From NCBI GenBank assembly GCA_020073165.1, contig JAIQFP010000006.1, positions 62,001 through 126,000 on the forward strand: 64,000 nt of DNA. The letters are read 5' to 3'. The number at the start of each line of letters is the position of its first letter. The first letter of the stretch is position 1. This stretch comes from Terriglobia bacterium. GTDB lineage: Bacteria > Acidobacteriota > Terriglobia > Terriglobales > Acidobacteriaceae. Both the position numbers and the translations under genes were made by a program. The notes beneath the pieces were generated by a model. It worked only from the letters and a program-made list of their open reading frames with translations, did not search any database and had not been told where the DNA came from. Shown here piece by piece: positions 1-64,000 of the stretch.

Positions 1-102
1 CCTGTTTTCGTCAATTACCTCCCTTAATACCATTCGTGTTAGATTTCCGCCCGTATGCTCACACGGTTTGGAGGCTTCATGCTTTTAACCGGAGCGAACA
101 AA

Positions 103-660
103 ATGAAGATAATGCAAGTACTTCTTGTGATCGCTATTCTCAGTGCGCTCGCGAATGCACAGCAACAGCTCCCGTCCGCTCCCGCTCCGTCGTCCACAAC
201 CGAGACTGCGCTGGTTCCAGTGCAGATGCGCGCCATCGTGGACACCTTAGCAGGCACATGGTCAATCACATGGACCGACAAGGATGGACACGTAATCGGA
301 AAGGGCAAAGAAGTGTGGAAGATCGCGCCCGGCGGTATCCCCTTTATCGAGGAAAACCGCTCGACCGTGAATGGGAAGCCGGCTGAAGACTATGCCGCAA
401 TGTGGTGGGACAATAAAGCGCAAACGATCCACGGGATCTGGTGCGACGCTACCATCAACGACGAGGGTTGCAGTGGATTCAACGTAACTCTCGACGGCAA
501 GGACGTGGTCCTGACTGGCGAGTGGGAATACCTAGGCAAGCGGCAGAGCTGGCGAGAAGTTTTTAGCGCCACAAGGACGGCCATGACCCAAACGCTCTCC
601 ACTGGCGAGCCCGGAAAAGAATTGAAGCCTGCCCCAACGATCCGCGGTACGAAGCGATGA
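103..660 (+). CDS. Secreted DUF1579/lipocalin-like protein
   Basis: The protein is about 185 residues and starts with a signal peptide (MKIMQVLLVIAILSALANA). After a Pro/Ser/Ala-rich linker comes one small beta-rich domain with a repeated 'LAGTWSITWTDKDG... GEWEYLGKRQSWREVFSA' pattern. This is the layout of DUF1579 or lipocalin-like proteins, in which a 'GTW' strand opens the barrel. An in-frame start at 55 exists, but 103 is preferred because it puts the hydrophobic segment at the N terminus and has GGAGCG just upstream. The ligand is unknown. Family assignment is by sequence appearance only; export is more certain than function. Confidence 0.55.
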   Translation: MKIMQVLLVIAILSALANAQQQLPSAPAPSSTTETALVPVQMRAIVDTLAGTWSITWTDKDGHVIGKGKEVWKIAPGGIPFIEENRSTVNGKPAEDYAAMWWDNKAQTIHGIWCDATINDEGCSGFNVTLDGKDVVLTGEWEYLGKRQSWREVFSATRTAMTQTLSTGEPGKELKPAPTIRGTKR

Positions 661-901
661 CGCGAGGGTTTGCTTAAGCAGCAGTTGGCGAAAAATCGCG
701 ATTACACCAACAACCGAGTTGTGAGTGTAAACGCCTGTCAACAACGGTTAGCTTCGACCAAACTCGGAGGCGGGAGGAGACTCTTGCGCTGGTTTGGCAC
801 CAATTTGGAAACCAGCTGTTGTAGCGGGCCGGTTTCTTGTCGATTCCTTAACGCCGATGACCTAGAATGGGCGTGTGAGGTGGGGGAAGGAGTTCTTCCC
901 C

Positions 902-3184
902 ATGGCGAGCCGGGCGCTGCACCGGGATTCTCTGGTAGGGCTCGAACTCGGCCATTACCTCGTCGCCGAGAAGATCGGCGCGGGGGGGATGGGTGAGGTT
1001 TTCCGCGCCCGCGATGAGCACCTCGACCGCGATGTCGCCATCAAGGTCCTGCCCCCCAAGACGTTCACCGACGACTCCGCTCGTAAACATTTTCGCAAGG
1101 AAGCCCTGGCCCTTTCCCGCCTGAACCATCCCAACATCGCCACCATCTACGATTTCGACACGCAGCAGGGGGTCGACTTTCTGGTGATGGAGTACATCAC
1201 CGGAGTGACACTAAGTGAGAAGCTGGCGGCGCCATTGCCGGAGACAGAAGCAGCTCGCCTGGGCGTGCAACTAGCCGAAGGACTGGCCGCTGCACACGAG
1301 CAAGGCGTCATTCACCGTGACCTGAAACCCGGGAACTTGCGGCTCACGCCCGACGAGCGTTTGAAGATTCTCGACTTCGGGCTGGCCAGACTGGTGCAGC
1401 CTGTGCGTGGAGAGGCTGAGACTGAGAGTCTGAGCGAGACGCGCTCAGCGGCAGGCACGCCCCCCTACATGGCCCCGGAACAACTGAAAGGTGAGACCGT
1501 GGACGCCCGCAGCGACATCTGGGCCGCGGGCGTGGTGCTCTACGAGATGGTGACCGGCCAGCGGCCGTTCGGGGGGAAGACGCCCGCTGCGGTGGTGGAC
1601 CAGATTCTTCACGCCGACATCGAGACCTCGCAGGACTTGCAGAAGCGGGTTTCCTTGCGCCTGGCGGACATCATTCTGAAGTGCCTGGAGAAGGAGCCGG
1701 AGAACCGGTACCAGTCCGCCAAGGAGCTTCAGGTGGACCTGCGGCGGCTCACATCGTCCACGGCCACGGGAAGCGTGGCGGTGGCGGCCAGGCGCAAGCG
1801 AACCGGCGCGAAACGCATTCGCTCCGTAGCGGTGCTGCCGCTCAGCAATTTTTCCCGCGATCCCGAGCAGGAGTACTTTGCTGATGGGATGACCGAGGCC
1901 TTGATCTGCGATCTGGCCAAGCTCCGGGCGGTGAAAATCACCTCCCGCACTTCGGTGATGCGCTACAAGGGAAAAGACACGCCGTTGGCGCAGATTGCCG
2001 GGGAACTGGGGGTGGACGCGGTGGTGGAAGGTTCGGTGATGCGAGTCGGACCGCGTGTACGCATTACCGCCCAACTCATCCACGCTGTCTCCGATACGCA
2101 CCTGTGGGCGGAGAGCTACGACCGCGAGTTCGAGGACGTGCTCCTGGTGCAGAGCGAGATCGCGCGCGCCATTGCCCGGGAGATCCAGGTCGCCATAACG
2201 CCGGAGGAAGCCAAGCGACTGAGCAGTGCGCGCCGCGTCAATCCTGAGGCCTATGAGGCCTACCTCAAGGGCCGCTTTCACTGGTACAAACTGTCTCGTG
2301 AACACCTCGACACTGCCCTCAAGTACTTCCAGGTCAGCCTGGAGAGGGATCCCCGCGACCCGCTGGCCTATGTAGGTATTGCGGGGGTGTGGGGTTCCCG
2401 CGGGGATTGTGGGCTCGTACCACCTCGTGAGGCACTTCCGAAAGCCAAGGCGGCGGCATTAAGAGCGATTGAACTGGATGACTCTCTCACTGAAGCGCAT
2501 ATCAGCCTGGGCAACTTCAGATGCTGCGAATGGGACTGGGACGGAGCGGCAAAAGAGTACCAGCGCGCGATTGAACTGATGCCCAACTCTGCCGAGGCAC
2601 ACTTCTTCCTGTCGGATTTGTTGCTTTCGCGGCAACGTGTGGACGAGTGGAAGACACATATCGAGCGAACCCTGGAGTTGGACCCACTCAATTTCTTTTT
2701 TCAGTGTTTCTACGGTTGGCACCTGTTCTATTTGTGCCGGTATGACGAGGCGATCGTCGAACTTCACAAGGCGCTCAAGACCGAGCCCAATCTTTCCCCA
2801 GCGCATTTGCGTCTATGGGGCGCTTTCTACGGAAAGGGAATGTACGACGAAGCAGTGGCAGAAGCCAAGGCGTTTTTTGAAGTGTTGGGAGACAAGGAGG
2901 TTGTGCAAGCTTTACAGCGCGGTTGCATCGACACCGGCTATTCCAGGGCGATGCGGCTGGCGGCGGAGATCCTGAGCGAGCGTTCCCATCTGACCTACGT
3001 GCAACCGACACAGATCGCCCGCCTCTACGCTCACGCCGGCGACAAAGACCATGCCCTCGAATGGCTGGAGAAGGCTTACGAAGAGCGCCTCCCCGCCATG
3101 ACCCATCTCGGTGTCGATCCCGACTGGAGTTCTCTGCGAAGCGAGCCACGCTTCCAGGACTTGATGCATCGCTTGAATCTTTAG
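902..3184 (+). CDS. Ser/Thr protein kinase with TolB-like and TPR domains, no transmembrane segment
   Basis: This is a Hanks-type kinase of 760 residues. The kinase domain spans about residues 18-285: glycine loop GAGGMGEV, ATP lysine in AIKVL (K48), catalytic HRDLKPGN (D140, K142, N145), DFG (158-160) and APEQ (191-194). A basic linker leads into a TolB/FlgO-like segment (about 305-440, beginning RSVAVLPLSNFS, with ADGMTEALI and GELGVDAVVEGSV). Helical TPR-type repeats follow to the end. Such acidobacterial kinases often have a transmembrane helix after the kinase domain; none is visible here, so it is probably cytoplasmic. ATG at 902 is preferred over the in-frame GTG at 875 because AAGGAG lies about 10 bases upstream. 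The substrate is unknown. The DinB-like gene follows after 16 bases and may be cotranscribed. Confidence 0.9.
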   Translation: MASRALHRDSLVGLELGHYLVAEKIGAGGMGEVFRARDEHLDRDVAIKVLPPKTFTDDSARKHFRKEALALSRLNHPNIATIYDFDTQQGVDFLVMEYITGVTLSEKLAAPLPETEAARLGVQLAEGLAAAHEQGVIHRDLKPGNLRLTPDERLKILDFGLARLVQPVRGEAETESLSETRSAAGTPPYMAPEQLKGETVDARSDIWAAGVVLYEMVTGQRPFGGKTPAAVVDQILHADIETSQDLQKRVSLRLADIILKCLEKEPENRYQSAKELQVDLRRLTSSTATGSVAVAARRKRTGAKRIRSVAVLPLSNFSRDPEQEYFADGMTEALICDLAKLRAVKITSRTSVMRYKGKDTPLAQIAGELGVDAVVEGSVMRVGPRVRITAQLIHAVSDTHLWAESYDREFEDVLLVQSEIARAIAREIQVAITPEEAKRLSSARRVNPEAYEAYLKGRFHWYKLSREHLDTALKYFQVSLERDPRDPLAYVGIAGVWGSRGDCGLVPPREALPKAKAAALRAIELDDSLTEAHISLGNFRCCEWDWDGAAKEYQRAIELMPNSAEAHFFLSDLLLSRQRVDEWKTHIERTLELDPLNFFFQCFYGWHLFYLCRYDEAIVELHKALKTEPNLSPAHLRLWGAFYGKGMYDEAVAEAKAFFEVLGDKEVVQALQRGCIDTGYSRAMRLAAEILSERSHLTYVQPTQIARLYAHAGDKDHALEWLEKAYEERLPAMTHLGVDPDWSSLRSEPRFQDLMHRLNL

Positions 3185-3200
3185 AATTGAGAGGGAATTC

Positions 3201-3728
3201 ATGACCAATCGAGAGTTTTTTATCCGCTGCTGGAAAGACGAGTATCCGGTTTTCGTGAAAGCACTCAAGGCAGTTCCCGCCGACCGGCTCGACTACCGGC
3301 CGCACCCGAACTCGCGCTCGGCTGCCGATCTGGTGTGGTTGCAGGTCGTAGAAAAGCGGTGCTGGATCGAACTGCTGGAGACCGGAAAGATCAACTGGAA
3401 AATACCCCCACTCACCATGAATCTCTCTGAGATGATCGCCGCTTACGTGCAAGCCCACCTTGAACTGGCTCCGCGGTTGAAGAAGGTGGACGATGCCCGT
3501 TGGCATCAGGAGTCCACCCAGTTCGTGGTGGATGGTCACGTGTTCTTTGAGACCAGCATGGGCCATATGTTCTGGCTCGGGCTATTCGATGCGATCCATC
3601 ATCGTGGGCAGCTCACTGTGTACATTCGCCCGATGGGCGGCAAGGTGCCCGCTATCTATGGCCCCTCGGCAGATGATGAGGTTGACATTCATAAGCCGCT
3701 TTTTGGCGAAGTGGAGTCCTTGGTCTGA
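3201..3728 (+). CDS. DinB-like superfamily protein
   Basis: The 175-residue protein looks like a DinB/YfiT-type four-helix bundle. The C-terminal part has the typical 'DAIHHRGQLTVYIRPMGGKVPAIYGPS' arrangement, where HHRGQ supplies metal-ligand histidines and the IYGPS end is common in the family. Family members are metal-binding proteins, some acting as thiol-dependent transferases; no specific reaction can be assigned. It starts at ATG 3201 after GAGAGGGAATTC and sits 16 bases behind the kinase gene, suggesting cotranscription. Confidence 0.75.
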   Translation: MTNREFFIRCWKDEYPVFVKALKAVPADRLDYRPHPNSRSAADLVWLQVVEKRCWIELLETGKINWKIPPLTMNLSEMIAAYVQAHLELAPRLKKVDDARWHQESTQFVVDGHVFFETSMGHMFWLGLFDAIHHRGQLTVYIRPMGGKVPAIYGPSADDEVDIHKPLFGEVESLV

Positions 3729-3868
3729 CACCAGCCGCCGAAGGCGCCAAGGGCCGACACAAATGCACGTACATAGCCTTGTTGTTTAGAACATGGGGCG
3801 CGGCGTGAGCCGGGCGAGGTAAGACTGTTAAGCACCGCTGCTTGGAATGGTCCAGGTCGGGCAACCGA

Positions 3869-4200
3869 TTACTTCACCCGGAAGACCACGTTGCTCTTGA
3901 GCGTCCTGCTGGGCGTCGTCACCTTGACTGCGCCAGTGGTGGCGCCCGTGGGAACCGTGGTCTTGATTTCGGAACCGATGACGACGGTGAAGGTGGCTGC
4001 GGTGCCGTTAAATGTGACGCTGGTTGCGCCAGTCAGATTGGTTGAGCACCTGCGTCCCCACTTTGCCGAACGTGGGCGGCGTTTCCACGAAGGGGCCCAG
4101 ACCCACACCCAGGCTGAAGATCGTGCCGCAGCCCCCGGAACAGAGGTTGCTGGTGCCGCCCGCGACGAACCCTCTCGCCACCACGGAGTTAGCTCGATAG
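3869..4200 (-). pseudogene. Degraded C-terminus of a GloVer-type surface protein with IPT/TIG domain
   Basis: Read on the minus strand, one frame gives GTSNLCSGGCGTIFSLGVG, then LGPFVETPPTFGKVGTQVLN. A second frame continues with TNLTGATSVTFNGTAAT and ends in SNVVFRVK-stop at 3869. Joined, these are the last repeat and the IPT/TIG tail of acidobacterial 'choice-of-anchor tandem repeat GloVer' proteins. The frames change near 4050, no start codon or upstream repeats remain, and the match stops near 4195. It is therefore a remnant truncated at the 5' end and frameshifted. What removed the rest cannot be seen. It lies between the convergent DinB and GGDEF genes. Confidence 0.6.
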
Positions 4201-4310
4201 GTCAGTCCAAGGTCTTTGTTATCCCGAACTTCCGTTCAAGACATTTTTTCTTCGAGATCTATCGTACGCAAGGGTGGGAATGACGCCGGCACTGCAAGGA
4301 TGGAAACCAC

Positions 4311-5156
4311 TTAAAACACCGGCACCAGATTGTGCTTGCGCTGGTACATTTTGCGATCGACCGCGCGCAGCACATCGGCATAGTCACCGCCGGTTACATA
4401 CGGCGCCAGGCCCCAGTTGAACGCCAGTTTGTAGTCTTTCTTGTTGTTGAGGTTCCAGTGCTCGACCGCCCGCTGCAGACGTTCCACTGGAAACTGGGCC
4501 TGCTCTTCGCTGGTATCCGGCATCACGATCAGAAACTCGTCCCCGCCCTGGCGGAACACCACGTCGCCACCGCGGAAGATCATCTTCAGCAGCTTGCCGA
4601 ACTCCACCAGCAGCCCGTCGCCTTCCTGCCCGCCGAACTTGGAATTGATCGCCCGGAAGCCGTTGATGTCGATTGACATGAAGGTCAGGTTGCCGCCCAG
4701 GCGATTGGCCCGCGCCACCTCCCGCGGAATCATCTCGTTCAGCGCCCGCCGGTTCAGGAGCTGGGTCAACGGGTCAATCAGCGACAGGCTTTCCAGCCGC
4801 TCGTTCAGCACCAGTTCGCGAATCAGCGCCCGCCGGGTGGCATTCAGGGTAAGCTTCTGCCCCAGAAGATAGATATTGAACAGCACGATCAACGAGATCA
4901 ATCCAAAGAAGAGCTGAGGTAGATAGCCCTGTTCGATGCGCAGCACCCGCTGCGTCCACACCAGGTTGGGCAGAAGCACCGCCAGAATGCCCGCGGTCAG
5001 TACCAGGATGACCAGGATGCCGATCGACCAGAGTTGCAGATCACGACCGGAAAGCTGCTGAATCTGCTGCTGGATCTCTTCTGTGCGCGCCACCATCGAT
5101 GGCGGGACGGCACGCTCCTCGGTCGCCTTCGGCATCTCCCCTCCTGCCCCGGACAC
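4311..5156 (-). CDS. Membrane GGDEF diguanylate cyclase
   Basis: The protein has 281 residues. Two hydrophobic helices lie at about 41-63 and 81-100, with a short region between them as the only possible external sensor. A signalling helix leads into a GGDEF domain (about 122-281). The active-site motif RQGGDEF is intact at about 202-208, preceded by DINGFRAINSKFGGQEGD. It should make c-di-GMP from two GTP at the inner membrane; no RxxD inhibitory site was evident just before GGDEF. GTG 5156 is used here; ATG 5135, with GGAGGGG immediately before it, is a close alternative. Four PilZ proteins in the window are possible c-di-GMP receptors. Confidence 0.85.
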   Translation of the reverse strand: MSGAGGEMPKATEERAVPPSMVARTEEIQQQIQQLSGRDLQLWSIGILVILVLTAGILAVLLPNLVWTQRVLRIEQGYLPQLFFGLISLIVLFNIYLLGQKLTLNATRRALIRELVLNERLESLSLIDPLTQLLNRRALNEMIPREVARANRLGGNLTFMSIDINGFRAINSKFGGQEGDGLLVEFGKLLKMIFRGGDVVFRQGGDEFLIVMPDTSEEQAQFPVERLQRAVEHWNLNNKKDYKLAFNWGLAPYVTGGDYADVLRAVDRKMYQRKHNLVPVF

Positions 5157-5270
5157 ACCCAGCCCTTCCGAGACACCACGTATTAATTTTCTCCTGTAGG
5201 GGCGCCGCTGGTGTTGCGCAAAGTACTGGCAGGGATTACGTAAGTAATCCGAATAGGAGTGAGAATGGAA

Positions 5271-5720
5271 TCAGGAATAACTAACGTCCACTAACACGTT
5301 CTGCCCTTCATCCTTGCGGAAGGTGATCTCCACCTTCCGGCCCACGGGAAGAGCATTCCTCGTATCTCCCTCCAGGACCAGCAGGTGAGTCGAGTCTGAC
5401 CCATTGCTGAGAGTCACAATGGACCGGTTGGGCTGGCCCACCAGTGATTCGAAAAACTGCACACTCAGCACCTTGCCCCGCTGTACCAGCCCGCCGGGAG
5501 AGACCGCCGTGGCCGACCGCACCGAAGACCTCGCCCCCGTCCCGCCACTCTTCCCTGTGCGCAGCTCGAGCAACGCATTCAGGGCGAAGATGCCCGACAT
5601 AGCCAGCAGGATCAGCGACATGAACAGCCCGTCTACCGTGGTGACCGAACCGAACACCACAATCCACACGACTCCCAGCAGTGGAATCCCCGCCAGGATC
5701 AAGGAGATCACTAAGAGCAT
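5271..5720 (-). CDS. Small membrane protein of unknown function
   Basis: The protein has 149 residues with two hydrophobic helices near the N terminus (about 1-23 and 32-50). A soluble C-terminal domain follows, rich in beta-type sequence (VQRGKVLSVQFFESLVG, STHLLVLEGDTRNALPVGRKVEITF). The topology suggests a small domain held at the membrane. The family is not recognised. It is transcribed in the same direction as the GGDEF gene, about 115 bases upstream of it, but nothing shows a functional link. Confidence 0.55.
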   Translation of the reverse strand: MLLVISLILAGIPLLGVVWIVVFGSVTTVDGLFMSLILLAMSGIFALNALLELRTGKSGGTGARSSVRSATAVSPGGLVQRGKVLSVQFFESLVGQPNRSIVTLSNGSDSTHLLVLEGDTRNALPVGRKVEITFRKDEGQNVLVDVSYS

Positions 5721-5845
5721 AGGTTTCTCTCGGAGAAGGTTTCGAACCCGGGTGCGATCCCACGCACTGGCGCGCCCGGTCCAAATGCCGGTAAACAGAG
5801 TAACAAAAATCGTGCCTGGTGTTCAGCAGGAGAGTGATGCCAGAC

Positions 5846-6253
5846 TCAAGCGCATTGGTCGCGCCAGTCCCCGATTTCCTTCAGGCCTTCGGCGCGGGTC
5901 TGCTCAAACAGCCGGACGCGATGGCGGGTGTGCTCAAATTCGTGGATATCGGCCCAGACCTCCGCCTGCCAGGGCTCGTCATGGACCGCCGACTCGCCAC
6001 AGGTCGCGCACCGGGTATGCAGCTTGCGAACGATTCGAACCGGGACCGTCGTCTGCGGCAATTCGATAAATATGCAGCGCACTTCCAGGATGTCCTCGTT
6101 GTCCCCGATAACGTGCTCGTAGCGCAAAAGGTAGCCGAACCCCAGCTTGCGGGCTTCCACTTCGGCCTCGGCGCGGGTATGGAAGGGGCCATACTCGGCC
6201 CGCAATTGCTCGGTAGAGTCACAGGCCATCCAGAAGGTTTCTTTGTACGCCAT
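5846..6253 (-). CDS. Conserved hypothetical protein with CxxC and His-rich end
   Basis: The 135-residue soluble protein begins MAYKETFWMACDS. It has an alpha-beta-looking N-terminal half (EYGPFHTRAEAEVEARKLGFGYLL) and then CATCGESAVHDEPW followed by HEFEHTRHRVRLFE. The CxxC plus histidines could bind a metal, which is inference. The family is not recognised. Residue composition and the lack of low-complexity sequence make it a credible gene. The gene ends close to the window's small membrane protein gene, on the same strand. Confidence 0.5.
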   Translation of the reverse strand: MAYKETFWMACDSTEQLRAEYGPFHTRAEAEVEARKLGFGYLLRYEHVIGDNEDILEVRCIFIELPQTTVPVRIVRKLHTRCATCGESAVHDEPWQAEVWADIHEFEHTRHRVRLFEQTRAEGLKEIGDWRDQCA

Positions 6254-6553
6254 CGCCTACCTCGCGGATCGCCCTTCACTGCCCTGCAGACGAGTCCTTG
6301 GACAACACCCCTTTCTTAACTGCAATTCGAATGCCGCTCAAGTCCATCCATGCCGTTGTGAACCAAGGGTTTAGATCGACTCCAAGGGCGGGATGACAGC
6401 TTCATGCAAGCTTTTGCAGCGTTTTCCCGGTTTGCTGCCCTTGCACCGCACTCGGGGTGCGCTGTTCGCTACTTGGCGGCTTCCCGCAGCCTGCATTACC
6501 ATGGCCTTTAATTGGGGCCCATCTACCCTGTTTGGGAAGGGGCATCGAGGTTC
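6254..6553. other. Intergenic region, no gene seen
   Basis: These 300 bases lie between two divergently transcribed genes, so promoters for both are expected here. No convincing -35/-10 pair, riboswitch, repeat or terminator stood out by eye. Confidence 0.4.
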
Positions 6554-7213
6554 ATGGGTCAACGCCGGGAGCCACGGAAAACTGTGTCACTCCCCGTCCG
6601 CATCTTCGGCACCGACGTCCACGGACGCCCCTTCTCGGAGAACGTTTCCACCCTCAACGTCAGCCGCGACGGGGCCGCCCTCAGCGGCGTCCAAGCGGAA
6701 ATCAAGGTCGGGGAGATCATCGGCCTCACCTACGGCAAGAACAAAGGCCGGTTCCGCGTCACGTGGGTGGGTCAGCCTGCCACACCACAAATTGGCCGCG
6801 TCGGCTTACTCAATGTGTCACCGGCAAAACCCCTCTGGGATTTCCCTCTGCCGGAGCCTTCGCTGGATGAATTCCGGCGCCACTCCATGGGAGCGGAACG
6901 ACGCAAGCACACCCGCTTGAAATGCGTGAACTCGGTGGAATTGCAACCTGGAGGCGCCGCCGCTCCGATCTGGGGCAAAGCCGTCGATCTTAGTATGGGC
7001 GGCTGTTTCGTCGAGATGCCCATCCCGCTCCCCGTGGGCACCAAGCTCAAGCTCGGACTCTGGGTCAAAGAAACCAAGCTCTGGGCCACCGCCAAGGTCG
7101 TCAACAGTCGGCCTGGCTTCGGCATCGGAATCGAGTTCACCGAAATGTCCCCCGAAGACGCCGAACGCCTGAAGCAGTTCCTCCAAGGTATGACCCGCAT
7201 TCCCCTGAAATAA
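6554..7213 (+). CDS. Tandem PilZ-domain protein
   Basis: The 219-residue protein carries two PilZ-like modules. The first (about 3-80) has an RREPRK basic start, NVSRDGAAL and RFRVTWVG. The second (about 115-205) has RRKHTR, DLSMGGCFVE and a closing GFGIGIEF strand. RxxxR plus (D/N)xSxxG is the c-di-GMP binding signature. Both modules keep recognisable versions, the second closer to consensus. PilZ proteins act as c-di-GMP receptors, so this is a possible effector of the nearby GGDEF protein. ATG 6554 (GAGG upstream) is preferred over the in-frame ATG at 6512 because it starts right at the first module. Confidence 0.75.
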   Translation: MGQRREPRKTVSLPVRIFGTDVHGRPFSENVSTLNVSRDGAALSGVQAEIKVGEIIGLTYGKNKGRFRVTWVGQPATPQIGRVGLLNVSPAKPLWDFPLPEPSLDEFRRHSMGAERRKHTRLKCVNSVELQPGGAAAPIWGKAVDLSMGGCFVEMPIPLPVGTKLKLGLWVKETKLWATAKVVNSRPGFGIGIEFTEMSPEDAERLKQFLQGMTRIPLK

Positions 7214-7408
7214 CCTCTGGGTCGGAACCGGAGCTGGGTCACTCGGATATCCGGTTCTGAGTGTATCCCCTGCGCGACTCCGTAGTTGACCTGGCGCGCG
7301 AGGTCTATCCGGTTCATGGGCTTACACGCTGATCATCAATTGAGCCACTGTGCATTGCGGCAAATGACCAAGCGGGAGTAAACCGCCTGCAGCACAGGAG
7401 TCTCAAAC

Positions 7409-8068
7409 ATGTGGCGGAAAGCATGCGCGATATTAGTCTTGGCAGTTACAGCCCAGGCACAGAACCAGGCTCCGGCTACAGGAGCTCAGTCCAACCTCGG
7501 CATTGCAGGGGTAGCGCCGCGGATCCAGGTGAATCGTTACTACACCGAACTTCGGCGTGCCACAACCGAAGACATCGTTGTAGTACTGATCTTGCAGAAG
7601 GATTTTGTGGATTTTCTGACGACGCCGGCATCGCCCGTCCCCGGGATCCTACCGGTTGCGCTGGAACTGCAACCTGCAGAAGGGTTGCGCCCATCGAAGC
7701 TTCGTTATCCGAAGGCACACAAGAAGAAGTTTGCTTTCGCGGCCGATCAAATCCCGGTGTACGGTGCGGTCTGGTTCCCTATTCAGCTCAGACTAAAAGC
7801 AGAGCAGGACGCGCCGCTGGGGCAACAAGTCCTGGTGGGCAAGCTTACTTATCAGACTGTCAATGACGGAGGTGTATCCGCACTCCAGCAGGTGGAAGTG
7901 CAAATCCCGATCACCGTTGTGAATCACCGTTCACACGCCAGCAGAGACAAGGACTGGCCCTTCACCCGCATCTCTGGTGGACAGATGGCGCTCATTATCG
8001 TCCTTGCGATAGTCCTGTCACCAGTTCTAGTTCCACTTTGCACCGTTGCCTTTAACGGCTGCGGCTAG
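7409..8068 (+). CDS. Membrane-anchored protein with a DsbD-alpha-like domain
   Basis: The 219-residue protein has an N-terminal signal peptide (MWRKACAILVLAVTAQA) and a C-terminal hydrophobic helix (about 192-215). The middle (about 70-170) resembles the N-terminal immunoglobulin-like domain of DsbD-type thiol-disulfide transporters: PVALELQPAEGLRPSKLRYP, then AVWFPIQLRLKAEQDAPLGQQ. In DsbD this domain carries a redox cysteine pair. Here the domain has no cysteine, so it is likely a structural relative, not a reductant carrier. It should face the periplasm, tethered at its C terminus. No partner genes are adjacent. Confidence 0.5.
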   Translation: MWRKACAILVLAVTAQAQNQAPATGAQSNLGIAGVAPRIQVNRYYTELRRATTEDIVVVLILQKDFVDFLTTPASPVPGILPVALELQPAEGLRPSKLRYPKAHKKKFAFAADQIPVYGAVWFPIQLRLKAEQDAPLGQQVLVGKLTYQTVNDGGVSALQQVEVQIPITVVNHRSHASRDKDWPFTRISGGQMALIIVLAIVLSPVLVPLCTVAFNGCG

Positions 8069-8101
8069 TGCTGACCGGCCAATGGACAGAGCATGCGAGT
8101 C

Positions 8102-8563
8102 CTAGTTTTCTCTCCCGTGCGCAACCCGCAGTGCCACCACATTGGCGCCTGCGCTGACTTCTCCCATGCCCGGCGACCCGTTCAGACAGCGTTCCAGCGC
8201 GGCTGAAAGATACAGGTGGCGCACCGGCTTGGTGAGGTAGGCCTGTGCCCCAAAAGAGGCTGCTCGGCGCACCTGCCTCGGGTCATCCACCCCGGAACAC
8301 ATGATGACTTTTAAGTCAGGTTGGAGCTTGCGCAGGCTCCGCAAAGTCTTCAGGCCGTCCATGCCCGGCATTTGCAGGTCCAGCAACACGACCGCCGGAG
8401 CGCAGCCGTCGCGCACCCGCTGCAGGGCCTCGCTCCCGTTGCTGGCGGTCTCGACCTGGTAGGAGTCCAACTCCAGCAAGACTCGCAGATAGCGCAGCAT
8501 CTCCGGCGAGTCATCTACGATTAAGACGGTGGCTTTGGCCCGATTGCATTCAGCAACCAACAT
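8102..8563 (-). CDS. Single-domain response regulator
   Basis: The 153-residue protein consists of one receiver domain (about 12-130) and a short tail. The acidic pair is in VLIVDDS (17-18), the phospho-acceptor aspartate in VVLLDLQMPG (D62), and the switch lysine in YLTKPV. No output domain follows. Sequence around MLRYLRVLLELDSYQVETAS is very close to the receiver of the NtrC-type regulator at 37342, so the two look like paralogues and may answer to related kinases. No kinase gene is next to it. Confidence 0.8.
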   Translation of the reverse strand: MLVAECNRAKATVLIVDDSPEMLRYLRVLLELDSYQVETASNGSEALQRVRDGCAPAVVLLDLQMPGMDGLKTLRSLRKLQPDLKVIMCSGVDDPRQVRRAASFGAQAYLTKPVRHLYLSAALERCLNGSPGMGEVSAGANVVALRVAHGREN

Positions 8564-9246
8564 AGGCGGAACAAGACCGCTTCCCTTCTGGGCCGCATGT
8601 GGCGCAGTCCCGAGTGCTGAGGGCCAGTTCTAAACCCTTCTTGGCCGGACCCTGCCTCAAGCTCTTCTCGTCCTGTGTTCTCGCCTCCGATCGCACAGTT
8701 CCTGATTGAGCACAAGCTCGGCACACGTCCAACGGGGACTCATTGGGCAACACCCTGGGACTCGTTTGGCCATTCGTTCACAGGTCTCATGTCTCTCGGG
8801 AGGAGCGGTCCAATGGTCAACCGCCCTAGAATGGCAAGCTGCCTCCGGAGCCGGTACTGCCCTCCCACCCTCCGGAATAACTGAGACTGCGAAGGACTCC
8901 GGGCTGTGTACGCCGCCTTGGGATTTTCGTCAACTGATTTTGCGATCACCGAATATTCCGATTTTTCAAGAAGATGCCGGACATCCACAGCTCCCTGCCC
9001 TGCGCGCAGTGCAGCTAGCCGCACCCGCCCATCTTGAGACCGCTCGCAGCGCGCAACTGTCGGGGATTTCAACCATTGCCAATGTCGCTTTGCCCATGCT
9101 TGCAAAGCCGGCCAGCGCTGTGAAAAAACGCCTGAAGGTGTGTCCGGCAAGTCATTCCGGGAGGCAGCTTTTACAGGAACCGCGCATTCTTTCTCCGCTG
9201 CGTTCGACGCCACGCCGTGGCTTCTCCAGCGGCGACAAGAGATGCA
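8564..9246. other. Long intergenic stretch without a supported gene
   Basis: Open frames exist on both strands but none shows a recognisable domain or a convincing start. The stretch lies between the lone receiver gene and the end of the orphan HTH pair. Nothing repetitive or structured was recognised. A decayed gene remains possible. Confidence 0.4.
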
Positions 9247-9519
9247 CTACACAGAATGAGCCACCACGGCGGCCAATTCCTGGGTTTCGCGCTGTATCCC
9301 GAGTTCTTCGACCCAGTGGGCTCCGCCGTGGCTGGCTACGTAGAGTGCCAGTTCCAGCCGACTCCACACCCCCAGCTTGTCGAAGGTGTTGCGCAGATAG
9401 TTCTTCACCACCTGCTCCGTAGTGCCGATCACTTCCGCAATCTCGCGGTTGGTGAGGCCCTCCCACACCAGCGTGGCGATTTGCATTTCCTTGGCGGTTA
9501 GCCGGTCACGTGGTTGCAT
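9247..9519 (-). CDS. Orphan LuxR-type HTH protein, second gene of pair A
   Basis: The 90-residue protein is little more than a LuxR/NarL-type DNA-binding domain: LTAKEMQIATLVWEGLTNREIAEVIG followed by TTEQVVKNYLRNTFDKLGVWSRLELALYV. There is no receiver or sensor domain. It overlaps the end of the upstream HTH gene by 22 bases, so the two are probably translationally coupled and may form a heterodimer (inference). Its closest visible relative is the second gene of pair B at 22247-22480, which shares NREVADEIGTTEHVVKNYLR. Confidence 0.75.
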   Translation of the reverse strand: MQPRDRLTAKEMQIATLVWEGLTNREIAEVIGTTEQVVKNYLRNTFDKLGVWSRLELALYVASHGGAHWVEELGIQRETQELAAVVAHSV

Positions 9520-9740
9520 GATTCCATCTCCTCTTTCATGAACATTGCGGTCGCCAGTTTCACCCGCTTGCGGCCATCCCGGATGCCGGCGCGCAGGAAC
9601 AAGGTACGCAAATGTTGCTTTACCGTTCGCGGGCTGATGTTCAACTGCGCTGCGATTTCCTTATTGCTGCACCCCTGCACGAGCAGCTTAAGGACCTCTT
9701 CGTCCCGTTGCGTAATCTTGATCTCGCTCAGACTCGTCAT
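9498..9740 (-). CDS. Orphan LuxR-type HTH protein, first gene of pair A
   Basis: The 80-residue protein is a stand-alone LuxR-type helix-turn-helix: ITQRDEEVLKLLVQGCSNKEIAAQLN, then ISPRTVKQHLRTLFLRAGI and KRVKLATAMF. It starts at ATG 9740 with GAGGAG about 6 bases upstream. It is the first gene of an overlapping two-gene operon. The pair is repeated at 22.2-22.7 kb with the same order and the same RTVK / KRVKLAT landmarks. An IS1595-family element is inserted 54 bases upstream of its start codon, probably separating it from its original promoter. Confidence 0.75.
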   Translation of the reverse strand: MTSLSEIKITQRDEEVLKLLVQGCSNKEIAAQLNISPRTVKQHLRTLFLRAGIRDGRKRVKLATAMFMKEEMESCNHVTG

Positions 9741-9793
9741 GGTCTCTCCTCACTCATCTGGGGTTGCATCGCTCAATCGCGGCCGCACTCCTA

Positions 9794-9801
9794 CAACAGC
9801 A
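9794..9801. repeat. Left target-site duplication of the IS1595-family element
   Basis: The octamer CAACAGCA lies immediately before the left inverted repeat and recurs exactly at 11767-11774, immediately after the right one. Eight bases is the duplication length typical of the IS1595 family. Confidence 0.9.
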
Positions 9802-9827
9802 GGTAATTATCCCTTGACATCACGTTA
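9802..9827 (+). repeat. Left terminal inverted repeat of the IS1595-family element
   Basis: It pairs with the reverse complement of 11741-11766. The outer 16 bases match exactly, then two mismatches (CA against GG), then TCACGT matches, then one mismatch in the last two positions. It also contains the TTGACA -35 box of the transposase promoter. Confidence 0.9.
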
Positions 9828-9842
9828 GCATTTTGCTAGCAT
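9814..9842 (+). promoter_or_regulatory. Sigma-70-type promoter of the transposase, nearly leaderless
   Basis: A perfect TTGACA (9814-9819) lies 17 bases before TAGCAT (9837-9842; four of six bases match TATAAT). The expected start of transcription, about 9848-9850, falls only a few bases before the ATG at 9852. The mRNA would therefore have almost no leader and no room for a Shine-Dalgarno site. The spacer contains the small inverted repeat TAGCA-TTT-TGCTA (9826-9838), and GTAGCTAC follows the -10 box; either could be an operator. Confidence 0.6.
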
Positions 9843-9851
9843 GTAGCTACT

Positions 9852-10823
9852 ATGAACCGCAGGCAGACGATTCCAAAGCACTTACGGTACACAATCACTG
9901 ACTTTAACCGTCAGTTTCCCGATGACAATGCCTGCTTTGAGCATCTCCGGGAACAGCGTTTTCCTGATGGAATTGCATACTGCCAAACGTGCAAACAGGA
10001 GCGCCAGCACCACCGTGTAAAGGGCCGTCCGGTTTATGCCTGCGATGAATGCCTAACGCAGATTTCTCCTATGGCCGGGACGATCTTTGAGCACAGCAGC
10101 ACGTCGCTGCGACTCTGGTACTACGCTATGTACCTCATGGCTTCCACGCGCTGCGGAATCTCAGCAAAGCAGATTCAGCGCGAAACCGGAGTGACCTATA
10201 AGACCGCTTGGCGGATGTTCCGCCAGATTCGCTCGTTGCTGTCCGAACCTGACATGCAACTGGAGGGAGAAGCGGTGGAAGTAGACGAAGCATACTTCGG
10301 TGGCAAGCGGAAGAACGGCGGCGGCCGTAGACTTCGCACGGACAAGGGAGAAAAATACAAGACCGTCGTGATGGGCATGGTCGAGCGCAAGGGTCGTGTC
10401 ATTGCCAAGACAGTTCCCAATGCCAGTGGTGCAACTCTACTGAGCAACGTGAAGGAATGCATTCTGCCCAAGAGCACGATCTTCACCGATGAACTGCCGT
10501 CGTATCACGGCATCCCGCACATGAAGGCCGGGTATGATCACAAGCGCATCAATCACAGTTCCAAGGTGTACGTCATGGGCAACGTTCACACGAACACGAT
10601 TGAAGGATTTTGGTCGCTAGTGAAGCGGGGAATTGGCGGGGTCTACCATCAGGTTTCGCAAAAGTATTTGCAGAGCTACTTGGATGAGTATTCGTTCAGG
10701 TACAACCGGAGGGATCAGGGGAACTTAATTTTTACTTCGCTTTTGAAGCGCGTGGCTGAGATGGCTGCGCTGCCCGCCTCAGCAAATCGCGGAATGACGC
10801 CTTCGCAAGAGGTGCCATTTTAG
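9852..10823 (+). CDS. IS1595-family transposase
   Basis: The protein has 323 residues. An N-terminal zinc ribbon uses CxxC pairs at about C44/C47 and C64/C67 (YCQTCKQ, ACDECL). The catalytic core shows the first Asp in EVDEAYFGGKRK (D145), the second in FTDELPSYHG (D213), and the last motif HTNTIEGFWSLVKRG (N248, E251, K258). This is the DD(N)E pattern with a nearby lysine that typifies the IS1595 family. The frame is intact with no internal stop, so the protein is probably active. Translation seems to start on a nearly leaderless message. Its last 92 bases overlap a possible small gene on the other strand. Confidence 0.92.
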   Translation: MNRRQTIPKHLRYTITDFNRQFPDDNACFEHLREQRFPDGIAYCQTCKQERQHHRVKGRPVYACDECLTQISPMAGTIFEHSSTSLRLWYYAMYLMASTRCGISAKQIQRETGVTYKTAWRMFRQIRSLLSEPDMQLEGEAVEVDEAYFGGKRKNGGGRRLRTDKGEKYKTVVMGMVERKGRVIAKTVPNASGATLLSNVKECILPKSTIFTDELPSYHGIPHMKAGYDHKRINHSSKVYVMGNVHTNTIEGFWSLVKRGIGGVYHQVSQKYLQSYLDEYSFRYNRRDQGNLIFTSLLKRVAEMAALPASANRGMTPSQEVPF

Positions 10824-10908
10824 CCGCGACTTCTGCCGATGGCTTGAAATTTCGATTCGCAACGGGTCGTTCGCTGCTACCTTGCCGGGATGAGCGTATG
10901 CCCGCCAT
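10732..10908 (-). CDS. Possible 58-aa protein overlapping the transposase gene tail to tail
   Basis: On the minus strand ATG 10908 opens a 58-codon frame (MAGIRSSRQGSSERPVANRN... ending SQPRASKAK). It carries a KASFRDLLRRAAQP segment that looks like a conserved helix. Its 3' part overlaps the end of the transposase gene by 92 bases. It lies within the mobile element, downstream of the 246-aa passenger gene on the same strand. It may be a real small passenger protein or only a shadow of the transposase codons; no function can be assigned. Confidence 0.3.
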   Translation of the reverse strand: MAGIRSSRQGSSERPVANRNFKPSAEVAAKMAPLAKASFRDLLRRAAQPSQPRASKAK

Positions 10909-10978
10909 ACTTCCGTCAATATAGCACGGCGGAGGAAATGCCGGAAGCGTGCGCACAGACATGGCTTGGTACGCCGCA

Positions 10979-11719
10979 CTACTTGAAGAATCGCGCAAAA
11001 GCTGGCAGCACTGTGTCAGCGACAAATTGGTGTATTTCGAAAAGATCATCGATCCCAAGATCAAGCTCGTCTTTGGCAGTTCCAAACCTCAAGTCGAATC
11101 CAGGCGATGGATTGAGGTTCACTTTGTCCTTCATGGCAAGCGGAATTTTCACTATGCCGCAATTGTCGATATGTTCACCTTCGAACGACGCATTTGGAAC
11201 GTTGATTCTAAGAAACTCGTCAGAGATCACAGCATGATGTCCAATGTGCCTGTGCTTGTCGATGTTCCAGAGCTTGTTGAGACGCCAGAGATGAGTACTC
11301 TTGTACAAATCCCCTGCGTTATACGGCTGAAAAGACTTCATGAGGGCGACTGCTGCGTCGGGAATGCCATAGGTAGACTTGACAATCTTCAGTTGTGTCT
11401 CAAGCGAATCCTTCTCTGTAATCGGGAAGCAGATGTGGCTTCCAGGTTGACTAGTTGTGAGGGTCGCCAACTGCCATGCGAGGTGATCAAGGCAAGCACG
11501 CAGACGACACACGAAATCCCCGGCGGTAAGGACAATATCCAAGATAGGCTGATCCTCGGGATACTGAATCCTGACGACGTACCAGCCATTTTCAACATCG
11601 TCTGTAGCGGTAACGTTGGGCGAGTACGAACGTTTCAGTGCACTCATTCTTTCATCAAGCAATTCGAGGTGCTTTTTCGCCCATCGAAGATTGAGTTCGG
11701 GATCAGCCAGACTTGGCAT
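10979..11719 (-). CDS. Passenger protein of unknown function in the IS1595-family element
   Basis: The 246-residue soluble, mostly helical-looking protein is not recognised. Landmarks are CLDHLAWQLATL (about 76-87), HLWRLNKLWNIDKHRHIGHH (about 143-162) and a C-terminal LDLGIDDLFEIHQFV. The DHLAWQLA and IDKHR segments give the impression of a helical bundle, but no catalytic site is obvious. Because it lies between the element's inverted repeats, pointing toward the transposase, it moves with it. Base composition here is visibly less GC-rich than in flanking genes, as expected for transferred DNA. The start at ATG 11719 has only a weak ribosome-binding site. A plus-strand frame over the same bases was rejected. 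Confidence 0.6.
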   Translation of the reverse strand: MPSLADPELNLRWAKKHLELLDERMSALKRSYSPNVTATDDVENGWYVVRIQYPEDQPILDIVLTAGDFVCRLRACLDHLAWQLATLTTSQPGSHICFPITEKDSLETQLKIVKSTYGIPDAAVALMKSFQPYNAGDLYKSTHLWRLNKLWNIDKHRHIGHHAVISDEFLRINVPNASFEGEHIDNCGIVKIPLAMKDKVNLNPSPGFDLRFGTAKDELDLGIDDLFEIHQFVADTVLPAFARFFK

Positions 11720-11740
11720 TGCAGCCCGAATGATACCAGA

Positions 11741-11766
11741 TTACGTGACCTCAAGGGATAATTACC
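11741..11766 (-). repeat. Right terminal inverted repeat of the IS1595-family element
   Basis: The reverse complement begins GGTAATTATCCCTTGA and matches the left repeat at 23 of 26 positions. The -35-like hexamer is TTGAGG here, not TTGACA, so this end lacks the strong promoter element of the left end. Confidence 0.9.
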
Positions 11767-11774
11767 CAACAGCA
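11767..11774. repeat. Right target-site duplication of the IS1595-family element
   Basis: CAACAGCA, an exact copy of 9794-9801, directly follows the right inverted repeat. Confidence 0.9.
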
Positions 11775-12069
11775 ACTCTTTCGCCAAACCTTCGCTATTC
11801 CGCACCAAGGTACAAATCCCAATGAATGGGCGGGCTTACAGACAAAGGTCGCAGTACAAGAGCGGAAATCGTCCAACTCTGATTGGGACTACGCGTCCCA
11901 CATCGGGCCAAATGAGTCGGTAGTGGCCAACGTGCGGTGGTTGTGCCACCCCGCCCTTGTATTACGGGGAACCGCTTATAAGGTACTGGCTACTGAAACC
12001 GCACTTCCACCCCGCTTCAATACGCGCTAAGGTTTACCTGAATAGATTCGGCACTGAGAGGCCCACAGC
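11775..12069. other. Former upstream region of HTH pair A, now between the IS element and a two-component operon
   Basis: No gene is seen. Two small hairpins are visible: TGGGAC-TACGC-GTCCCA at 11884-11900 and GGTGG-TTGTG-CCACC at 11936-11950. A TATAAG hexamer at 11977-11982 could be a -10 box for the operon that follows, but no matching -35 was found. Before the insertion this DNA lay directly upstream of the orphan HTH pair. Confidence 0.4.
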
Positions 12070-12741
12070 GTGCGTGTGCTGATTGTCGAAGACGAACCTC
12101 GGCTGGCGGAAAACATAGCTCGCAGTCTGCGCGAGAGTGCCGGGTTCGCGGTGGACGTGGCCACCGACGGCCAGGAAGGACTCTTCCTGGCGGAGTCGAA
12201 CGTCTACGACGCAGTGCTGTTGGATCTGATGTTGCCCAAACTGGACGGAATGCAACTACTCACCCGCATTCGCCAGGCCGGTCATCGGACTCCTGTGCTG
12301 GTGGTGACCGCCCGCGATGACAAAGAATCGGTGGTCGCCCTGCTCAATGCTGGCGCCGACGACTACCTCACCAAGCCATTCGACTTGGGCGAGTTGTTGG
12401 CCCGCACCAAGGCGCTCATCCGTCGGGGCAAAGGCCAGCCCTCACCCGTCCTGACCATCGGCGACCTGGAACTGAATGCGGTGAGCCGCACTGTCCAGCG
12501 CGCCGGAAAATATGTTGCCCTCACGGCGATGGAGTACCGGGTGCTCGAATACCTGGCGCATCGCCCGCGCGCCGTGGTTTCCAAGACCGAACTGCTCGAA
12601 CATCTTTACGACTACAACTGGGAGAAGTTCAGCAACGTAATCGAGGTGTACATTTCCGGACTGCGGAGGAAACTCAACGACGGCTCCGCCCGCCAATTGA
12701 TTCATACCGTCCGGGGCCAGGGATACATCCTGCAGGATTGA
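12070..12741 (+). CDS. OmpR-family response regulator
   Basis: The 223-residue protein starts at GTG 12070 with GAGAGG upstream. The receiver domain (about 1-115) has the acidic residues in VEDE, the phospho-acceptor in VLLDLMLPK (D52) and the lysine in YLTKPF. A winged-helix output domain (about 125-222) contains LTAMEYRVLEYLA and VIEVYISGLRRKL and ends HTVRGQGYILQD. The kinase gene begins 2 bases after its stop. Together they precede an RND efflux operon, which is the likely target, as in CusR/S- or QseB/C-type arrangements. The inducing signal is unknown. Confidence 0.93.
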   Translation: MRVLIVEDEPRLAENIARSLRESAGFAVDVATDGQEGLFLAESNVYDAVLLDLMLPKLDGMQLLTRIRQAGHRTPVLVVTARDDKESVVALLNAGADDYLTKPFDLGELLARTKALIRRGKGQPSPVLTIGDLELNAVSRTVQRAGKYVALTAMEYRVLEYLAHRPRAVVSKTELLEHLYDYNWEKFSNVIEVYISGLRRKLNDGSARQLIHTVRGQGYILQD

Positions 12742-12743
12742 GC

Positions 12744-14168
12744 ATGGTGCGCAATTCCATCCAGCGACGCCTGATCGCGACCGTGATCGTATCGCAGACT
12801 CTGCTGGCGGCAGGCCTGCTGTTCACCGGTGTCTTCTACACGCACCGCCGCCTGCTCTCCACGCTCGATGCCGGCATGCAGGCGCGCGCTATGAGCGTTG
12901 CAGCCCTGGTGCGCTATACCGAAGATGCCAGCGGAAATGTGTACTTCGACAACACCCTGATGCCGGATTCGCTCGATCCCGGCCACCCCGATCTGTTCGC
13001 GGTGTGGACGGAGAGGTCGGGATTGCTGACCCGCTCCAGCAATTGGCCCCTCGGACTGCAGATCCCACCCCAGGGAGCATACAACCGCTGGGTCACCGCA
13101 GGAGGAAAGATTGAATACCGCGTGCTGCGGGTTTCCGGGGTCCCGGTTCTGGACCGGGAAGAGGGCATGTCTTTCCGCCCCCAAACCCTTACCATCGTGT
13201 ATGCCGCGCCCTCGTTCTCCATGCGGCGTCAAACGTGGTTGGCCGCGGAGATCATCGCGGTCGCCAGTTTGTTTCTTCTGGCCGTGACCGTGCCACTGGC
13301 GCTGTGGGGCATCCGCCGCGGACTCTTGCCCCTGCAACACTTGGCGGATCAAGCGGCGCTGGTGTCGGCCAACCACTGGCAGCTTCGCTTGCCCGAAGAT
13401 GCGCAGCAGATTGCAGAGCTTCGTCCCCTTACCGAATCCATGACCACCATGCTGGCCCGCCTGCAGCACTCGTTTGCCCAGCAAAGAGAATTTCTCGGCA
13501 ACGCTGCCCACGAGTTGAAGACCCCAGTCGCCGTCCTCAAGTCCACGCTGCAATCGCTACAGCATCGGCCTCGCAGTTCGGATGAATACCGCGCCGGTCT
13601 CGAACAATGTCTTGAGGATCTGGACCGCCTGGAGCAACTCCTGCAATGGATGCTGCGCCTGGCGCGCGCGGAACAGTGGGCCCAAGGCGCAATCCGGCGT
13701 GATCTGCAGGTCATCAACGTCGCTGCAACTTGTGAAGAGGCGGTGGAGCGCATACGTCCGCTGGCCCAGACTCACAACGCCACCATTCATGTCTCCGGCA
13801 ACGAGACCGTGCTCCTTCGCGCCGATCCCGAGGACCTGCAGCTGGTATGGATCAATTTGCTGGAAAATGCCGTGCGTTACAGCCCCGAAGGCGGATCGGT
13901 CGAAGTCGCGATTATGCGCAACAACAGTGGCCCCGCACGCGTCATCTTCGAAGACCACGGCGTGGGCATTCCCGCCGCCGATCTGCCCCACATCTTTGAA
14001 CGCTTCTATCGCGGCGACCCGTCCCGAACCCGGGCCACAGGCGGCTTCGGCCTCGGCCTAGCCATCGCCAAAGCCCTGGTGGAAGCCTACGGCGGCACCA
14101 TCACCGCCGCTAGCGCCCCCGGCCAAGGCACCCGCATGACTGTTGAACTACCGCTCGGCAGCCAGTAA
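12744..14168 (+). CDS. Sensor histidine kinase, partner of the OmpR-type regulator
   Basis: The protein has about 474 residues. A first transmembrane helix (about 10-33) and a second (about 160-185) bracket a periplasmic sensor region of about 125 residues; a HAMP linker follows. The dimerisation helix carries the phospho-accepting histidine in AAHELKTPV (H256). The ATPase domain shows NLLENAVRYSPEGG, EDHGVGIP, and GGFGLGLAIAKALVEAYGGTI. ATG 12744 is preferred over TTG 12738, which overlaps the regulator's stop. It phosphorylates the regulator encoded just upstream; the ligand is unknown. About 100 bases separate it from the efflux genes. Confidence 0.92.
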   Translation: MVRNSIQRRLIATVIVSQTLLAAGLLFTGVFYTHRRLLSTLDAGMQARAMSVAALVRYTEDASGNVYFDNTLMPDSLDPGHPDLFAVWTERSGLLTRSSNWPLGLQIPPQGAYNRWVTAGGKIEYRVLRVSGVPVLDREEGMSFRPQTLTIVYAAPSFSMRRQTWLAAEIIAVASLFLLAVTVPLALWGIRRGLLPLQHLADQAALVSANHWQLRLPEDAQQIAELRPLTESMTTMLARLQHSFAQQREFLGNAAHELKTPVAVLKSTLQSLQHRPRSSDEYRAGLEQCLEDLDRLEQLLQWMLRLARAEQWAQGAIRRDLQVINVAATCEEAVERIRPLAQTHNATIHVSGNETVLLRADPEDLQLVWINLLENAVRYSPEGGSVEVAIMRNNSGPARVIFEDHGVGIPAADLPHIFERFYRGDPSRTRATGGFGLGLAIAKALVEAYGGTITAASAPGQGTRMTVELPLGSQ

Positions 14169-14270
14169 CTGAAGTTACCGGCACCGCCATGCCCCCTCCG
14201 CCCCTGCATCTGATCTTCAGCTTTCCTTAATCCTCGCTGGGTGAGAATCAAGCGTTCTGCACCATTGGTG

Positions 14271-15635
14271 ATGCACATGCCAATTTCAACTCGCATCAGT
14301 GAAAACGGTTTGTTCGCTGCCCTAGCGCTTTTGATAACGAGCTTAGTGCTCGCTGCCCCCGCCCAAACCAACCCTAACCAGGCGCCCGTGGGCAGCGGCA
14401 ATCCACCCGCCGCGCCCCTGACCCTGACTCTCCAGGACGCGCTCCAGCGCGCCAGCCAGATCAATCCCGAATATCGCGCCGCGGTTACCGAATACGGATT
14501 AGCCAGGGAAGACAAGGTGCAGGGCCGTGCCGCTTTGCTGCCCAGCCTGAACTACACGGCTCAGTTCCTCTACACCCAGGGGAATGGCACGCCCTCTGGG
14601 CGCTTCATTGCCGACAACGGTGTCCACGAGTACATCAGCCAGGGCAATGCTCATCAGGAGATCTCACTGCAAAACCTTGCTGAGTACCGCCGTACCTCCG
14701 CGGCCGAAGCGGTGGCTCGGGCCCGCTCAGAAATTGCCGCCCGGGGATTGGTGGTCACTGTGGTGCAAGCCTATTACGGGTTCGTCGTGGCCCAGCGCAA
14801 GTACGCTACTGCCCAACGTGCCGCCACCGAAGCTTTGCGCTTCCTCGACATCAGCCAGAAGCTCGAGCACGGGGGCGAAGTCGCTCACTCCGACGTCATC
14901 AAGGCCCAGATCCAATCCAACCAGCAACAGCGCGACCTGCAGGAAGCGGAACTCGAAATGAATCGCAGCAGGCTGGAGTTGGCTGTTCTGGTTTTTCCCG
15001 ATTTCAACGAGAATTTCAGCGTGGTGGACGATCTGCAGATGCCTGAGTCCCTGCCCTCGTTCCCTGAAGTTCAGGCCGCGGCCGCCAACAAGAATCCTGA
15101 ACTGCGCGCTGCCTTGGCCACAGTGCAGGAGGCGAACCAGGAAGTTGCGGTTGCCTGGAACGGTTTTCTGCCCTCGCTGAGCTTCGACTACTTCTACGGA
15201 ATTGACGCCGCTCAATTCGCGACTCGGGCGCCGGACGGAACCCGCAACCTCGGCTACGCTGCCACTGCCACGCTGCAATTGCCAGTGTGGAACTGGGGAG
15301 CCAACCGCAGCAGACTGAAGCAGGCCGACCTGCGACGCCAGCAGGCTCGCGTGGAGTTGAGTTCTACCCAACGGGAACTGCTCGCCAAGCTGCGCACCTT
15401 CTACAATGAGGCCCAGACGGCGGGTTCCGAACTCGAATCCCTGAACCAGTCCGCGGAACTCGCCGCCGACAGCCTGCGTCTGACCACGCTGCGATACCAG
15501 AGCGGCGAATCCACGGTATTGGAGGTGGTGGACGCGCAGAATACTCTGACCGTGGCGCGCAATGCTTTCAACGACGGACAAGCGCGTTTTCGCCTCGCCC
15601 TCGCGACGCTGCAGACGCTGACAGGGAACTTCTAA
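14271..15635 (+). CDS. TolC-family outer-membrane efflux protein
   Basis: The protein has about 454 residues and a signal peptide ending near LVLAAPAQ. Two homologous TolC-type repeats follow, each opened by helix-rich stretches (LQDALQRASQINPEYRAA; later FPEVQAAAANKNPELRAALATV), and the family's C-terminal 'TTLRYQSGESTVLEVVDAQ' segment is present. It should form the trimeric outer-membrane channel for the adaptor and pump encoded next. The start is uncertain among GTG 14241, ATG 14271 and ATG 14277, none with a strong ribosome-binding site. The adaptor gene starts 4 bases after its stop. Confidence 0.9.
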   Translation: MHMPISTRISENGLFAALALLITSLVLAAPAQTNPNQAPVGSGNPPAAPLTLTLQDALQRASQINPEYRAAVTEYGLAREDKVQGRAALLPSLNYTAQFLYTQGNGTPSGRFIADNGVHEYISQGNAHQEISLQNLAEYRRTSAAEAVARARSEIAARGLVVTVVQAYYGFVVAQRKYATAQRAATEALRFLDISQKLEHGGEVAHSDVIKAQIQSNQQQRDLQEAELEMNRSRLELAVLVFPDFNENFSVVDDLQMPESLPSFPEVQAAAANKNPELRAALATVQEANQEVAVAWNGFLPSLSFDYFYGIDAAQFATRAPDGTRNLGYAATATLQLPVWNWGANRSRLKQADLRRQQARVELSSTQRELLAKLRTFYNEAQTAGSELESLNQSAELAADSLRLTTLRYQSGESTVLEVVDAQNTLTVARNAFNDGQARFRLALATLQTLTGNF

Positions 15636-15639
15636 GCCC

Positions 15640-16896
15640 ATGAACACGCCGCCATCCACAACGCAAAGAGTTGCCGCTATGCTCGCCGGCTTTGCCGCGC
15701 TTCTCTTCCTCTCCGCCTGCTCCCGAGAACCAGCCGAGAAGGAGCCCACGGTCCCCGTCCAGGTGGTCGCCGTCGAGCAGACCACCCTGCAGCACACCGT
15801 GGTCTCCGACGCGGTGCTGTTTCCGCTGCAACAATCCGCCATCACTCCCAAAATCAGCGCCCCGGTAAAGACTTTCTACGTCAAGCGAGGCAGCCGCGTG
15901 CACCAGGGCGAATTGCTGGCCGTCCTCGAGAACCGCGACCTCGCGGCTGCCGCGCAGGACACCAAAGGTACTTATGATCAGGCGCAAGCCGCGTATGAAA
16001 CCACCACCGCCGCTGACCTGCCCCAGGAAATTCAGAAAGCCCAACTCGACGCTAAGGCCGCCAAGCAGATGTTTGAGGCCCAGCAGAAGATTTACGACAG
16101 CCGCCAGGAACTCTTCCAGCAAGGAGCCATGCCGCGCAAGGAACTCGATCAGGCTGGAGTTGATCTGACCAATGCGCGCAACCAGTACGAAATTGCCCAG
16201 AAACATCTCGATGCCTTGATGGCCATCGGAAAGCAGCAGACGCTCAAGTCCGCTGCGGGCCAACTGGAATCAGCGAAGGGGAAATACCTGGGAGCTGAGG
16301 CCGCGCTCGGCTACTCCGAAATTCGCAGCCCCATCGACGGCGTGATCACTGACCGCCCTCTTTATCCCGGAGAAATGGCCGCTGCCGGCACTCCCTTGCT
16401 CACCGTGATGGACATCTCGCAGGTCATCGCCCGTGCCCACATTCCCCAGCCCGAGGCTGCATTGCTGAAAGTCGGCGACAAAGCCACCATCACCGCGCCC
16501 GGCGAGGACAAGCCCGTCGAAGGCAGCATTACCGTTGTCAGCCCAGCGCTCGACCCTAATAGCACCACAGTCGAAGTCTGGGTACAAGCCAAGAATCCCG
16601 GCCAGCGCCTCAAGCCCGGCACCAGCGTGCAGCTCTCCATGCTGGCGCAGACCGTTCCCAATGCGCTCATCATTCCGGCAGCCGGGCTGCTCACCGCGCA
16701 GGATGGAAGCACCTCGGTGATGGTCGTTGGCGCTGACAATCGCGCCCATCAGAAAAGCGTGCGCGTGGGGATTCGCCAGGGCGACCAGGTGCAGATCGTC
16801 GAAGGCGTGCAGGCTGGCGACCGACTGGTGGCCTCCGGAGCCTACGGCCTCCCCGACAACGTCAAGATCAAGGCGGAAAGCCAGGATGAGAAATAA
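15640..16896 (+). CDS. RND efflux periplasmic adaptor lipoprotein
   Basis: The 418-residue protein has a lipoprotein signal with lipobox LSAC (cysteine near residue 27). A barrel-sandwich hybrid half (KISAPVKTFYVKRGSRVHQGELLAVLENRDL) is followed by a long coiled-coil hairpin (about 100-210). The second hybrid half (LGYSEIRSPIDGVITDRPLYPGEMAAAG) and beta-barrel and membrane-proximal domains complete a typical membrane fusion protein. It links the inner-membrane pump to the TolC-type channel. The gene is tightly spaced in the operon, 4 bases after the TolC gene and 18 bases before the pump gene. Confidence 0.93.
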   Translation: MNTPPSTTQRVAAMLAGFAALLFLSACSREPAEKEPTVPVQVVAVEQTTLQHTVVSDAVLFPLQQSAITPKISAPVKTFYVKRGSRVHQGELLAVLENRDLAAAAQDTKGTYDQAQAAYETTTAADLPQEIQKAQLDAKAAKQMFEAQQKIYDSRQELFQQGAMPRKELDQAGVDLTNARNQYEIAQKHLDALMAIGKQQTLKSAAGQLESAKGKYLGAEAALGYSEIRSPIDGVITDRPLYPGEMAAAGTPLLTVMDISQVIARAHIPQPEAALLKVGDKATITAPGEDKPVEGSITVVSPALDPNSTTVEVWVQAKNPGQRLKPGTSVQLSMLAQTVPNALIIPAAGLLTAQDGSTSVMVVGADNRAHQKSVRVGIRQGDQVQIVEGVQAGDRLVASGAYGLPDNVKIKAESQDEK

Positions 16897-16914
16897 CCGC
16901 AGCGGAGCGACGCC

Positions 16915-19900
16915 GTGAACCCGCCGGAATCTTCCTACTGGTTTGCCCGCCATTCCAAGCCGGTGATCTTCCTCATCCTGACGCTGGCGCTAATGGGCGT
17001 TTATCTCGCCTTTACCATCCCCATTGCCGTTTTTCCGGCCACCAGTTTTCCCCGCGTCCTGATCGCGGTGGACAACGGCGTCATGCCCACCGACCAGATG
17101 ATGGTGACCATCACTCGCCCCATCGAGGAATCGGTGAATAGCGTCCCCGGGCTGCAGGAAGTCCGTTCCATCACCAGCCGCGGATCGGCCGAGATCGATC
17201 TGTTCTTTTCCTGGGATGTGGACATGTTCCAGACCCTGCAGTACGTGAACACGGCTATCTCGCGCGTGCAGCCGGAACTGCCCTCCACTGCAACCATCAT
17301 TGCGCACCGCATGACCTTCGCCAGCTTCCCCATCATCGGCTACAGCCTTACCTCCGATACCGTTCCCCAGACCCAACTCTGGGAGCGCGCCACCTACGAG
17401 ATCAAGCCGCGTCTCAATCGCCTGGACGGCGTCTCCACCGTGCTTGTGCAAGGCGGGCAACAGCCGGAGTTCCACATCACCCCTGACCCGGCCAAGCTGC
17501 TCACCGCCAACGTCACCGTCACTGACATTCTGGACACCATGCGGCGTACCAACCTCATCGACTCCCCCGGACTGTTCGAGCGCAATCATCAACTGATTCT
17601 GGGGCTGGTCAGCGGCCAGGTGCGCACTCCGGAGCAGATTGCGGATACCGTTATCAAAATCACACCCGCAGGTATCCCAGTTCGCATCGGAGACGTGGCC
17701 ACGGTGGCCCCGGGAGTGAAGCCGCTGTACACCATCGTCACCGCCAACGGCAAACCCGCGGTGCTGATCAACGTCAACCGCCAGCCTGACAGCAATACGA
17801 TGGAAGTCGCTGACGAAGTTCACGCCCAAGTCGAAGAGATTCGCAAGTCCCTTCCGCCGGGTATCGAGATTCGTCCGTTTTACGACCAGTCCATCATCGT
17901 CGGCGATTCCATCAAGAGTGTGCGCGACGCCATCCTGCTCGGCCTGATCCTGGCCTCCATCATCCTGGTGGTGTTCCTGCGCGATTGGGGAACCTCGATC
18001 GTGGCCGGGCTGGTGATTCCGGTCACCATCGCCGTGACCTGCATCGCGCTCAAACTGCTCGGCCAGAGTTTCAACCTGATGACGCTGGGCGGACTGGCAG
18101 CCGCGGTCGGCCTGGTCATTGACGATGCCATCGTGGTGGTGGAAAACATCGTGCTCCACCGCACCGCCGGCCAAGACCGCCTGCAAGCCATTCACAGCGC
18201 GCTGAAGGAAATCACCATTCCTCTGATCGGTTCCACGGTCACGCCTGTGGTCGTATTTCTGCCGTTGATCTCGATCACCGGAGTTACAGGAGTGTTCTTC
18301 CGCGCGCTGGCCGTGACCATGGGCGTATCGCTATTCACTTCGCTCGCGCTCGCCCTCACCTGGACACCCAACCTCAGCCAGTACTTCATTCGAAAGCAAG
18401 CCAGGACCGCCATCGACAGGATGGAACCAGAAGAGGAATCGATGACGCGGCTGCTGGCGGTCGAGGAAGCGTCGCTCGGCGGATTCTTCACAAAGGTCGT
18501 CAACTTCCACGAGCGTTGGCTGCGTCGCGCTCTCGAGAAGCCGAGGTGGCTGGCCGCGCTGAGCCTGGTACTCATCGTCGCTTCCTATGTCTGCTACCGC
18601 TATTCCGGCTCCGACTTGATGCCGGAAATGGATGAAGGCGGCTTCACCCTCGACTACTGGACCCCGGCGGGAACTTCCCTGGCCGAAAGCGACCGCATGG
18701 TCTCCCGCATGGAGCAGATCGTGAACAAGGTTCCTGAGGTCGAGAGCACTTCGCGCCGCACCGGGTTGGAGTTGGGCCTCGCCGCCGTCACCGAAGCCAA
18801 CCGCGGTGACATCCTGGTCAAGCTCAAGAAAGACCGCAGCCGCGACATCGAAGACATCATGGCCGATATCCGTTCGCAGGTGAACGCTCAGGAGCCGGCA
18901 GTGCGTGCCGAATTCGTACAGGTCTTGCAGGACATGATCGGTGACCTCACCAGCGAGCCCGAACCGGTCCAGATCAAGCTGTTTTCCGAGGACTCCATGC
19001 TCTTAGAGAGCTGGGCGCCCAAGGTGGCCGATAGCATCCGCAAGCTTCCCGGAGTGGTGGACGTGCTGGATGGAATCGAAAACACCATCAGCGGTCCAGC
19101 CACCACGTTCCAAATCAACCCCAGTGTCGCGGCGCGCGCGGGATTCACTCCCGAGGAAATTGCCACCGATGCCGCGGCCATTCTGGAAGGCGAACCCGCG
19201 TCCACCCCCGTGGTAAGCAACGACCGCCCTTACACCGTGCGCGTCCGATTCCCCGCCGGCAACCGCATTTCGCTCGAAGCCATGCGCGATACTCTGCTCA
19301 CCAGCAGCACCGGCCACACCGCAACTCTGGGAGCGCTGGCGACGATTACTGAACTTCCTCCCCAGACCGAAATTCGCCGTGAGAACCTGCAGCGTGACGT
19401 CTCCGTCACCGCCCGCCTGGAAGGCGTTGACCTGGGCAGCGGTGTTGCCGCAGTCCAGAAAGCAGTGGACACCCTGCATCTTCCCTCCGCCATCCGCGTG
19501 GAGTACGGCGGCACTTACAAAGAGGAGCAGAAGTCGTTCCGCGACCTGGTCTTTGTTTTGATTCTGGCCATTGTGCTGGTCTTCATCGTGCTGCTTTTTG
19601 AATTCCGGACCTTCGCCGCTCCCGTCGCTATCTTGGCTTCTGCCCTCCTCTCCACCTCGGGAGTCTTCATCGCCTTATTGATCACCGGCACCACCTTCAA
19701 CGTCTCCTCGTTCATGGGAATGATCATGGTGGTTGGCATCGTGGCTAAGAACGGAATCCTGCTGCTCGACGCCGATCAGAAATTCCGCGCTCTCGGACTC
19801 TCCGCCGAAGACGCCATGCTGCAAGCCGCGCGCCGACGCCTGCGTCCCATTGTCATGACCGCGCTGGCCACCATCGCCGGCATGCTGCCGCTCGCCTTCG

Positions 19901-20061
19901 CCATCGGCGCCGGTGCCCAGATGCTGCAACCCCTGGCCATCGCCGTGATCGGCGGCATCCTGATCTCCATGGTGCTCTCGCTGATCATCACTCCCGCAGT
20001 GCACTTTTACCTGAGTCACGAAGAAACCAGGCTGGAAGAACTGTCCCCCGCAGAGCCGTAG
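16915..20061 (+). CDS. RND-superfamily efflux permease
   Basis: The 1048-residue protein starts at GTG 16915. It has the duplicated RND plan: TM1 near residues 14-34, a large periplasmic loop, TM2-6, a second loop and TM8-12. The proton-relay aspartates lie in GLVIDDAIVVVENIVLHR in TM4. The second half contains MPEMDEGGFTLDYWTPAGTS and MGMIMVVGIVAKNGILLLD. The DEGG motif and overall look fall between HAE1 drug pumps and CzcA-type metal pumps, so the substrate cannot be fixed. It works with the adaptor and TolC proteins encoded upstream, and the operon is probably controlled by the preceding two-component system. Confidence 0.93.
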   Translation: MNPPESSYWFARHSKPVIFLILTLALMGVYLAFTIPIAVFPATSFPRVLIAVDNGVMPTDQMMVTITRPIEESVNSVPGLQEVRSITSRGSAEIDLFFSWDVDMFQTLQYVNTAISRVQPELPSTATIIAHRMTFASFPIIGYSLTSDTVPQTQLWERATYEIKPRLNRLDGVSTVLVQGGQQPEFHITPDPAKLLTANVTVTDILDTMRRTNLIDSPGLFERNHQLILGLVSGQVRTPEQIADTVIKITPAGIPVRIGDVATVAPGVKPLYTIVTANGKPAVLINVNRQPDSNTMEVADEVHAQVEEIRKSLPPGIEIRPFYDQSIIVGDSIKSVRDAILLGLILASIILVVFLRDWGTSIVAGLVIPVTIAVTCIALKLLGQSFNLMTLGGLAAAVGLVIDDAIVVVENIVLHRTAGQDRLQAIHSALKEITIPLIGSTVTPVVVFLPLISITGVTGVFFRALAVTMGVSLFTSLALALTWTPNLSQYFIRKQARTAIDRMEPEEESMTRLLAVEEASLGGFFTKVVNFHERWLRRALEKPRWLAALSLVLIVASYVCYRYSGSDLMPEMDEGGFTLDYWTPAGTSLAESDRMVSRMEQIVNKVPEVESTSRRTGLELGLAAVTEANRGDILVKLKKDRSRDIEDIMADIRSQVNAQEPAVRAEFVQVLQDMIGDLTSEPEPVQIKLFSEDSMLLESWAPKVADSIRKLPGVVDVLDGIENTISGPATTFQINPSVAARAGFTPEEIATDAAAILEGEPASTPVVSNDRPYTVRVRFPAGNRISLEAMRDTLLTSSTGHTATLGALATITELPPQTEIRRENLQRDVSVTARLEGVDLGSGVAAVQKAVDTLHLPSAIRVEYGGTYKEEQKSFRDLVFVLILAIVLVFIVLLFEFRTFAAPVAILASALLSTSGVFIALLITGTTFNVSSFMGMIMVVGIVAKNGILLLDADQKFRALGLSAEDAMLQAARRRLRPIVMTALATIAGMLPLAFAIGAGAQMLQPLAIAVIGGILISMVLSLIITPAVHFYLSHEETRLEELSPAEP

Positions 20062-20311
20062 CCAAGTCGCAGCGTCGGCGTCCTGCCGGCCATTACGACC
20101 GTCGGCGCTTTGCAAAAGAGCCCGGATGCCGCTGGGCCCAATCTCCAACGCCGCCGGGAAGCGATAGTCCGCAGAGCTGCAAAAGTTTGCATATTGCCCG
20201 CCCAGCTGGTCCAAGCGTGCCAGGCACCGTAGCCATGGCATGTGGAATCAACGTCTTGCGGCCCGCCCGCGTTCAGTTTGGACGGCCAATTGCATTAAAA
20301 TAGGCATCCCG

Positions 20312-22030
20312 GTGTCGCCCATCCGGGTTGCGGAGTTACCCGCCCACGTGAAGCAAGAGCTGACCAGCGCGCCGGAAAGACTTCCTCTGGATGAGGACAC
20401 ATTCCAGCACATCCTCGCCGCCGCGTATGTCCTGCAGGAGGAGGCACGTCGGGTTCAGCCGAAGCCACCCAGCCGGGACCACACCCAGACTCTCTCCGAA
20501 ATTGTCGAGACCCAAGGCCTGATTCACCGCCGGCAGTTAGACCTCCCCGCGGCCACGTCTCTCATCGCTGAGCGTGTCCTGAAAGTCACCAGCGCAGCCG
20601 GAGTCGCGATTGGAATAGTGGAAGGCGAAGAAGTGGTCTACCGCGTTGCCACCGGAAGTGCCGCCGGTGAGGTCGGCTTCCGCCTCCCCATCGACGACAG
20701 TTTATCTGTCCATTGCCTGCGCAACGGACAGATCCTGCAATCCTCCGACGCCGAAAAGGACCCGCGTCTCTCCGTCAAACTCTGCCGTGAGCGTGGCGTC
20801 AGATCGCTCATCGCCCTTCCGATCTATCACGAGGGCAAGGCGGCGGCCGTCCTCGAGCTGTGGTTCGCCAGCATTGACGCGTTTCAGGAGCACGATGTCC
20901 GCACCTGCCAGCTCATGGCTGGACTCGTCGGTGAAGCCATCGCCCGTAACGCCGAACTCGAGTGGAAGCAAGCTCTGGCTGCGGAACGGGCAGCCATGTT
21001 GGATGCTCTGGAGAAACTCAAGCCTCAGCTGGAGCGTCTGACCCAGCAATCAGCCAATCAATCAACCGCCGCTCAACCTGAAGAACCGCGGACCCAGCCC
21101 ACTTCTGCTACACCGCCTGAGGAGCAAATCGTTTCTGAGTCCGCACCCGTGGTCGAAGCCCCGCCGCGGACTGGCATCGTCTGCAGCGGCTGCGGACACG
21201 AACTTGGCGAGGAAGAGTCCTTCTGCGGCCTCTGTGGAACCGCACGGTCCCCCGAGAAGCCGGCCGGCAGCCGCCTGCAGTCCAAGTGGGCTTCGCTTTG
21301 GCGCATGCAGCAAGACGCGGAAGGGGACGACAGCGAAGTTCTGCACGCTGATTCCGCACTCCCCGCTGACTTCGCGATGGAACCACCGCACGAAGAGGTA
21401 ACAGAAGCGCTCCCGGACCTGGACTTTGCAACCCTGGATTTTTCCACTCCAGAATCGGAGGCGCTCGCCCTAATCGAGGCACCGACAGTGGAACCGGGGC
21501 CGGCTGAGGAGGACGCGAGCGGGTCCCATCCGTCGAATCCGACCACGGCTCTGGTGTCGCCATGGTCTTCTGCTTTGCGGGCGCGCGCCTGGCTGGAGTC
21601 ATTAAAGGTGCAGCAGCCGGGCCGGGTTTGGCTCGCCAAGCAGTGGCAGGCTCGCCGCGCCAACATTTATCTCGTCCTTGCTGCCATTCTGCTGCTGGTC
21701 GTGCTCTCAGGCTGGGCCACGCGCTCCGCTACCAATTCCATTCCAGCGAATACGGTGTCCGCTGTGAATGGCCGCCGCCGCAGGACTCCTCCACCGCCGC
21801 AGCTCACGCTGTTTGAAAAAGTGCTGGTAGGTCTCGGCCTGGCCGAGCCGCCGCCCGCCTCGGTCTACCTCGGCAATCCCAACACCCGCGTCTGGGTGGA
21901 CGTGCACACCGCTCTGTACTACTGCCCCGGGGCCGACCTCTACGGCAAAACCGAGGGAGGAAACTTCAGCACCCAGCACGATGCCCAGCAGGACCAGTTC
22001 GAGCCTGCCAACCGCAAGGCCTGCGACTAG
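20312..22030 (+). CDS. GAF domain - zinc ribbon - transmembrane protein
   Basis: With GTG 20312 as start the protein has 572 residues; an in-frame ATG at 20240 would add 24. A GAF domain (about 75-225) shows VTSAAGVAIGIVEGEEVVYR, LRNGQILQSSDAEKDPRL and RSLIALPIYHEGKAAAVLEL. After a coiled, Gln/Pro-rich linker comes a zinc ribbon with two CxxC knuckles (CSGCGHELGEEESFCGLCG, about 293-311). A long acidic disordered stretch precedes one transmembrane helix (NIYLVLAAILLLVVLSGWAT, about 447-466), and a small domain with WVDVHTALYYCPG ends the protein. GAF domains bind small molecules or sense redox state, but the ligand here is unknown. It may be an inner-membrane sensor without an obvious output domain. 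Confidence 0.7.
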   Translation: MSPIRVAELPAHVKQELTSAPERLPLDEDTFQHILAAAYVLQEEARRVQPKPPSRDHTQTLSEIVETQGLIHRRQLDLPAATSLIAERVLKVTSAAGVAIGIVEGEEVVYRVATGSAAGEVGFRLPIDDSLSVHCLRNGQILQSSDAEKDPRLSVKLCRERGVRSLIALPIYHEGKAAAVLELWFASIDAFQEHDVRTCQLMAGLVGEAIARNAELEWKQALAAERAAMLDALEKLKPQLERLTQQSANQSTAAQPEEPRTQPTSATPPEEQIVSESAPVVEAPPRTGIVCSGCGHELGEEESFCGLCGTARSPEKPAGSRLQSKWASLWRMQQDAEGDDSEVLHADSALPADFAMEPPHEEVTEALPDLDFATLDFSTPESEALALIEAPTVEPGPAEEDASGSHPSNPTTALVSPWSSALRARAWLESLKVQQPGRVWLAKQWQARRANIYLVLAAILLLVVLSGWATRSATNSIPANTVSAVNGRRRRTPPPPQLTLFEKVLVGLGLAEPPPASVYLGNPNTRVWVDVHTALYYCPGADLYGKTEGGNFSTQHDAQQDQFEPANRKACD

Positions 22031-22167
22031 AGTACCCTCGTATCTCAAGTTGTCTGTGATGGCAAGTGCTTGTGGCTGAGCCACAGGTAAACTCGGAGCA
22101 CCGCAGAAGTCGGTCGACACTCTTGACACTTGTGCATCGTGACCTCTGACGTCTTACTGCTGCGCGT

Positions 22168-22689
22168 TTATGGCCCCACCACCTGCCGGCCGCGCGACCC
22201 GGCCGACCCCAGCCCCAGGATGCTGTGTTCCCAGGTCTCCAGCACCTCAGGCTTGGGCTGCGTTCTCGTGCCTGCGGGCTTCGTACCAGAGGGCGAGTTC
22301 GACACGGTTCCACAGTCCGAGTTTGTCGTAGATGACTCGAAGATAGTTCTTGACGACGTGCTCTGTGGTTCCAATCTCATCTGCGACTTCCCGGTTCTTG
22401 AGTCCCTGGGCGACGAGTTCGATAACGCGATGCTCGCGCTCGCTGGGCACTCGATTCCCGTACCGCTCGCTTCCAAACATAATTGCCTCCGGTACAAAAG
22501 AGTTGCTAGTTTTACCCGTTTGATCCCGCTGTTGATGCCAAACCGCAAAAAGAGCCGATTGAAATGCGCCTTTACGGTTCGGCGAGCCATGTGGAGCTGC
22601 TGGGCTATTTCGGAGTTGTCGCAGCCCTGCAGCAGAAGTTCGGCAATCTGTTGCTCACGTGGACCCAGCCGGACAGGCTTCTCGTTCAT
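22168..22689 (-). CDS. Orphan LuxR-type HTH protein, first gene of pair B, with over-long frame
   Basis: ATG 22689 (GGGGAGG upstream) opens a LuxR-type HTH much like the first gene of pair A: LGPREQQIAELLLQGCDNSEIAQQLH, RRTVKAHFNRLFLRFGI and KRVKLATLLY. In pair A this protein ends about 15 residues later. Here no stop occurs and the frame runs to 22168 (173 residues), passing through the whole second gene in another frame. The extra 95 or so residues are Ser/Thr/Pro-rich and look non-native. Either the stop was lost by mutation or the genes truly overlap. Only the HTH part is confidently real. Confidence 0.6.
   Translation of the reverse strand: MNEKPVRLGPREQQIAELLLQGCDNSEIAQQLHMARRTVKAHFNRLFLRFGINSGIKRVKLATLLYRRQLCLEASGTGIECPASASIALSNSSPRDSRTGKSQMRLEPQSTSSRTIFESSTTNSDCGTVSNSPSGTKPAGTRTQPKPEVLETWEHSILGLGSAGSRGRQVVGP
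22247..22480 (-). CDS. Orphan LuxR-type HTH protein, second gene of pair B
   Basis: The 77-residue protein is a single LuxR-type HTH: VPSEREHRVIELVAQGLKNR, EVADEIGTTEHVVKNYLRVI, then YDKLGLWNRVELALWYEARR. It has a strong ribosome-binding site (GGAGG, 5-6 bases before ATG 22480). It matches the second gene of pair A, especially IGTTE(H/Q)VVKNYLR and the LGxWxRxELAL segment. No sensor or receiver domain is present. It lies entirely inside the over-long frame of the first gene on the same strand. Confidence 0.75.
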   Translation of the reverse strand: MFGSERYGNRVPSEREHRVIELVAQGLKNREVADEIGTTEHVVKNYLRVIYDKLGLWNRVELALWYEARRHENAAQA

Positions 22690-23310
22690 CCCAAATCCTC
22701 CCCTGATGATTGACCACCGCCCGCCGTCCAACGCATCTTGACCCGACACCCTGGCACACCGGACCTGAACTGCCTTTGACGAAGGTCTCTCGGCGCATCG
22801 TTCTCCGGAAATTCATAGCATTCATACTGCCAAGGCAGTAGGACTTCGTCCGTGACTGGCGACCACACATTTCCACAGCTGTCCCGAAAGCCCGGCACGG
22901 TTGGGTTTCTCAGGGTTAAGCTGATTTCATCGACTCAGAAACGTCGCTGGCGTAGCTTCTCAGGATTGTGCCCGCTCGGGTGAGGTTCTTGCACTCCAAG
23001 ACCGGATACTCGTCTAAGGTAAACACCTTAGGACAAAATTCCCAAGCGCTGGCGTGCCACTCGGAACTTCTTACACGTCATGCATCGCGTGCGGTAGTTG
23101 GTTCACGTAGCCGCCCGCCGGGAACGTGCTCGCCGCTTGTCTTCAGGCGGAATTTCCCGCCACTCGCGCGGCAAGTGGCAACCTGGGACTAGCAATGCCG
23201 CTGCCATCCCGAGACCGCAAAACGGAGGGAAGGCTTCAAGTAGAACCACCCCCAGTCACGAAGAGACTGTAAAGACGCGCGATTTGGTCTAAACTGACAC
23301 ATCGCGTCCC
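22690..23310. other. Intergenic region between HTH pair B and a glycosyltransferase gene
   Basis: No supported gene. One clear inverted repeat, CTAAGGT-AAAC-ACCTTAG (23014-23031), has a 7-bp stem and 4-base loop and could be an operator or weak hairpin. Promoters for the divergent neighbours must lie here but no strong consensus was recognised. Confidence 0.4.
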
Positions 23311-24096
23311 ATGAAACTCTCGGTTGTCATGCCTGTGTACAACGAGCGCTCCACCCTGCGCTACATGGTGGAGCGGGTACTCTCCGTTTCGCTCCCCGTG
23401 CCCCATGAAACGGAATTGCTGTGCGTTGATGACGGCTCCCGCGACGGCTCCCGGGAAATTCTTGCCGAACTCCACGAGCAGTACCCCCAGGTGCGCGTTT
23501 TCTTCCAGCCGCAAAACATGGGCAAAGGCGCAGCGTTGCGGCGCGGCATCCAGGAAGCGACCGGCGATTTCGTCGTCATTCAGGACGCGGATCTGGAATA
23601 CGATCCCGTGGATTATCCCTTGCTTCTCGATCCCCTCATCCAAGGCAAGGCCGACGTGGTTTACGGCTCGCGCTTCCTGGGCAGCGGTCCTCATCGTGTC
23701 CTCTATTTCTGGCACTCGGTGGGCAATCGCCTGCTTACCTTGCTCTCCAATTGCCTCACCGACATCAACCTCAGCGACATGGAAACGTGTTACAAGGCCT
23801 TCCGCCGCGAGATCATACAGGCCATTCCCATCGAGGAGAACCGTTTCGGTTTCGAGCCCGAAATCACCGTTAAAGTGGCCAAGCGGCGCCTGCGCATCTA
23901 TGAGGTCGGCATCGGCTACTGGGGTCGCACTTACGAAGAAGGCAAGAAGATCGGCTGGAGAGACGGGGTCCGCGCCCTCTGGTGCCTGCTGAAATACTCC
24001 ATCAAAGAGCCCGCGGTCACAATGCAAGCTCCCACCGCGGTTCCGGAACCGCTTCCGCAAGCGTCGCAGAAGCAGATTTCTCGCGCTGGCCGTTAA
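23311..24096 (+). CDS. Family 2 glycosyltransferase, polyprenyl-phosphate type
   Basis: The 261-residue GT-A fold protein starts MKLSVVMPVYNERSTLRYMV. It has a nucleotide-sugar pocket (CVDDGSRDGS), the metal-binding DAD (92-94, in QDADLEYDPVDY), and the acceptor-side motif SDMETCYKAFRRE. There are no transmembrane helices. The sequence resembles DPM1/polyprenyl-phosphate mannosyl- or glucosyltransferases, which load a sugar on a lipid carrier at the inner membrane. Sugar and lipid cannot be read from sequence. A phosphopantetheinyl transferase gene starts 3 bases after its stop. Confidence 0.88.
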   Translation: MKLSVVMPVYNERSTLRYMVERVLSVSLPVPHETELLCVDDGSRDGSREILAELHEQYPQVRVFFQPQNMGKGAALRRGIQEATGDFVVIQDADLEYDPVDYPLLLDPLIQGKADVVYGSRFLGSGPHRVLYFWHSVGNRLLTLLSNCLTDINLSDMETCYKAFRREIIQAIPIEENRFGFEPEITVKVAKRRLRIYEVGIGYWGRTYEEGKKIGWRDGVRALWCLLKYSIKEPAVTMQAPTAVPEPLPQASQKQISRAGR

Positions 24097-24099
24097 GCC

Positions 24100-24867
24100 A
24101 TGAGCGGTCCCGTCCAGCCCGTACTGAAATTCGAGTTTCGGGCCTGCACGGCGGGGGAAAATGAATCCCTTCCCTCCCCTCTGCCGCCAGATGCGGTTCA
24201 CGTGTGGCGTGCTCCGCTGCCCGCTCCCTCGGGTGACATCCCCCGCCTTGCCCAGTTGCTCTCCACCGACGAAACAGAACGAGCCGGCCGGATCCGCTTT
24301 GAGAAAAACAGGAATGGGTTTATCTTTGCCCGCGGCACGCTGCGTATTTTGCTGGGCGCGTATCTCGGCCTCTCACCGGCTGAGTTACGCTTCGCCTACT
24401 CCGCCCAAGGCAAGCCTTCTCTGGCCTTCCCCGAGGATTGCACCCTGACTTTCAACCTGTCTGACACCGACGGCATGGTGGTCTTTGCCTTTGCTCGCGA
24501 GCGCAGGCTTGGCATTGACGTGGAGAAGGTTCGCCTGGACTTCGAGGTTGGACCCATCGCCGAACGCTTCTTTTCCTTTGCCGAGTTACTCGCCTTGCGC
24601 AACGTTCCGGAGGAACATCGCCACGAAGCCTTTTTCCGCTGCTGGACGCGCAAGGAGGCTTACATCAAAGCCATCGGCGAAGGCCTTTCCCACCCCTTGC
24701 ACCGGTTTGATGTTTCACTCTTGCCCGGGGCAACGGCGGCCCTGCTCAGCACCCGGCCCGATCCGACCGAGGCGCATCGCTGGCTGTTGCGGGATGTCCC
24801 CGTCACTCCCGGCCATGTGGCCGCTCTGGCCGTGGAAACCCATCCCTCCCCTCCGATCTCACCCTAA
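24100..24867 (+). CDS. Sfp-type 4'-phosphopantetheinyl transferase
   Basis: The 255-residue protein has two pseudo-repeated halves. It carries the family motifs: FNLSDTDGMVVFAFA, GIDVEKVR (Mg-binding Asp and Glu), FFSFAELLAL, and WTRKEAYIKAIGEGL. The enzyme moves the phosphopantetheine arm from CoA to a serine of carrier proteins. Length and motifs fit the Sfp/Gsp group, which serves polyketide or non-ribosomal peptide synthases as well as fatty acid ACP. No carrier protein gene is visible in the window. It is cotranscribed with the glycosyltransferase, which may be positional only. Confidence 0.9.
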   Translation: MSGPVQPVLKFEFRACTAGENESLPSPLPPDAVHVWRAPLPAPSGDIPRLAQLLSTDETERAGRIRFEKNRNGFIFARGTLRILLGAYLGLSPAELRFAYSAQGKPSLAFPEDCTLTFNLSDTDGMVVFAFARERRLGIDVEKVRLDFEVGPIAERFFSFAELLALRNVPEEHRHEAFFRCWTRKEAYIKAIGEGLSHPLHRFDVSLLPGATAALLSTRPDPTEAHRWLLRDVPVTPGHVAALAVETHPSPPISP

Positions 24868-25270
24868 GGTGGTTCCAGCCCGTCGACTGGTGTGGCGGGC
24901 GAATGCCTACTAGTTTGATAAACAAAATACGGTACTGGGCAGCAGTTTTGTCGCAAACATTTGCATATCATCCGCGTTATCAAGAACTTGGAAATCAAGC
25001 TCCCACTAAGCACTTTATTTTGCAATGACATAAACCGCCATGAATCCGGGCGTGAAGGCATCGAAATTGCTGCCCGTTTCGTTGGCATTTTTATCCTTGC
25101 TGCATCTCTGTACCGGTACTGATTGACGTAGTACTCTGGCAGCGACAGCTGTGGGGCTTTCTTCCCTTCAGTATTCTGCAAGCGCAGACCGCGCCAGCCA
25201 TGCCGTCTGAAACACAATCCGGGCAGTGAAGTAGTCAGGAAGATTTTGAGAACCTGGGAGGTTCAAGCAT
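24868..25270. other. Intergenic region, less GC-rich, no gene seen
   Basis: The stretch is noticeably richer in A and T than its neighbours. A 117-codon minus-strand frame exists but resembles nothing known. Near the right end GGGAGG (about 25254-25259) is the ribosome-binding site of the sulfate gene. Decayed foreign DNA is possible. Confidence 0.35.
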
Positions 25271-27022
25271 TTGACCGCTTCCACAAGCCATCTTATTCCG
25301 CCGCACGGTGGAGAACTCGTTGATCTCATCGCCCAACCCGAACGCACCAGTGAAGTGAAAGCGCATTCCCGCGAATGGCCTTCCTGGGACCTGACTCCCC
25401 GCCAGCTCTGTGATCTGGAATTGCTGATGAGCGGTGGCTTCTCGCCGCTGCGTGGATTCCTGACCCGCCCCGACTATGAGGGCGTCTGCCACAACATGCG
25501 GCTGGCCAGCGGCCTTCTCTGGCCCATGCCGATTACGCTCGACGTCACTGAAGAGTTTGCCAAGTCGCTCAAGCCGGGGAGCAGCAAGATCGCATTGCGC
25601 GATCCCGAGGGCGTGATGCTCGCCGTGCTGCACGTGGAAGATGTCTGGCAGCCAGACAGAAAAGCTGAAGCCAGCTCGGTCTTCAAGACCACAAGCACGG
25701 CACATCCTGGAGTGGATTACCTGTTGGGCAAGTCTCACCCCTGGTACGTGGGCGGCCGTGTAGAAGGGATGCAGGCACCCTCACATTACGATTTCCGTAA
25801 CCTGCGTCTCACGCCCGCTGAACTGCGCGCCGAGTTTTCTCGCCTGGGCTGGCGCCGCGTCGTCGCCTTCCAGACCCGCAATCCCATGCACCGCGCCCAC
25901 CAGGAACTGACCTTCCGCGCCGCCAAGACGGTCGAGGCCAACCTCCTGATCCATCCCTCGGTCGGCATGACCAAGCCCGGCGACGTGGACTACTTCACCC
26001 GCGTGCGCTGCTATCAACTGCTCATCGCCAAGTACCCAGCGGGAACCGTCAAGCTCTCCATGTTGCCGCTCGCCATGCGCATGGGCGGTCCGCGCGAGGC
26101 CATCTGGCACGCTCTCATCCGCAAAAATCACGGATGCACCCACTTGATTGTAGGCCGCGACCACGCCGGTCCAGGCAACGACTCCAACGGCAAGCCCTTC
26201 TACGGCCCCTACGAAGCTCAGGAACTGTTCAAGCAGCACGAAGCCGACATCGGCGTCGCCATGGTGCCTTTCAGCATGATGGTGTACCTGCAGGATGAAG
26301 ACCGCTACATTCCCGATAATGAAGTCAAGAACGGTTCGCGTGTGCTCAACATCTCCGGCACTGAGCTTCGCCGCCGCCTCAACGAGGGCGGGGAGATCCC
26401 TACCTGGTTCACATATCCCGAGGTGGTGCACGAACTGCGTCGCAGCTATCCCCCGCGCCACAAGCAAGGCGTCACCATTTTCTTCACCGGTCTTTCCGGC
26501 TCAGGAAAATCCACCATCGCCAACGTGCTGCGCACCAAGTTCCTAGAGATGGGCGGTCGCCCCGTGACCCTGCTCGACGGCGATCTGGTCCGCAAGCATC
26601 TTTCTTCGGAACTGGGCTTCTCCAAGGAACACCGCGACATCAACATCCGCCGCATCGGCTATGTGGCCTCGGAAATCACCAAGAACGGTGGTATCGCGAT
26701 CTGCGCTCCCATCGCGCCCTACGACGCCGTCCGCAAACATGTGCGCGAGATGATCGAGCCTTTCGGCGGTTTCATCCTGGTGCATATTTCCACCCCGATT
26801 GAAACCTGCGAACAGCGCGATCGCAAGGGCCTGTACGCCAAGGCCCGGGCGGGGATCCTCAAGGAGTTCACCGGGATCTCCGATCCCTACGAGGAACCAA
26901 AAGACGCCGAAGTCGTAATCAACACCGCTGACCTGACTCCCGAAGAAGCCGCCCAGGAGATTGTTCTGCACCTGGAGCGCGAGGGCTTCATCGGAATCAG
27001 CGCCAACGCAAACTCAAACTAG
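25271..27022 (+). CDS. Bifunctional sulfate adenylyltransferase / adenylylsulfate kinase
   Basis: The 583-residue fusion starts at TTG 25271, about 11 bases after GGGAGG. The ATP sulfurylase part (about 1-385) has QTRNPMHRAHQELTFRAAK, HPSVG and VGRDHAGPG. The APS kinase part (about 395-583) has the P-loop FFTGLSGSGKST (around 406), LLDGDLVRKHLSSELGFSKEH and RRIGYVASEI. It activates sulfate to APS and then phosphorylates APS to PAPS in the cytoplasm. A TauE-like permease gene begins 1 base after its stop and a cysQ gene follows, forming a sulfate-assimilation group. PAPS reductase (cysH) is not in the window. Confidence 0.93.
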   Translation: MTASTSHLIPPHGGELVDLIAQPERTSEVKAHSREWPSWDLTPRQLCDLELLMSGGFSPLRGFLTRPDYEGVCHNMRLASGLLWPMPITLDVTEEFAKSLKPGSSKIALRDPEGVMLAVLHVEDVWQPDRKAEASSVFKTTSTAHPGVDYLLGKSHPWYVGGRVEGMQAPSHYDFRNLRLTPAELRAEFSRLGWRRVVAFQTRNPMHRAHQELTFRAAKTVEANLLIHPSVGMTKPGDVDYFTRVRCYQLLIAKYPAGTVKLSMLPLAMRMGGPREAIWHALIRKNHGCTHLIVGRDHAGPGNDSNGKPFYGPYEAQELFKQHEADIGVAMVPFSMMVYLQDEDRYIPDNEVKNGSRVLNISGTELRRRLNEGGEIPTWFTYPEVVHELRRSYPPRHKQGVTIFFTGLSGSGKSTIANVLRTKFLEMGGRPVTLLDGDLVRKHLSSELGFSKEHRDINIRRIGYVASEITKNGGIAICAPIAPYDAVRKHVREMIEPFGGFILVHISTPIETCEQRDRKGLYAKARAGILKEFTGISDPYEEPKDAEVVINTADLTPEEAAQEIVLHLEREGFIGISANANSN

Positions 27023-27023
27023 A

Positions 27024-27791
27024 ATGGACATCGCACTCAAGATCTCGATCGGCTTCGTGGTAGGCACCCTGATCGGCATGACAGGGTTGGGGGGCGGCGT
27101 ACTCCTGCTGCCCCTCTTGATTTTTGGCCTGCGCGTGCCCCCCATCATCGCCGTCGGATCAGACGCGGTTTTCAATTTCATCACCAAGATCGGTTCCAGC
27201 GCAGTGCACCTGCACAAGGGCACCGTTCGCCGCAAAGTGGTCGCCGCCTTGGCCGCCGGCAGTATTCCCGGCTCCATCCTCGGCGTGAGCTTCCTGGCCC
27301 ATCTCCGCAATGCTTACGGCAACGGGGTCAACACCTTCATCACTTCGGCCATCGGCATTCTGCTGGTCTGTATCCCGACCCTCTTGCTCTTCCAGACTCA
27401 GATCGAGGAACACGTCGTCCATCGTCCACCTACGATGAAATCATTCCTGGGCATGTCAGCCATCGGACTATTCGCGGGCATGCTGGTCGGTATGACGTCC
27501 GTGGGTTCGGGCAGCATCATCATGATGCTGTTGCTCCTGCTCTACAGCTTCCCGCCCAAGGTCATGGTAGGCACTGACATTGTTCACGCCGTCGCGCTCA
27601 CCGGCGTAACCAGTTTGCTGCACTGGCGCCTGGGCAACGTCGATCCCGTCCTGGTAGGCTCGCTCCTGATTGGCTCCATCCCGGGGGGCCTGCTGGGCTC
27701 GCACTTGAGCACCCGCGTCCCCGTGCCCTGGCTGAGACGCATTCTGTGCACAGTCCTGCTCATGACCGGAGCCCGCATGCTATGGGCGTAA
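27024..27791 (+). CDS. TauE/SafE-family sulfite or sulfur-compound permease
   Basis: The 255-residue membrane protein has about eight predicted helices arranged as two similar halves. Each half opens with the glycine-rich signature, GFVVGTLIGMTGLGGGVLLLPLL and then GLFAGMLVGMTSVGSGSIIM. These are the TauE/SafE family hallmarks; members export or import sulfite, sulfonates or related anions. ATG 27024 lies 1 base after the Sat-CysC stop; an in-frame start at 26961 would overlap that gene and add no conserved residues. Its place between Sat-CysC and CysQ suggests a role in sulfate uptake or sulfite export. Confidence 0.88.
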   Translation: MDIALKISIGFVVGTLIGMTGLGGGVLLLPLLIFGLRVPPIIAVGSDAVFNFITKIGSSAVHLHKGTVRRKVVAALAAGSIPGSILGVSFLAHLRNAYGNGVNTFITSAIGILLVCIPTLLLFQTQIEEHVVHRPPTMKSFLGMSAIGLFAGMLVGMTSVGSGSIIMMLLLLLYSFPPKVMVGTDIVHAVALTGVTSLLHWRLGNVDPVLVGSLLIGSIPGGLLGSHLSTRVPVPWLRRILCTVLLMTGARMLWA

Positions 27792-27832
27792 ACTGAGAGC
27801 CGACAACTGGCAACTGGGAACCGATCTCATTC

Positions 27833-28633
27833 ATGACGAATAATTCTTCCGCCGAAACTCTGCAGCGCATCCACTCTGCCCTGGAAGCTGCCCGCGCCGT
27901 ACTCAGCCGTTTCACCTCCGGAGCCATCGAAGCCGAGTACAAGGCCGGTCATGATCCGGTCACCGAAGCTGATAAGGCCGTGGACGCCGTGCTCCGCAAG
28001 GAACTCCTGCGTGGCGGCGAAGGCTGGCTCTCGGAAGAAACGTTGGATGACCTCTCCCGCCTCGACAAGAGCCGCGTCTGGGTAGTTGACCCGCTGGATG
28101 GCACTCGCGAGTTTGTCGCCGGCATTCCCGAGTTCTGTGTCTCGGTCGCCATGGTGGAGAATGGCCGCGCCGTGGCGGGAGGAATCTGCAACCCCGCCAC
28201 CAATGAACTCTTCCTCGGCTCGCTCGATACCGGCGTCACCTACAACGGAAAGCCCGCCCGCCCCAGCCAGCGCACCTCTCTCGACGGAGCCCTGGTCCTC
28301 GCCAGCCGCAGTGAAGTGAAGCGGGGCGAATGGAAGCAGTTCGAGCGCGCTAACTTTCAGGTGCGCCCCATGGGATCGGTCGCCTACAAGCTCGCCTTGG
28401 TCTCCGCAGGCCTGGCCGACATCACCTTTACCCTTGTGCCCAAGAACGAGTGGGACGTTGCCGCTGGCGCCGCGCTGGTGGAGAGCGCAGGAGGCTTCGT
28501 GCGCACCCTCGACAATCAGCCTTTGCGCTGTAACAATCGCTCTTCGCTGCTGCCCGGCATGTTCGCCTGCGGGCCGCTGCTCGCCGATCAACTCACCGTC
28601 CTGGTCCGGGAAAGCCACCAGCCCACAAAATAG
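27833..28633 (+). CDS. cysQ: 3'(2'),5'-bisphosphate nucleotidase / inositol monophosphatase family
   Basis: The 266-residue protein carries the metal-dependent phosphatase signatures: DPVTEADKAVD, LSEE, WVVDPLDGTREFVAGIPEFCVSVA and WDVAAGAALVESAGG. These place it in the inositol monophosphatase superfamily, near CysQ. CysQ hydrolyses adenosine 3',5'-bisphosphate, the by-product of PAPS reduction, to AMP. The assignment leans on position: it follows Sat-CysC and the TauE-like permease in the same direction, 41 bases after the latter. An inositol or histidinol phosphatase remains possible on sequence alone. Confidence 0.82.
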   Translation: MTNNSSAETLQRIHSALEAARAVLSRFTSGAIEAEYKAGHDPVTEADKAVDAVLRKELLRGGEGWLSEETLDDLSRLDKSRVWVVDPLDGTREFVAGIPEFCVSVAMVENGRAVAGGICNPATNELFLGSLDTGVTYNGKPARPSQRTSLDGALVLASRSEVKRGEWKQFERANFQVRPMGSVAYKLALVSAGLADITFTLVPKNEWDVAAGAALVESAGGFVRTLDNQPLRCNNRSSLLPGMFACGPLLADQLTVLVRESHQPTK

Positions 28634-28740
28634 GCTGCCGCCAGCAGTTGCTTCTACCCTAACGCAGCAAAGAAATAACCAGCCTGTTCTTGAAGCATCG
28701 CCGATTACGCCAACAATGGGGCGGTTGGTGCTAACGCCTA

Positions 28741-28757
28741 TGGGTGTTGAAAAAGTC
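28741..28757 (+). repeat. Left inverted repeat of the IS1182-like element
   Basis: TGGGTGTTGAAAAAGTC, exactly complementary to 30272-30288. Confidence 0.85.
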
Positions 28758-28854
28758 ACGTCGATTAGCAGGATGAGATTCAGCAGAAGCATGTTAGAAG
28801 AAGGTGATCCTGCCCATGCTCTGTTGGATTCTCATCGTCGGAGGCCTGCTGATC

Positions 28855-30208
28855 ATGATGGGGCAACACGACCGCTCCGAAGCGCTGTTCTACTACTTCC
28901 GCCTGGAAGATCAGGTTCCAGAGACACATCTGCTGCGGCTCATTGAAAAACACATCCGCTTTGCCTTTGTGCGGGAGAAGCTGAAAGCGAGTTACAGCGA
29001 TACAGGCCGTCCCTCGATTGATCCCGAACTCCTGCTGCGCATCCTGTTGATCGGGTATCTGTACGGCATCACCAGTGAACGGAAACTGGTGGAAGAACTG
29101 CGCATGCACCTGGCGTGGCGCTGGTTCACCGGTTTGGGCTTCGATCAGGAGATTCCGCATCACTCCACGTTTTCGAAAAACCGGCATGGGCGGTTTCAGG
29201 AATCGAAGCTGTTCGAGGAACTGTTTGAGCAGATCGTGCTGCAGTGTGTGGAAGTGGGATTGGTGCAGGGCAAGCACCTGTCGGTGGATGGCAGTTTCGT
29301 GGAGGCTAATGCAGCGAAGGAAAGCCGCATTCCGCGCGAGCAGTTAGCAGAAGCGGCGCAAGTGAACCAAACCGTGCGCCAGTATTTGGTGGAACTGGAG
29401 CAGCAGAATCCCACCGAAGAGCCCGTGCATCAGCAAAACCAGGTATCGACCACCGATCCCGATGCGACCTACGCGACCAAGGGTGGGACTCCGGCCCGAC
29501 TGGGGTACTACGACAACTATCTGGTCGACAACCACAGTTGCGTAATCGTGGGAGTACAAGCGACGGCAGCACGCATGAGTCAGGAAACGGTGGCCGCGCA
29601 GGACATGCTCACACGTTTCACGCAATGGCAAGGACGAGAGCCAGAATCGGTGGCGGCCGACACGACCTACGGGAACGGGGAGTTCTTGCAATGGTTGGCG
29701 GATCGGAGCATCACTCCTTATATGCGAACCCGCGACAGTATCCACAGAAAGAACAGCCCGTTCTATGGTCCCGAGCGGTTCACGTATCAACCCGACAGCA
29801 AGCTATCGCTGTCCTGCAGGCGAGCAACTCAACTATGGCGGTCAGAACGCTCGGAATCGCACCTACGCCTATATCGGGACGCGCAAGCGTTGTGGTGGGT
29901 GCGCACTGAAAGCGCAGTGTACCAGCGGAGAGTTCCGCTATCTTGCCATCCACATGCAGGAACCAGCTCGACAACGCGCCCGAGAACTGGCCGCCACGCC
30001 CGCCTTTGCCCATGCGCAACGGGAACGAAAGAAAGTGGAGGCCCTGTTTGCGGAACTCAAGAATCAGATCGGGCTGCGTCGCTTGCGCCTGCGCAGATTG
30101 AAGTTCGTGCGGGAGCAGTTCTTCCTGGCAGCCGTGGCCCAGAACATCAAGCGGCTAGTGCGGTTCCTCAGCCAACCGACAACACCTACCATGGAAGCTG
30201 CCTCTTAG
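28855..30208 (+). pseudogene. Frameshifted IS1182-like transposase
   Basis: The first frame runs from about ATG 28855 (MMGQHDRSEALFYYFRLEDQ) through the first catalytic region LSVDGSFVEANAAKES and the second AADTTYGNGEFL, to about 29803. Homologous sequence then continues in the +1 frame: YRCPAGEQLNYGGQNARNRT, a cysteine cluster RCGGCALKAQC and the last motif KKVEALFAELKNQIGL, ending at 30208. Dropping one A in the CAGCAAGC stretch near 29800 would restore a single protein (QPDSSYRCPAGEQ). So the gene has a one-base insertion, or the assembly has an error. Programmed shifting is not typical of this family. Confidence 0.8.
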
Positions 30209-30271
30209 TTGAGGTGAGAGGAAAAACTCGATGGCAGCGATAATCGCAGCCAAGAGTACATTCCGATCACG

Positions 30272-30288
30272 GACTTTTTCAACACCCA
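30272..30288 (-). repeat. Right inverted repeat of the IS1182-like element
   Basis: Exact reverse complement of the left 17-bp repeat at 28741-28757. Confidence 0.85.
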
Positions 30289-30379
30289 CGCCTGGTTTCG
30301 CCAACCATCAGCATCGTGCGAGAATTGCTCCGCACCTTTGGGAGGGTCGAACGTTCTTACAACAAGCTGGAGGATAGCA

Positions 30380-31087
30380 ATGAACAAACTCGCTGTTGTG
30401 GCTGTCGTGTGTCTTGCATTTTGCGTGGCGCAAGGTCAGGCCCCCTGCACTCCGCCGAAAATCGTGAAGACGACCGGAACCGCCGAAATAAAAGTCACCC
30501 CGGATCGGGCGGTCATCCGGGTTGGCGTGGAGCGGCAGAGCGCCACGGCAAAAAGCGCCAAAGCTGCCGTGGACAACACCTCGCGAAGAATCTTGGCGGC
30601 GCTCAAGGCGGCAAGCATCGACGACAAGGACATTCAAACCGCATACCTGGATATGCAACCCACGAGCTATTACGAAAAGCACGTACGCATCAACAATTTC
30701 ACTGCGACGCAGTCCCTTTCCGTTACGATTCGTGATCTTTCTCGTTTGGACAATGTCATGGATGCCGTGATGTCCGCCGGAGCCAACCGCATTGATGGGA
30801 TCGAATATCAATCCAGCGAGCTGAGAAAATACAGAGACCAGGCACGGGACGAGGCGACCAAAGCAGCAAAAGAAAAAGCAGTCACGTTAGCGCAGGCGTT
30901 AGGGAACCAGGTCGGGAAGACCTACTCCATTGAAGAGGTCCAACAGTGGGACGGGTATTCCATGATCGGAGGTCTCGCTGCCAATGTTGCTTTGGATCGA
31001 TCCGCACCACCACCACCGCCACCATCCACTGCGCCGGGACAACTCACTGTCACCGCCTCGGTCATCGTCAGCTTCGATCTGCTGTGA
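30380..31087 (+). CDS. Secreted SIMPL-domain (DUF541) protein
   Basis: The 235-residue protein has a signal peptide (MNKLAVVAVVCLAFCVAQGQA). A SIMPL/DUF541 domain fills the rest: VKTTGTAEIKVTPDRAVIRV, later SVTIRDLSRLDNVMDAVMSAGA and ARDEATKAAKEKAVTLAQALG. Family members are periplasmic or surface proteins forming multimeric assemblies; a biochemical role is not established. ATG 30380 with GGAGG six bases upstream is preferred over the in-frame ATG at 30338, which would bury the signal peptide. A proline run (about 215-220) precedes the last strand. Confidence 0.85.
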   Translation: MNKLAVVAVVCLAFCVAQGQAPCTPPKIVKTTGTAEIKVTPDRAVIRVGVERQSATAKSAKAAVDNTSRRILAALKAASIDDKDIQTAYLDMQPTSYYEKHVRINNFTATQSLSVTIRDLSRLDNVMDAVMSAGANRIDGIEYQSSELRKYRDQARDEATKAAKEKAVTLAQALGNQVGKTYSIEEVQQWDGYSMIGGLAANVALDRSAPPPPPPSTAPGQLTVTASVIVSFDLL

Positions 31088-31262
31088 ACGGATGAAGGAG
31101 AAAGAAAAAGTGCAAAGGTCGCGATAACGCCCGTAGCTGTTGAAATATCGCCATGTCACACATCGGGCGGGTCGTGAATGTAATTACGAGGTGCCGATCC
31201 TGCACAAACGTTGATTCAAACGAGGGAGTCTGTGTTTCAATGTGCAGGAGGGGAAATTCTGG

Positions 31263-33560
31263 ATGAGGCATCGGCTGTTCCGCCTGCTGGCTACGTTCGC
31301 TCTGATCACCACCATGTTCCTGGCTTGCTCGCGCGACCCCAATGTGCGCAAGCAGAAATACTTCGACAGCGGCCAGAGCTACTTTGACAAGGGTCAGTAC
31401 CCCGAGGCAGCCATCCAGTTCACCAACGCTGTTCAGGTGGACCCCCGCTTTGGCGAGGCCCACTACCAGCTGGCACAGACCTACCTCAAGCTGGAGGACT
31501 GGTCCCGCGCCTCCGTGGAGCTTAACCGCACACTGGAACTCCAGCCCAACAATTACCCGGCGCATGTCGACATGGCCAACCTCCTGGCGGCTGCGCGCCA
31601 ATTCCGCCAGGCCCAGGAGCACGTTGATCTGCTCCTCGCTCAGCAACCCAGCAATCCTCTCTCTCATATCGCTGCCGCCAACTTGTTTGCCGCCCGGCAA
31701 GACTTCAACTCTGCCATCCAGGAAATACAGAAGGCCATCACTCTCGCCCCCGACCGCGCAGATTCCTATTTCGGCCTCGCTCTGTTGCAGACGCAGACCA
31801 GCCAGATAGACGCTGCCGAATCCAACTTCAAGAAAGCGGTGGAGCTCGATCCCAAGGCGATGAACACGCAATTGGCCCTGGCAGGCTACTACCAGTCGCG
31901 TGGCCGTCTCGCTGAAGCCGAGCAGCAGCTCCGCCACGCCATGGAACTCGACCCGAGAGACCCTGCTCCCCGGGCTGCCCTCGCCCGCCTTCTCATTGCG
32001 GAGCGGAAGCCCGCCGAAGCCGAGGCTCTTTTGAAGCAGGCGAAACAGGATTTGGCCGACGATTCTGCCGGCTACCGTCTGCTGGGTGATTTCTACATCG
32101 CCACCAATGACCTGCCAAAAGCCACCGCCGAATACACCCAGCTCTTTCACGACCACCCCAAAGACCCGGAAGTCAGAAAGAACTACATTCAACTCCTGAT
32201 CCTCGCCAACCGGTTGGAGGAAGCGCGCCGGCTGACCGACGACATCCTGAAGGCCAACCCCAACGACACTGAGGGGCTCCTCTATCAAGGCCAGATTCAA
32301 CTCCACGAGGGACGCACCAACGACGCCATTACGATCCTGCAAACCGCGATCAAGAATGATCCCGACAACGGTGTTGCCCACTACCACCTCGGCGTCGCAT
32401 TTGATCAGTTGGGCAGCCTGGCGCGCGCCGAAAGCGAATGGCGAGATGCCGTGCGTCTGCGCCCCGATCTGGCAGACGCCCACCGTGCCCTCGCGACTGC
32501 CGCACTGCGTGAGGGCGACTGGGACAGCCTCCAGCAGTCCGCTACCCAGCTCATCAATCTTCAGCCCATTTCTCCCGACGGCTACGCCCTGCGCGCCATC
32601 GCCGCCATGAATCGCAGCCAACTCTCCCAGGCGGAAGCCGACATAAGCAGAGCCATTGACGTCGCACCCCAGAATCCGCTGGGCTACGTCCAGATGGGCA
32701 ACCTTCGGCTGCTGCAGAAGAAATTCGGCGAAGCCGAAACCTTTTACCGGCTGGCGCTGGATCGCGACAGCAGCTCAGCCGACGCCCTCAACGGCCTGAT
32801 GAACACTTACCTGGCACAGAAGCAGCCTGACAAAGCTGTCGCCGCTGTCAACGCCCAGATCGCCAAAGTGCCCAACAACAGTGCCCTTTACGATCTGCTC
32901 GGCACCATCCTCTTGAACAATAAGAAAGACCTGAACGGCGCCGAGGCTGCCTTGCAGAAATCCATCGCACTCGACAAGAACAACTCCGACGCGCTGCTGA
33001 AACTGGGCCGGGTACAAGTGGCCCGAGGTTCCACCGACCAGGCCATCGCCACTTACCTGCACTCCATCCAAGGCAATCCCCGCGACACCAACTTCTACAT
33101 CCTCACCGGACAGCTCTACGAGGGTAAGCAGGACTGGGAAAACGCCAAGCAGATGTACCAGAAGGCGCTGGGGATCGCCCCCGACAATCCCGTGGCTTCC
33201 AACAATCTCGCCTACGTCATGCTGCAGACCGGTGGCAACCTCGACGTGGCTCTGTCGCTCGCCCAAACCGCCCATCGAGGTATGCCCGAATCACCCAACG
33301 CCGCCGACACCCTGGGCTGGGTTTATTACCAGAAGGGCGCCTACAAATCCGCCATTGATCTCTTCCAGGAAGCGCTTAAGCTCGACGAGAAGAGCAAGAA
33401 CCCGGAGAATCCCACCGTCCACTACCACCTCGGACTCGCTTACCAGAAAGCCGATCAGCCCGCTCTCGCTCGCCAGCACATGGAGCGTGTTCTTAAGCTC
33501 GATCCCAACTACTCCAGCGCCGCCGAGGTGAGAAAAGCTCTCGCCCGACTCCGCTCCTGA
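31263..33560 (+). CDS. Large TPR-repeat lipoprotein
   Basis: The 765-residue protein begins with a lipoprotein signal (RLFRLLATFALITTMFLACS; lipid-carrying Cys in the LACS lipobox). The remainder is a long array of about 18-20 tetratricopeptide repeats, for example YPEAAIQFTNAVQVDPRFGEAHYQ, so it is a scaffold without an enzyme domain. ATG 31263 has GGAGGGG nine bases upstream, better than the in-frame start at 31242. Similar lipoproteins occur in exopolysaccharide/PEP-CTERM export loci, often near sigma-54 regulators. A sigma-54 activator lies 0.8 kb away but no exosortase is visible, so this link is only suggestive. Confidence 0.85.
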   Translation: MRHRLFRLLATFALITTMFLACSRDPNVRKQKYFDSGQSYFDKGQYPEAAIQFTNAVQVDPRFGEAHYQLAQTYLKLEDWSRASVELNRTLELQPNNYPAHVDMANLLAAARQFRQAQEHVDLLLAQQPSNPLSHIAAANLFAARQDFNSAIQEIQKAITLAPDRADSYFGLALLQTQTSQIDAAESNFKKAVELDPKAMNTQLALAGYYQSRGRLAEAEQQLRHAMELDPRDPAPRAALARLLIAERKPAEAEALLKQAKQDLADDSAGYRLLGDFYIATNDLPKATAEYTQLFHDHPKDPEVRKNYIQLLILANRLEEARRLTDDILKANPNDTEGLLYQGQIQLHEGRTNDAITILQTAIKNDPDNGVAHYHLGVAFDQLGSLARAESEWRDAVRLRPDLADAHRALATAALREGDWDSLQQSATQLINLQPISPDGYALRAIAAMNRSQLSQAEADISRAIDVAPQNPLGYVQMGNLRLLQKKFGEAETFYRLALDRDSSSADALNGLMNTYLAQKQPDKAVAAVNAQIAKVPNNSALYDLLGTILLNNKKDLNGAEAALQKSIALDKNNSDALLKLGRVQVARGSTDQAIATYLHSIQGNPRDTNFYILTGQLYEGKQDWENAKQMYQKALGIAPDNPVASNNLAYVMLQTGGNLDVALSLAQTAHRGMPESPNAADTLGWVYYQKGAYKSAIDLFQEALKLDEKSKNPENPTVHYHLGLAYQKADQPALARQHMERVLKLDPNYSSAAEVRKALARLRS

Positions 33561-33861
33561 TCGCCGTTGCGGCTCGTGCGGGGGACGGTCCTTTGAGCCG
33601 TCCGCGGCCGGCGTGTGCCTTCCCACCCGATAGGAACGAATGGTCGGGCACACCTCGTCACACAACCCCATGCGCAAAACCCGTCGCTTCCCTGACAAAT
33701 TCTGTCAGTCGCGGGGCCCGCACCCGTCCCTGCCTCCCCTCTCCCCCGTAACCGCTTGATTTCCAAGAGCCGGTACCCCCACGAGGGTAATGTTGCCCTG
33801 GCATTCTGAATGCACATGTAACCAGTAACCTTCGAGGATATACGGCTCCATGTGAGGGAAC
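33561..33861. other. Intergenic region with hairpins and a candidate sigma-54 promoter
   Basis: A hairpin GGACGG-TCCTTTGAG-CCGTCC follows the TPR gene (about 33583-33603) but has no T-run. The inverted repeat CTGACA-AATTC-TGTCAG lies at 33692-33708, about 100 bases upstream of the candidate -24/-12 promoter at 33799-33814, a distance that would suit an activator site. No gene is present. Confidence 0.4.
33799..33814 (+). promoter_or_regulatory. Candidate sigma-54 (-24/-12) promoter of the PilZ gene
   Basis: TGGCATTCTGAATGCA has the invariant GG and GC exactly 12 bases apart, as in the TGGCACG-N4-TTGCW consensus. TGGCA and TGCA match and three other positions do not. Expected start of transcription is about 33825, leaving a leader of roughly 37 bases before ATG 33862. 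A sigma-54 activator is encoded 0.5 kb downstream. Confidence 0.45.
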
Positions 33862-34209
33862 ATGAACAAGCGTCGCCACAAACGAATCAAGATGGTTCTG
33901 CCGGTGAAAATATCGGCCAAGGATTTGTCTGACAATCAGTTCGACGAGTTGGCGCACACGCTCGACATCACCAACAACGGCGCTCGCTTGGGAGCGATTC
34001 GTCATCCCTTCAAGCCCGGAGACAAGCTTCTGCTGCAATACCGCCAGCGCAAGATTCAATTTCGCGTGGTATGGGTAAGGCTGCTGGAAGGTACTACGGA
34101 ATATCAGGTTGGCGTGGAAGCCATCAACCACGGCGGCGAGACTTGGGGATTGGAACTCACCAGCGGCGAAGCCACCGAAGAGCGTCCGGCGGAAATGGCC
34201 CTCTCCTGA
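33862..34209 (+). CDS. PilZ-domain protein
   Basis: This single-domain PilZ protein of 115 residues has an N-terminal MNKRRHKRIKMVLPV (RxxxR), then LDITNNGARLGAI in place of the (D/N)xSxxG motif, then FRVVWVRLLEGTTEYQVGVEAI. The second-motif serine is replaced by threonine (DITNNG), which is common in the group and does not by itself rule out c-di-GMP binding. It starts at ATG 33862 with GAGGGA upstream. It faces a convergent sigma-54 activator gene, and a candidate sigma-54 promoter lies about 50 bases before its start. Confidence 0.8.
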   Translation: MNKRRHKRIKMVLPVKISAKDLSDNQFDELAHTLDITNNGARLGAIRHPFKPGDKLLLQYRQRKIQFRVVWVRLLEGTTEYQVGVEAINHGGETWGLELTSGEATEERPAEMALS

Positions 34210-34321
34210 TCGATGGCCTCGTCTCGGGAGCGGCTCTCATAGGCTTCAGCCTGTGTTTGTGAAGATAGGCCCCAATCCCAGCCCTAACCTCAGAGCAAAT
34301 CCGGTGCGTCCCTTCCGCGGC

Positions 34322-34351
34322 AAAAAAAACCTGCCGTGTTGCCACGGCAGG
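34322..34351 (-). terminator. Rho-independent terminator of the sigma-54 activator gene
   Basis: On the minus strand a perfect 9-bp stem (CCTGCCGTG with CACGGCAGG, four-base loop) is followed by eight T residues. It lies about 30 bases after the stop codon of the leftward activator gene. Confidence 0.85.
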
Positions 34352-34379
34352 GTTGGAGTGAATGCGAGACCGGAAATCT

Positions 34380-35453
34380 TCAGTCGGCGGCCGCACCCTG
34401 GTTCACCGTGGTGGTTTCCTGCTGTCGGCGCGAGGCACGATTGGCTGGCAGGCCGGCGTCGCGGATCTTGTACAACAGTGCGCGATAGCTGATGCTCAGC
34501 GCTCGCGCCGCTTGCTTGCGGTTCCAGTGGTTGGCTTGCAGAACTTTCAGGATGACTTTGCGCTCCAGCTCGCGCACCGCTTGCCGGGTTAGCTTCTTCA
34601 GCGAGATCGGTCCATCCAGGTTGATGTCGGGATTGAAGTACTCCTGCTCACGCGACACCAGGTCGCTGCTGATCGCTTCTTCCGTTCCCAGGATTACGTA
34701 GCGCTTCACCAGGTTTTCAAGCTCGCGAATGTTGCCCGGCCAGTGGTACTTCTGCAGTACCGCCATCAGATCGCCCGACAGCGCCCGCGCCCGGCAGTTG
34801 TACTTCCGGTTGTAATACTCCAGGAAGTAATGGACCAGGTCTTCAATGTCGCCACGCCGCTCCCGCAGCGGCGGCATATGGATGTTCACCACGTTGATGC
34901 GATAGAACAAATCCTGGCGGAAGGTGCCGTTCTCAATCTCCACTTCCAATTGCCGATTGGTGGCGCAAACCACGCGCACTTCTACTCTCTTGTCTTCCTG
35001 CGCCCCAATGCGGCAGAACTGTCCATCCTGCAGCAACTGCAGCAGCTTCGATTGCAGCGCCAGATCCAGCTCCGAGATTTCGTCCAAAAACAACGTGCCG
35101 CGGTGCGCCAGTTCCACCCGCCCCGGCTTCGAACCGTAGGCGCCGGTGAACGCCCCCTTTTCGTATCCGAACAGCTCGCTCTCCAGCAACGTCCCCGGGA
35201 TCGCCGGGCAATTCACCTTCACGAACGGTCCGCTTTTCCATGGTGAAAACCCGTGGATCATGCGCGCGATAATGTCCTTGCCCGTGCCGCTTTCGCCTTC
35301 GATCAGGACCGGCACGTTGGCGCTGGCTACCTTGTCGAGCCGCTCCCGCACCGCCTGCATGGCCTCCGAGCGGCCAAAGACCACTGCATCGGGAGGAATC
35401 TCGCCTAGGGATTGAACCAGCGAACTGACAGAACCTGTGCTTGTAATGGGCAT
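34380..35453 (-). CDS. Sigma-54-dependent activator without a receiver domain
   Basis: The protein has about 357 residues. The AAA+ domain shows Walker A GESGTGKD, the sigma-54 contact loop GAFTGA (in YEKGAFTGAYGS), Walker B TLFLDEI and the arginine-finger region FRQDLFYRINVV. A Fis-type HTH ends the protein (LQANHWNRKQAARALSISYRA). No receiver, GAF or PAS domain precedes the AAA+ part, so activity is probably set by a partner or by expression level. ATG 35453 is preferred over GTG 35480. Its Fis-type end closely resembles that of the NtrC-type regulator at 37342. A candidate sigma-54 promoter lies upstream, suggesting self-activation. Confidence 0.9.
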   Translation of the reverse strand: MPITSTGSVSSLVQSLGEIPPDAVVFGRSEAMQAVRERLDKVASANVPVLIEGESGTGKDIIARMIHGFSPWKSGPFVKVNCPAIPGTLLESELFGYEKGAFTGAYGSKPGRVELAHRGTLFLDEISELDLALQSKLLQLLQDGQFCRIGAQEDKRVEVRVVCATNRQLEVEIENGTFRQDLFYRINVVNIHMPPLRERRGDIEDLVHYFLEYYNRKYNCRARALSGDLMAVLQKYHWPGNIRELENLVKRYVILGTEEAISSDLVSREQEYFNPDINLDGPISLKKLTRQAVRELERKVILKVLQANHWNRKQAARALSISYRALLYKIRDAGLPANRASRRQQETTTVNQGAAAD

Positions 35454-35489
35454 TTCGTCGCCTTGTACTCCTGTTGACACCCTCTACTG

Positions 35490-35505
35490 TGCACCCCGAG
35501 AGCCA
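35490..35505 (-). promoter_or_regulatory. Candidate sigma-54 promoter of the activator gene
   Basis: On the minus strand TGGCTCTCGGGGTGCA has GG and GC at the required 12-base spacing, with TGGC and TGCA matching the consensus ends. The predicted start of transcription is about 35479, some 26 bases before ATG 35453. Confidence 0.4.
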
Positions 35506-35652
35506 AACCCTTCCACCCTGTGCCTGGCACCCCGGAACCGGGTTTAAACTACACCTACTCAATAAGTTGCAGGAGTCACGGCTGAGCTGCCGACGGCCCA
35601 CGACACCATAGAAATCCGGCCCACAAGGGTCTTCCTCCGGAGGAAAATGTTT

Positions 35653-36045
35653 TCACACGGAAGAAGCAAGTTTCCGTCCCGCGGCCCGGCGACCGGCGAC
35701 GCCGTCAGAGTCATGATTCAGCAGGGGACGGGAAAACTTTAGGCCTATCAGGTGATAACCCTCGGCATGAGTTACCCTCACTGTTCGTGCCCGCAGGTTG
35801 CGGGAAGCGTCGGGAAGTTCGGTAGTTGCGATCAGCGGGGCGCTGGGTATCTCCAACAGAACCTGCGCGGATGGCGGAAGGGAACGGCGCACTGCCACCA
35901 GTGCCCCGTTTGCGGAAACGTTCAACGCGGTGGCAAACTCAAGGAAATCCTTCCCTTTCTCGTCCCGGCTGCGGACAAATACCGGGATAGCTAGGGGCAG
36001 TCTTGGCCACCTGCGGCGCTCTTTTTCCGCTTTCCGTCGGTTCAA
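35653..36045 (-). CDS. PilZ-domain protein
   Basis: The 130-residue protein starts at TTG 36045, with GAGGGG six bases upstream. A basic start (KERRRWPRLPLAIPVFVR, the RxxxR region) is followed by LNVSANGALVAV, the (D/N)xSxxG motif in its NxSxxG form, and a closing strand YHLIGLKFSRP. Both c-di-GMP binding motifs are therefore present. It lies upstream of the sigma-54 activator gene on the same strand, 200 bases away, and has its own candidate sigma-54 promoter. Confidence 0.75.
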   Translation of the reverse strand: MNRRKAEKERRRWPRLPLAIPVFVRSRDEKGKDFLEFATALNVSANGALVAVRRSLPPSAQVLLEIPSAPLIATTELPDASRNLRARTVRVTHAEGYHLIGLKFSRPLLNHDSDGVAGRRAAGRKLASSV

Positions 36046-36083
36046 ACTAGCCCCTCAAAACTCGGAATTAACCGCCTCTTTCC

Positions 36084-36099
36084 CGCACCTTGGGGGCCA
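36084..36099 (-). promoter_or_regulatory. Candidate sigma-54 promoter of the second PilZ gene
   Basis: On the minus strand TGGCCCCCAAGGTGCG has GG and GC 12 bases apart; the -24 half TGGC is perfect and the -12 half is TGC followed by G where A or T is usual. Expected start near 36073 gives a leader of about 28 bases before TTG 36045. It is the weakest of the three candidates. Confidence 0.35.
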
Positions 36100-36298
36100 A
36101 ACCGCGGAATTCATCGCCCCACTCTTGCCTCAAGACGCGTAGATTTCCCCTGTTCCTGCCAAGCCCGCGCCGGGAGCGTTACTTGGCTGGCTAGTCTTCG
36201 CCTTCTGTACGCCCCTCCAACCGCACGTAGCTCCCTGCCTTGAACTGCTTACGACTGCAAGCTTTTTCCCTTCAGTGACAATTTGCTTGCCTTTTTCG

Positions 36299-36327
36299 TT
36301 GACACAGGCGGGTCTCTGGCTTACCAT
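36299..36327 (+). promoter_or_regulatory. Sigma-70-type promoter of the histidine kinase / NtrC operon
   Basis: A perfect TTGACA (36299-36304) and TACCAT (36322-36327; four of six bases match) are separated by 17 bases. The predicted start near 36334 gives a leader of about 64 bases before ATG 36398. The operon would thus be transcribed by the housekeeping factor, unlike its presumed sigma-54 targets. Confidence 0.5.
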
Positions 36328-36397
36328 CGCCACAAGAAAACATACGTCCTGTTACGTGTGCCCTCCCCTCGTTCATCAAACCACGAGCTCTAGAGCT

Positions 36398-37345
36398 ATG
36401 GCCGCAACGCCGGAAAAGATGTGTGTTCCCCAGCCCTCGGAGTCGGATCAAGCAGCCGCGGAACTCTGTCCCGCCAAACCGCAGGGCGCCGAGTCTTGCC
36501 CCAGTCCGGAGTGCCGTCAAGACTTACTTCGCGAATACACCCAACTGCGGGAACGCTTTCTGCGCACTACCAATGCATTGGCGGCGGCGGCTCACGACCT
36601 GAAAACGCCCCTGTCCATCCTCAACGGATACGTCGAACTGCTGCGCAGCGAGAAACTCGGTGGCCTCAACGACCGCCAGCGCGACATTCTTCGCGATATG
36701 CACTCCAGCGGCCAGCGCCTGCAACACTTCATTCAGGATTTCCTCACCTTCAGCGTGCTCGAAACCGGCGAGATGAAGATGCAGTACGAAGCCGGAGACA
36801 TGAACGCCTGTCTCTCGGAGGTCTGCCGCCTCTGGTCCAACCGCTTCCAGGAACGCGGCCTTGCCCTGTACTTCCTGGCCAACGACAAGCTCACGCGCTT
36901 TGCTTTCGACTCCGCTAAAGTGCAGAGGGTCATCTCCAATCTGCTGGAGAATGCATCCAAGTTCACGCCTGCGGGCGGTACCGTCTGGCTGCACGCTGAG
37001 CCCTACATGTGGGAGCGCCGCAGCGTCAACAAGACCGACATCTCCAGTGAACGCCGTCGCCAGGACAATCCCCTCCCCAATTCGGTCAAGGTAAGTGTTT
37101 CGGACACCGGTCCAGGCATCCCTCCCGAATACCACATTGAAGTCTTCGACGATTTCTTCCGCTTGCCGCAAAGCGAGCAACTGTCCGACGGCATGGGCCT
37201 CGGCCTCGCCATCGCGCGCCGCCTGGTCAATGGTATGGGTGGCAAAATCTGGGTGGAAAGCGAGCCCGGCGCGGGCTGCAAGTTCTCCTTCATTGTGCCG
37301 CTTAACCCGGCTTCTAACGGGACGAACAAAGGGAAAAACCAATGA
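36398..37345 (+). CDS. Soluble histidine kinase
   Basis: The 315-residue protein has no transmembrane helix. A short N-terminal part containing several cysteines (MCVPQ, ELCPAK, SCPSPECRQ) precedes the dimerisation helix with the phospho-acceptor in AAAHDLKTPLSILNG (H66). The ATPase domain has NLLENASKFTPAGG, SDTGPGIPPEYHIEVFDDFF and DGMGLGLAIARRLVNGMGGKI. The clustered cysteines could sense redox state or metal, which is inference. ATG 36398 is chosen over the in-frame start at 36275 because the promoter lies between them. Its stop overlaps the start of the NtrC-type regulator gene by 4 bases (ATGA), so the pair is cotranscribed and coupled. Confidence 0.88.
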   Translation: MAATPEKMCVPQPSESDQAAAELCPAKPQGAESCPSPECRQDLLREYTQLRERFLRTTNALAAAAHDLKTPLSILNGYVELLRSEKLGGLNDRQRDILRDMHSSGQRLQHFIQDFLTFSVLETGEMKMQYEAGDMNACLSEVCRLWSNRFQERGLALYFLANDKLTRFAFDSAKVQRVISNLLENASKFTPAGGTVWLHAEPYMWERRSVNKTDISSERRRQDNPLPNSVKVSVSDTGPGIPPEYHIEVFDDFFRLPQSEQLSDGMGLGLAIARRLVNGMGGKIWVESEPGAGCKFSFIVPLNPASNGTNKGKNQ

Positions 37346-38751
37346 GCGATACGGCCAACATTTTGCTGGTCGATGACGAACCAGGGATGTTGCGGTACAT
37401 CCGTACTCTGCTGGAAGTGGACGACTACAAGGTCGAGACCGCCTCTACCGGCGAAGAAGCGGTGGAGCGCGTACAGAAGGGCCTGCACCCAGACCTCGTC
37501 CTGCTTGATCTGCTCATGCCCGGCATCGATGGCCTGCAGACCCTCGAGCAGCTCCGCCAGGTTTATCCCGGGGTGAAAGTTGTCATGCTGTCCTGCGTCA
37601 GCGACACCCGCAAAGTGGTCCAGGCCATCCGCCTCGGAGCCCACGATTACCTGACCAAGCCCTTCCAGAAGGCCGAACTCGACGCCGTCGTCGATCAGTG
37701 TCTCGGGACGAATCAACAGAACTATCCCAGCGAGGTCGAGGAACTCGCCGACGATGTCTTCTTCGTCGCCGCCAGCCCCGCCATGCGCAAGATTCGTTCC
37801 CAGGCGGCGCTGGTCGCCAACGTAGATATCCCGGTTTTGTTGCTCGGCGAGAGCGGCACTGGCAAGGAAGTGCTCGCGCGCCTGATCCACAAGCTTTCTC
37901 CCCGAGCCCACCGCACTTTCTTAAAAGTAAATTGCGCCGCTGTCCCCGCTGACCTTCTGGAAAGCGAACTGTTCGGCTACGAAGCCGGAGCCTTCACCGG
38001 AGCCAACCACCCCAAGCCCGGCAAGTTCGAGCTGTGCAACAAGGGCACCATCCTGCTCGATGAAATCGGAGAAATGCCGCCGCTCCTGCAAGCCAAGTTG
38101 CTGCACGTGCTGCAGGACCAGCAGTTCTCCCGTCTCGGCAGCCGCTCGGTCATCAAAGTGGACGTGCGCATTCTCGCCGCCACCAACATCAACATCCCGG
38201 AAGCCCTCGCCACCAAGCGTTTGCGCGAAGACCTGTACTACCGCCTGAACGCCTTCACCATGACTCTGCCCCCGCTGCGCGACCGCAAGGAGGAAGTCCC
38301 CATCCTGCTGAAGCATTTCATGTCGCGTATGGCGGAGCGCTACGCTCGCGCCCCCTTGCCCATGTCGGCCACCATGATGCAGGCCTGCCTTGAATACTCC
38401 TGGCCCGGCAATCTGCGAGAGCTCAGCAACTTCATCAAGCGTTATCTGATTCTCGGCGACGAGAAACTCGCCATCAACGAACTTCATCCCAAGAGCGACG
38501 GCAACGGCGCCCAGTTTGACACCGCGCCCCGCAACCCCGCCGAGTCCTCCGGAGGCCTGAAATCCCTGGCCCGCAACGCCAAAGATGAAGCTGAGGCTGA
38601 AGCCATCACCCGGGCTCTGGAAGAAACCAACTGGAATCGCAAGCAGGCGGCGGCGCTGCTGAAGATCAGCTACAAGGCCCTGCTCTACAAGATTCGCCAG
38701 TACGGCATCGCCCAGGCCAAGAGCCACCACAAGCTCTCCGCCGGCGCCTAG
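37342..38751 (+). CDS. NtrC-family sigma-54 response regulator
   Basis: The 469-residue protein has three domains. The receiver (about 5-118) has VDDE, phospho-acceptor in LVLLDLLMPG (D56) and YLTKPF. The AAA+ domain (about 140-375) has LLGESGTGKE, GAFTGA in EAGAFTGANHP, and LLDEIGEMPP. The Fis-type HTH (about 415-465) has WNRKQAAALLKISYKALLYK. It should be phosphorylated by the soluble kinase encoded just upstream and drive RNA polymerase with sigma-54. Candidate -24/-12 promoters upstream of two PilZ genes and the receiver-less activator lie within 4 kb. Confidence 0.93.
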   Translation: MSDTANILLVDDEPGMLRYIRTLLEVDDYKVETASTGEEAVERVQKGLHPDLVLLDLLMPGIDGLQTLEQLRQVYPGVKVVMLSCVSDTRKVVQAIRLGAHDYLTKPFQKAELDAVVDQCLGTNQQNYPSEVEELADDVFFVAASPAMRKIRSQAALVANVDIPVLLLGESGTGKEVLARLIHKLSPRAHRTFLKVNCAAVPADLLESELFGYEAGAFTGANHPKPGKFELCNKGTILLDEIGEMPPLLQAKLLHVLQDQQFSRLGSRSVIKVDVRILAATNINIPEALATKRLREDLYYRLNAFTMTLPPLRDRKEEVPILLKHFMSRMAERYARAPLPMSATMMQACLEYSWPGNLRELSNFIKRYLILGDEKLAINELHPKSDGNGAQFDTAPRNPAESSGGLKSLARNAKDEAEAEAITRALEETNWNRKQAAALLKISYKALLYKIRQYGIAQAKSHHKLSAGA

Positions 38752-39145
38752 AAGAAGTGGCGCTGTCAAGCCCTTCACCCTCGTCGCGGAGACCCATGCG
38801 TCACCGGTATGATGGCCAAGATCAAGGTGCTCCCGGCCGATTGATCTGCTCCCCTTCAGCGGGGTTCATGGCGATGCGCCACCAGCCTGCGGTGTAAAGA
38901 GGTCGTAAGTCTCCTCACCTTTCTCCCTTTTGTTTTCTCACGATCTCTGGTAGTAGGTAACACCGCGAAGAGATTGACCCTTGGCCATATCCCGCCGGGC
39001 GAATCCGCAAACCTTTTCAACTTGACGACCCACTCTCCTGGGGAGCAAACTGACCTGCCTCTTCTGCGGCGGCGAACCGCACCCCCCACTCGTGGCCCGC
39101 AAGGAGGATCTGTTCCGAACTCCCAAGCTGGTTATAGACACGCAA
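38752..39145. other. Intergenic region before the FG-GAP protein gene
   Basis: No gene is supported; a plus-strand frame crossing the junction is a shadow of the FG-GAP gene. The stretch holds a C/T-rich segment (38916-38950) and no recognised riboswitch, including the c-di-GMP class, which was specifically looked for because of the PilZ genes nearby. Confidence 0.35.
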
Positions 39146-40867
39146 ATGAAACCAGTCTGCCTGGTGTGCCTATTTGCCATTCTCATCAACCCCGTCGCGC
39201 TCGCGAGAAAGAACCCTGTGCCCTTGCTCAACCAACCGCTGGTTCCCGGGTTCTCCGTGCCTGGCCGGTCGGACTTCACCCTCACCGTGCGCGGTGCCGG
39301 TTTCGCCAAGAATGCCACCGTGTATTGGAACGGCAGCCCGCGAACCACAACCTTCAAAAGCGCGGTTCGCCTGGATGCCACCATTCCTGCTGCCGACGTT
39401 GCCCAGCCGGGTACGGCGACGGTCACGGTGGTGAATCCGCCCCCTGGCGGCGGCGCCTCCAATCCCGTGTTCTTCTCCATCAGCCTTCCCAGCGCCTCGA
39501 TCGGCTGGCTCAACAAGAACATCGTAACCGGCAACGAATATTCGGTCAGCATCGCAACCGCAGACTTCAACGACGACGGCAACCTTGATGTAGCCTTGCT
39601 CGACGCCTTCCCCAGCAACGGCAAGACGGTTGAGATTTATCTTGGCAATGGGGACGCAACCTTCCAGGAAGGCGCCGGCTATCTGGCGGGCGACAACTCT
39701 ATCTTCACCGGTGATGTGAACGGCGACGGCGAGGTTGACCTGGTTACCACCGACTCCGCCGGAGCCTTCGAGGTGCTTCTGGGCAACGGCGACGGCACTT
39801 TTCGGCCCCCGCTCAAGACCTCCGCCAATCCCGGCGGATTCGTGGGCGCGCTCGGCGACTTTAATGGCGATGGCCATCTCGATATGGTCATCCATTACGA
39901 GCAAAGCGGAGTCCCCAGCACCTTTCAAGTCTTCTTCGGGAACGGCGACGGCACCTTCCAGGCTCCCACCACCTACGGCGACGGCGAGAACCTCTTCCCC
40001 GTTTCCATCGCGCTCGGAGACTACAACAGCGATGCCATCATCGATCTGGCTGTGGTCAACAATGCTCCTACCAACCCGCGGATCCAGATTTATCTGGGGA
40101 CACTGTGCTGCGGATTCCAGCCCCCGACCTCGTTCGATGCCGGCCTGACTCCGGTGCGCGTGGTAACCGCCGACTTCAACAACGATACCCACCTTGACCT
40201 GGCAGTTGCTAACCTGGAGGGAAGCGGTTTCGGCAGCACTGTCTCCATCCTCCTGGGAAACGGCGACGGCACCTTTCAACCCCCGATGATCTTCCCGGTG
40301 GGGCCGACTGCGCTGCGCCTTCGCGCCGGAGTGTTTACCGGTGACAGTAAGCCGGATTTGGCCGTGGTCTCCGCCACCGGGCTCTCCGTCCTGGCCGGCA
40401 ACGGCGACGGCACGTTCAAGAACGCTTTGAGCTTTCCCGCAGGCTTCATTCCCTCCGCCATCGCCACGGGAGATGTCAATAATGACGGCCGGCTGGATTT
40501 CATAGTGGCCAACGACACTACCTTTCTCGCCTTCTCAGTTTTGACGCAGAGTACAGCCGCACTCTCCGACACCAACCTCACCTTCGGAGGCGTGGGCGTG
40601 GGCACTTCCAGCCACCCCCGCAACGTGAGGCTGACGAATATCGGCAGTTCCGACTTGAGTCTTGCCAGCATCATCATCGGCGGCACCGACGCTGGCGATT
40701 TCTCCCAGCAGACCACTTGCGGGGCGACCGTAGCCTCGGGCGCAAGCTGCACCATCACGGTCACGTTTACGCCCACCGGTCTAGGGGCCCGCCACGGACA
40801 GCTCGCTTTGACTGACAGCGCCTCCAGCAAACCGCAGGTGATCACCCTGGCGGGCAGGGGAAAGTAG
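39146..40867 (+). CDS. Secreted FG-GAP/VCBS-repeat protein with a choice-of-anchor D-like C-terminus
   Basis: The protein has 573 residues and a signal peptide (MKPVCLVCLFAILINPVALA). An IPT/TIG-like domain (about 30-120) has FTLTVRGAGFAKNATVYWNG. About seven FG-GAP/VCBS repeats follow, each with a calcium-binding type loop DFNxDGxxD and a closing YLGNGDGTFQ or variant, as in a beta-propeller. The C-terminal domain (about 470-573) has FGGVGVGTSSHPRNVRLTN and SCTITVTFTPTGLGARHGQL, typical of choice-of-anchor D/ASPM-SPD2-like modules. It is presumably surface-exposed, in adhesion or matrix binding. ATG 39146 is chosen to place the signal peptide at the N terminus. A strong terminator follows. 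Confidence 0.85.
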   Translation: MKPVCLVCLFAILINPVALARKNPVPLLNQPLVPGFSVPGRSDFTLTVRGAGFAKNATVYWNGSPRTTTFKSAVRLDATIPAADVAQPGTATVTVVNPPPGGGASNPVFFSISLPSASIGWLNKNIVTGNEYSVSIATADFNDDGNLDVALLDAFPSNGKTVEIYLGNGDATFQEGAGYLAGDNSIFTGDVNGDGEVDLVTTDSAGAFEVLLGNGDGTFRPPLKTSANPGGFVGALGDFNGDGHLDMVIHYEQSGVPSTFQVFFGNGDGTFQAPTTYGDGENLFPVSIALGDYNSDAIIDLAVVNNAPTNPRIQIYLGTLCCGFQPPTSFDAGLTPVRVVTADFNNDTHLDLAVANLEGSGFGSTVSILLGNGDGTFQPPMIFPVGPTALRLRAGVFTGDSKPDLAVVSATGLSVLAGNGDGTFKNALSFPAGFIPSAIATGDVNNDGRLDFIVANDTTFLAFSVLTQSTAALSDTNLTFGGVGVGTSSHPRNVRLTNIGSSDLSLASIIIGGTDAGDFSQQTTCGATVASGASCTITVTFTPTGLGARHGQLALTDSASSKPQVITLAGRGK

Positions 40868-40882
40868 GAAAATCGGCAGGCA

Positions 40883-40915
40883 AAAGCCGGCCGCGTGGGC
40901 CGGCTTTCTTCTCTT
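40883..40915. terminator. Bidirectional rho-independent terminator
   Basis: A perfect 10-bp stem (AAAGCCGGCC at 40883-40892 with GGCCGGCTTT at 40898-40907) closes a five-base loop. The plus strand continues CTTCTCTT, and on the minus strand the A-run before the stem becomes a T-run. It sits between the stop codons of two convergent surface-protein genes and should end both transcripts. Confidence 0.9.
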
Positions 40916-40927
40916 AAGGAACGATCC

Positions 40928-43900
40928 TTATTGCACTGTCAGCGTCACGCTTGAGGTGCGCGTGGCTCCCGACGTCGCGCTAATGGTAATGGTGTAAGTT
41001 CCCGCGGGCGTGCCCTGGACCGTCGTCGTGCTGCTGCTGCCCGAGCCGCAAGCCCCCTGGAACAGTGCGAGCGCAAACAGCCCCAGCAGCAGGGTCCCTC
41101 CGAGCAGCCGGCGTTTGCGCGACATTTTTCCGCCGATTCCGAGGCCTAGCAGCGCCAGCCCGGAAACCGGCAACCACGTCGCATACAGCGGCCCGCCTCC
41201 AGGCCGCGCGTCCACCGTCGTCGTGGTACGCAATGTTGTGCTGATGTTGAGGGTATCGCTCACCGCCGAACCATTGCTGAGGTTCGGGATGGTTGGCGTC
41301 GTAAAGTCGCACTTGGCCCCTGTGGGTAGGCCGGAGCTACAGGACATCGCGACCGAACTCGGGATGGGCCCGGTGGGCGTGACCGTAACCTGATAGGTTG
41401 CGAACTGCCCCGCCACCACCGTAGCCGTCGCCGGAGCTGGCGGCGGATTGTTCAGCGTGAAGTCATTGACCGTGGCCGTGACGCTTGCAGTGGTGAGGTT
41501 GCCTCCGGCAACGGTCACCTGGGCAGTGTCAGGCAGCGATGTCGGGGCGGGATTGGGCGTCGTCGGGGGGGTGGGGGTCACGATCACATTTGCCGTAGTC
41601 GTCCCCCCGCTGTTCAAGGTTCCGATGTTGCACAACACGGTGCCAGTGGTCCCTCCCGTGCAGGTGTTGGTGCCTGAGCCCAGGTTGGCCGATACAAACG
41701 TCGCTCCGGCAGGAACCGCACTGCTGAAGGTCACATTGTTGACCGCATCTCCGTTATTCACGATCGTGTACTTGAAGGTGACCTCGTTGCCGAATCCGAC
41801 CGGGGACGGACTGGCGGTTGGCACGGGGGAAAACGCTAAGGCCACCGTCGGACCCACCTTACTGACAAAAGCGTCACTAGTGCCGTTAAGGCTGGCTTGC
41901 AGCGGATTCGCGGGAGGGAAATCGCCGGAGAAGGTTTCGCCCGCGACATAGGTGGCTCCTTGCGAAACTGTTCCCGTCTGGGCATCGGTAGCGATGCTGG
42001 TGCCGGCATCATTGCCACTGCCGCCCAGATAACTCAAGGAGTGACCCGGCGCCGTGTTCGTAGTCGCGGTGGTATCAATACGGCCAACGAACGCGTCGAC
42101 GCCTCCGCCAGGGGTTGTCTGGAAGGCATTCAGCAAGGTCACCGGCAAGTCAATGGAATCGGTTGAGCCGGTAATGCGTGCGCCCTGGATATTATCCACC
42201 GCAATGCCCAGACCAACATCGGTCCCCGAGCCCCCCACATAGGTGAAGTAGTTCAGCGGAACATTGGTGGTGGTGCAGCTTGTTCCCGTACACGGGATGC
42301 CGAGTTTAGCGACGAAGGCATCGGGCAACGGGCAGGGAGTGGGGGGGGTGGTGCCGGGGCAATTGAGTGTCGCTTGAAACGTGACGACTCCGGTGCCCGG
42401 GGTAAAGGTGAAGTCGGTGGAAGTCGTCGAACCGGTGATGTACGCGTTCCCCGTGGAATCGGCAGCGATTCCATTGCCGATGTCGTCCCCACTTCCTCCC
42501 AGGTACGTGAGGTAGAGCAACTGTGCGCCGGTGGCGGCAACTGGATTGAACTTAGCCACCCACACGTCAAGACCTGCGGTATAAAGCTGGGTAGCATTGA
42601 GCGTGGTCAGGTCGCTGAAATCTGTGCCCCCCGTGATGTACACATTCGGGTTGGGAGTGACGCCATCGACCGCAATCCCGCCGCCGACAGTTCGCCCCGT
42701 GCTGGGCGTACTGCCGCCGATGTAAGTGGAGTACGCCAGAGTCGCCGGGCCTACCAAAGTCGAATCCAGCTTGCTGAAGAAGAATTGGTTGGCGGCTTTG
42801 GGCGTCAATTGAAAGGCGCCTGTGGTGGTGGGAAAGTCGGGCGAAGTCGTGGTTCCGGTTACGTACATCTTGGCCCGGAAATCCACCGCGAGACCCGTGG
42901 CTGTATCGGTACCTGTCCCCGCCAGATAGGTGGAATACAGCAGTGCACTGCCGTCGAGTGCAAGCTGGCTCACAAAAGCGTGATTGCCCGCCGAAACCGG
43001 GGGAGCCTGAAAGCCATTTACCGTGGGGAAGTTGGTAGAACCCGTGGTTCCCGCCACGTCCACGTTGAAGCTGGTGTCGACCGTCACTCCCGCGCTGGTG
43101 TCGATGCCATCGCCGCCCAGGTAGGTGGAAAAGGCAATCGCGTACGGAGGATTCGAGGAAACCGGACTGAATTTCGTGACGAAAACGTCGGCAGCGCCCG
43201 CGTTGGCGCATTGGAATGCCGCAGGCGTGTTAGTCGGCGGGCACGTGTCTACCGGGACAATGGGGAAATCGGCCGAGGTGGTCGAGCCGGCTACGTAAAC
43301 ATTGAGCGCGGTATCGACAGCAATGGCAGGACAGCCCGCGGTGACCGTTCCGATGATCCCGGCCGCTGAACAGGCTTCGTCCCCGCTGCCGCCCAGGTAG
43401 CTGGAGTAGCTGAGCACTGGGTCAATGATGAGTGCGTGGCTGCGGTCGTAGGCCCCAAGCTCAAATCCAACTTCGTTCTTCGCTCGCAGCACGAACCGCC
43501 CGGAAACCTGCCTTTGTTCTGCTCCGAACTGCTGGTAGATCCGCGGCGCCTGCAGTCGCATGTCACCGCCGCTGATGGCAAGGAGCAAGTCCCCGTCGGG
43601 CTGCAATTCCAGCTTCTCCGGCCCCTGGAAGCGAAGCACGACCTTTCCCGGGTCAGCGTTCGGAGCCACTTCAAAGTCGTACTCCAGTCGCCCCTGGCTG
43701 CCGTAATAGACCAGGTCGATGCCCGGATACACGTAGCTGTAGCGAACCCGTGCGAACTGAGGCACGTTGCGATGCCACTTGGCAGGATCATTCCCGATAA
43801 AGTAGTTGCTCTTGCCGGGCAGGAGGTCAGTCCCGGTTACGGCAGCATTCGGATTCGCCTCCGCCAGCGCCATACGCACGACGGTAGCGCCGGCATCCCG

Positions 43901-44281
43901 CGAGCGTCCCGTCCGCAGCGCCAGCACCGCTTCATCGCCGGTTAGAAACAACCCGTATCCGTTGCCTCGCGCCAGAAACCTCACGCGGGCGTCGCTCTGC
44001 CCCTGGTTGGGTTCAAAAAAGAGAGGAAGATGGCCGAATGCTGCCCGGACCTGCGAGGCTGAAAGAGCGGACGGGCCAGATGCTGGGGCGAAAGCGGGTG
44101 GGTGCGCCGCCCCGGTCCCCGCGGAGACGCGCGCCAGCCGGGCGCCGGAGCCCAGACCCAAGGCTACCACCGCGATGGTGAGCAGCAGCACAATCGATAG
44201 CCCGATCCGGCCCCGTGAATGACCTGTACCCAACCCACGGCGATTCAATCTCACAAGATCCTCCGAGTTTCCCGATTTCAT
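40928..44281 (-). CDS. Large SBBP-repeat surface protein
   Basis: The protein has about 1117 residues. An N-terminal membrane helix (about 28-47) precedes a conserved domain (FGHLPLFFEPNQGQSDARVRF; later YPGIDLVYYGSQGRLEYDFEV) that heads acidobacterial SBBP proteins. About ten beta-propeller-like SBBP repeats follow (YSTYLGGxGxDxxxGIAVDxxGNAYVTGxTxS). A DUF11-like module (TFKYTIVNNGDAVNNVTFSS), a beta-domain, two hydrophobic helices near the C terminus and a final Ser/Thr-rich strand (TYTITISATSGATRTS) complete it. It is a surface or envelope-anchored protein of unknown partner. The start is uncertain: ATG 44281 is used, GTG 44305 is possible, and neither has a good ribosome-binding site. Confidence 0.85.
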   Translation of the reverse strand: MKSGNSEDLVRLNRRGLGTGHSRGRIGLSIVLLLTIAVVALGLGSGARLARVSAGTGAAHPPAFAPASGPSALSASQVRAAFGHLPLFFEPNQGQSDARVRFLARGNGYGLFLTGDEAVLALRTGRSRDAGATVVRMALAEANPNAAVTGTDLLPGKSNYFIGNDPAKWHRNVPQFARVRYSYVYPGIDLVYYGSQGRLEYDFEVAPNADPGKVVLRFQGPEKLELQPDGDLLLAISGGDMRLQAPRIYQQFGAEQRQVSGRFVLRAKNEVGFELGAYDRSHALIIDPVLSYSSYLGGSGDEACSAAGIIGTVTAGCPAIAVDTALNVYVAGSTTSADFPIVPVDTCPPTNTPAAFQCANAGAADVFVTKFSPVSSNPPYAIAFSTYLGGDGIDTSAGVTVDTSFNVDVAGTTGSTNFPTVNGFQAPPVSAGNHAFVSQLALDGSALLYSTYLAGTGTDTATGLAVDFRAKMYVTGTTTSPDFPTTTGAFQLTPKAANQFFFSKLDSTLVGPATLAYSTYIGGSTPSTGRTVGGGIAVDGVTPNPNVYITGGTDFSDLTTLNATQLYTAGLDVWVAKFNPVAATGAQLLYLTYLGGSGDDIGNGIAADSTGNAYITGSTTSTDFTFTPGTGVVTFQATLNCPGTTPPTPCPLPDAFVAKLGIPCTGTSCTTTNVPLNYFTYVGGSGTDVGLGIAVDNIQGARITGSTDSIDLPVTLLNAFQTTPGGGVDAFVGRIDTTATTNTAPGHSLSYLGGSGNDAGTSIATDAQTGTVSQGATYVAGETFSGDFPPANPLQASLNGTSDAFVSKVGPTVALAFSPVPTASPSPVGFGNEVTFKYTIVNNGDAVNNVTFSSAVPAGATFVSANLGSGTNTCTGGTTGTVLCNIGTLNSGGTTTANVIVTPTPPTTPNPAPTSLPDTAQVTVAGGNLTTASVTATVNDFTLNNPPPAPATATVVAGQFATYQVTVTPTGPIPSSVAMSCSSGLPTGAKCDFTTPTIPNLSNGSAVSDTLNISTTLRTTTTVDARPGGGPLYATWLPVSGLALLGLGIGGKMSRKRRLLGGTLLLGLFALALFQGACGSGSSSTTTVQGTPAGTYTITISATSGATRTSSVTLTVQ

Positions 44282-44906
44282 GGAGAGGAAGAGAACACGG
44301 CGCACAAACCGCAGCCCGCCCCGCGCTCGCGAGTCAGCTACGTAGTGGTCACCAGAAATGGGGCGAAAAAATAAATAACTACTTAAACATCTGACGGATA
44401 CCCTGTCAAGCCGCGCAGCGCTCCTCGATCCTGGTTTCCTGAGATGCAGGTCGCCACAGCTGGAGATGCCGGTCTACGCCACGAAGGCTTGATAACAATG
44501 AAACCGTGTACAGGCCAGGATGCTGCGCGCTCGCAGATTTGCTGCAAATGATTTCATTCGTTCGTCTTCTTACAATCGCCGCCGGATTGATCAAGTGCTT
44601 CATTCCATGTCGCACAGGGGAGGCCGACATGCTTTTTGCCAATGGCAGCACGATTGCTTCTATCTCCCCCAAGACCCGCACTTTTTTGGATCTTCCTCCC
44701 CAGAACCTCTTCGCAGTTTGCGGGTTTGCGAGCGTTGTTGCCGGTTGCGGAAGCATTAACCGAGTCAATTCCCGCTGAGTTTTTGCGCTTGCAAACTAGG
44801 GCCGAGTACGTAACTCTTGGGTAAATAGCGCAAAGTTTTTCCTCCGGGGTGTTCGCCTGGTCAGATTGAGGGGAAGGACTGGCGTTGGATTGCGTTTGGA
44901 TTGACA
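44282..44906. other. Divergent intergenic region, no gene seen
   Basis: The region separates the leftward SBBP gene from the rightward PilZ gene. On the minus strand TTGACA (44404-44409) is a good -35 match but its -10 is unclear. Near 44891-44904 TGGCGTTGGATTGC resembles a -24/-12 promoter with one base too little spacing. Short frames here are not convincing. Confidence 0.4.
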
Positions 44907-45284
44907 ATGTTGCTAGAAAGAGACGCCACTATGCTGCAGCCACCGCAGGAACGGCGCGCTATGCGACGTTTCGACATGCGCCTGCCGGCAGCCGTCACCT
45001 TGGCCGGGGTTGATGAATTACTGACCGAGACCCAGAATGTCAGCGCTCGGGGAGTGTTCTTCTACCTCGACCGCCCGGTCACTGAGGGCTCGCGCCTGGA
45101 AGTGACGCTCACCTTTCCGCCCCATGTCACCTTGACCGATTCGGTGCGCGTACGCTTCGTGGCGCGCGTGGTGCGTGTGGAGGCTCCTCTGCCGGTTTCC
45201 CGCATAGGCGTCGCCGCCGTCATCGAAGAGTACGAGTTTCTCCGCTCCAACCCCGGCCCGGACTTCTTGAGCGGGATGCAGTAA
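44907..45284 (+). CDS. PilZ-domain protein
   Basis: The protein has about 125 residues. ERRAMRRFDMRLPAAV supplies the basic RxxxR start, QNVSARGVFFYL the NxSxxG motif, and RVRFVARVVRVE plus IGVAAVIEEYEFL the barrel strands. Both c-di-GMP binding motifs are intact. Start choice is open: ATG 44907 is used, while ATG 44931, preceded by GAAAGAGA, would begin closer to the domain. The gene faces the convergent cytochrome c maturation operon. Confidence 0.78.
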   Translation: MLLERDATMLQPPQERRAMRRFDMRLPAAVTLAGVDELLTETQNVSARGVFFYLDRPVTEGSRLEVTLTFPPHVTLTDSVRVRFVARVVRVEAPLPVSRIGVAAVIEEYEFLRSNPGPDFLSGMQ

Positions 45285-45332
45285 GACCGGAACCTCCTTG
45301 TTATCGCGGAACCGCCGCACCGTCGTCGTCGG

Positions 45333-45845
45333 TTAAAGGATCCGACCGGACACGGGGTCCCAGTGGAGGCCATGATATTCGATGGTTCGCACGAGGTCTT
45401 GCAGCCAGTCGCGGCTATAGTCGGTGAATGCTACTGTGCCTCCACTGCGGCGGACGTCATCATGAAGGCGCAGGGCCGGATTGCGCTCCAGTATGACCTT
45501 CTCAAAGAGAGTTACGTGCTGGCTGACTTCATAACGGAGCCCAAGGCGCGAAACCGCGCCCGCGGAGTTACCCTGGAGAAACTGCACCAACTCTCCGGTG
45601 CCGGAGAAACCTCTCTTGCGGGCGAACTCGAATAGGCAGCCGATGGATTGGAAGAACTCCTGGGACTTGTAGTTGGCTTCGTATTGGTGCAGGAGGGCGT
45701 CCACCAACTTCAGGAATTCGTCGGGGAGGGACATCTGGAGCTCCGATTCGCGGCGCAGGCGCGCATAACGGCGCGAAACCATGCTCAAGTAGGCGATGTG
45801 GACGATCCACGTAGCAGCGTAAGCAGCATAGAGGTAGGAGTTCAT
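45333..45845 (-). CDS. ccmD: CcmD-like protein with a long C-terminal extension
   Basis: The first 37 residues, MNSYLYAAYAATWIVHIAYL then SMVSRRYARLRRESELQ, are a typical CcmD: one transmembrane helix followed by an arginine-rich cytoplasmic stretch. CcmD is normally 40-70 residues; here the same frame goes on to 170 with a soluble, helix-rich domain (FLKLVDALLHQYEANYKSQE ... VSQHVTLFEKVILERNP ... HWDPVSGRIL). The start overlaps the ccmC stop by 4 bases (ATGA), as elsewhere in the operon. CcmD helps release holo-CcmE from CcmABC. The role of the extra domain is unknown. Confidence 0.75.
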   Translation of the reverse strand: MNSYLYAAYAATWIVHIAYLSMVSRRYARLRRESELQMSLPDEFLKLVDALLHQYEANYKSQEFFQSIGCLFEFARKRGFSGTGELVQFLQGNSAGAVSRLGLRYEVSQHVTLFEKVILERNPALRLHDDVRRSGGTVAFTDYSRDWLQDLVRTIEYHGLHWDPVSGRIL

Positions 45846-46531
45846 CGCGCGCCCCTGGATTCGAGCAAGCCTTCCAGGGCCTGGGTCTCTTCCACTTCGC
45901 GCTGCAGGCGCTCGACGCGGTAGCGCGACCAGCACACCAGCACCGCAAAGCACAGAAACGCCGCCCAATTAATCAGCAACACGCGACCCATGCGGGGATC
46001 GAGCGAACCGCCGCCGCCGATCACCGGCGACGGATGCTGGGTGCGGAAGTACCAGATGGAGAAGTAAACCAGGGGAACGTCGAGCGCGCCGAAAACCGCC
46101 AGCACCGCGGCCATTAGCGGCGTCTGCCCGCTGCTGGAAAAGCGGCGCAGCATCAGGTAGCTGACGTAGATCAGCCACAGCACTAGGGTCAAAGTCAGGC
46201 GCAAATCCCAGGTCCACCAGATGCCCCACACCGGGCGCGCCCAGATGGGCCCGGTCACCAGGACCACGGTACAGAACACAACGCCCACTTCCGCCGACAC
46301 CAGGGCAACGATATCGGCTTTAGTATTGCGCCGGATCAGGTACACGACCGAAGCCACAAAGTTGGTGAGGAACAACAGGAACGCCGTCCAGGCGGAGGGC
46401 ACGTGATAGTAAAAAATGCGCTGCACGTCACCCATGGTGGCTTCGGTGGGGGCAACCTCGAGCGCCTGGTAGAGCGCGTAACTCAGCAGAACAGCCGTCA
46501 GCACAGCCAGGATGGGGAAGGCCCGTTTCAT
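45842..46531 (-). CDS. ccmC: Cytochrome c maturation haem-handling protein CcmC
   Basis: The 229-residue protein has six predicted transmembrane helices. The tryptophan-rich haem-binding signature is present as WGIWWTWDLRLT, flanked by conserved histidines (YYHVPSAWTAF before it and FRTQHPSPVIG after it). CcmC loads haem onto CcmE at the outer face of the inner membrane. The gene overlaps ccmB upstream and ccmD downstream by 4 bases each, showing tight translational coupling. The C terminus carries a charged coiled tail (RVERLQREVEETQALEGLL). Confidence 0.95.
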   Translation of the reverse strand: MKRAFPILAVLTAVLLSYALYQALEVAPTEATMGDVQRIFYYHVPSAWTAFLLFLTNFVASVVYLIRRNTKADIVALVSAEVGVVFCTVVLVTGPIWARPVWGIWWTWDLRLTLTLVLWLIYVSYLMLRRFSSSGQTPLMAAVLAVFGALDVPLVYFSIWYFRTQHPSPVIGGGGSLDPRMGRVLLINWAAFLCFAVLVCWSRYRVERLQREVEETQALEGLLESRGAR

Positions 46532-47202
46532 TCTGCGTCCAGCACCGTTTCAAACAGCAGCAGACACCCTGTAGTAAACACCACATCGTAGGTGGCAAGC
46601 AAGGCGATCCACGGCCGCGCGGAGTACTCCCCGCTGAGGATGGCGCTGGTCGCTTCGACCATGGCGAGCACGGCCGGAATGGAGATGGGGAACAGCAGCA
46701 AGGGCAACATGATTTCCCGGCTACGAGTGCGGATGGACATCGCCGCGAAGAACGTCCCGTTCACCACCAGAGCCCACGTGCCCAGCGCCGCCACCACGGG
46801 CAACTGCCAGGTCGGTCCCAATGCGCGCAGGTTGTAAAAGACGATAAACAGCGGCGTCATCAGCGCTTCGAGCACCGCTACAAAAATGAAATTGCCAAAC
46901 GCCTTCGCCAGGAACAGCGAGTTGGCTGGGGCCGGAGACACCCGGTAGGCGTCGAGCACCTGGTTACGTAGTTCGCGCGCCCAGGTCTGGTTGAGCGCCA
47001 CCACCGCCGCAAACAGGAAGGCTACCCACACCAGCCCGCCGGCGATCTGGCGCGACTCTTCCGCGGTGGGATTGAACGAAAAGCTGAAGATCACCACCAC
47101 CAGCAGGGCAAAGAACAGCATGGAGTTGATGGCATCTTTGGATCGCCATTCCAGGCGCAGGTCCTTGGCGAGCGTGGCTCGGGTCAGGCTCGAGGTCGTC
47201 AT
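46528..47202 (-). CDS. ccmB: Cytochrome c maturation ABC permease CcmB
   Basis: The 224-residue protein has six predicted membrane helices and the CcmB landmarks: LAKDLRLEWRSKDAINSMLF, FALNQTWARE-type segment VALNQTWARELRNQVLDAYR, and LLPLLLFPISIPAVLA. It is the membrane part of the CcmA2B1C1 complex that uses ATP to release haem-loaded CcmE. ATG 47202 overlaps the ccmA stop (ATGA); a longer in-frame start at 47262 would lie inside ccmA and adds no conserved residues. Confidence 0.93.
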   Translation of the reverse strand: MTTSSLTRATLAKDLRLEWRSKDAINSMLFFALLVVVIFSFSFNPTAEESRQIAGGLVWVAFLFAAVVALNQTWARELRNQVLDAYRVSPAPANSLFLAKAFGNFIFVAVLEALMTPLFIVFYNLRALGPTWQLPVVAALGTWALVVNGTFFAAMSIRTRSREIMLPLLLFPISIPAVLAMVEATSAILSGEYSARPWIALLATYDVVFTTGCLLLFETVLDAE

Positions 47203-47897
47203 CGCGCCTCCACCGGCTGCAGGCTGCTTGTCCGGCTGACAATCTTTCCCGCCTCCATCCACACGAACTCATCCGCCGCACCCTCGAGCAAGGCGGCCTG
47301 ATGCGTAACCACAAAGATGGTCTTGCCCGCGTCGCGCATCTTGGCCAGCAGGCCAACCATCTCGCGCGCCGAGCGCACATCTACGTTGGAAAAAGGTTCA
47401 TCCAGAAGCAGGATTTTGGGATCATTCAGCAGAGCGCGGGCCAGGGACATCCTTTGCCGCATGCCCTGCGAGTACTGTCCTACGGGGCGCGCCAGTTCGG
47501 GATCGAGCGCAACCGCCCGAATCACACTGGCGCAACGCTCGTTGTCCTCGATCGAGTAGAGCCGCGCGAAGTAGCGAAGGTTCTCCATCCCGCTCATTTC
47601 GTCATAGAGCAGCGAAGGATGCGCCATGTAACCCACCTGGTGGCAGACCGATCGGAGGTCACTCGTGCCCAGCATCGAAACGGTTCCGCGGTTAGGCCGC
47701 GTCAGGCCGGCGAGCGAGCGCAGGAGCGTGGTCTTGCCGGCTCCGTTATCGCCCAGAATTGCGTAGAGGCGGCCGGCGTCAAAGCTGGCGCTTACGCCGC
47801 GCAACGCGGCAAACCGTCCGAATTGCTTGATGAGATCGGTGACGACGACAATAGGAGCTACATTCGCCGCGCTTTCGGTGTGGCTCGCAGGAGGCAC
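47199..47897 (-). CDS. ccmA: Cytochrome c maturation ABC ATPase CcmA
   Basis: The 232-residue ABC ATPase has Walker A GDNGAGKTT, signature YSQGMRQRMSLARAL, Walker B ILLLDEPFSNVD and the switch histidine in VVTHQ. Its position directly before ccmB and after ccmE identifies it as CcmA, which powers the release of holo-CcmE. The gene is separated from ccmE by 63 bases, while all later genes in the operon overlap. Confidence 0.93.
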   Translation of the reverse strand: MPPASHTESAANVAPIVVVTDLIKQFGRFAALRGVSASFDAGRLYAILGDNGAGKTTLLRSLAGLTRPNRGTVSMLGTSDLRSVCHQVGYMAHPSLLYDEMSGMENLRYFARLYSIEDNERCASVIRAVALDPELARPVGQYSQGMRQRMSLARALLNDPKILLLDEPFSNVDVRSAREMVGLLAKMRDAGKTIFVVTHQAALLEGAADEFVWMEAGKIVSRTSSLQPVEAR

Positions 47898-47960
47898 TGC
47901 AAGGGAAGATAGCCTAAGCCCAGCGCGAAGTCGAGAGGAGGACGCCGGCGTTACAGAATC

Positions 47961-48446
47961 TCAGTTCGACATCCCCGCCGAACCGGCGGGCTGGGCTTGT
48001 GTCATGCTCTTGGGCTGCTCGGCCGCAGGGGCCCCGGGCGCTCCCGGCTGCTGCGGAGCGTATTTCGAAGCGCACTTGGCTTGCAGTTGCTTGGCGTGGA
48101 AGACGCCATCGTGTCCAAAGCTACCCTCGGCCAGCGCCTGGGAATTGTCCTTGAACGTATCCGGAGGCGCTTCGGTGCCGCTGTACACCACCGGCAAGCT
48201 CAGGTCCTGCTCGACCAACACGAACTCTACCTTGGTGCCGGTGCGCTTGATCGAGCCCGGCTGCACATTCCCGGCGACCCGCAGCCGCTTGGTATAGGCA
48301 CTGTCGCCCATGCCATGCAGCTCTTTGATGGTGACGTAATAGCTCTTGCTCTCCTGCACCCCGGTGTACGCCAAGTACCCCAGGGAGATGAGAATAAGGG
48401 CCGTAGCCCCGCCGAATTTCAGGAATTTGCTGGTTTGATCGGACAT
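47961..48446 (-). CDS. ccmE: Haem chaperone CcmE of the CxxxY type
   Basis: The 161-residue protein has one N-terminal membrane anchor (about 9-29) and an OB-fold periplasmic domain (LRVAGNVQPGSIKRTGTKVE, LPVVYSGTEAPPDTFKD, GVFHAKQLQAKCASKY). In classical CcmE the haem-binding histidine sits in HxxxY. Here the motif is CASKY, with cysteine 125 and tyrosine 129. CxxxY-type CcmE proteins are known in Desulfovibrio and archaea and go with a modified System I. The tail is long and rich in Pro, Ala and Gln. It is the first gene of the operon. Confidence 0.92.
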   Translation of the reverse strand: MSDQTSKFLKFGGATALILISLGYLAYTGVQESKSYYVTIKELHGMGDSAYTKRLRVAGNVQPGSIKRTGTKVEFVLVEQDLSLPVVYSGTEAPPDTFKDNSQALAEGSFGHDGVFHAKQLQAKCASKYAPQQPGAPGAPAAEQPKSMTQAQPAGSAGMSN

Positions 48447-48586
48447 GCCAATACGCCTGTAATGCTGACTCTATCCGCTGGCCGGGCCGGGGTCAAGCTG
48501 TCCGGAAGGACGGCAGTGTTCTGATTTCAAGCCAACCGGGACACTGCCAGAAGGACCGTAGTGGGGAAGAGTACCCGCCCATCCTC

Positions 48587-48642
48587 ATGGCGTCATCCCG
48601 ATGCCCGGCGCACTGCAGCCGGGCGAGGGATCTCGCGTGCAG
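48587..48642. repeat. REP-like palindromic element, copy 1
   Basis: It begins ATGGCGTCATCCCGA and ends GGGCGAGGGATC-T-CGCGTG. The core is a hairpin GCCCGG...CCGGGC. A second copy lies at 51483-51540 with a different but still complementary stem. Confidence 0.65.
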
Positions 48643-48661
48643 TGACAAAGCGGGGCCCTTA

Positions 48662-49321
48662 CTATCCAACGATTTCGACGGCCAACTCGCTGCCGCTTGC
48701 GTGGCTCCCCACAAGCTCGATCGCCCGTGCAGCCCAGGCGCTCAAATCGGACTTCCCTGAGAACGAGATGATCATCATCGCGAACCTGGTCGTCGTCTCG
48801 CGGATCATCGCCCGTTCGGAATCACTGCTTGGGCTGCCGAATGCCCCGTTGGAGTCCGCGAACACCGGCAGGTCGGCGATGTTGATCACGTCTTTGCCGA
48901 TGCCCTTGTACGACTCCTCTTCCCGGCCAATGCGGAAAACAATCTCATCCCCCACCTTGGCCAGGTCGTAGGAGCCCACCGGCAAGAAACTCCCGAGTGA
49001 AACCAGGTTATTGATGTCGACCAGATTGTTGATGAAGTACAGTCCTTTGCCGGATGCCAACCGCCGCAGCAGAGCCTCGGCTGACCCCCGGTAGCGGGAG
49101 GGGTCTTTGCCCAGCGCCTTGTAGGCCTGGCGCGTGGCAGCAACTTCGTGGTTTGCCGCTATGTCTGCCGACGCCGTACTGCCGGAGAGCTGCGCCGCGC
49201 GGGCATTCATCAGTTCCAACAGCGCATCCGCCGACTTGCTCACCTGAACGCTGCCTTGCACGCAGGCCACTCTAAGCGCCGGACATCGGCGCTTGAGCTC
49301 CGGATCGATGGTAAGGCGCAT
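48662..49321 (-). CDS. B3/B4 tRNA-binding domain protein
   Basis: The 219-residue protein is a stand-alone B3/B4 domain, the module otherwise found in the phenylalanyl-tRNA synthetase beta subunit. Landmarks are AYKALGKDPSRYRGSAEALL, GLYFINNLVDINNLVSL and GAFGSPSSDSERAMI. Stand-alone B3/B4 proteins are widespread and some are thought to edit or bind tRNA; the exact role here is not known. It starts 3 bases after the stop of the M13 peptidase gene, so the two are probably cotranscribed. Confidence 0.85.
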   Translation of the reverse strand: MRLTIDPELKRRCPALRVACVQGSVQVSKSADALLELMNARAAQLSGSTASADIAANHEVAATRQAYKALGKDPSRYRGSAEALLRRLASGKGLYFINNLVDINNLVSLGSFLPVGSYDLAKVGDEIVFRIGREEESYKGIGKDVINIADLPVFADSNGAFGSPSSDSERAMIRETTTRFAMMIISFSGKSDLSAWAARAIELVGSHASGSELAVEIVG

Positions 49322-49324
49322 GCC

Positions 49325-51361
49325 TCACCACACCCGGCAGGCGTTGGCCGACACCATGGGTTGCCCCGTCTTGCAGCTCCAAGTCTTCTGGAACTCGGGC
49401 ATGTTCTGCACCACGCCATCGACCCGGAAGCGTCCCGGCGAATGCGGATCGACATTCGCCAGCATGCGGGAGAGTTCGGGACGCTGCTTCTGGCACCACA
49501 CCCGGCCGAAACCCAGGAAGAAGCGCTGCTCGGGCGTGTAGCCGTCGATCGTCTGCGCGGCTTTGCTGTTGGGATCCTGCGCAATCATGGCACGCAGCGC
49601 GTTCAACGCAATGCGGGCCCCGCCATTGTCGGCGGTATTCTCACCCAAGGTCAGGCGGCCGTTGAGGTGCAGGTCATCCACCGCGATGAAGCTACTGTAC
49701 TCGTCGGCGACACAACTCACCCGCTTCTCGAATTCCTTGCCGTCCTGCTCCGTCCACCAGTCGCGCAAATTGCCCTGCGGATCAAACTTGCGCCCCTGAT
49801 CGTCGAAGCCATGGGTGAGTTCGTGCCCGATGACCACGCCGATGCCCCCCATGTTCACGGCGTCGTCCACCGTCTTGTCGAAGAAGGGCGGTTGCAGGAT
49901 GCCGGCAGGGAAAACAATTTCGTTGTAGGAGCCGCTGTAATAGGCATTCACCGTGGGCGGCGTCATGCCCCACTCCTTGCGGTCGAGCGGTTTGTCGATC
50001 TTGGCGATTTGGCGGCTGGATTCGAATTCGTTCGCCCGCGTCAGGTTCCCGATCAAGTCGCCACGCTCGACTTTGAGTTTGCTGTAATCGCGCCACGCGT
50101 CGGGATACCCGATCTTGTTGCGGATGGCGTCCAGCTTGATCTTGGCCTGTTTCTTGGTATCGTCCGACATCCAGGGCAAGCCTCGGATGTCCTGATCCAG
50201 CGACTTCTCCAGCGCATCCACCATTTTCAGCATGCGCTGCTTGCCCTCTGGCCCGAAAGTCTCCTCCACATACCGTTGCCCCAGCGCCTCGCCCAGGGAG
50301 TTGTCGGTCAGGTCCACGCAACGCTTCCAGCGGTCCTGGATCTGCGCCTGGCCGGTGAGGGCCTGCTGCATTTTGAAGTTGGCATCCACGAACGGCTTGG
50401 AAAGCCAGGGCGAAGCCGCCCGCAGCAGGTGCCAGCTCACGTAGGTTTTCAACGCATCCAGCGACTCGGTGTCGAGGACGGCGTTCACCTGTTTGAAAAA
50501 GTCGGGATTGACGACATTCAGGCTGGTAAAGCTGGGCGCCCCGACGTCCTTGAAGTAACGACTCAGATAGAAGTTCGGTCCCAGGGCGGCAGCTTCCTCG
50601 CGGGTCATCTTGTGGTCGCGATTCTTGGGGTCGCGCCGCAGGGTGCGGTCCATAGAAGCCTTGGCCAGCGCGGTTTCGATGCGCATGACGGTTTGCGCCG
50701 CGTCCGCCGACTGCTGCGGAGAATGGCCGGCCAGCGTAAACACCTGGGTGACGTACTCGACCAGGTGCTGGCGCATCTCCACCATCTTGGGGTCGTCCTT
50801 GATGTAATAGTTGCGGTCGGGCAGCGACAGCCCGCCTTGATCGATATAGGCGATCACCTGGTCCGCGTTGTGCAAGTCGGGCGCGGAATAAAAGTTGAAC
50901 AAAGGATTCGGCCCGATGAGATGCACGCGTGCGATCGCATCGATGAGCGCGGCCTTGTCCTTGACCGCGTCCACACGGGTGAGTTCCGGCTTGAGCGGGT
51001 CAATCCCCCCGGCGTCGGCTGCCTTGTCGTCCATGCAGGAACTGTAGAAGTCCCCGATCTTCTGGTCGATACCATCGTGGTGGGGGTCGTTGACCGAGGC
51101 TTTTTCCAGGATGGTTCGCATGGTGGCCTGGTTGCGCTCCTGCACTTCAGCGAAGCTGACCCACTGCGACCGATCGGGCGGAATCACCGCCTTCTTCATC
51201 CAGTTGCCGCAGGCGTACTGGTAGAAGTCCACGCAGGGATCGATGGTCTTGTCGATGTTCTCAATGCTGTAGCCCGGTGGCAGGCTGGCGTTGGGGTCGG
51301 TTTGGGCAATGGTGAAGAGTGAAACCACAACGCAGAAGGCGGGGAGAAGATAAAAGCGCAT
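49325..51361 (-). CDS. Secreted M13-family (neprilysin-like) zinc metallopeptidase
   Basis: The 678-residue protein has a signal peptide (MRFYLLPAFCVVVSLFTIAQ) and the M13 N-terminal domain (IDPCVDFYQYACGNWMKK). The catalytic domain has NAYYSGSYNEIVFPAGILQP, HELTHGFDDQGRKFD (zinc histidines and general-base Glu, around residue 514) and GENTADNGGARIAL with the third ligand. It ends in the family's CRVW. M13 enzymes cleave peptides on the amino side of hydrophobic residues, and this one should act outside the cytoplasmic membrane. The length of about 680 residues is normal. Confidence 0.95.
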   Translation of the reverse strand: MRFYLLPAFCVVVSLFTIAQTDPNASLPPGYSIENIDKTIDPCVDFYQYACGNWMKKAVIPPDRSQWVSFAEVQERNQATMRTILEKASVNDPHHDGIDQKIGDFYSSCMDDKAADAGGIDPLKPELTRVDAVKDKAALIDAIARVHLIGPNPLFNFYSAPDLHNADQVIAYIDQGGLSLPDRNYYIKDDPKMVEMRQHLVEYVTQVFTLAGHSPQQSADAAQTVMRIETALAKASMDRTLRRDPKNRDHKMTREEAAALGPNFYLSRYFKDVGAPSFTSLNVVNPDFFKQVNAVLDTESLDALKTYVSWHLLRAASPWLSKPFVDANFKMQQALTGQAQIQDRWKRCVDLTDNSLGEALGQRYVEETFGPEGKQRMLKMVDALEKSLDQDIRGLPWMSDDTKKQAKIKLDAIRNKIGYPDAWRDYSKLKVERGDLIGNLTRANEFESSRQIAKIDKPLDRKEWGMTPPTVNAYYSGSYNEIVFPAGILQPPFFDKTVDDAVNMGGIGVVIGHELTHGFDDQGRKFDPQGNLRDWWTEQDGKEFEKRVSCVADEYSSFIAVDDLHLNGRLTLGENTADNGGARIALNALRAMIAQDPNSKAAQTIDGYTPEQRFFLGFGRVWCQKQRPELSRMLANVDPHSPGRFRVDGVVQNMPEFQKTWSCKTGQPMVSANACRVW

Positions 51362-51482
51362 ACCGGAACCTCTCTTCCTGGACGGACTGGTGATTGTAGG
51401 CCGACAAAGTTAGACGGGCAAGAAGCGGAAAGGTGATGTGAGCCGTTGCGTTGTCTGGAGTGCTTTGGGTGCAATATTCATG

Positions 51483-51540
51483 ATGGCGTCATCCCGAAGC
51501 CCCGCGCTTTCTCCAGCGGGGCGAGGGATCCTGCGTGGAG
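51483..51540. repeat. REP-like palindromic element, copy 2
   Basis: It shares ATGGCGTCATCCCGA and GGGCGAGGGATC with copy 1 at 48587-48642. The stem is GCCCCGC...GCGGGGC here, against GCCCGG...CCGGGC there, so both arms changed together. Confidence 0.65.
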
Positions 51541-51566
51541 AGGCGATCGGCCGCTTTTCCGGGGCG

Positions 51567-51572
51567 TATAAT
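51567..51572 (+). promoter_or_regulatory. -10 box upstream of thiC
   Basis: A perfect TATAAT lies 36 bases before ATG 51609. No convincing -35 is seen at the right distance. If used, the leader would be only about 30 bases, too short for a TPP riboswitch. Confidence 0.45.
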
Positions 51573-51596
51573 GACCGATTGTAGATCTCCCACTGA

Positions 51597-53057
<1,461 letters not shown>

Positions 53058-53076
53058 CGATCCACTCCTCACAACT

Positions 53077-53136
53077 GTCATCCTGAGCGGAGCATTGCGA
53101 TTCGCCTTGCGAATCGCAATGCGGAGTCGAAGGGCC
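53077..53136. repeat. REP-like element with a 14-bp perfect hairpin
   Basis: GTCATCCTGAGCG starts the element and GGAGTCGAAGGGCC ends it. Between them, GCATTGCGATTCGC (53092-53105) and GCGAATCGCAATGC (53109-53122) pair perfectly around the loop CTT. A shorter copy without the insert, CCTGAGCGCAGTCGAAGGG, lies at about 53229-53247. It follows thiC and may help end its transcript, though no T-run is present. Confidence 0.65.
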
Positions 53137-53270
53137 CCGTGTTCGCTTGCACCGCTATAGACGCTTCAAGGAATTTCTACCGGCGCACCAGACTCGCAGA
53201 CTCCCACACCTCCGTGGGCAGAGCCTGCCCTGAGCGCAGTCGAAGGGAGTGCCCGCGTCATCCGGGACCG

Positions 53271-53918
53271 TCATCCCCTGAAGTCCGCCACCCCGTCCCA
53301 CACCAACTGCACCGCAATCGCCAGAATCAGGAATCCGAAGATACGATTGATGGCGCCCGTGGCGCCCGGCCCCAATCGCGCTACCAGCGGGCCACCGAGT
53401 CGGAGGAACAGATAGACCGCAACTCCCACGCCGACGATTCCAATCACCATTCCTAGGTAGGAGAGCGCGGAGTCGGCGTGCGCCGCCAGGCCCATCACTA
53501 CCCCGATGGAACCCGGGCCGGACAGGATGGGCATCGCCATGGGCGTCAGGGAAATGTCTTCCTTGGTGCTGGCTTCGTCGCTCTCCGCGGAAGTGATGCG
53601 GCTGGAGGCGGTCACCATGCCCCAGGCGGTATTGGCTACAATCAACCCGCCGGCAATTTTCAGTACCGGCAGTGAAATGCCGAAAAAGTTCAGCACGAAG
53701 CGTCCCAGGAACATGAAGAACACCAGGATGAGCATCACGTACATGGCAGTCCGCATGGCGGTACGGTTGCGCTCACCGCTGGGCAACCCGGAGGTCAGCG
53801 AAAAGAACAGCGGCACTCCGCCGAACGGGTTGACGATGGGAAACAGCGCCAGGAATGTCGCCCCCGCCGCCGACGGCAGGTTCTTGAGAATATTTTCGAC
53901 TTCATGGGCGGGAGACAT
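53271..53918 (-). CDS. MarC-family integral membrane protein
   Basis: The 215-residue protein has six predicted membrane helices and MarC/YhgN family landmarks: FLALFPIVNPFGGVPLFFSL, GISLPVLKIAGGLIVANTAW and the ISLTPMAMPILSGPGSI segment. The family is named after the mar locus but its transport role is unproven, so no substrate is proposed. ATG 53918 has GGAGG eight bases upstream. The gene ends beside a REP-like sequence and converges on thiC. Confidence 0.88.
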   Translation of the reverse strand: MSPAHEVENILKNLPSAAGATFLALFPIVNPFGGVPLFFSLTSGLPSGERNRTAMRTAMYVMLILVFFMFLGRFVLNFFGISLPVLKIAGGLIVANTAWGMVTASSRITSAESDEASTKEDISLTPMAMPILSGPGSIGVVMGLAAHADSALSYLGMVIGIVGVGVAVYLFLRLGGPLVARLGPGATGAINRIFGFLILAIAVQLVWDGVADFRG

Positions 53919-53964
53919 GGCTTGTCCTCCACAAGAAGTTGCAACTTAGCCTGGGCCGTCCCTA

Positions 53965-56136
53965 TCAGTGATAGCTTTCCAGCACCTTGGCCGCCCGGTT
54001 CAAGGCCGCGGCCAGCACTGCCAACTGCTGGCGAGTCCGCTCCGCATCGTGTTTGTCGATGGCCTCATTCACCCCTGGGATCACGACCGCGGCATATCCC
54101 GTGTATTCACCCGGAGCGTAAATGGCATGGTGATACCACGGGCGATGCGGCAGCCCGTCGGGAATCCGCAACGCCCGCTCAACGTCGCGTAAGGTCTGAT
54201 TGATTCTTGCGGGATCGTTAGGGACCTTTTCCTGCCGGGAGAGCATCTTCGCCCCCGCCTGTTCAAAGTGACGCGCAGCTTCCGCGGCTTCGGCGAAGCT
54301 GGGCGTGTGCCCGGAAAGCTCGGCCTCAGCTTGCTTGCGGGCGGACTCAATGTAGGCTGCAATCTCCTTCCCATATTCCTCGTAGTCGTAGGGGAGCACG
54401 TCGGCATCGGCCATGCGAAGAACTTCGAGGCCGTATACCCGCGCCATCTGCTGCTCGTACTTGAAATCGGGGTCGCCAAACTTTTTGAACCAGGCGAAAT
54501 TGTCGAAGGCCGAGTGATAAACGCCATAGGAGCCAGTTGAGCCCACATCGGTCGAGGGCACCCCGAGGTGCTGGAGGAACACCGTGTAATCGGAACCACT
54601 GCCCAGGTCGCCAACGGACACATCGAGCTTGGCCTGCGCGGCCGGCGGACGATAGGTCCCACCACTGGCCTCCTGCTGCGGTCCACCTTCACCGCCGGTC
54701 TGACTGGTCTTGAGCCAAGCCTCATACACGGTGCCACCCGTGGGAGCTGACACCTGCATGGTGATGTCGCGCAGGAACTGTTTCAGGCTGGGCACCGAGG
54801 AGGCGCCGAACTTCGGCCCGGAGACGGCCACGTCCATATTGAAGTAGGCAGCGGCATTGGCCAGTTCTGCGGCGTGCTGCTCACCCCATTCAGTGGAACC
54901 GACGAGCCCGAACTCTTCCGCGTCCCAACTGCCGATCACAATAGTGCGCTTCGGCTTCCAGCCCGACTTCAGCAGTTCGCCGAGGCCATGCACCGCCTCC
55001 AGCATCGAGGCCGTGCCGCTGTTGGGGTCCACCGCTCCGTACACCCAGGCGTCACGGTGATTGCCCGCCACCACCCACTCGTCGGGAAACTCGCTGCCGC
55101 GAATCCGCCCAATCACGTCCCAGATGGTACGGAACTGGTAATCCTGCTTGAGGTGCATCCTCACCTTCACCGGGCCCGGGCCGACGTGATAAGTGAACGG
55201 CAGCGAACCCTGCCAGTCGCGCGGCGCGTCTTCTCCGCCGAGATGTTCGAGAATCGGCCAGGCATCCTTGTAGGAGAGCGGAGTCGTGGGAATTTTCGGC
55301 ATCTGCGCCGATTGTTCGGGCGCAATGCGCTTGGAATCGGGCAGCGAAGGCACGGAGGCGATGCCCGGCGTGGTCGGATCACCGGCAAACTCGAACATGT
55401 AGCCGATCGACCCGCGCTGCACGCCCGCATCCGGACGCCACGGGCCTTGCGGATACTTGTCCCCGCGATGCCAGCCGTCATCGTAGGGATCTGAATAAAT
55501 AAGCAGCCCGGTGGCCCCGTGCTCTTGGGCGACGAAGGCCTTCACTCCACGGAAGTTCTGCCCGTAACGTACCAGGACCAGTTTGCCGCGCACATCCACC
55601 TTCATCCGCTCGAGCTTCTGGAAGTCTTCCGGTGATCCGTAGTTGGCATAGACCACTTCGGCATCAACATCGCCGGAGGGCGACATACCGCTAAAGGGCA
55701 TGACCACGCGGGGATCGTCCTGGTAAGGGTCGCCGTCCACGTGCTCGCGGGTGGGCCCGTGCATGCTGACTCCCTCAGGCGCGGTCACGTCCACGCTGAT
55801 TTCGGCGGGATAGTTGAGCCAAACGCGGTATTCGACGATCTCCGTGTCCAGACCAGCCTCGCGGAATTTCTGCGCGACATAGTCGGCGGTGGCTTTGTCC
55901 TCCGGCGACCCGGCAATGTGCGGCGCCTGCGTCAGTGTGCGCAGATGCGCTTCCGCGAGCTTGGGGTCAGGAACGGCCAGGAAACGGCTCTCCAATGCGA
56001 GTTCCTCGCCGGAATTGTGGAAACCGAAAAGTGCAGCAGAGCCGGCATGATCCGCAGAATTGGCTGGCCTGGGTGCTCCCGCCACATTGGCAAGCAAAAG
56101 AGTAAGGACGAAAGCAGTTGTCTGGAAAACTTTCAT
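53965..56136 (-). CDS. Secreted M28-family peptidase, glutamate carboxypeptidase II-like
   Basis: The 723-residue protein has a signal peptide (MKVFQTTAFVLTLLLANVAG). It follows the PSMA/glutamate carboxypeptidase II plan: a protease-associated domain (about 170-290), the M28 catalytic domain and a C-terminal dimerisation domain. Metal ligands and catalytic residues appear as GNHRDAWVYGAVDPNSGT, GSWDAEEFGLVGSTEW, MDVAVSG and the final histidine in YHSAFDNF. It should remove C-terminal acidic or other residues from peptides outside the cytoplasm. ATG 56136 has GGAG about six bases upstream. Confidence 0.93.
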   Translation of the reverse strand: MKVFQTTAFVLTLLLANVAGAPRPANSADHAGSAALFGFHNSGEELALESRFLAVPDPKLAEAHLRTLTQAPHIAGSPEDKATADYVAQKFREAGLDTEIVEYRVWLNYPAEISVDVTAPEGVSMHGPTREHVDGDPYQDDPRVVMPFSGMSPSGDVDAEVVYANYGSPEDFQKLERMKVDVRGKLVLVRYGQNFRGVKAFVAQEHGATGLLIYSDPYDDGWHRGDKYPQGPWRPDAGVQRGSIGYMFEFAGDPTTPGIASVPSLPDSKRIAPEQSAQMPKIPTTPLSYKDAWPILEHLGGEDAPRDWQGSLPFTYHVGPGPVKVRMHLKQDYQFRTIWDVIGRIRGSEFPDEWVVAGNHRDAWVYGAVDPNSGTASMLEAVHGLGELLKSGWKPKRTIVIGSWDAEEFGLVGSTEWGEQHAAELANAAAYFNMDVAVSGPKFGASSVPSLKQFLRDITMQVSAPTGGTVYEAWLKTSQTGGEGGPQQEASGGTYRPPAAQAKLDVSVGDLGSGSDYTVFLQHLGVPSTDVGSTGSYGVYHSAFDNFAWFKKFGDPDFKYEQQMARVYGLEVLRMADADVLPYDYEEYGKEIAAYIESARKQAEAELSGHTPSFAEAAEAARHFEQAGAKMLSRQEKVPNDPARINQTLRDVERALRIPDGLPHRPWYHHAIYAPGEYTGYAAVVIPGVNEAIDKHDAERTRQQLAVLAAALNRAAKVLESYH

Positions 56137-56158
56137 CGGGCTCCTGTAGTCGGCCTGG

Positions 56159-56180
56159 GAGACGTAGCAAGCTGCGTCTC
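56159..56180. repeat. 22-base dispersed palindrome, copy 1
   Basis: The left arm GAGACGTAGC and right arm GCTGCGTCTC surround AA; nine of ten base pairs form. The same palindrome occurs at 62422-62443 and 62459-62480. Confidence 0.65.
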
Positions 56181-56198
56181 TACAAAACGGGGCGCTGG

Positions 56199-56702
56199 CT
56201 ACAACCTGCTCAGTACCGCCAGCGTCTCCTGCAGGTCGGGGACCTGGTTTACCGGATAAATTTTGCTGAACTCAATTTTGCCATGTTTGCCGACCACGAA
56301 GATGGCGCGCTCGCTGGCTCCGGTAAAAGGCTGGTCCGCACGCAGCACCCCGTACTTGCGGCTGACGTCACCGTGCGGCCAGAAGTCGCTGCACAGCGGG
56401 TAATCGAAGGGGCCGATCTCACGCTCCCAAGCCGTGGTGTTCATGATGGAGTCCACGCTGATCCCTACGACCTCGGCGTTCCGCGCCGCAAATTTCTCAC
56501 GCTCCACCTGGTAGGCAACCATCTGCTCCGTGCTTACCGGCTCCCAATTTAGCGGATAAAACGCCAGCACCAGGTTCTGCTTGCCCCGGTGTTCGGCAAG
56601 ATGAAAGCGCTTCTTCACCCCGCCCATAAGCACTGGGAGATCGAAGTCGGGCGCCATGTCGCCGGGTTGCAGCACCGTCAGCCCCCTCTGCAGAGTGACC
56701 AC
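56199..56702 (-). CDS. Peroxiredoxin-like (AhpC/TSA) protein lacking the peroxidatic cysteine
   Basis: The 167-residue thioredoxin-fold protein starts at GTG 56702. It has PGDMAPDFDLPVL, the catalytic-helix region LAFYPLNWEPVSTEQM and the C-terminal RAIFVVGKHGKIEF. In peroxiredoxins the consensus is PxxxT(S)xxC; the peroxidatic cysteine should be at residue 57, but the codon is AGC (serine). The only cysteine left is at about 104 (YPLCSDF), which is not the resolving position of known classes. The protein may be a non-peroxidase relative, or the change may be a one-base mutation or error. Fold and family are clear; activity is doubtful. Confidence 0.82.
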   Translation of the reverse strand: MVTLQRGLTVLQPGDMAPDFDLPVLMGGVKKRFHLAEHRGKQNLVLAFYPLNWEPVSTEQMVAYQVEREKFAARNAEVVGISVDSIMNTTAWEREIGPFDYPLCSDFWPHGDVSRKYGVLRADQPFTGASERAIFVVGKHGKIEFSKIYPVNQVPDLQETLAVLSRL

Positions 56703-56987
56703 TCACGCTAATTCTCAGCGGGAAACGGATGATTGTACTCCTAGCAACTTCTTTGATTGTTTTCGGGAGGGCACGGATTCACAGGCCGCGCAAAAATTCT
56801 CTTCTTGGGGGCGGAGCGCTTCGGTGCTGCGGTTACTGGTCTGGTTTTGGGTGGCGCAGTGCTTTAGCGATGCAATGATTGCTCTGTAATGAAGCACGGT
56901 TTCAGCCGCTGAGGTGCCCTGCTTTGGCTTATCCCGCAGCCGCACAGCCGAGGCGGCTGTCCTTGTGTGACTCTGTAAAACGGGTAG

Positions 56988-58244
56988 CTAGGAGCGCACT
57001 TGCCCGCTTCCTATCACTTCATATTTCGTCGACGTCAATTCAGCCAAGGCAAAGGGTCCGCGGCAATGCAGCTTCTGGGTGCTGATCCCCATCTCAGCCC
57101 CAAAGCCGAACTCGCCGCCATCGGAGAAGCGCGTCGAAGCATTCCAATACACCGCCGCCGAATCCACATAGCGCAGGAACCGGCGCGCATTCGCTTCGTC
57201 GCGGGTAACGATCGCTTCCGAGTGCTTGGTGGAGTGCCGGTTGATGTGTGCGATGGCCGCATTGACATCCGGCAGCACCCGAATCGCGATGCACAGGCGC
57301 AAATATTCTTCTCCCCAGTCCTGCGGCTGAGCCGGCCTCACATTCAAGCCCGCGGTCAAGCGGCAGGCCTGCTCATCGCCGCGCACTTCGACGCCACAGT
57401 CGAGCAACTTCTTCACAATCCGTGGCACATATTCCGACGCGATGCGCTCGTGCACTAGTACCTTTTCCGCCGCGTTACAGACCGAGGGCCGCTGCGTCTT
57501 GGCGTTGATCACGATGCGGTCGGCCATCTCAAAATCCGCCGACTCATCCACAAACACGTGACAGTTCCCCGCCCCAGTCTCGATCACCGGCACCGCGGCA
57601 TTCTCCGCCACGTAGGAAATCAACTCCGGGCCGCCACGGGGAATGAGCACATCCACGAGGCCGCGGGCCTTGATCAGTTCCTGGACCGAATCGCGCGTGC
57701 TCGAATCCAGTAGTTCGATTGCGCCCTCGGGTACTCCGGGCACCGCGGCAAGAATCTCTACCAGTCGTTGATTGCTCCGAGCCGCTTCCTTGCCTCCGCG
57801 AAGCACAATGGCGTTGCCCGTCTTCAGCGTCAGGGCCACCGTATCCACGGTCACGTTAGGCCGCGATTCGTAGATGATGCCCACCACCCCCAGCGGCACC
57901 CGCACTTTGCGGATGCGCAGCCCGTTGGGGCGCGTCCACTCCGCCAGCGTTTCATAGACAGGATCAGGCAGGTTCGCCACTTCACGCACGCCGCGCGCCA
58001 TCTCTGCAATCCGCTCGGGATTGAGCAGCAAGCGATCGCGCATCGCGCCCGAGAGCCCGGAAGACTCCACGTCCAGACGGTTTGCCTCCAGAATGCTCTC
58101 CGCGGCGGCTTCGATCGCGTCCGCCATCACCAGCAGGATGGCGTTCTTTTGCACGGTGGAGAGTCGCGCCAGCGGCGCGGACGCTTCCCGCGCGCGCAGC
58201 AATTTGCCGCGAGTCGAAAGTGGCGCGCTGGTCGTGGTTGCCAT
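56988..58244 (-). CDS. proA: Gamma-glutamyl phosphate reductase
   Basis: The 418-residue protein is an aldehyde-dehydrogenase-fold enzyme that reduces gamma-glutamyl phosphate to the semialdehyde in proline synthesis. Landmarks are VPLGVVGIIYESRPNVTVD, GNAIVLRGGKEAARSN, ETGAGNCHVFVDESAD and the catalytic cysteine in KTQRPSVCNAAEKVL, ending with GGEFGFGAEMGISTQKLHCR. ATG 58244 lies 1 base after the proB stop; the longer in-frame start at 58283 would lie inside proB. proB and proA form an operon. Confidence 0.96.
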   Translation of the reverse strand: MATTTSAPLSTRGKLLRAREASAPLARLSTVQKNAILLVMADAIEAAAESILEANRLDVESSGLSGAMRDRLLLNPERIAEMARGVREVANLPDPVYETLAEWTRPNGLRIRKVRVPLGVVGIIYESRPNVTVDTVALTLKTGNAIVLRGGKEAARSNQRLVEILAAVPGVPEGAIELLDSSTRDSVQELIKARGLVDVLIPRGGPELISYVAENAAVPVIETGAGNCHVFVDESADFEMADRIVINAKTQRPSVCNAAEKVLVHERIASEYVPRIVKKLLDCGVEVRGDEQACRLTAGLNVRPAQPQDWGEEYLRLCIAIRVLPDVNAAIAHINRHSTKHSEAIVTRDEANARRFLRYVDSAAVYWNASTRFSDGGEFGFGAEMGISTQKLHCRGPFALAELTSTKYEVIGSGQVRS

Positions 58245-58245
58245 C

Positions 58246-59004
58246 TCAGGACTTCCTGCGCCGGGGCGGGAAATAAGTTCCAATCTTGCCTTCTACTGCC
58301 CAGGGAATGGCGTGCGCATGGTTTCCATTCACGATCGCCACGTGCACCCCGGCTTCGCTGGCCACCCTGGCGGCGCGCAGCTTGGAGCGCATCCCTCCCG
58401 TGCCCAGCGTGCCGTGTCCGTTGCACAACTCCTCCATCTTCGGAGTCACCTTGCGCACCGTGCGCAGTATCCGCGGACGGGTCCCGTTGGGCATGTAGAA
58501 TCCGTCCACATCGGTCAGCAGGAGCAGCCAGTCCGCCTTGACCGCAGTGGCCAGCAGCGCGCTGAGTTCATCGTTGTCGCCGAACGCGCCCACCAGTTCC
58601 CGTACCGAAATGCTGTCGTTTTCATTCACCACCGGTACCACACCCAGCTTGAGCAACTCGTGGAGTGCATTCTGCAGGTTCTTATAGCGCACGGGAGAGG
58701 TGAAGTCATCGCTCGAAACCAGCAACTGCGCCACCACCTTCTTGCCGAAGAAAAGCTGCTCATAGGTGTGCATGAGCGCGCTCTGGCCGACAGCCGCGCA
58801 GGCTTGCATGAGGGGCACGGTCTGGGGACGCTCACCCAAGCCGAGGTTCGACATGCCCGACGCGATGGCGCCCGAGGTGACGATCAGGTACTCGTTCCGG
58901 GAGAGATCGAACTGGTCGACCAGAGCCCGCATCTGCGCGGTATTGATACGCCCCCCGGGCGCGATGAGGCTGGTGCCGACTTTGACGACGAGGCGCATAG
59001 TCAT
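58246..59004 (-). CDS. proB: Glutamate 5-kinase, short form without a PUA domain
   Basis: The 252-residue amino-acid-kinase-fold enzyme phosphorylates glutamate as the first step of proline synthesis. Visible motifs are LVVKVGTSLI, VTSGAIASGMSNLG, PVVNENDSIS, FGDNDELSALLA, LLTDVDGFYM and GTGGMRSKLRAARVA. Many ProB proteins, including that of E. coli, are about 367 residues with a C-terminal PUA domain; here the protein stops right after the kinase domain. The kinase core is complete. Starts at 59010 (TTG), 59004 and 58998 are all possible. proA follows at once. Confidence 0.94.
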   Translation of the reverse strand: MTMRLVVKVGTSLIAPGGRINTAQMRALVDQFDLSRNEYLIVTSGAIASGMSNLGLGERPQTVPLMQACAAVGQSALMHTYEQLFFGKKVVAQLLVSSDDFTSPVRYKNLQNALHELLKLGVVPVVNENDSISVRELVGAFGDNDELSALLATAVKADWLLLLTDVDGFYMPNGTRPRILRTVRKVTPKMEELCNGHGTLGTGGMRSKLRAARVASEAGVHVAIVNGNHAHAIPWAVEGKIGTYFPPRRRKS

Positions 59005-59279
59005 TCCCAAACTAGCAATTCAAACGCCATTATCCGCGTGGAAATCCGTGCGGTGGCCCTTTGTTTCAGCGATAGGGCTTGGTGCAGGTTGCACATTAAG
59101 TGCAAGGGATTGCATGCGAGGGCTAGAGTCTTACAACGCCCTCAATCGCATGCGTCGCCCAAAAACGCCACCCATCCGTTGACGTCCTGCCAGGCTTGGA
59201 GCATACTCCCTCGACCATTGACTCGCCCGTCCGCCAAGTTCCCTCCGATTCGGGCGAACCTTAAAGGAGGGTGAATCAC

Positions 59280-60143
59280 ATGAAAACGAACTTAGGTTTC
59301 GTTGCCCTGTTGTTCCTGCCCTTGTGTCTGCACGCTCAAGTCAGTGATCCTGCACTGGACGCTGTGTTTCCGACACCGATGTTCGTCACCATTGATGTGC
59401 CCGGAGCCGTCGCCACTCGCGTGAACGCTATCAATAACTCGGGACGCGTTGTGGGCGGCTTCGACAGCAGCGACGGTCGGACCCACGCCTTCTCCTACAG
59501 TAACGGCCGGTTTCAGGAGATGGTTCGACCGGGCTTCTATGCCGAGTCGTACGGCGTGAATGACTCCGATGAAGTTGTGGGGACGTTCACTCCGAATTTT
59601 CAGTATGGCTTCCTGTTCATGGCGGGCGCATACCGTACCCTGTCTTTTGGTTTCCAAGGCACGTATGCGGCCGGTATCAACAATAACGGCGATGTAGTGG
59701 GCGCCTACTGGGATGTATGCTGCGACTTGCATGGGTACCTCCTTCAGCGGCCTTTCGCGCTTACCACATTTGACTATCCCGGGGCGGACAGAACGGAGGC
59801 GGAAGGCATTAACGAAGCCGGCCAGATCGTGGGCATCTGGAGGGACGTCAACCAGGTCCGACATGGCTATCTGTTGCAGGACGGTGTGTTCACCAGCGTT
59901 GACGTTCCCGGAGCGACCCTTACCCTTGCGCTTGGCATCAATTCGGCTGGTGTGATCGCCGGAACCTTCGTTGACGCCGCCGGCGCCAGCCACGGGTTTC
60001 TTTCTCACAACGGAAGCTTCTTCACCCTGGACTTCCCCGACGCTGTCTCAACTGAGCTAAGCGGTATCAACCGCCTTGGTATTTTCGCCGGCGCTTACAC
60101 TGACACTGCTGGGGTTCAGCACGGTTTCTTTGGACACAGGTAG
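59280..60143 (+). CDS. Secreted HAF-repeat protein
   Basis: The 287-residue protein has a signal peptide (MKTNLGFVALLFLPLCLHAQ). About six degenerate repeats of roughly 40 residues follow, each with a core like AxGINxxGxVVGxYxD then HGYLLxxGxFTxxDxPGA, as in the HAF/DUF3466-type families common in acidobacteria. They probably fold as a beta-propeller. Function is unknown; secretion is clear. ATG 59280 has AAAGGAGG nine bases upstream. The GTG at 59271 follows the Shine-Dalgarno site too closely. Confidence 0.8.
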   Translation: MKTNLGFVALLFLPLCLHAQVSDPALDAVFPTPMFVTIDVPGAVATRVNAINNSGRVVGGFDSSDGRTHAFSYSNGRFQEMVRPGFYAESYGVNDSDEVVGTFTPNFQYGFLFMAGAYRTLSFGFQGTYAAGINNNGDVVGAYWDVCCDLHGYLLQRPFALTTFDYPGADRTEAEGINEAGQIVGIWRDVNQVRHGYLLQDGVFTSVDVPGATLTLALGINSAGVIAGTFVDAAGASHGFLSHNGSFFTLDFPDAVSTELSGINRLGIFAGAYTDTAGVQHGFFGHR

Positions 60144-60210
60144 GATTACCTTGCCAGCCGACGAGGGTGAAACCCTGCTGCCGCCAACATCAGCAGGGTA
60201 GACTACTGAC

Positions 60211-60975
60211 ATGTCTCCCACTGATTCTACGCAGCGCTTTTCTTCCCGCGTGGAGGACTACGTCCGGTCACGTCCCGGTTACCCGGGCGAGGTCATTGAG
60301 TTATTGCGCCACGAGTGCGGGCTGACGGCGAGTGCGGTTGTGGCCGACATTGCTTCCGGCACGGGCATCTTCACCCGCATGCTGCTGGAGCACGGTAACC
60401 GGGTATTCGCGGTGGAGCCTAATGCGGCGATGCGCAATGCTGGCGAAGACCTTCTGGCCTCCTATCCGCGATTTGTCAGCATCGCCGGCACTGCAGAGGC
60501 GACCACCCTCCCTGCTCACAGCGTCGACCTCGTGACCGCCGCCCAGGCTGCGCACTGGTTTGACCGTGAGAAGGCGCGCCGCGAATTCATTCGCATTCTC
60601 AAGCCCGGTGGTTGGACGGTGCTGGTGTGGAACGAGCGGCGCACGGATTCGAGCGCCTTCCTGCGGGCCTATGAGGACATGCTGCTCGCTTGCGGCACCG
60701 ACTATCAGGACGTACGCCACGAGCGCACAACTGCCGTCATCGGGAACTTCTTCGCGCCGTCGCCTTACCAGGAACGCGTGTTCGAGATGATCCAGGAATT
60801 TGACTACCCCGCACTCCAAGGCCGGCTGCTCTCGTCTTCCTACACCCCGCAGCCGGGACATCCCAACCACGAGCCCATGCTGCGGGAGTTGCGCCGCATC
60901 TTCGACACGCACCAGGTCCAGGGCAGGGTTGCATTCGAGTACAACACTCGGGTGTATTACGGGCGGCTGGGTTAA
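60211..60975 (+). CDS. Class I SAM-dependent methyltransferase
   Basis: The 254-residue protein has a Rossmann methyltransferase fold: SAM-binding VVADIASGTGIFTRMLLEHG, acidic post-II residue in VFAVEPNAAMRNAGE, and TAQAAHWFDREKARREFIRILKPGG. The overall look is that of the UbiE/COQ5 or trans-aconitate group of type 11 methyltransferases. The substrate cannot be deduced. The decarboxylase gene starts 10 bases after its stop and has its ribosome-binding site at the junction, so the two are cotranscribed. Confidence 0.88.
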   Translation: MSPTDSTQRFSSRVEDYVRSRPGYPGEVIELLRHECGLTASAVVADIASGTGIFTRMLLEHGNRVFAVEPNAAMRNAGEDLLASYPRFVSIAGTAEATTLPAHSVDLVTAAQAAHWFDREKARREFIRILKPGGWTVLVWNERRTDSSAFLRAYEDMLLACGTDYQDVRHERTTAVIGNFFAPSPYQERVFEMIQEFDYPALQGRLLSSSYTPQPGHPNHEPMLRELRRIFDTHQVQGRVAFEYNTRVYYGRLG

Positions 60976-60985
60976 GGAGGTCGCT

Positions 60986-62422
60986 TTGTCCGACGAGAAA
61001 TCCTTCCACATGTCTCCCGCCGAATTCCGCCGCCACGGGCACGCAGTGGTGGACTGGATCGCCGACTACTACTCGCGTATCGAGACCTTTCCGGTGCTGT
61101 CTCGCGTGGAGCCCGGAGAAATTCGCGCTTCGCTGCCCGCTGATCCGCCGAGGAAAGGTGAGTCCGTCGAGGCCATGTTGCACGATGTCGAAAAATTGAT
61201 TCTCCCCGGCGTCACTCACTGGCAATCGCCGAATTTCTATGCCTTTTACCCGTGCAATGCCTCGGGCCCGTCGATTCTCGGAGATCTGCTCTCCTCGGGT
61301 CTGGGCGTACAGGGCATGCTCTGGGCCACCAGTCCGGCCTGCACCGAGCTGGAGACTCATGTTCTCGACTGGTTGGTTGGCATGCTTAGTCTGCCGCAGA
61401 GATTTCGTTCCACCAGCACTGGTGGCGGCATGATCCAGGACTCGGCTTCCAGCGCCTCGCTGTGCGCGTTGCTGGCCGCACGGGAGCGCGCCACCAACTT
61501 TGCCAGTAACCAGCACGGTTGCGACGGCAAACTGGTCGCCTACACCTCCGCCCAGGCGAACTCTTCCATCGTAAAGGACGCGCAGATCGCCGGCCTCGGC
61601 CGCGACCGCCTGCGGCTCATCGAGGTGGACCAGAACTTCGCCATGCAGCCGGACGCACTGGCCCGCCAGATTACCGCAGACCGCCAGGCCGGGTTCGTGC
61701 CCTGTTTCGTGTGTGCCACGGTGGGGACGACGTCTTCGAACGCCATGGATCCGGTCGCCGACGTCGGCCGCATCTGCCGCGAGCACAACCTCTGGCTGCA
61801 TGTGGACGCTGCCATGGCCGGCACCGCCGCGCTCTGTCCCGAATTTCGCCACATGCACAACGGGCTCGAGTTCGCTGACAGCTACTGCTTCAATGCCCAC
61901 AAGTGGATGTTCACCAACTTTGACTGCGATTGCTTCTACGTCGCCGACCGGGCGTCCCTTGTCCAGACCTTCACACTTCTGCCGGAATATCTGCGCAATA
62001 AGGCAACCGAGTCCGGCGCGGTGATTGATTATCGCGACTGGCAGATTCCGTTGGGCCGCCGCTTCCGCGCGTTGAAACTCTGGTTCGTGATCCGGCACTA
62101 CGGCGTGGAAGGCCTGCAGCACCACGTGCGCGAGCATGTCCGCCTGGCGCAGCAATTCGCCGACTGGATTCGCAGCGACGACCGCTTCGAACTGGCGGCG
62201 CCCGTGCCGTTGAACCTCGTCTGCTTCCGCCACAAAGGGGGAGACGAAGCCAATCAAACCTTGATGGACCGCCTGAACCGCAGCGGCGATCTCTACCTCA
62301 CGCACACTCGTCTGAACGAACGCCTGACCCTGCGCCTGTGCGTCGGGCAGACCAACACCATCGAGCGCCACGTGGAGCATGCGTGGAAAAGGATTCAGGA
62401 GGAAGCAGCGAGTTTGCCGTAG
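60986..62422 (+). CDS. PLP-dependent aromatic-L-amino-acid decarboxylase family protein
   Basis: The 478-residue protein starts at TTG 60986, five bases after a perfect AAGGAGG. Group II decarboxylase features are HWQSPNFYAFYPCNASGPSI, the cofactor region CFVCATVGTTSSNAMDPV, HVDAAMAGTAALCPE and the Schiff-base lysine in FNAHKWMFTNFDCD (K306). Length and sequence fit the aromatic L-amino-acid decarboxylases (DOPA, tryptophan or tyrosine decarboxylase). Substrate choice cannot be settled. It is linked to the methyltransferase gene upstream, suggesting joint metabolism of an amine (inference). Confidence 0.92.
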   Translation: MSDEKSFHMSPAEFRRHGHAVVDWIADYYSRIETFPVLSRVEPGEIRASLPADPPRKGESVEAMLHDVEKLILPGVTHWQSPNFYAFYPCNASGPSILGDLLSSGLGVQGMLWATSPACTELETHVLDWLVGMLSLPQRFRSTSTGGGMIQDSASSASLCALLAARERATNFASNQHGCDGKLVAYTSAQANSSIVKDAQIAGLGRDRLRLIEVDQNFAMQPDALARQITADRQAGFVPCFVCATVGTTSSNAMDPVADVGRICREHNLWLHVDAAMAGTAALCPEFRHMHNGLEFADSYCFNAHKWMFTNFDCDCFYVADRASLVQTFTLLPEYLRNKATESGAVIDYRDWQIPLGRRFRALKLWFVIRHYGVEGLQHHVREHVRLAQQFADWIRSDDRFELAAPVPLNLVCFRHKGGDEANQTLMDRLNRSGDLYLTHTRLNERLTLRLCVGQTNTIERHVEHAWKRIQEEAASLP

Positions 62423-62480
62423 AGATGCAGCTTGCTGCGTCTCGCGCACCCAATACTGGAGACGTAGCAAGCTACGTCTC
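62422..62480. repeat. Pair of 22-base dispersed palindromes, copies 2 and 3
   Basis: Copy 2 (62422-62443, inverted orientation) reads GAGATGCAGC-TT-GCTGCGTCTC. Copy 3 (62459-62480) is the perfect palindrome GAGACGTAGC-AA-GCTACGTCTC. They lie 15 bases apart between convergent genes, in opposite orientation, as in paired REP units. Copy 1 lies at 56159-56180. Confidence 0.65.
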
Positions 62481-62489
62481 TACGGGGCA

Positions 62490-63002
62490 CTACTTCTCTC
62501 CCACGGCAGCGGACCGGACCGTCCCGGCCGTAGCGGACTGAGGCCCCCGGGCCTGCGGCTTGGGTTCGGCCTCCGGCGCACCAGCAGCTGCTTCTCGGGC
62601 TTTTCTGGCGATGTACTTGCCCGGCCCAGCCAGGAAGCGCGCCAGCACATCGGCAACCTGCTCGAGCAGAACGCGGTCCTCGGCGCCGAACGCGTTTTCG
62701 CGATCGCTCTCTACCGCCAGAACACCCAGCTCGCGGGTCGCCAGCTTGATCGAAACCAGAATCTTCGACTGCGTCTCCGGCAGCGCCACTTGCCCGGGAT
62801 GCTGGTCCCGGCCAGCCTCCAGCAGTTGTTGCGGCGTGTTCTTGCCGACCGCGAGGTAAATGCCGACCCACGTGTAATGGCGGCCGCGGCAGAGCAGTTC
62901 GATGACGTCTTCCAGGGGAGAATGATGAAAAGAAGGCTTGTTCGCAGCGAGCACACGCTTAACTTCTGCGAGCATTTCGCGGGCGGAACAGTAGGTTTTC
63001 AC
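62490..63002 (-). CDS. GAF-domain protein
   Basis: The protein has about 170 residues: one GAF domain (YTWVGIYLAVGKNTPQQLLE, then ILVSIKLATRELGVLAVESD) and an Ala/Pro-rich tail. It resembles the free-methionine-R-sulfoxide reductase type of GAF domain but the cysteines needed for that activity are not seen in place. The ligand is unknown. GTG 63002 is preferred, with AGGA eight bases upstream; a TTG at 63071 would extend the N terminus. Confidence 0.72.
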   Translation of the reverse strand: MKTYCSAREMLAEVKRVLAANKPSFHHSPLEDVIELLCRGRHYTWVGIYLAVGKNTPQQLLEAGRDQHPGQVALPETQSKILVSIKLATRELGVLAVESDRENAFGAEDRVLLEQVADVLARFLAGPGKYIARKAREAAAGAPEAEPKPQARGPQSATAGTVRSAAVGEK

Positions 63003-63105
63003 GTTTGAGTCCTGAGCGGCAAAGATTTGGGAATCGTGATCAAGTCTAGCCGCCGGGAGAACCACGGTCAACGACTAAGCCGTGGCGCCGGGCTGTTCGA
63101 CGGCG

Positions 63106-64000
63106 TTACTCCCTTTTTCCCAGGTTCTTCGGCAGGTCGGGAGGTGCAGGAGGAATCGACGAGGCCGGCCGCAGACCAGTCGCATTCGCATTGGCTGGAG
63201 CCGCGGGGTTTACCCCGAAATCCCAGACGTAGAGGTTCATGCCTTCTTTACCCAGCATCTCGACAACGGCGTACTCCCCGGGCGTGAGGGGCTCGGTGGG
63301 CGTCACCTTCACCCAGCCGCCAGTAAGCTGCTCGGCGTTGCTCGGAACCAGCTTCTGCTCCTGGCTGACCTTGCCGTAAACCGCGATCTTGATGTCGCCC
63401 ACGATGCGCTTGTCCCCTTTGGTCTGCACCCGCACAATGCGGAACCGGTCCCAGGGTTGTTCCGGCTCCTGGCTGGATTGTAGGGGCTGTTGCGGGTCGC
63501 TTCCGGCGGCTTGGTTCTGCTGCTCCACATTCACGTAGATCGAAGGCAGGGCGGCATGCGATTGAATTTTCGCGTGCGTTCCAGGGATCTCAATGCTCTG
63601 CTTGGAACTGGCAATGGGATTGATCGTCGCCCGCAGAATGTTTCCTGTCATGTTCTTCTTAACCTGGCTGCCCTGCTGCTGCAATTCGACCAGTTCCGGC
63701 TGGCCCTGGTAGGTATCGAGCAGCATGATGCCGCCGTCCTCGGGCAGGCGCAGGCCGGGCGCGACCTGGGGTGTCTTGAGCTCTTCGGCCTTGCGTTCCG
63801 CCTCCAGCTCCTTGTCAAGCTCCACCGCTTCCGGAGCGGGCTTCCCGGCGGCGCGGTCTTTCTCAAACTGCTCGGTCGCTGTCCAGTCCACCAGGTCTTT
63901 GGGCACTTCTTCCCACTCGTTGCGCTCCGCGCTGAGATAGCGGACGCGGTCGCCCTTCACCTCATACTTGGTGACCAGCTGGTAAGAACCGTCTTTCAGG
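63106..64000 (-). CDS. Hypothetical protein, 5' end beyond the window
   Basis: The minus-strand frame is open to the right edge of the window, reading LKDGSYQLVTKYEVKGDRVR and on to stop at 63106, so the N terminus is missing. About 298 residues are visible. YEVKGDRVRYLSAERNEWEE and VPKDLVDW suggest a small beta-domain. An acidic coiled stretch follows (VELDKELEAERKAEELK), then a domain with GGIMLLDTYQGQPELVELQQ and a second beta-rich domain ending TPGEYAVVEMLGKEGMN. The family is not recognised; similar unnamed proteins occur in acidobacteria. A start inside the frame (63960) is possible but the sequence before it reads as protein. Confidence 0.65.
   Translation of the reverse strand, partial: LKDGSYQLVTKYEVKGDRVRYLSAERNEWEEVPKDLVDWTATEQFEKDRAAGKPAPEAVELDKELEAERKAEELKTPQVAPGLRLPEDGGIMLLDTYQGQPELVELQQQGSQVKKNMTGNILRATINPIASSKQSIEIPGTHAKIQSHAALPSIYVNVEQQNQAAGSDPQQPLQSSQEPEQPWDRFRIVRVQTKGDKRIVGDIKIAVYGKVSQEQKLVPSNAEQLTGGWVKVTPTEPLTPGEYAVVEMLGKEGMNLYVWDFGVNPAAPANANATGLRPASSIPPAPPDLPKNLGKRE

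Follow-up and report, generated by a model that had tools for sequence, protein, structure and literature searches.

What does a 246-aa protein of no named family do inside a small insertion sequence? The question is raised by positions 9802 to 11766 of the window (the whole analyzed stretch of 64,000 nucleotides of Terriglobia bacterium DNA), which hold a complete IS1595-family element of 1,965 bp with one passenger gene (Table 1).

Table 1. Features of the IS1595-family element, in positions of the window
Feature	Position	Strand	Basis
Target-site duplication, left copy	9794..9801		CAACAGCA, from sequence
Left terminal inverted repeat	9802..9827	+	Sequence and repeat search
Module common to elements L033, L034 and L052	9802..10933	+	72-75% nucleotide identity
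Promoter-like site for transposase	9814..9842	+	TTGACA-17-TAGCAT, TG before second hexamer
IS1595 transposase, 323 aa	9852..10823	+	Pfam: zinc ribbon and DDE domain above the cut-off, HTH matches below it
Two-hairpin conserved module	10855..10954		Between transposase and passenger 3′ end; predicted hairpins
Passenger gene, 246 aa, HEPN-like family	10979..11719	-	ORF list, alignment, predicted structure
Codons D154-K155-H156-R157 of passenger	11249..11260	-	Computed from ORF start
Codons R74 to D78 of passenger	11486..11500	-	Computed from ORF start
Right terminal inverted repeat	11741..11766	-	Sequence and repeat search
Target-site duplication, right copy	11767..11774		CAACAGCA, from sequence

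Ends, transposase and copy number of the element

The 26-bp terminal inverted repeats match at 23 of 26 positions, with mismatches at positions 17, 18 and 25; this count, made earlier in a sequence-only reading of the locus, was confirmed by direct reading. In a repeat search, the outer 24 nt of the ends were recovered as an inverted pair (92% complementary). The target duplication CAACAGCA, also reported in that reading, is exact over its 8 bp and present on both sides of the element. A duplication of 8 bp is the rule in the IS1595 family. As a control for chance, the right half of each IS1595 locus was reversed. Repeats matching at 14 or more of 20 positions together with an exact 8-bp duplication were found at 58 of 77 real IS1595 loci and at none of the 77 reversed-half controls.

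The transposase ORF matched DDE_Tnp_IS1595 in Pfam (PF12762; 8.9e-44) and transpos_IS1595 in NCBIfam (NF033547; 2.8e-61). These matches, the ends and the duplication agree with the earlier assignment of an intact transposase and of the element to the IS1595 family. The promoter-like site of the transposase has its first hexamer within the left repeat; three such sites were found in the region, compared to 1.5 expected from shuffled sequences. The left module shared with related elements stops about 110 bp past the transposase stop codon, and the last 25 nt of the right end are again common to the window element and its relatives.

In its own genome the passenger matched only once and the transposase gave one full match and five distant ones (36-41% identity). 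No second copy was found there with either search, and the element is single-copy. The view that it moved recently has the intact duplication and the intact ORFs as its sole basis.

The passenger gene and the places where its family is found

The leftward 246-codon gene described earlier lies within the element, convergent with the transposase. The strand was assigned to this ORF and not to the 270-aa mirror ORF opposite because of homology, besides length. Searches of the passenger against Pfam, NCBIfam, PHROG and PADLOC gave no family above chance level; Pfam listed only WCX (E 0.19) and PADLOC had no match. A sequence search of the PDB returned one match, a tail tip protein (E 0.059), and a PDB search with the family profile returned none. 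The earlier statements that the gene is cargo, lying as it does inside the repeats, and that it fits no recognised family are upheld by these results. The family is unnamed, but it is wide and recurs on many IS1595 elements.

Relatives of the passenger are encoded at 51 distinct loci in many phyla. An IS1595 transposase was present in the examined flank at 21 of these loci and absent there at 30. Within the 21 pairs, 12 lie between repeats matching at 16 or more of 22 positions with an exact 8-bp duplication, whereas nine have no complete ends. Together with L119 and L252, 14 complete elements with a family member were obtained. Of the 13 passenger places in the phylum sample, 6 adjoin an IS1595 transposase; for a randomly chosen gene, the expected number of transposases within 2 kb is about 0.002.

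Other relatives were found in integron-like cassettes, next to the defence gene apeA, on a phage and on plasmids. In L048 the gene is flanked by attC-like sites at 1486-1581 and 2477-2577, with a phage-integrase domain upstream, and L037 has an attC-like site at 5836-5901 and an integrase with PF13495 (sites from pattern and fold in both cases). Unlike these two, the window copy is not in an integron-cassette setting. Two of these settings are defence-like. The ApeA neighbour is a single case (L024), the ApeA HEPN domain being present in 2 of 199 phylum genomes. The single phage case is gp32 of Gordonia phage Samba, encoded on the opposite strand to the surrounding tail genes; a second phage search with L063 as query gave no relatives at E ≤ 0.001. 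Among the loci without an IS1595 transposase, no neighbour was common to many of them.

In relatives of the host, no homologue of the passenger lacking the transposase was found at the same place (the presence of one would have spoken against the cargo reading): seven loci (2.6-3.7 kb) are without a family member. These loci hold the downstream response-regulator gene, whose orthologs were recovered in the downstream flank search, and their intergenic DNA has diverged too far for an empty site to be recognised in it. In that search the eight best matches from other genomes begin only at base 292 or beyond, so that no empty site was readable.

In an alignment of 37 members, D78, K155 and H156 were conserved in all sequences, followed by H79 (34 of 37), R74 and D154 (33 each). 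A defence or addiction role of the passenger is plausible.

Exchange of cargo between IS1595 elements

Cargo identity and transposase identity are decoupled (Spearman 0.05, 190 pairs). Two elements of one genome have 1,268 bp in common at 91% identity and then carry members that are only 22% identical. The transposases nearest to that of the window in the compared set are 74-77% identical to it, and their members only 22-23% identical to the window passenger. The cargo family recurs on IS1595 elements whose transposases differ widely, and near-identical transposase modules carry different cargo. With respect to the proposal that the passenger is a cargo kept during transposition, the cargo is inside the element, but the pattern is exchange between elements more than retention.

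A single capture by chance, with a functionally meaningless association, would agree with the single copy of the element and with the low identity of the members beside the nearest transposases. It is already contradicted by the recurrence, since the family is present on 14 complete elements of widely differing transposases, against about 0.002 expected adjacencies per gene, and since two different members share one backbone within a single genome; it was regarded as extremely improbable.

In the survey of the bacterial family, 53 of 58 complete IS1595 elements are without the passenger family and most of these hold other ORFs there. This bears on the proposal that the recurrence of the passenger reflects an accessory or regulatory role in IS1595 transposition, such as binding to the ends or limiting the copy number. 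The transposase in the examined flank at 21 of 51 loci, the position of both genes within one repeat pair and the single copy in the own genome would fit such a role, whereas the elements with other ORFs instead, the members in integron-like cassettes, phage and plasmids and the uncorrelated identities of passenger and transposase argue against it. An accessory role was considered improbable.

PADLOC assigned 25 families to 66 cargo proteins and 83 families to 66 length-matched flanking ORFs (counts of families, not of proteins, several models being near-duplicates); a defence enrichment of IS1595 cargo was dropped on this comparison. The cargo is poorly annotated, since 31 Pfam families were found for it compared to 126 for the flanking control. 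Five or more of the six bases of TTGACA were identified at 37 of the 58 cargo ends, and at 47 cargo ends the −10 scores were above those of shuffles. For the window passenger, a right-repeat promoter was rejected, with no good one at the window's cargo end.

The predicted two-hairpin module, with its core GAGCGTATGCCCGCCAT at 10892-10908, is found next to the passenger in five elements, whose transposases are of two very different kinds, and accompanies a minority of family members. Matches of the 17-base core in two viral contigs (L254 and L255) were taken as chance, with unlike flanks and no transposase or passenger match. Rfam gave no match at E ≤ 1 in 9750-11820. Weak matches of the module model were found on the other strand in L252 (E 0.0001) and L034 (E 0.051), both on the module itself, while those in L033, L036 and L059 (E 0.37-0.96) are near chance. 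The IS1595 elements of these bacteria may be one-gene 'cassette transposons', in which a fixed transposase module is combined with a bay for exchangeable cargo. In one group this bay would be bounded by the two-hairpin module next to the stop codon of the cargo, as exchange site or as RNA antidote of a new HEPN-like toxin class; this extended reading is improbable.

Predicted fold of the cargo and comparison with known systems

The profile and structure searches proposed earlier for the passenger gave no known family and predicted folds that resemble HEPN domains. The model of member L040 (pLDDT 88.4) aligned best with the chains of two HEPN domains, 4nqf (Z 10.4; 3.2 Å, 127 residues) and 2hsb (Z 9.8; 3.1 Å, 120 residues), followed by Z 7.0, where bundles under Z 13 may reflect a common arrangement. 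With the model of the window protein (pLDDT 85.7), the HEPN toxin 7ae6 was top with Z 7.9 (3.8 Å, 130 residues), and de novo helix bundles score about equally. Foldseek found no match in the PDB at E ≤ 0.001 with either model.

D78 lies inside helix 59-85 of the window model, where it provides the conserved acidic residue of helix 2, and the invariant H156 follows helix 3 within DKHR. The Rx4-6H motif expected where helix 3 ends was not found, as only 9 of 37 members have a basic residue five to seven positions before the H; an R-x4-H (R74, H79) occurs in helix 2 instead, the wrong helix for this motif. Since the Rx4-6H arginine is missing, the passenger is named HEPN-like and not filed as HEPN. 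Comparison by hhalign with 27 HEPN PF05168 sequences of the window's phylum gave a probability of 0.16%, comparison with DUF5677 gave nothing, and no Pfam HEPN match at E ≤ 1 was among the families listed for the 37 members. Membership in HEPN or DUF5677 by profile was dropped for lack of similarity. In the same test a four-member unclassified cargo cluster matched HEPN at 89%; the method is therefore able to detect such links. The two predicted structures and the residue conservation suggest a divergent HEPN-like protein of four helices as the cargo, with a putative active site of the invariant H156 at the end of helix 3 and, in helix 2, the invariant D78 and usually R74.

The alternative that this evidence bears on is an ordinary protein of niche adaptation, with a metabolic or ligand-binding function, a helical bundle by chance and no toxic or defensive role. 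The only moderate fold resemblance, the missing profile link to HEPN, the lack of a PADLOC match for the window protein and of a common neighbour among many loci without an IS1595 transposase are in its favour. Against it stand the invariant D, K and H, the ApeA neighbour and the presence of members on IS1595 elements, in integron-like cassettes, on plasmids and in a phage; such a protein is unlikely but keeps an appreciable chance.

IS1595 passenger genes are known from individual examples in the available text of two sources, which give the term transporter IS (tIS) with ISNha5 as an IS1595 example (PMC11891212) and tISCpe8 and MTnSag1 (PMC5704250). The window element is similar to these in its IS1595 transposase, terminal repeats, target duplication and passenger gene. 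Its differences are an unnamed passenger family, evidence of cargo swapping on one and the same backbone, and room for cargo in almost every complete element that the survey of the bacterial family yielded.

Among the members of the HEPN superfamily are Abi proteins and the toxins of HEPN/MNT modules (PMC3710099 and PMC7641770, available parts). As far as described in the former, the order of four predicted helices, the insert between helices 2 and 3, the H at the end of helix 3 and the acidic residue in helix 2 are similar in the window family. The differences are the absent arginine 5-7 residues before the H, a stretch with strands that lies between helix 3 and helix 4, the lack of profile similarity to PF05168 and the absence of an MNT gene inside the window element. 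The integron-cassette HEPN of the same source (PDB 3jrt) is likewise an HEPN-type gene as mobile cassette cargo, comparable to L048 and L037 with their attC-like sites; its family keeps Rx4-6H according to the part of the source available, unlike the window family, and the carrier of the window copy is a transposon instead of an integron. AbiF with its RNA antitoxin (PMC12373285, in the accessible part) is a possible analogy only, in that an HEPN-like protein adjoins a structured element on mobile DNA, here the predicted module beside five members. The window protein has no Abi_2 match, Abi_2 is not among the 14 Pfam families listed for the 37 members, and the module lies 3′ of the gene.

Taken together, the locus is a complete IS1595-family transporter IS with one replaceable cargo gene between its 26-bp repeats, and this cargo is, with moderate confidence, an HEPN-like effector. 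The transposase would move the element as a unit, and a recombination step of some kind would swap the cargo in the stretch from the transposase module's tail to the right repeat. The cargo may act as an RNA-cutting or otherwise growth-arresting effector in abortive infection or addiction, and could pay its way by benefiting the element or the host.

Cargo is replaced between close relatives, and 56 of the 58 complete elements in one bacterial family are longer than 1.3 kb and have room for it. If the passenger is an HEPN-like effector, small transposons would be a route by which solitary defence or addiction genes spread; searches for defence islands would miss such genes because each sits alone. 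The unnamed family, found on IS1595 elements, in integron-like cassettes, on phage and on plasmids, is a defined target with three invariant residues.

Structure of the element and cargo in the bacterial family

The element proposed in the sequence-only reading was found to be a real, complete IS1595-family transporter IS (tIS), i.e. an insertion sequence with a passenger gene. Its terminal repeats are identical at 23 of 26 positions, the 8-bp duplication is exact (CAACAGCA flanks the element on both sides as a direct copy) and the transposase is an intact IS1595 protein. The leftward passenger ORF occupies most of the rest of the element, which is located in an intergenic region between a leftward ORF pair that we take to be LuxR-type and a rightward ORF, presumably a response regulator (Table). 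In its own genome (4.6 Mb) the passenger has one match, and five other IS1595 transposases, 36–41% identical to that of the window, were identified.

Positions of the features in the window and in fetched loci (L-numbers); positions outside the window are those of the locus
Feature	Locus	Positions	Strand	Remarks
LuxR-type ORF pair (assumed)	window	9247-9740	leftward	
IS1595 element	window	9802-11766		1,965 bp
Transposase	window	9852-10823		323 aa
Two-hairpin module	window	10855-10954		between transposase and passenger 3' end
Passenger	window	10979-11719	leftward	246 aa
Response regulator ORF (assumed)	window	12070-12741	rightward	
IS1595 element, own genome	L105	402-1961		PIN-like protein (PF18478) paired with a DUF433 protein, resembling a toxin-antitoxin pair; also a small ORF related to one in L130
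IS1595 element, genome G084	L095	4081-5142		Zeta-toxin-like cargo; transposase about 70% identical to that of the window
Ntn-hydrolase candidate cargo, own genome	L107 (= L172)	3500-4303		
DUF3800 protein with passenger-family member	L056	6137-7120		together in a 3.6-kb IS1595 element
Family member between ApeA gene and 682-aa ORF	L024	5869-10319	one strand	defence-operon-like
attC-like sites	L048	1486-1581; 2477-2577		flanking a passenger homologue

Passages of two publications already describe tIS passengers, IS1595 included (PMC11891212; PMC5704250). No paper dealing with IS1595 cargo of this phylum turned up in the literature searched, from which subscription journals were mostly absent.

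A PF12762 search of 60 family genomes resulted in 97 places in 34 genomes, of which 77 were fetched after 20 partial, weak or contig-end matches had been removed by hand. Repeats with an exact duplication were found at 58 of the 77 loci, compared to 0 of 77 in a control search with the right half of each locus reversed. With 56 of the 58 complete elements exceeding 1.3 kb (median 2,278 bp), L171 and L183 were the only ones of about 1 kb.

Recurrent cargo was named from Pfam matches of some cluster members and partly from reading the sequences. It comprised a proteasome-like Ntn-hydrolase candidate (8 elements), the family of the window passenger (5), a DUF3800-like family and an unknown family (4 each), and a trypsin-like protein and a zinc-ribbon-like ORF (3 each). 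Further Pfam matches in the 66 cargo proteins, among the matches listed, were PIN, Zeta toxin, SocA/Panacea, RelA_SpoT and DUF433. Pfam Proteasome matches were obtained for 3 of the 66; the Ntn-hydrolase candidate is carried by L107, L146, L150, L161, L164, L165, L166 and L173. The four-member unknown family (L113, L128, L141, L186) matched a HEPN profile with 89% probability, which the window passenger did not. Defence enrichment in IS1595 cargo was dropped, since a PADLOC comparison with flanking ORFs shows none.

TTGAC, read inward, is present at many IS1595 ends: in the 58 elements, 52 ends on the transposase side and 37 on the cargo side have at least five of the six bases of TTGACA. As −10-like hexamers at the right spacing also exceeded shuffles at both ends (58 elements), the repeats may serve as promoters.

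Distribution and vehicles of the passenger family

The window protein gave no match above chance level to curated families, and for 37 family members just scattered single weak matches were obtained in Pfam and NCBIfam. The earlier statement that the passenger belongs to no recognised family thus holds, but the passenger is no orphan, since homologues are widespread. Relatives were detected at 13 places in 12 of 396 phylum genomes (own genome counted) and at 40 loci of a species collection; two loci are common to both sets, resulting in 51 distinct loci. By their titles, the 40 loci belong to Acidobacteriota, Nitrospira, Betaproteobacteria, Gemmatimonadota, a Planctomycetota genus, Chloroflexota, Actinomycetota and others.

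Because the passenger alone was the query, the species-collection scan was blind to the transposase. The fetched flank contained an IS1595 transposase for 6 of the 13 phylum places and for 16 of the 40 collection loci (21 distinct); for the other 30 of the 51 it contained none. With 97 IS1595 transposases in the 253 Mb of the 60 family genomes, a randomly chosen gene would be expected to have about 0.002 of them within 2 kb. In L056 the transposase is 1.85 kb from the passenger, with another gene between.

In 12 of the 21 passenger-transposase pairs analysed, both genes are enclosed by repeats that match at 16 or more of 22 positions, next to an exact 8-bp duplication (window, L023, L025, L031, L033, L034, L039, L046, L052, L055, L056, L059), and nine are without complete ends (L020, L022, L047, L051, L060, L061, L065, L069, L071). 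Ten pairs are convergent and 11 have the same direction. Two further complete elements, L119 (genus of the window) and L252, bring the total to 14. Four transposase-less copies adjoin a lone repeat-like end with 0–4 mismatches in 17 (L026, L028, L029, L036); in L028 and L029 the passenger reading frames are broken.

Other vehicles were also observed. The homologue between attC-like sites in L048 has a phage-integrase domain upstream, that of L037 is directly followed by an attC-like site and accompanied by an integrase with a SAM-like domain (PF13495), and that of L041 is likewise preceded by such an integrase. Members in L063 and L067 adjoin DDE_Tnp_1 transposases, and others are located on plasmids of Mesorhizobium and Mycolicibacterium. 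Gp32 of Gordonia phage Samba belongs to the family (profile E 8e-36 for a search set of eight proteins) and is encoded on the strand opposite to the surrounding tail genes, with a serine integrase six genes further on. In L024 the homologue is followed, after 81 bp and in the same orientation, by an ApeA gene (PF18739, 4e-18; PF18862, 4.4e-14); the ApeA HEPN domain was detected in just 2 of 199 phylum genomes. In L040 the gene is preceded by a DUF5677 gene.

Cargo exchange and the two-hairpin module

Exchange of cargo between IS1595 elements is well supported. Passenger and transposase identities were uncorrelated (Spearman 0.05, p 0.46; 20 pairs, 190 comparisons): L020 and L033 have passengers 51% and transposases 31% identical, the window and L034 passengers 23% and transposases 77% identical. 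L025 and L031, both from G084, share 1,268 bp at 91% identity, consisting of the transposase and its tail, beyond which no alignable similarity was found, and each carries a family member (mutually 22% identical). Faster cargo evolution was rejected as the cause, since it would not produce an edge of this kind. The window element is 72–75% identical to L033, L034 and L052 across element nucleotides 1–1131 or 1132, has no similar cargo stretch longer than 39 nt, and becomes similar again in the last 25 nt. A common transposase module of 800 nt or more was seen in 61 pairs among 66 oriented elements; for 60 of them the similarity stops before the far end, the sole full-length pair being two cargo-free elements. 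For L033 and L034 the cargo may be inherited, as the similarity extends some way into the passenger (52% identical).

The 110 bp 3' of the window transposase contain a sequence that is well conserved in L033, L034 and L052, with blocks of 17 to 18 bases identical in all four. The 17-base core of this module was found in 2 of 200 family genomes, that of the window and G546. The G546 element (L252) has a transposase only 37% identical and different repeat ends, and it carries passenger-family cargo and a module with 94% identity over 49 nt. A covariance model finds the module in five elements, all with the passenger family; since these five built the model, the informative part is that the other 76 IS1595 loci gave no match at E≤1. 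The module is not general: L023, whose transposase is related and which also carries a passenger, lacks it.

The module folds as two hairpins, with both-side changes in 4 of 24 pairs. The passenger TGA stop is its first codon in L034, L052 and L252, and also in L036, where the transposase is missing and only this end of the element is retained; in L033 the offset is 6 bases, and in the window the edge has drifted. Possible roles of the module, at which no intrinsic terminator was found, are those of a spacer, a site of cargo exchange or an RNA partner.

Predicted fold and possible relation to HEPN domains

Structures were predicted for the window protein (pLDDT 85.7, pTM 0.82) and the L040 protein (pLDDT 88.4, pTM 0.85). 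Both models have the order long helix, hairpin, long helix, insert, third helix, strand-containing stretch and last helix. Foldseek by itself gave no significant match for either. After realignment to PDB chains, the top two for L040 were HEPN domains (4nqf, Z 10.4, 3.2 Å, 127 residues; 2hsb, Z 9.8, 3.1 Å, 120 residues), followed by chains with Z 7.0 and 6.8. For the window model a HEPN toxin ranked first (Z 7.9, 3.8 Å, 130 residues), with a designed bundle close (7.5). In a viral structure library A0A514TZW7 was the single standout match (E 3.7e-8, TM 0.68); with 275 aa it has the same length as Samba gp32, length being the only property compared.

According to passages of PMC3710099, HEPN domains have an Rx4-6H motif ending helix 3, an insert separating helices 2 and 3, and an acidic position within helix 2, while some families are without the R or use another H. 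The passenger family is similar in its insert between helices 2 and 3, in D78 within helix 2 and in H156 directly after helix 3, both residues being present in 37 of 37 members. It differs in that positions H-5 to H-7 include a basic residue in just 9 of 37; its conserved arginine is in helix 2 instead (R74, 33 of 37). The window protein is atypical in helix 1, with N10 and W13 where 34 and 36 of the 37 have K and R, respectively. The passenger therefore looks like a HEPN domain in its predicted layout and is not filed as one, because it lacks a defining feature and a profile comparison of the family with HEPN gave no link. For the passenger we infer a defence or addiction function; its family is unnamed, widely mobile and HEPN-like.
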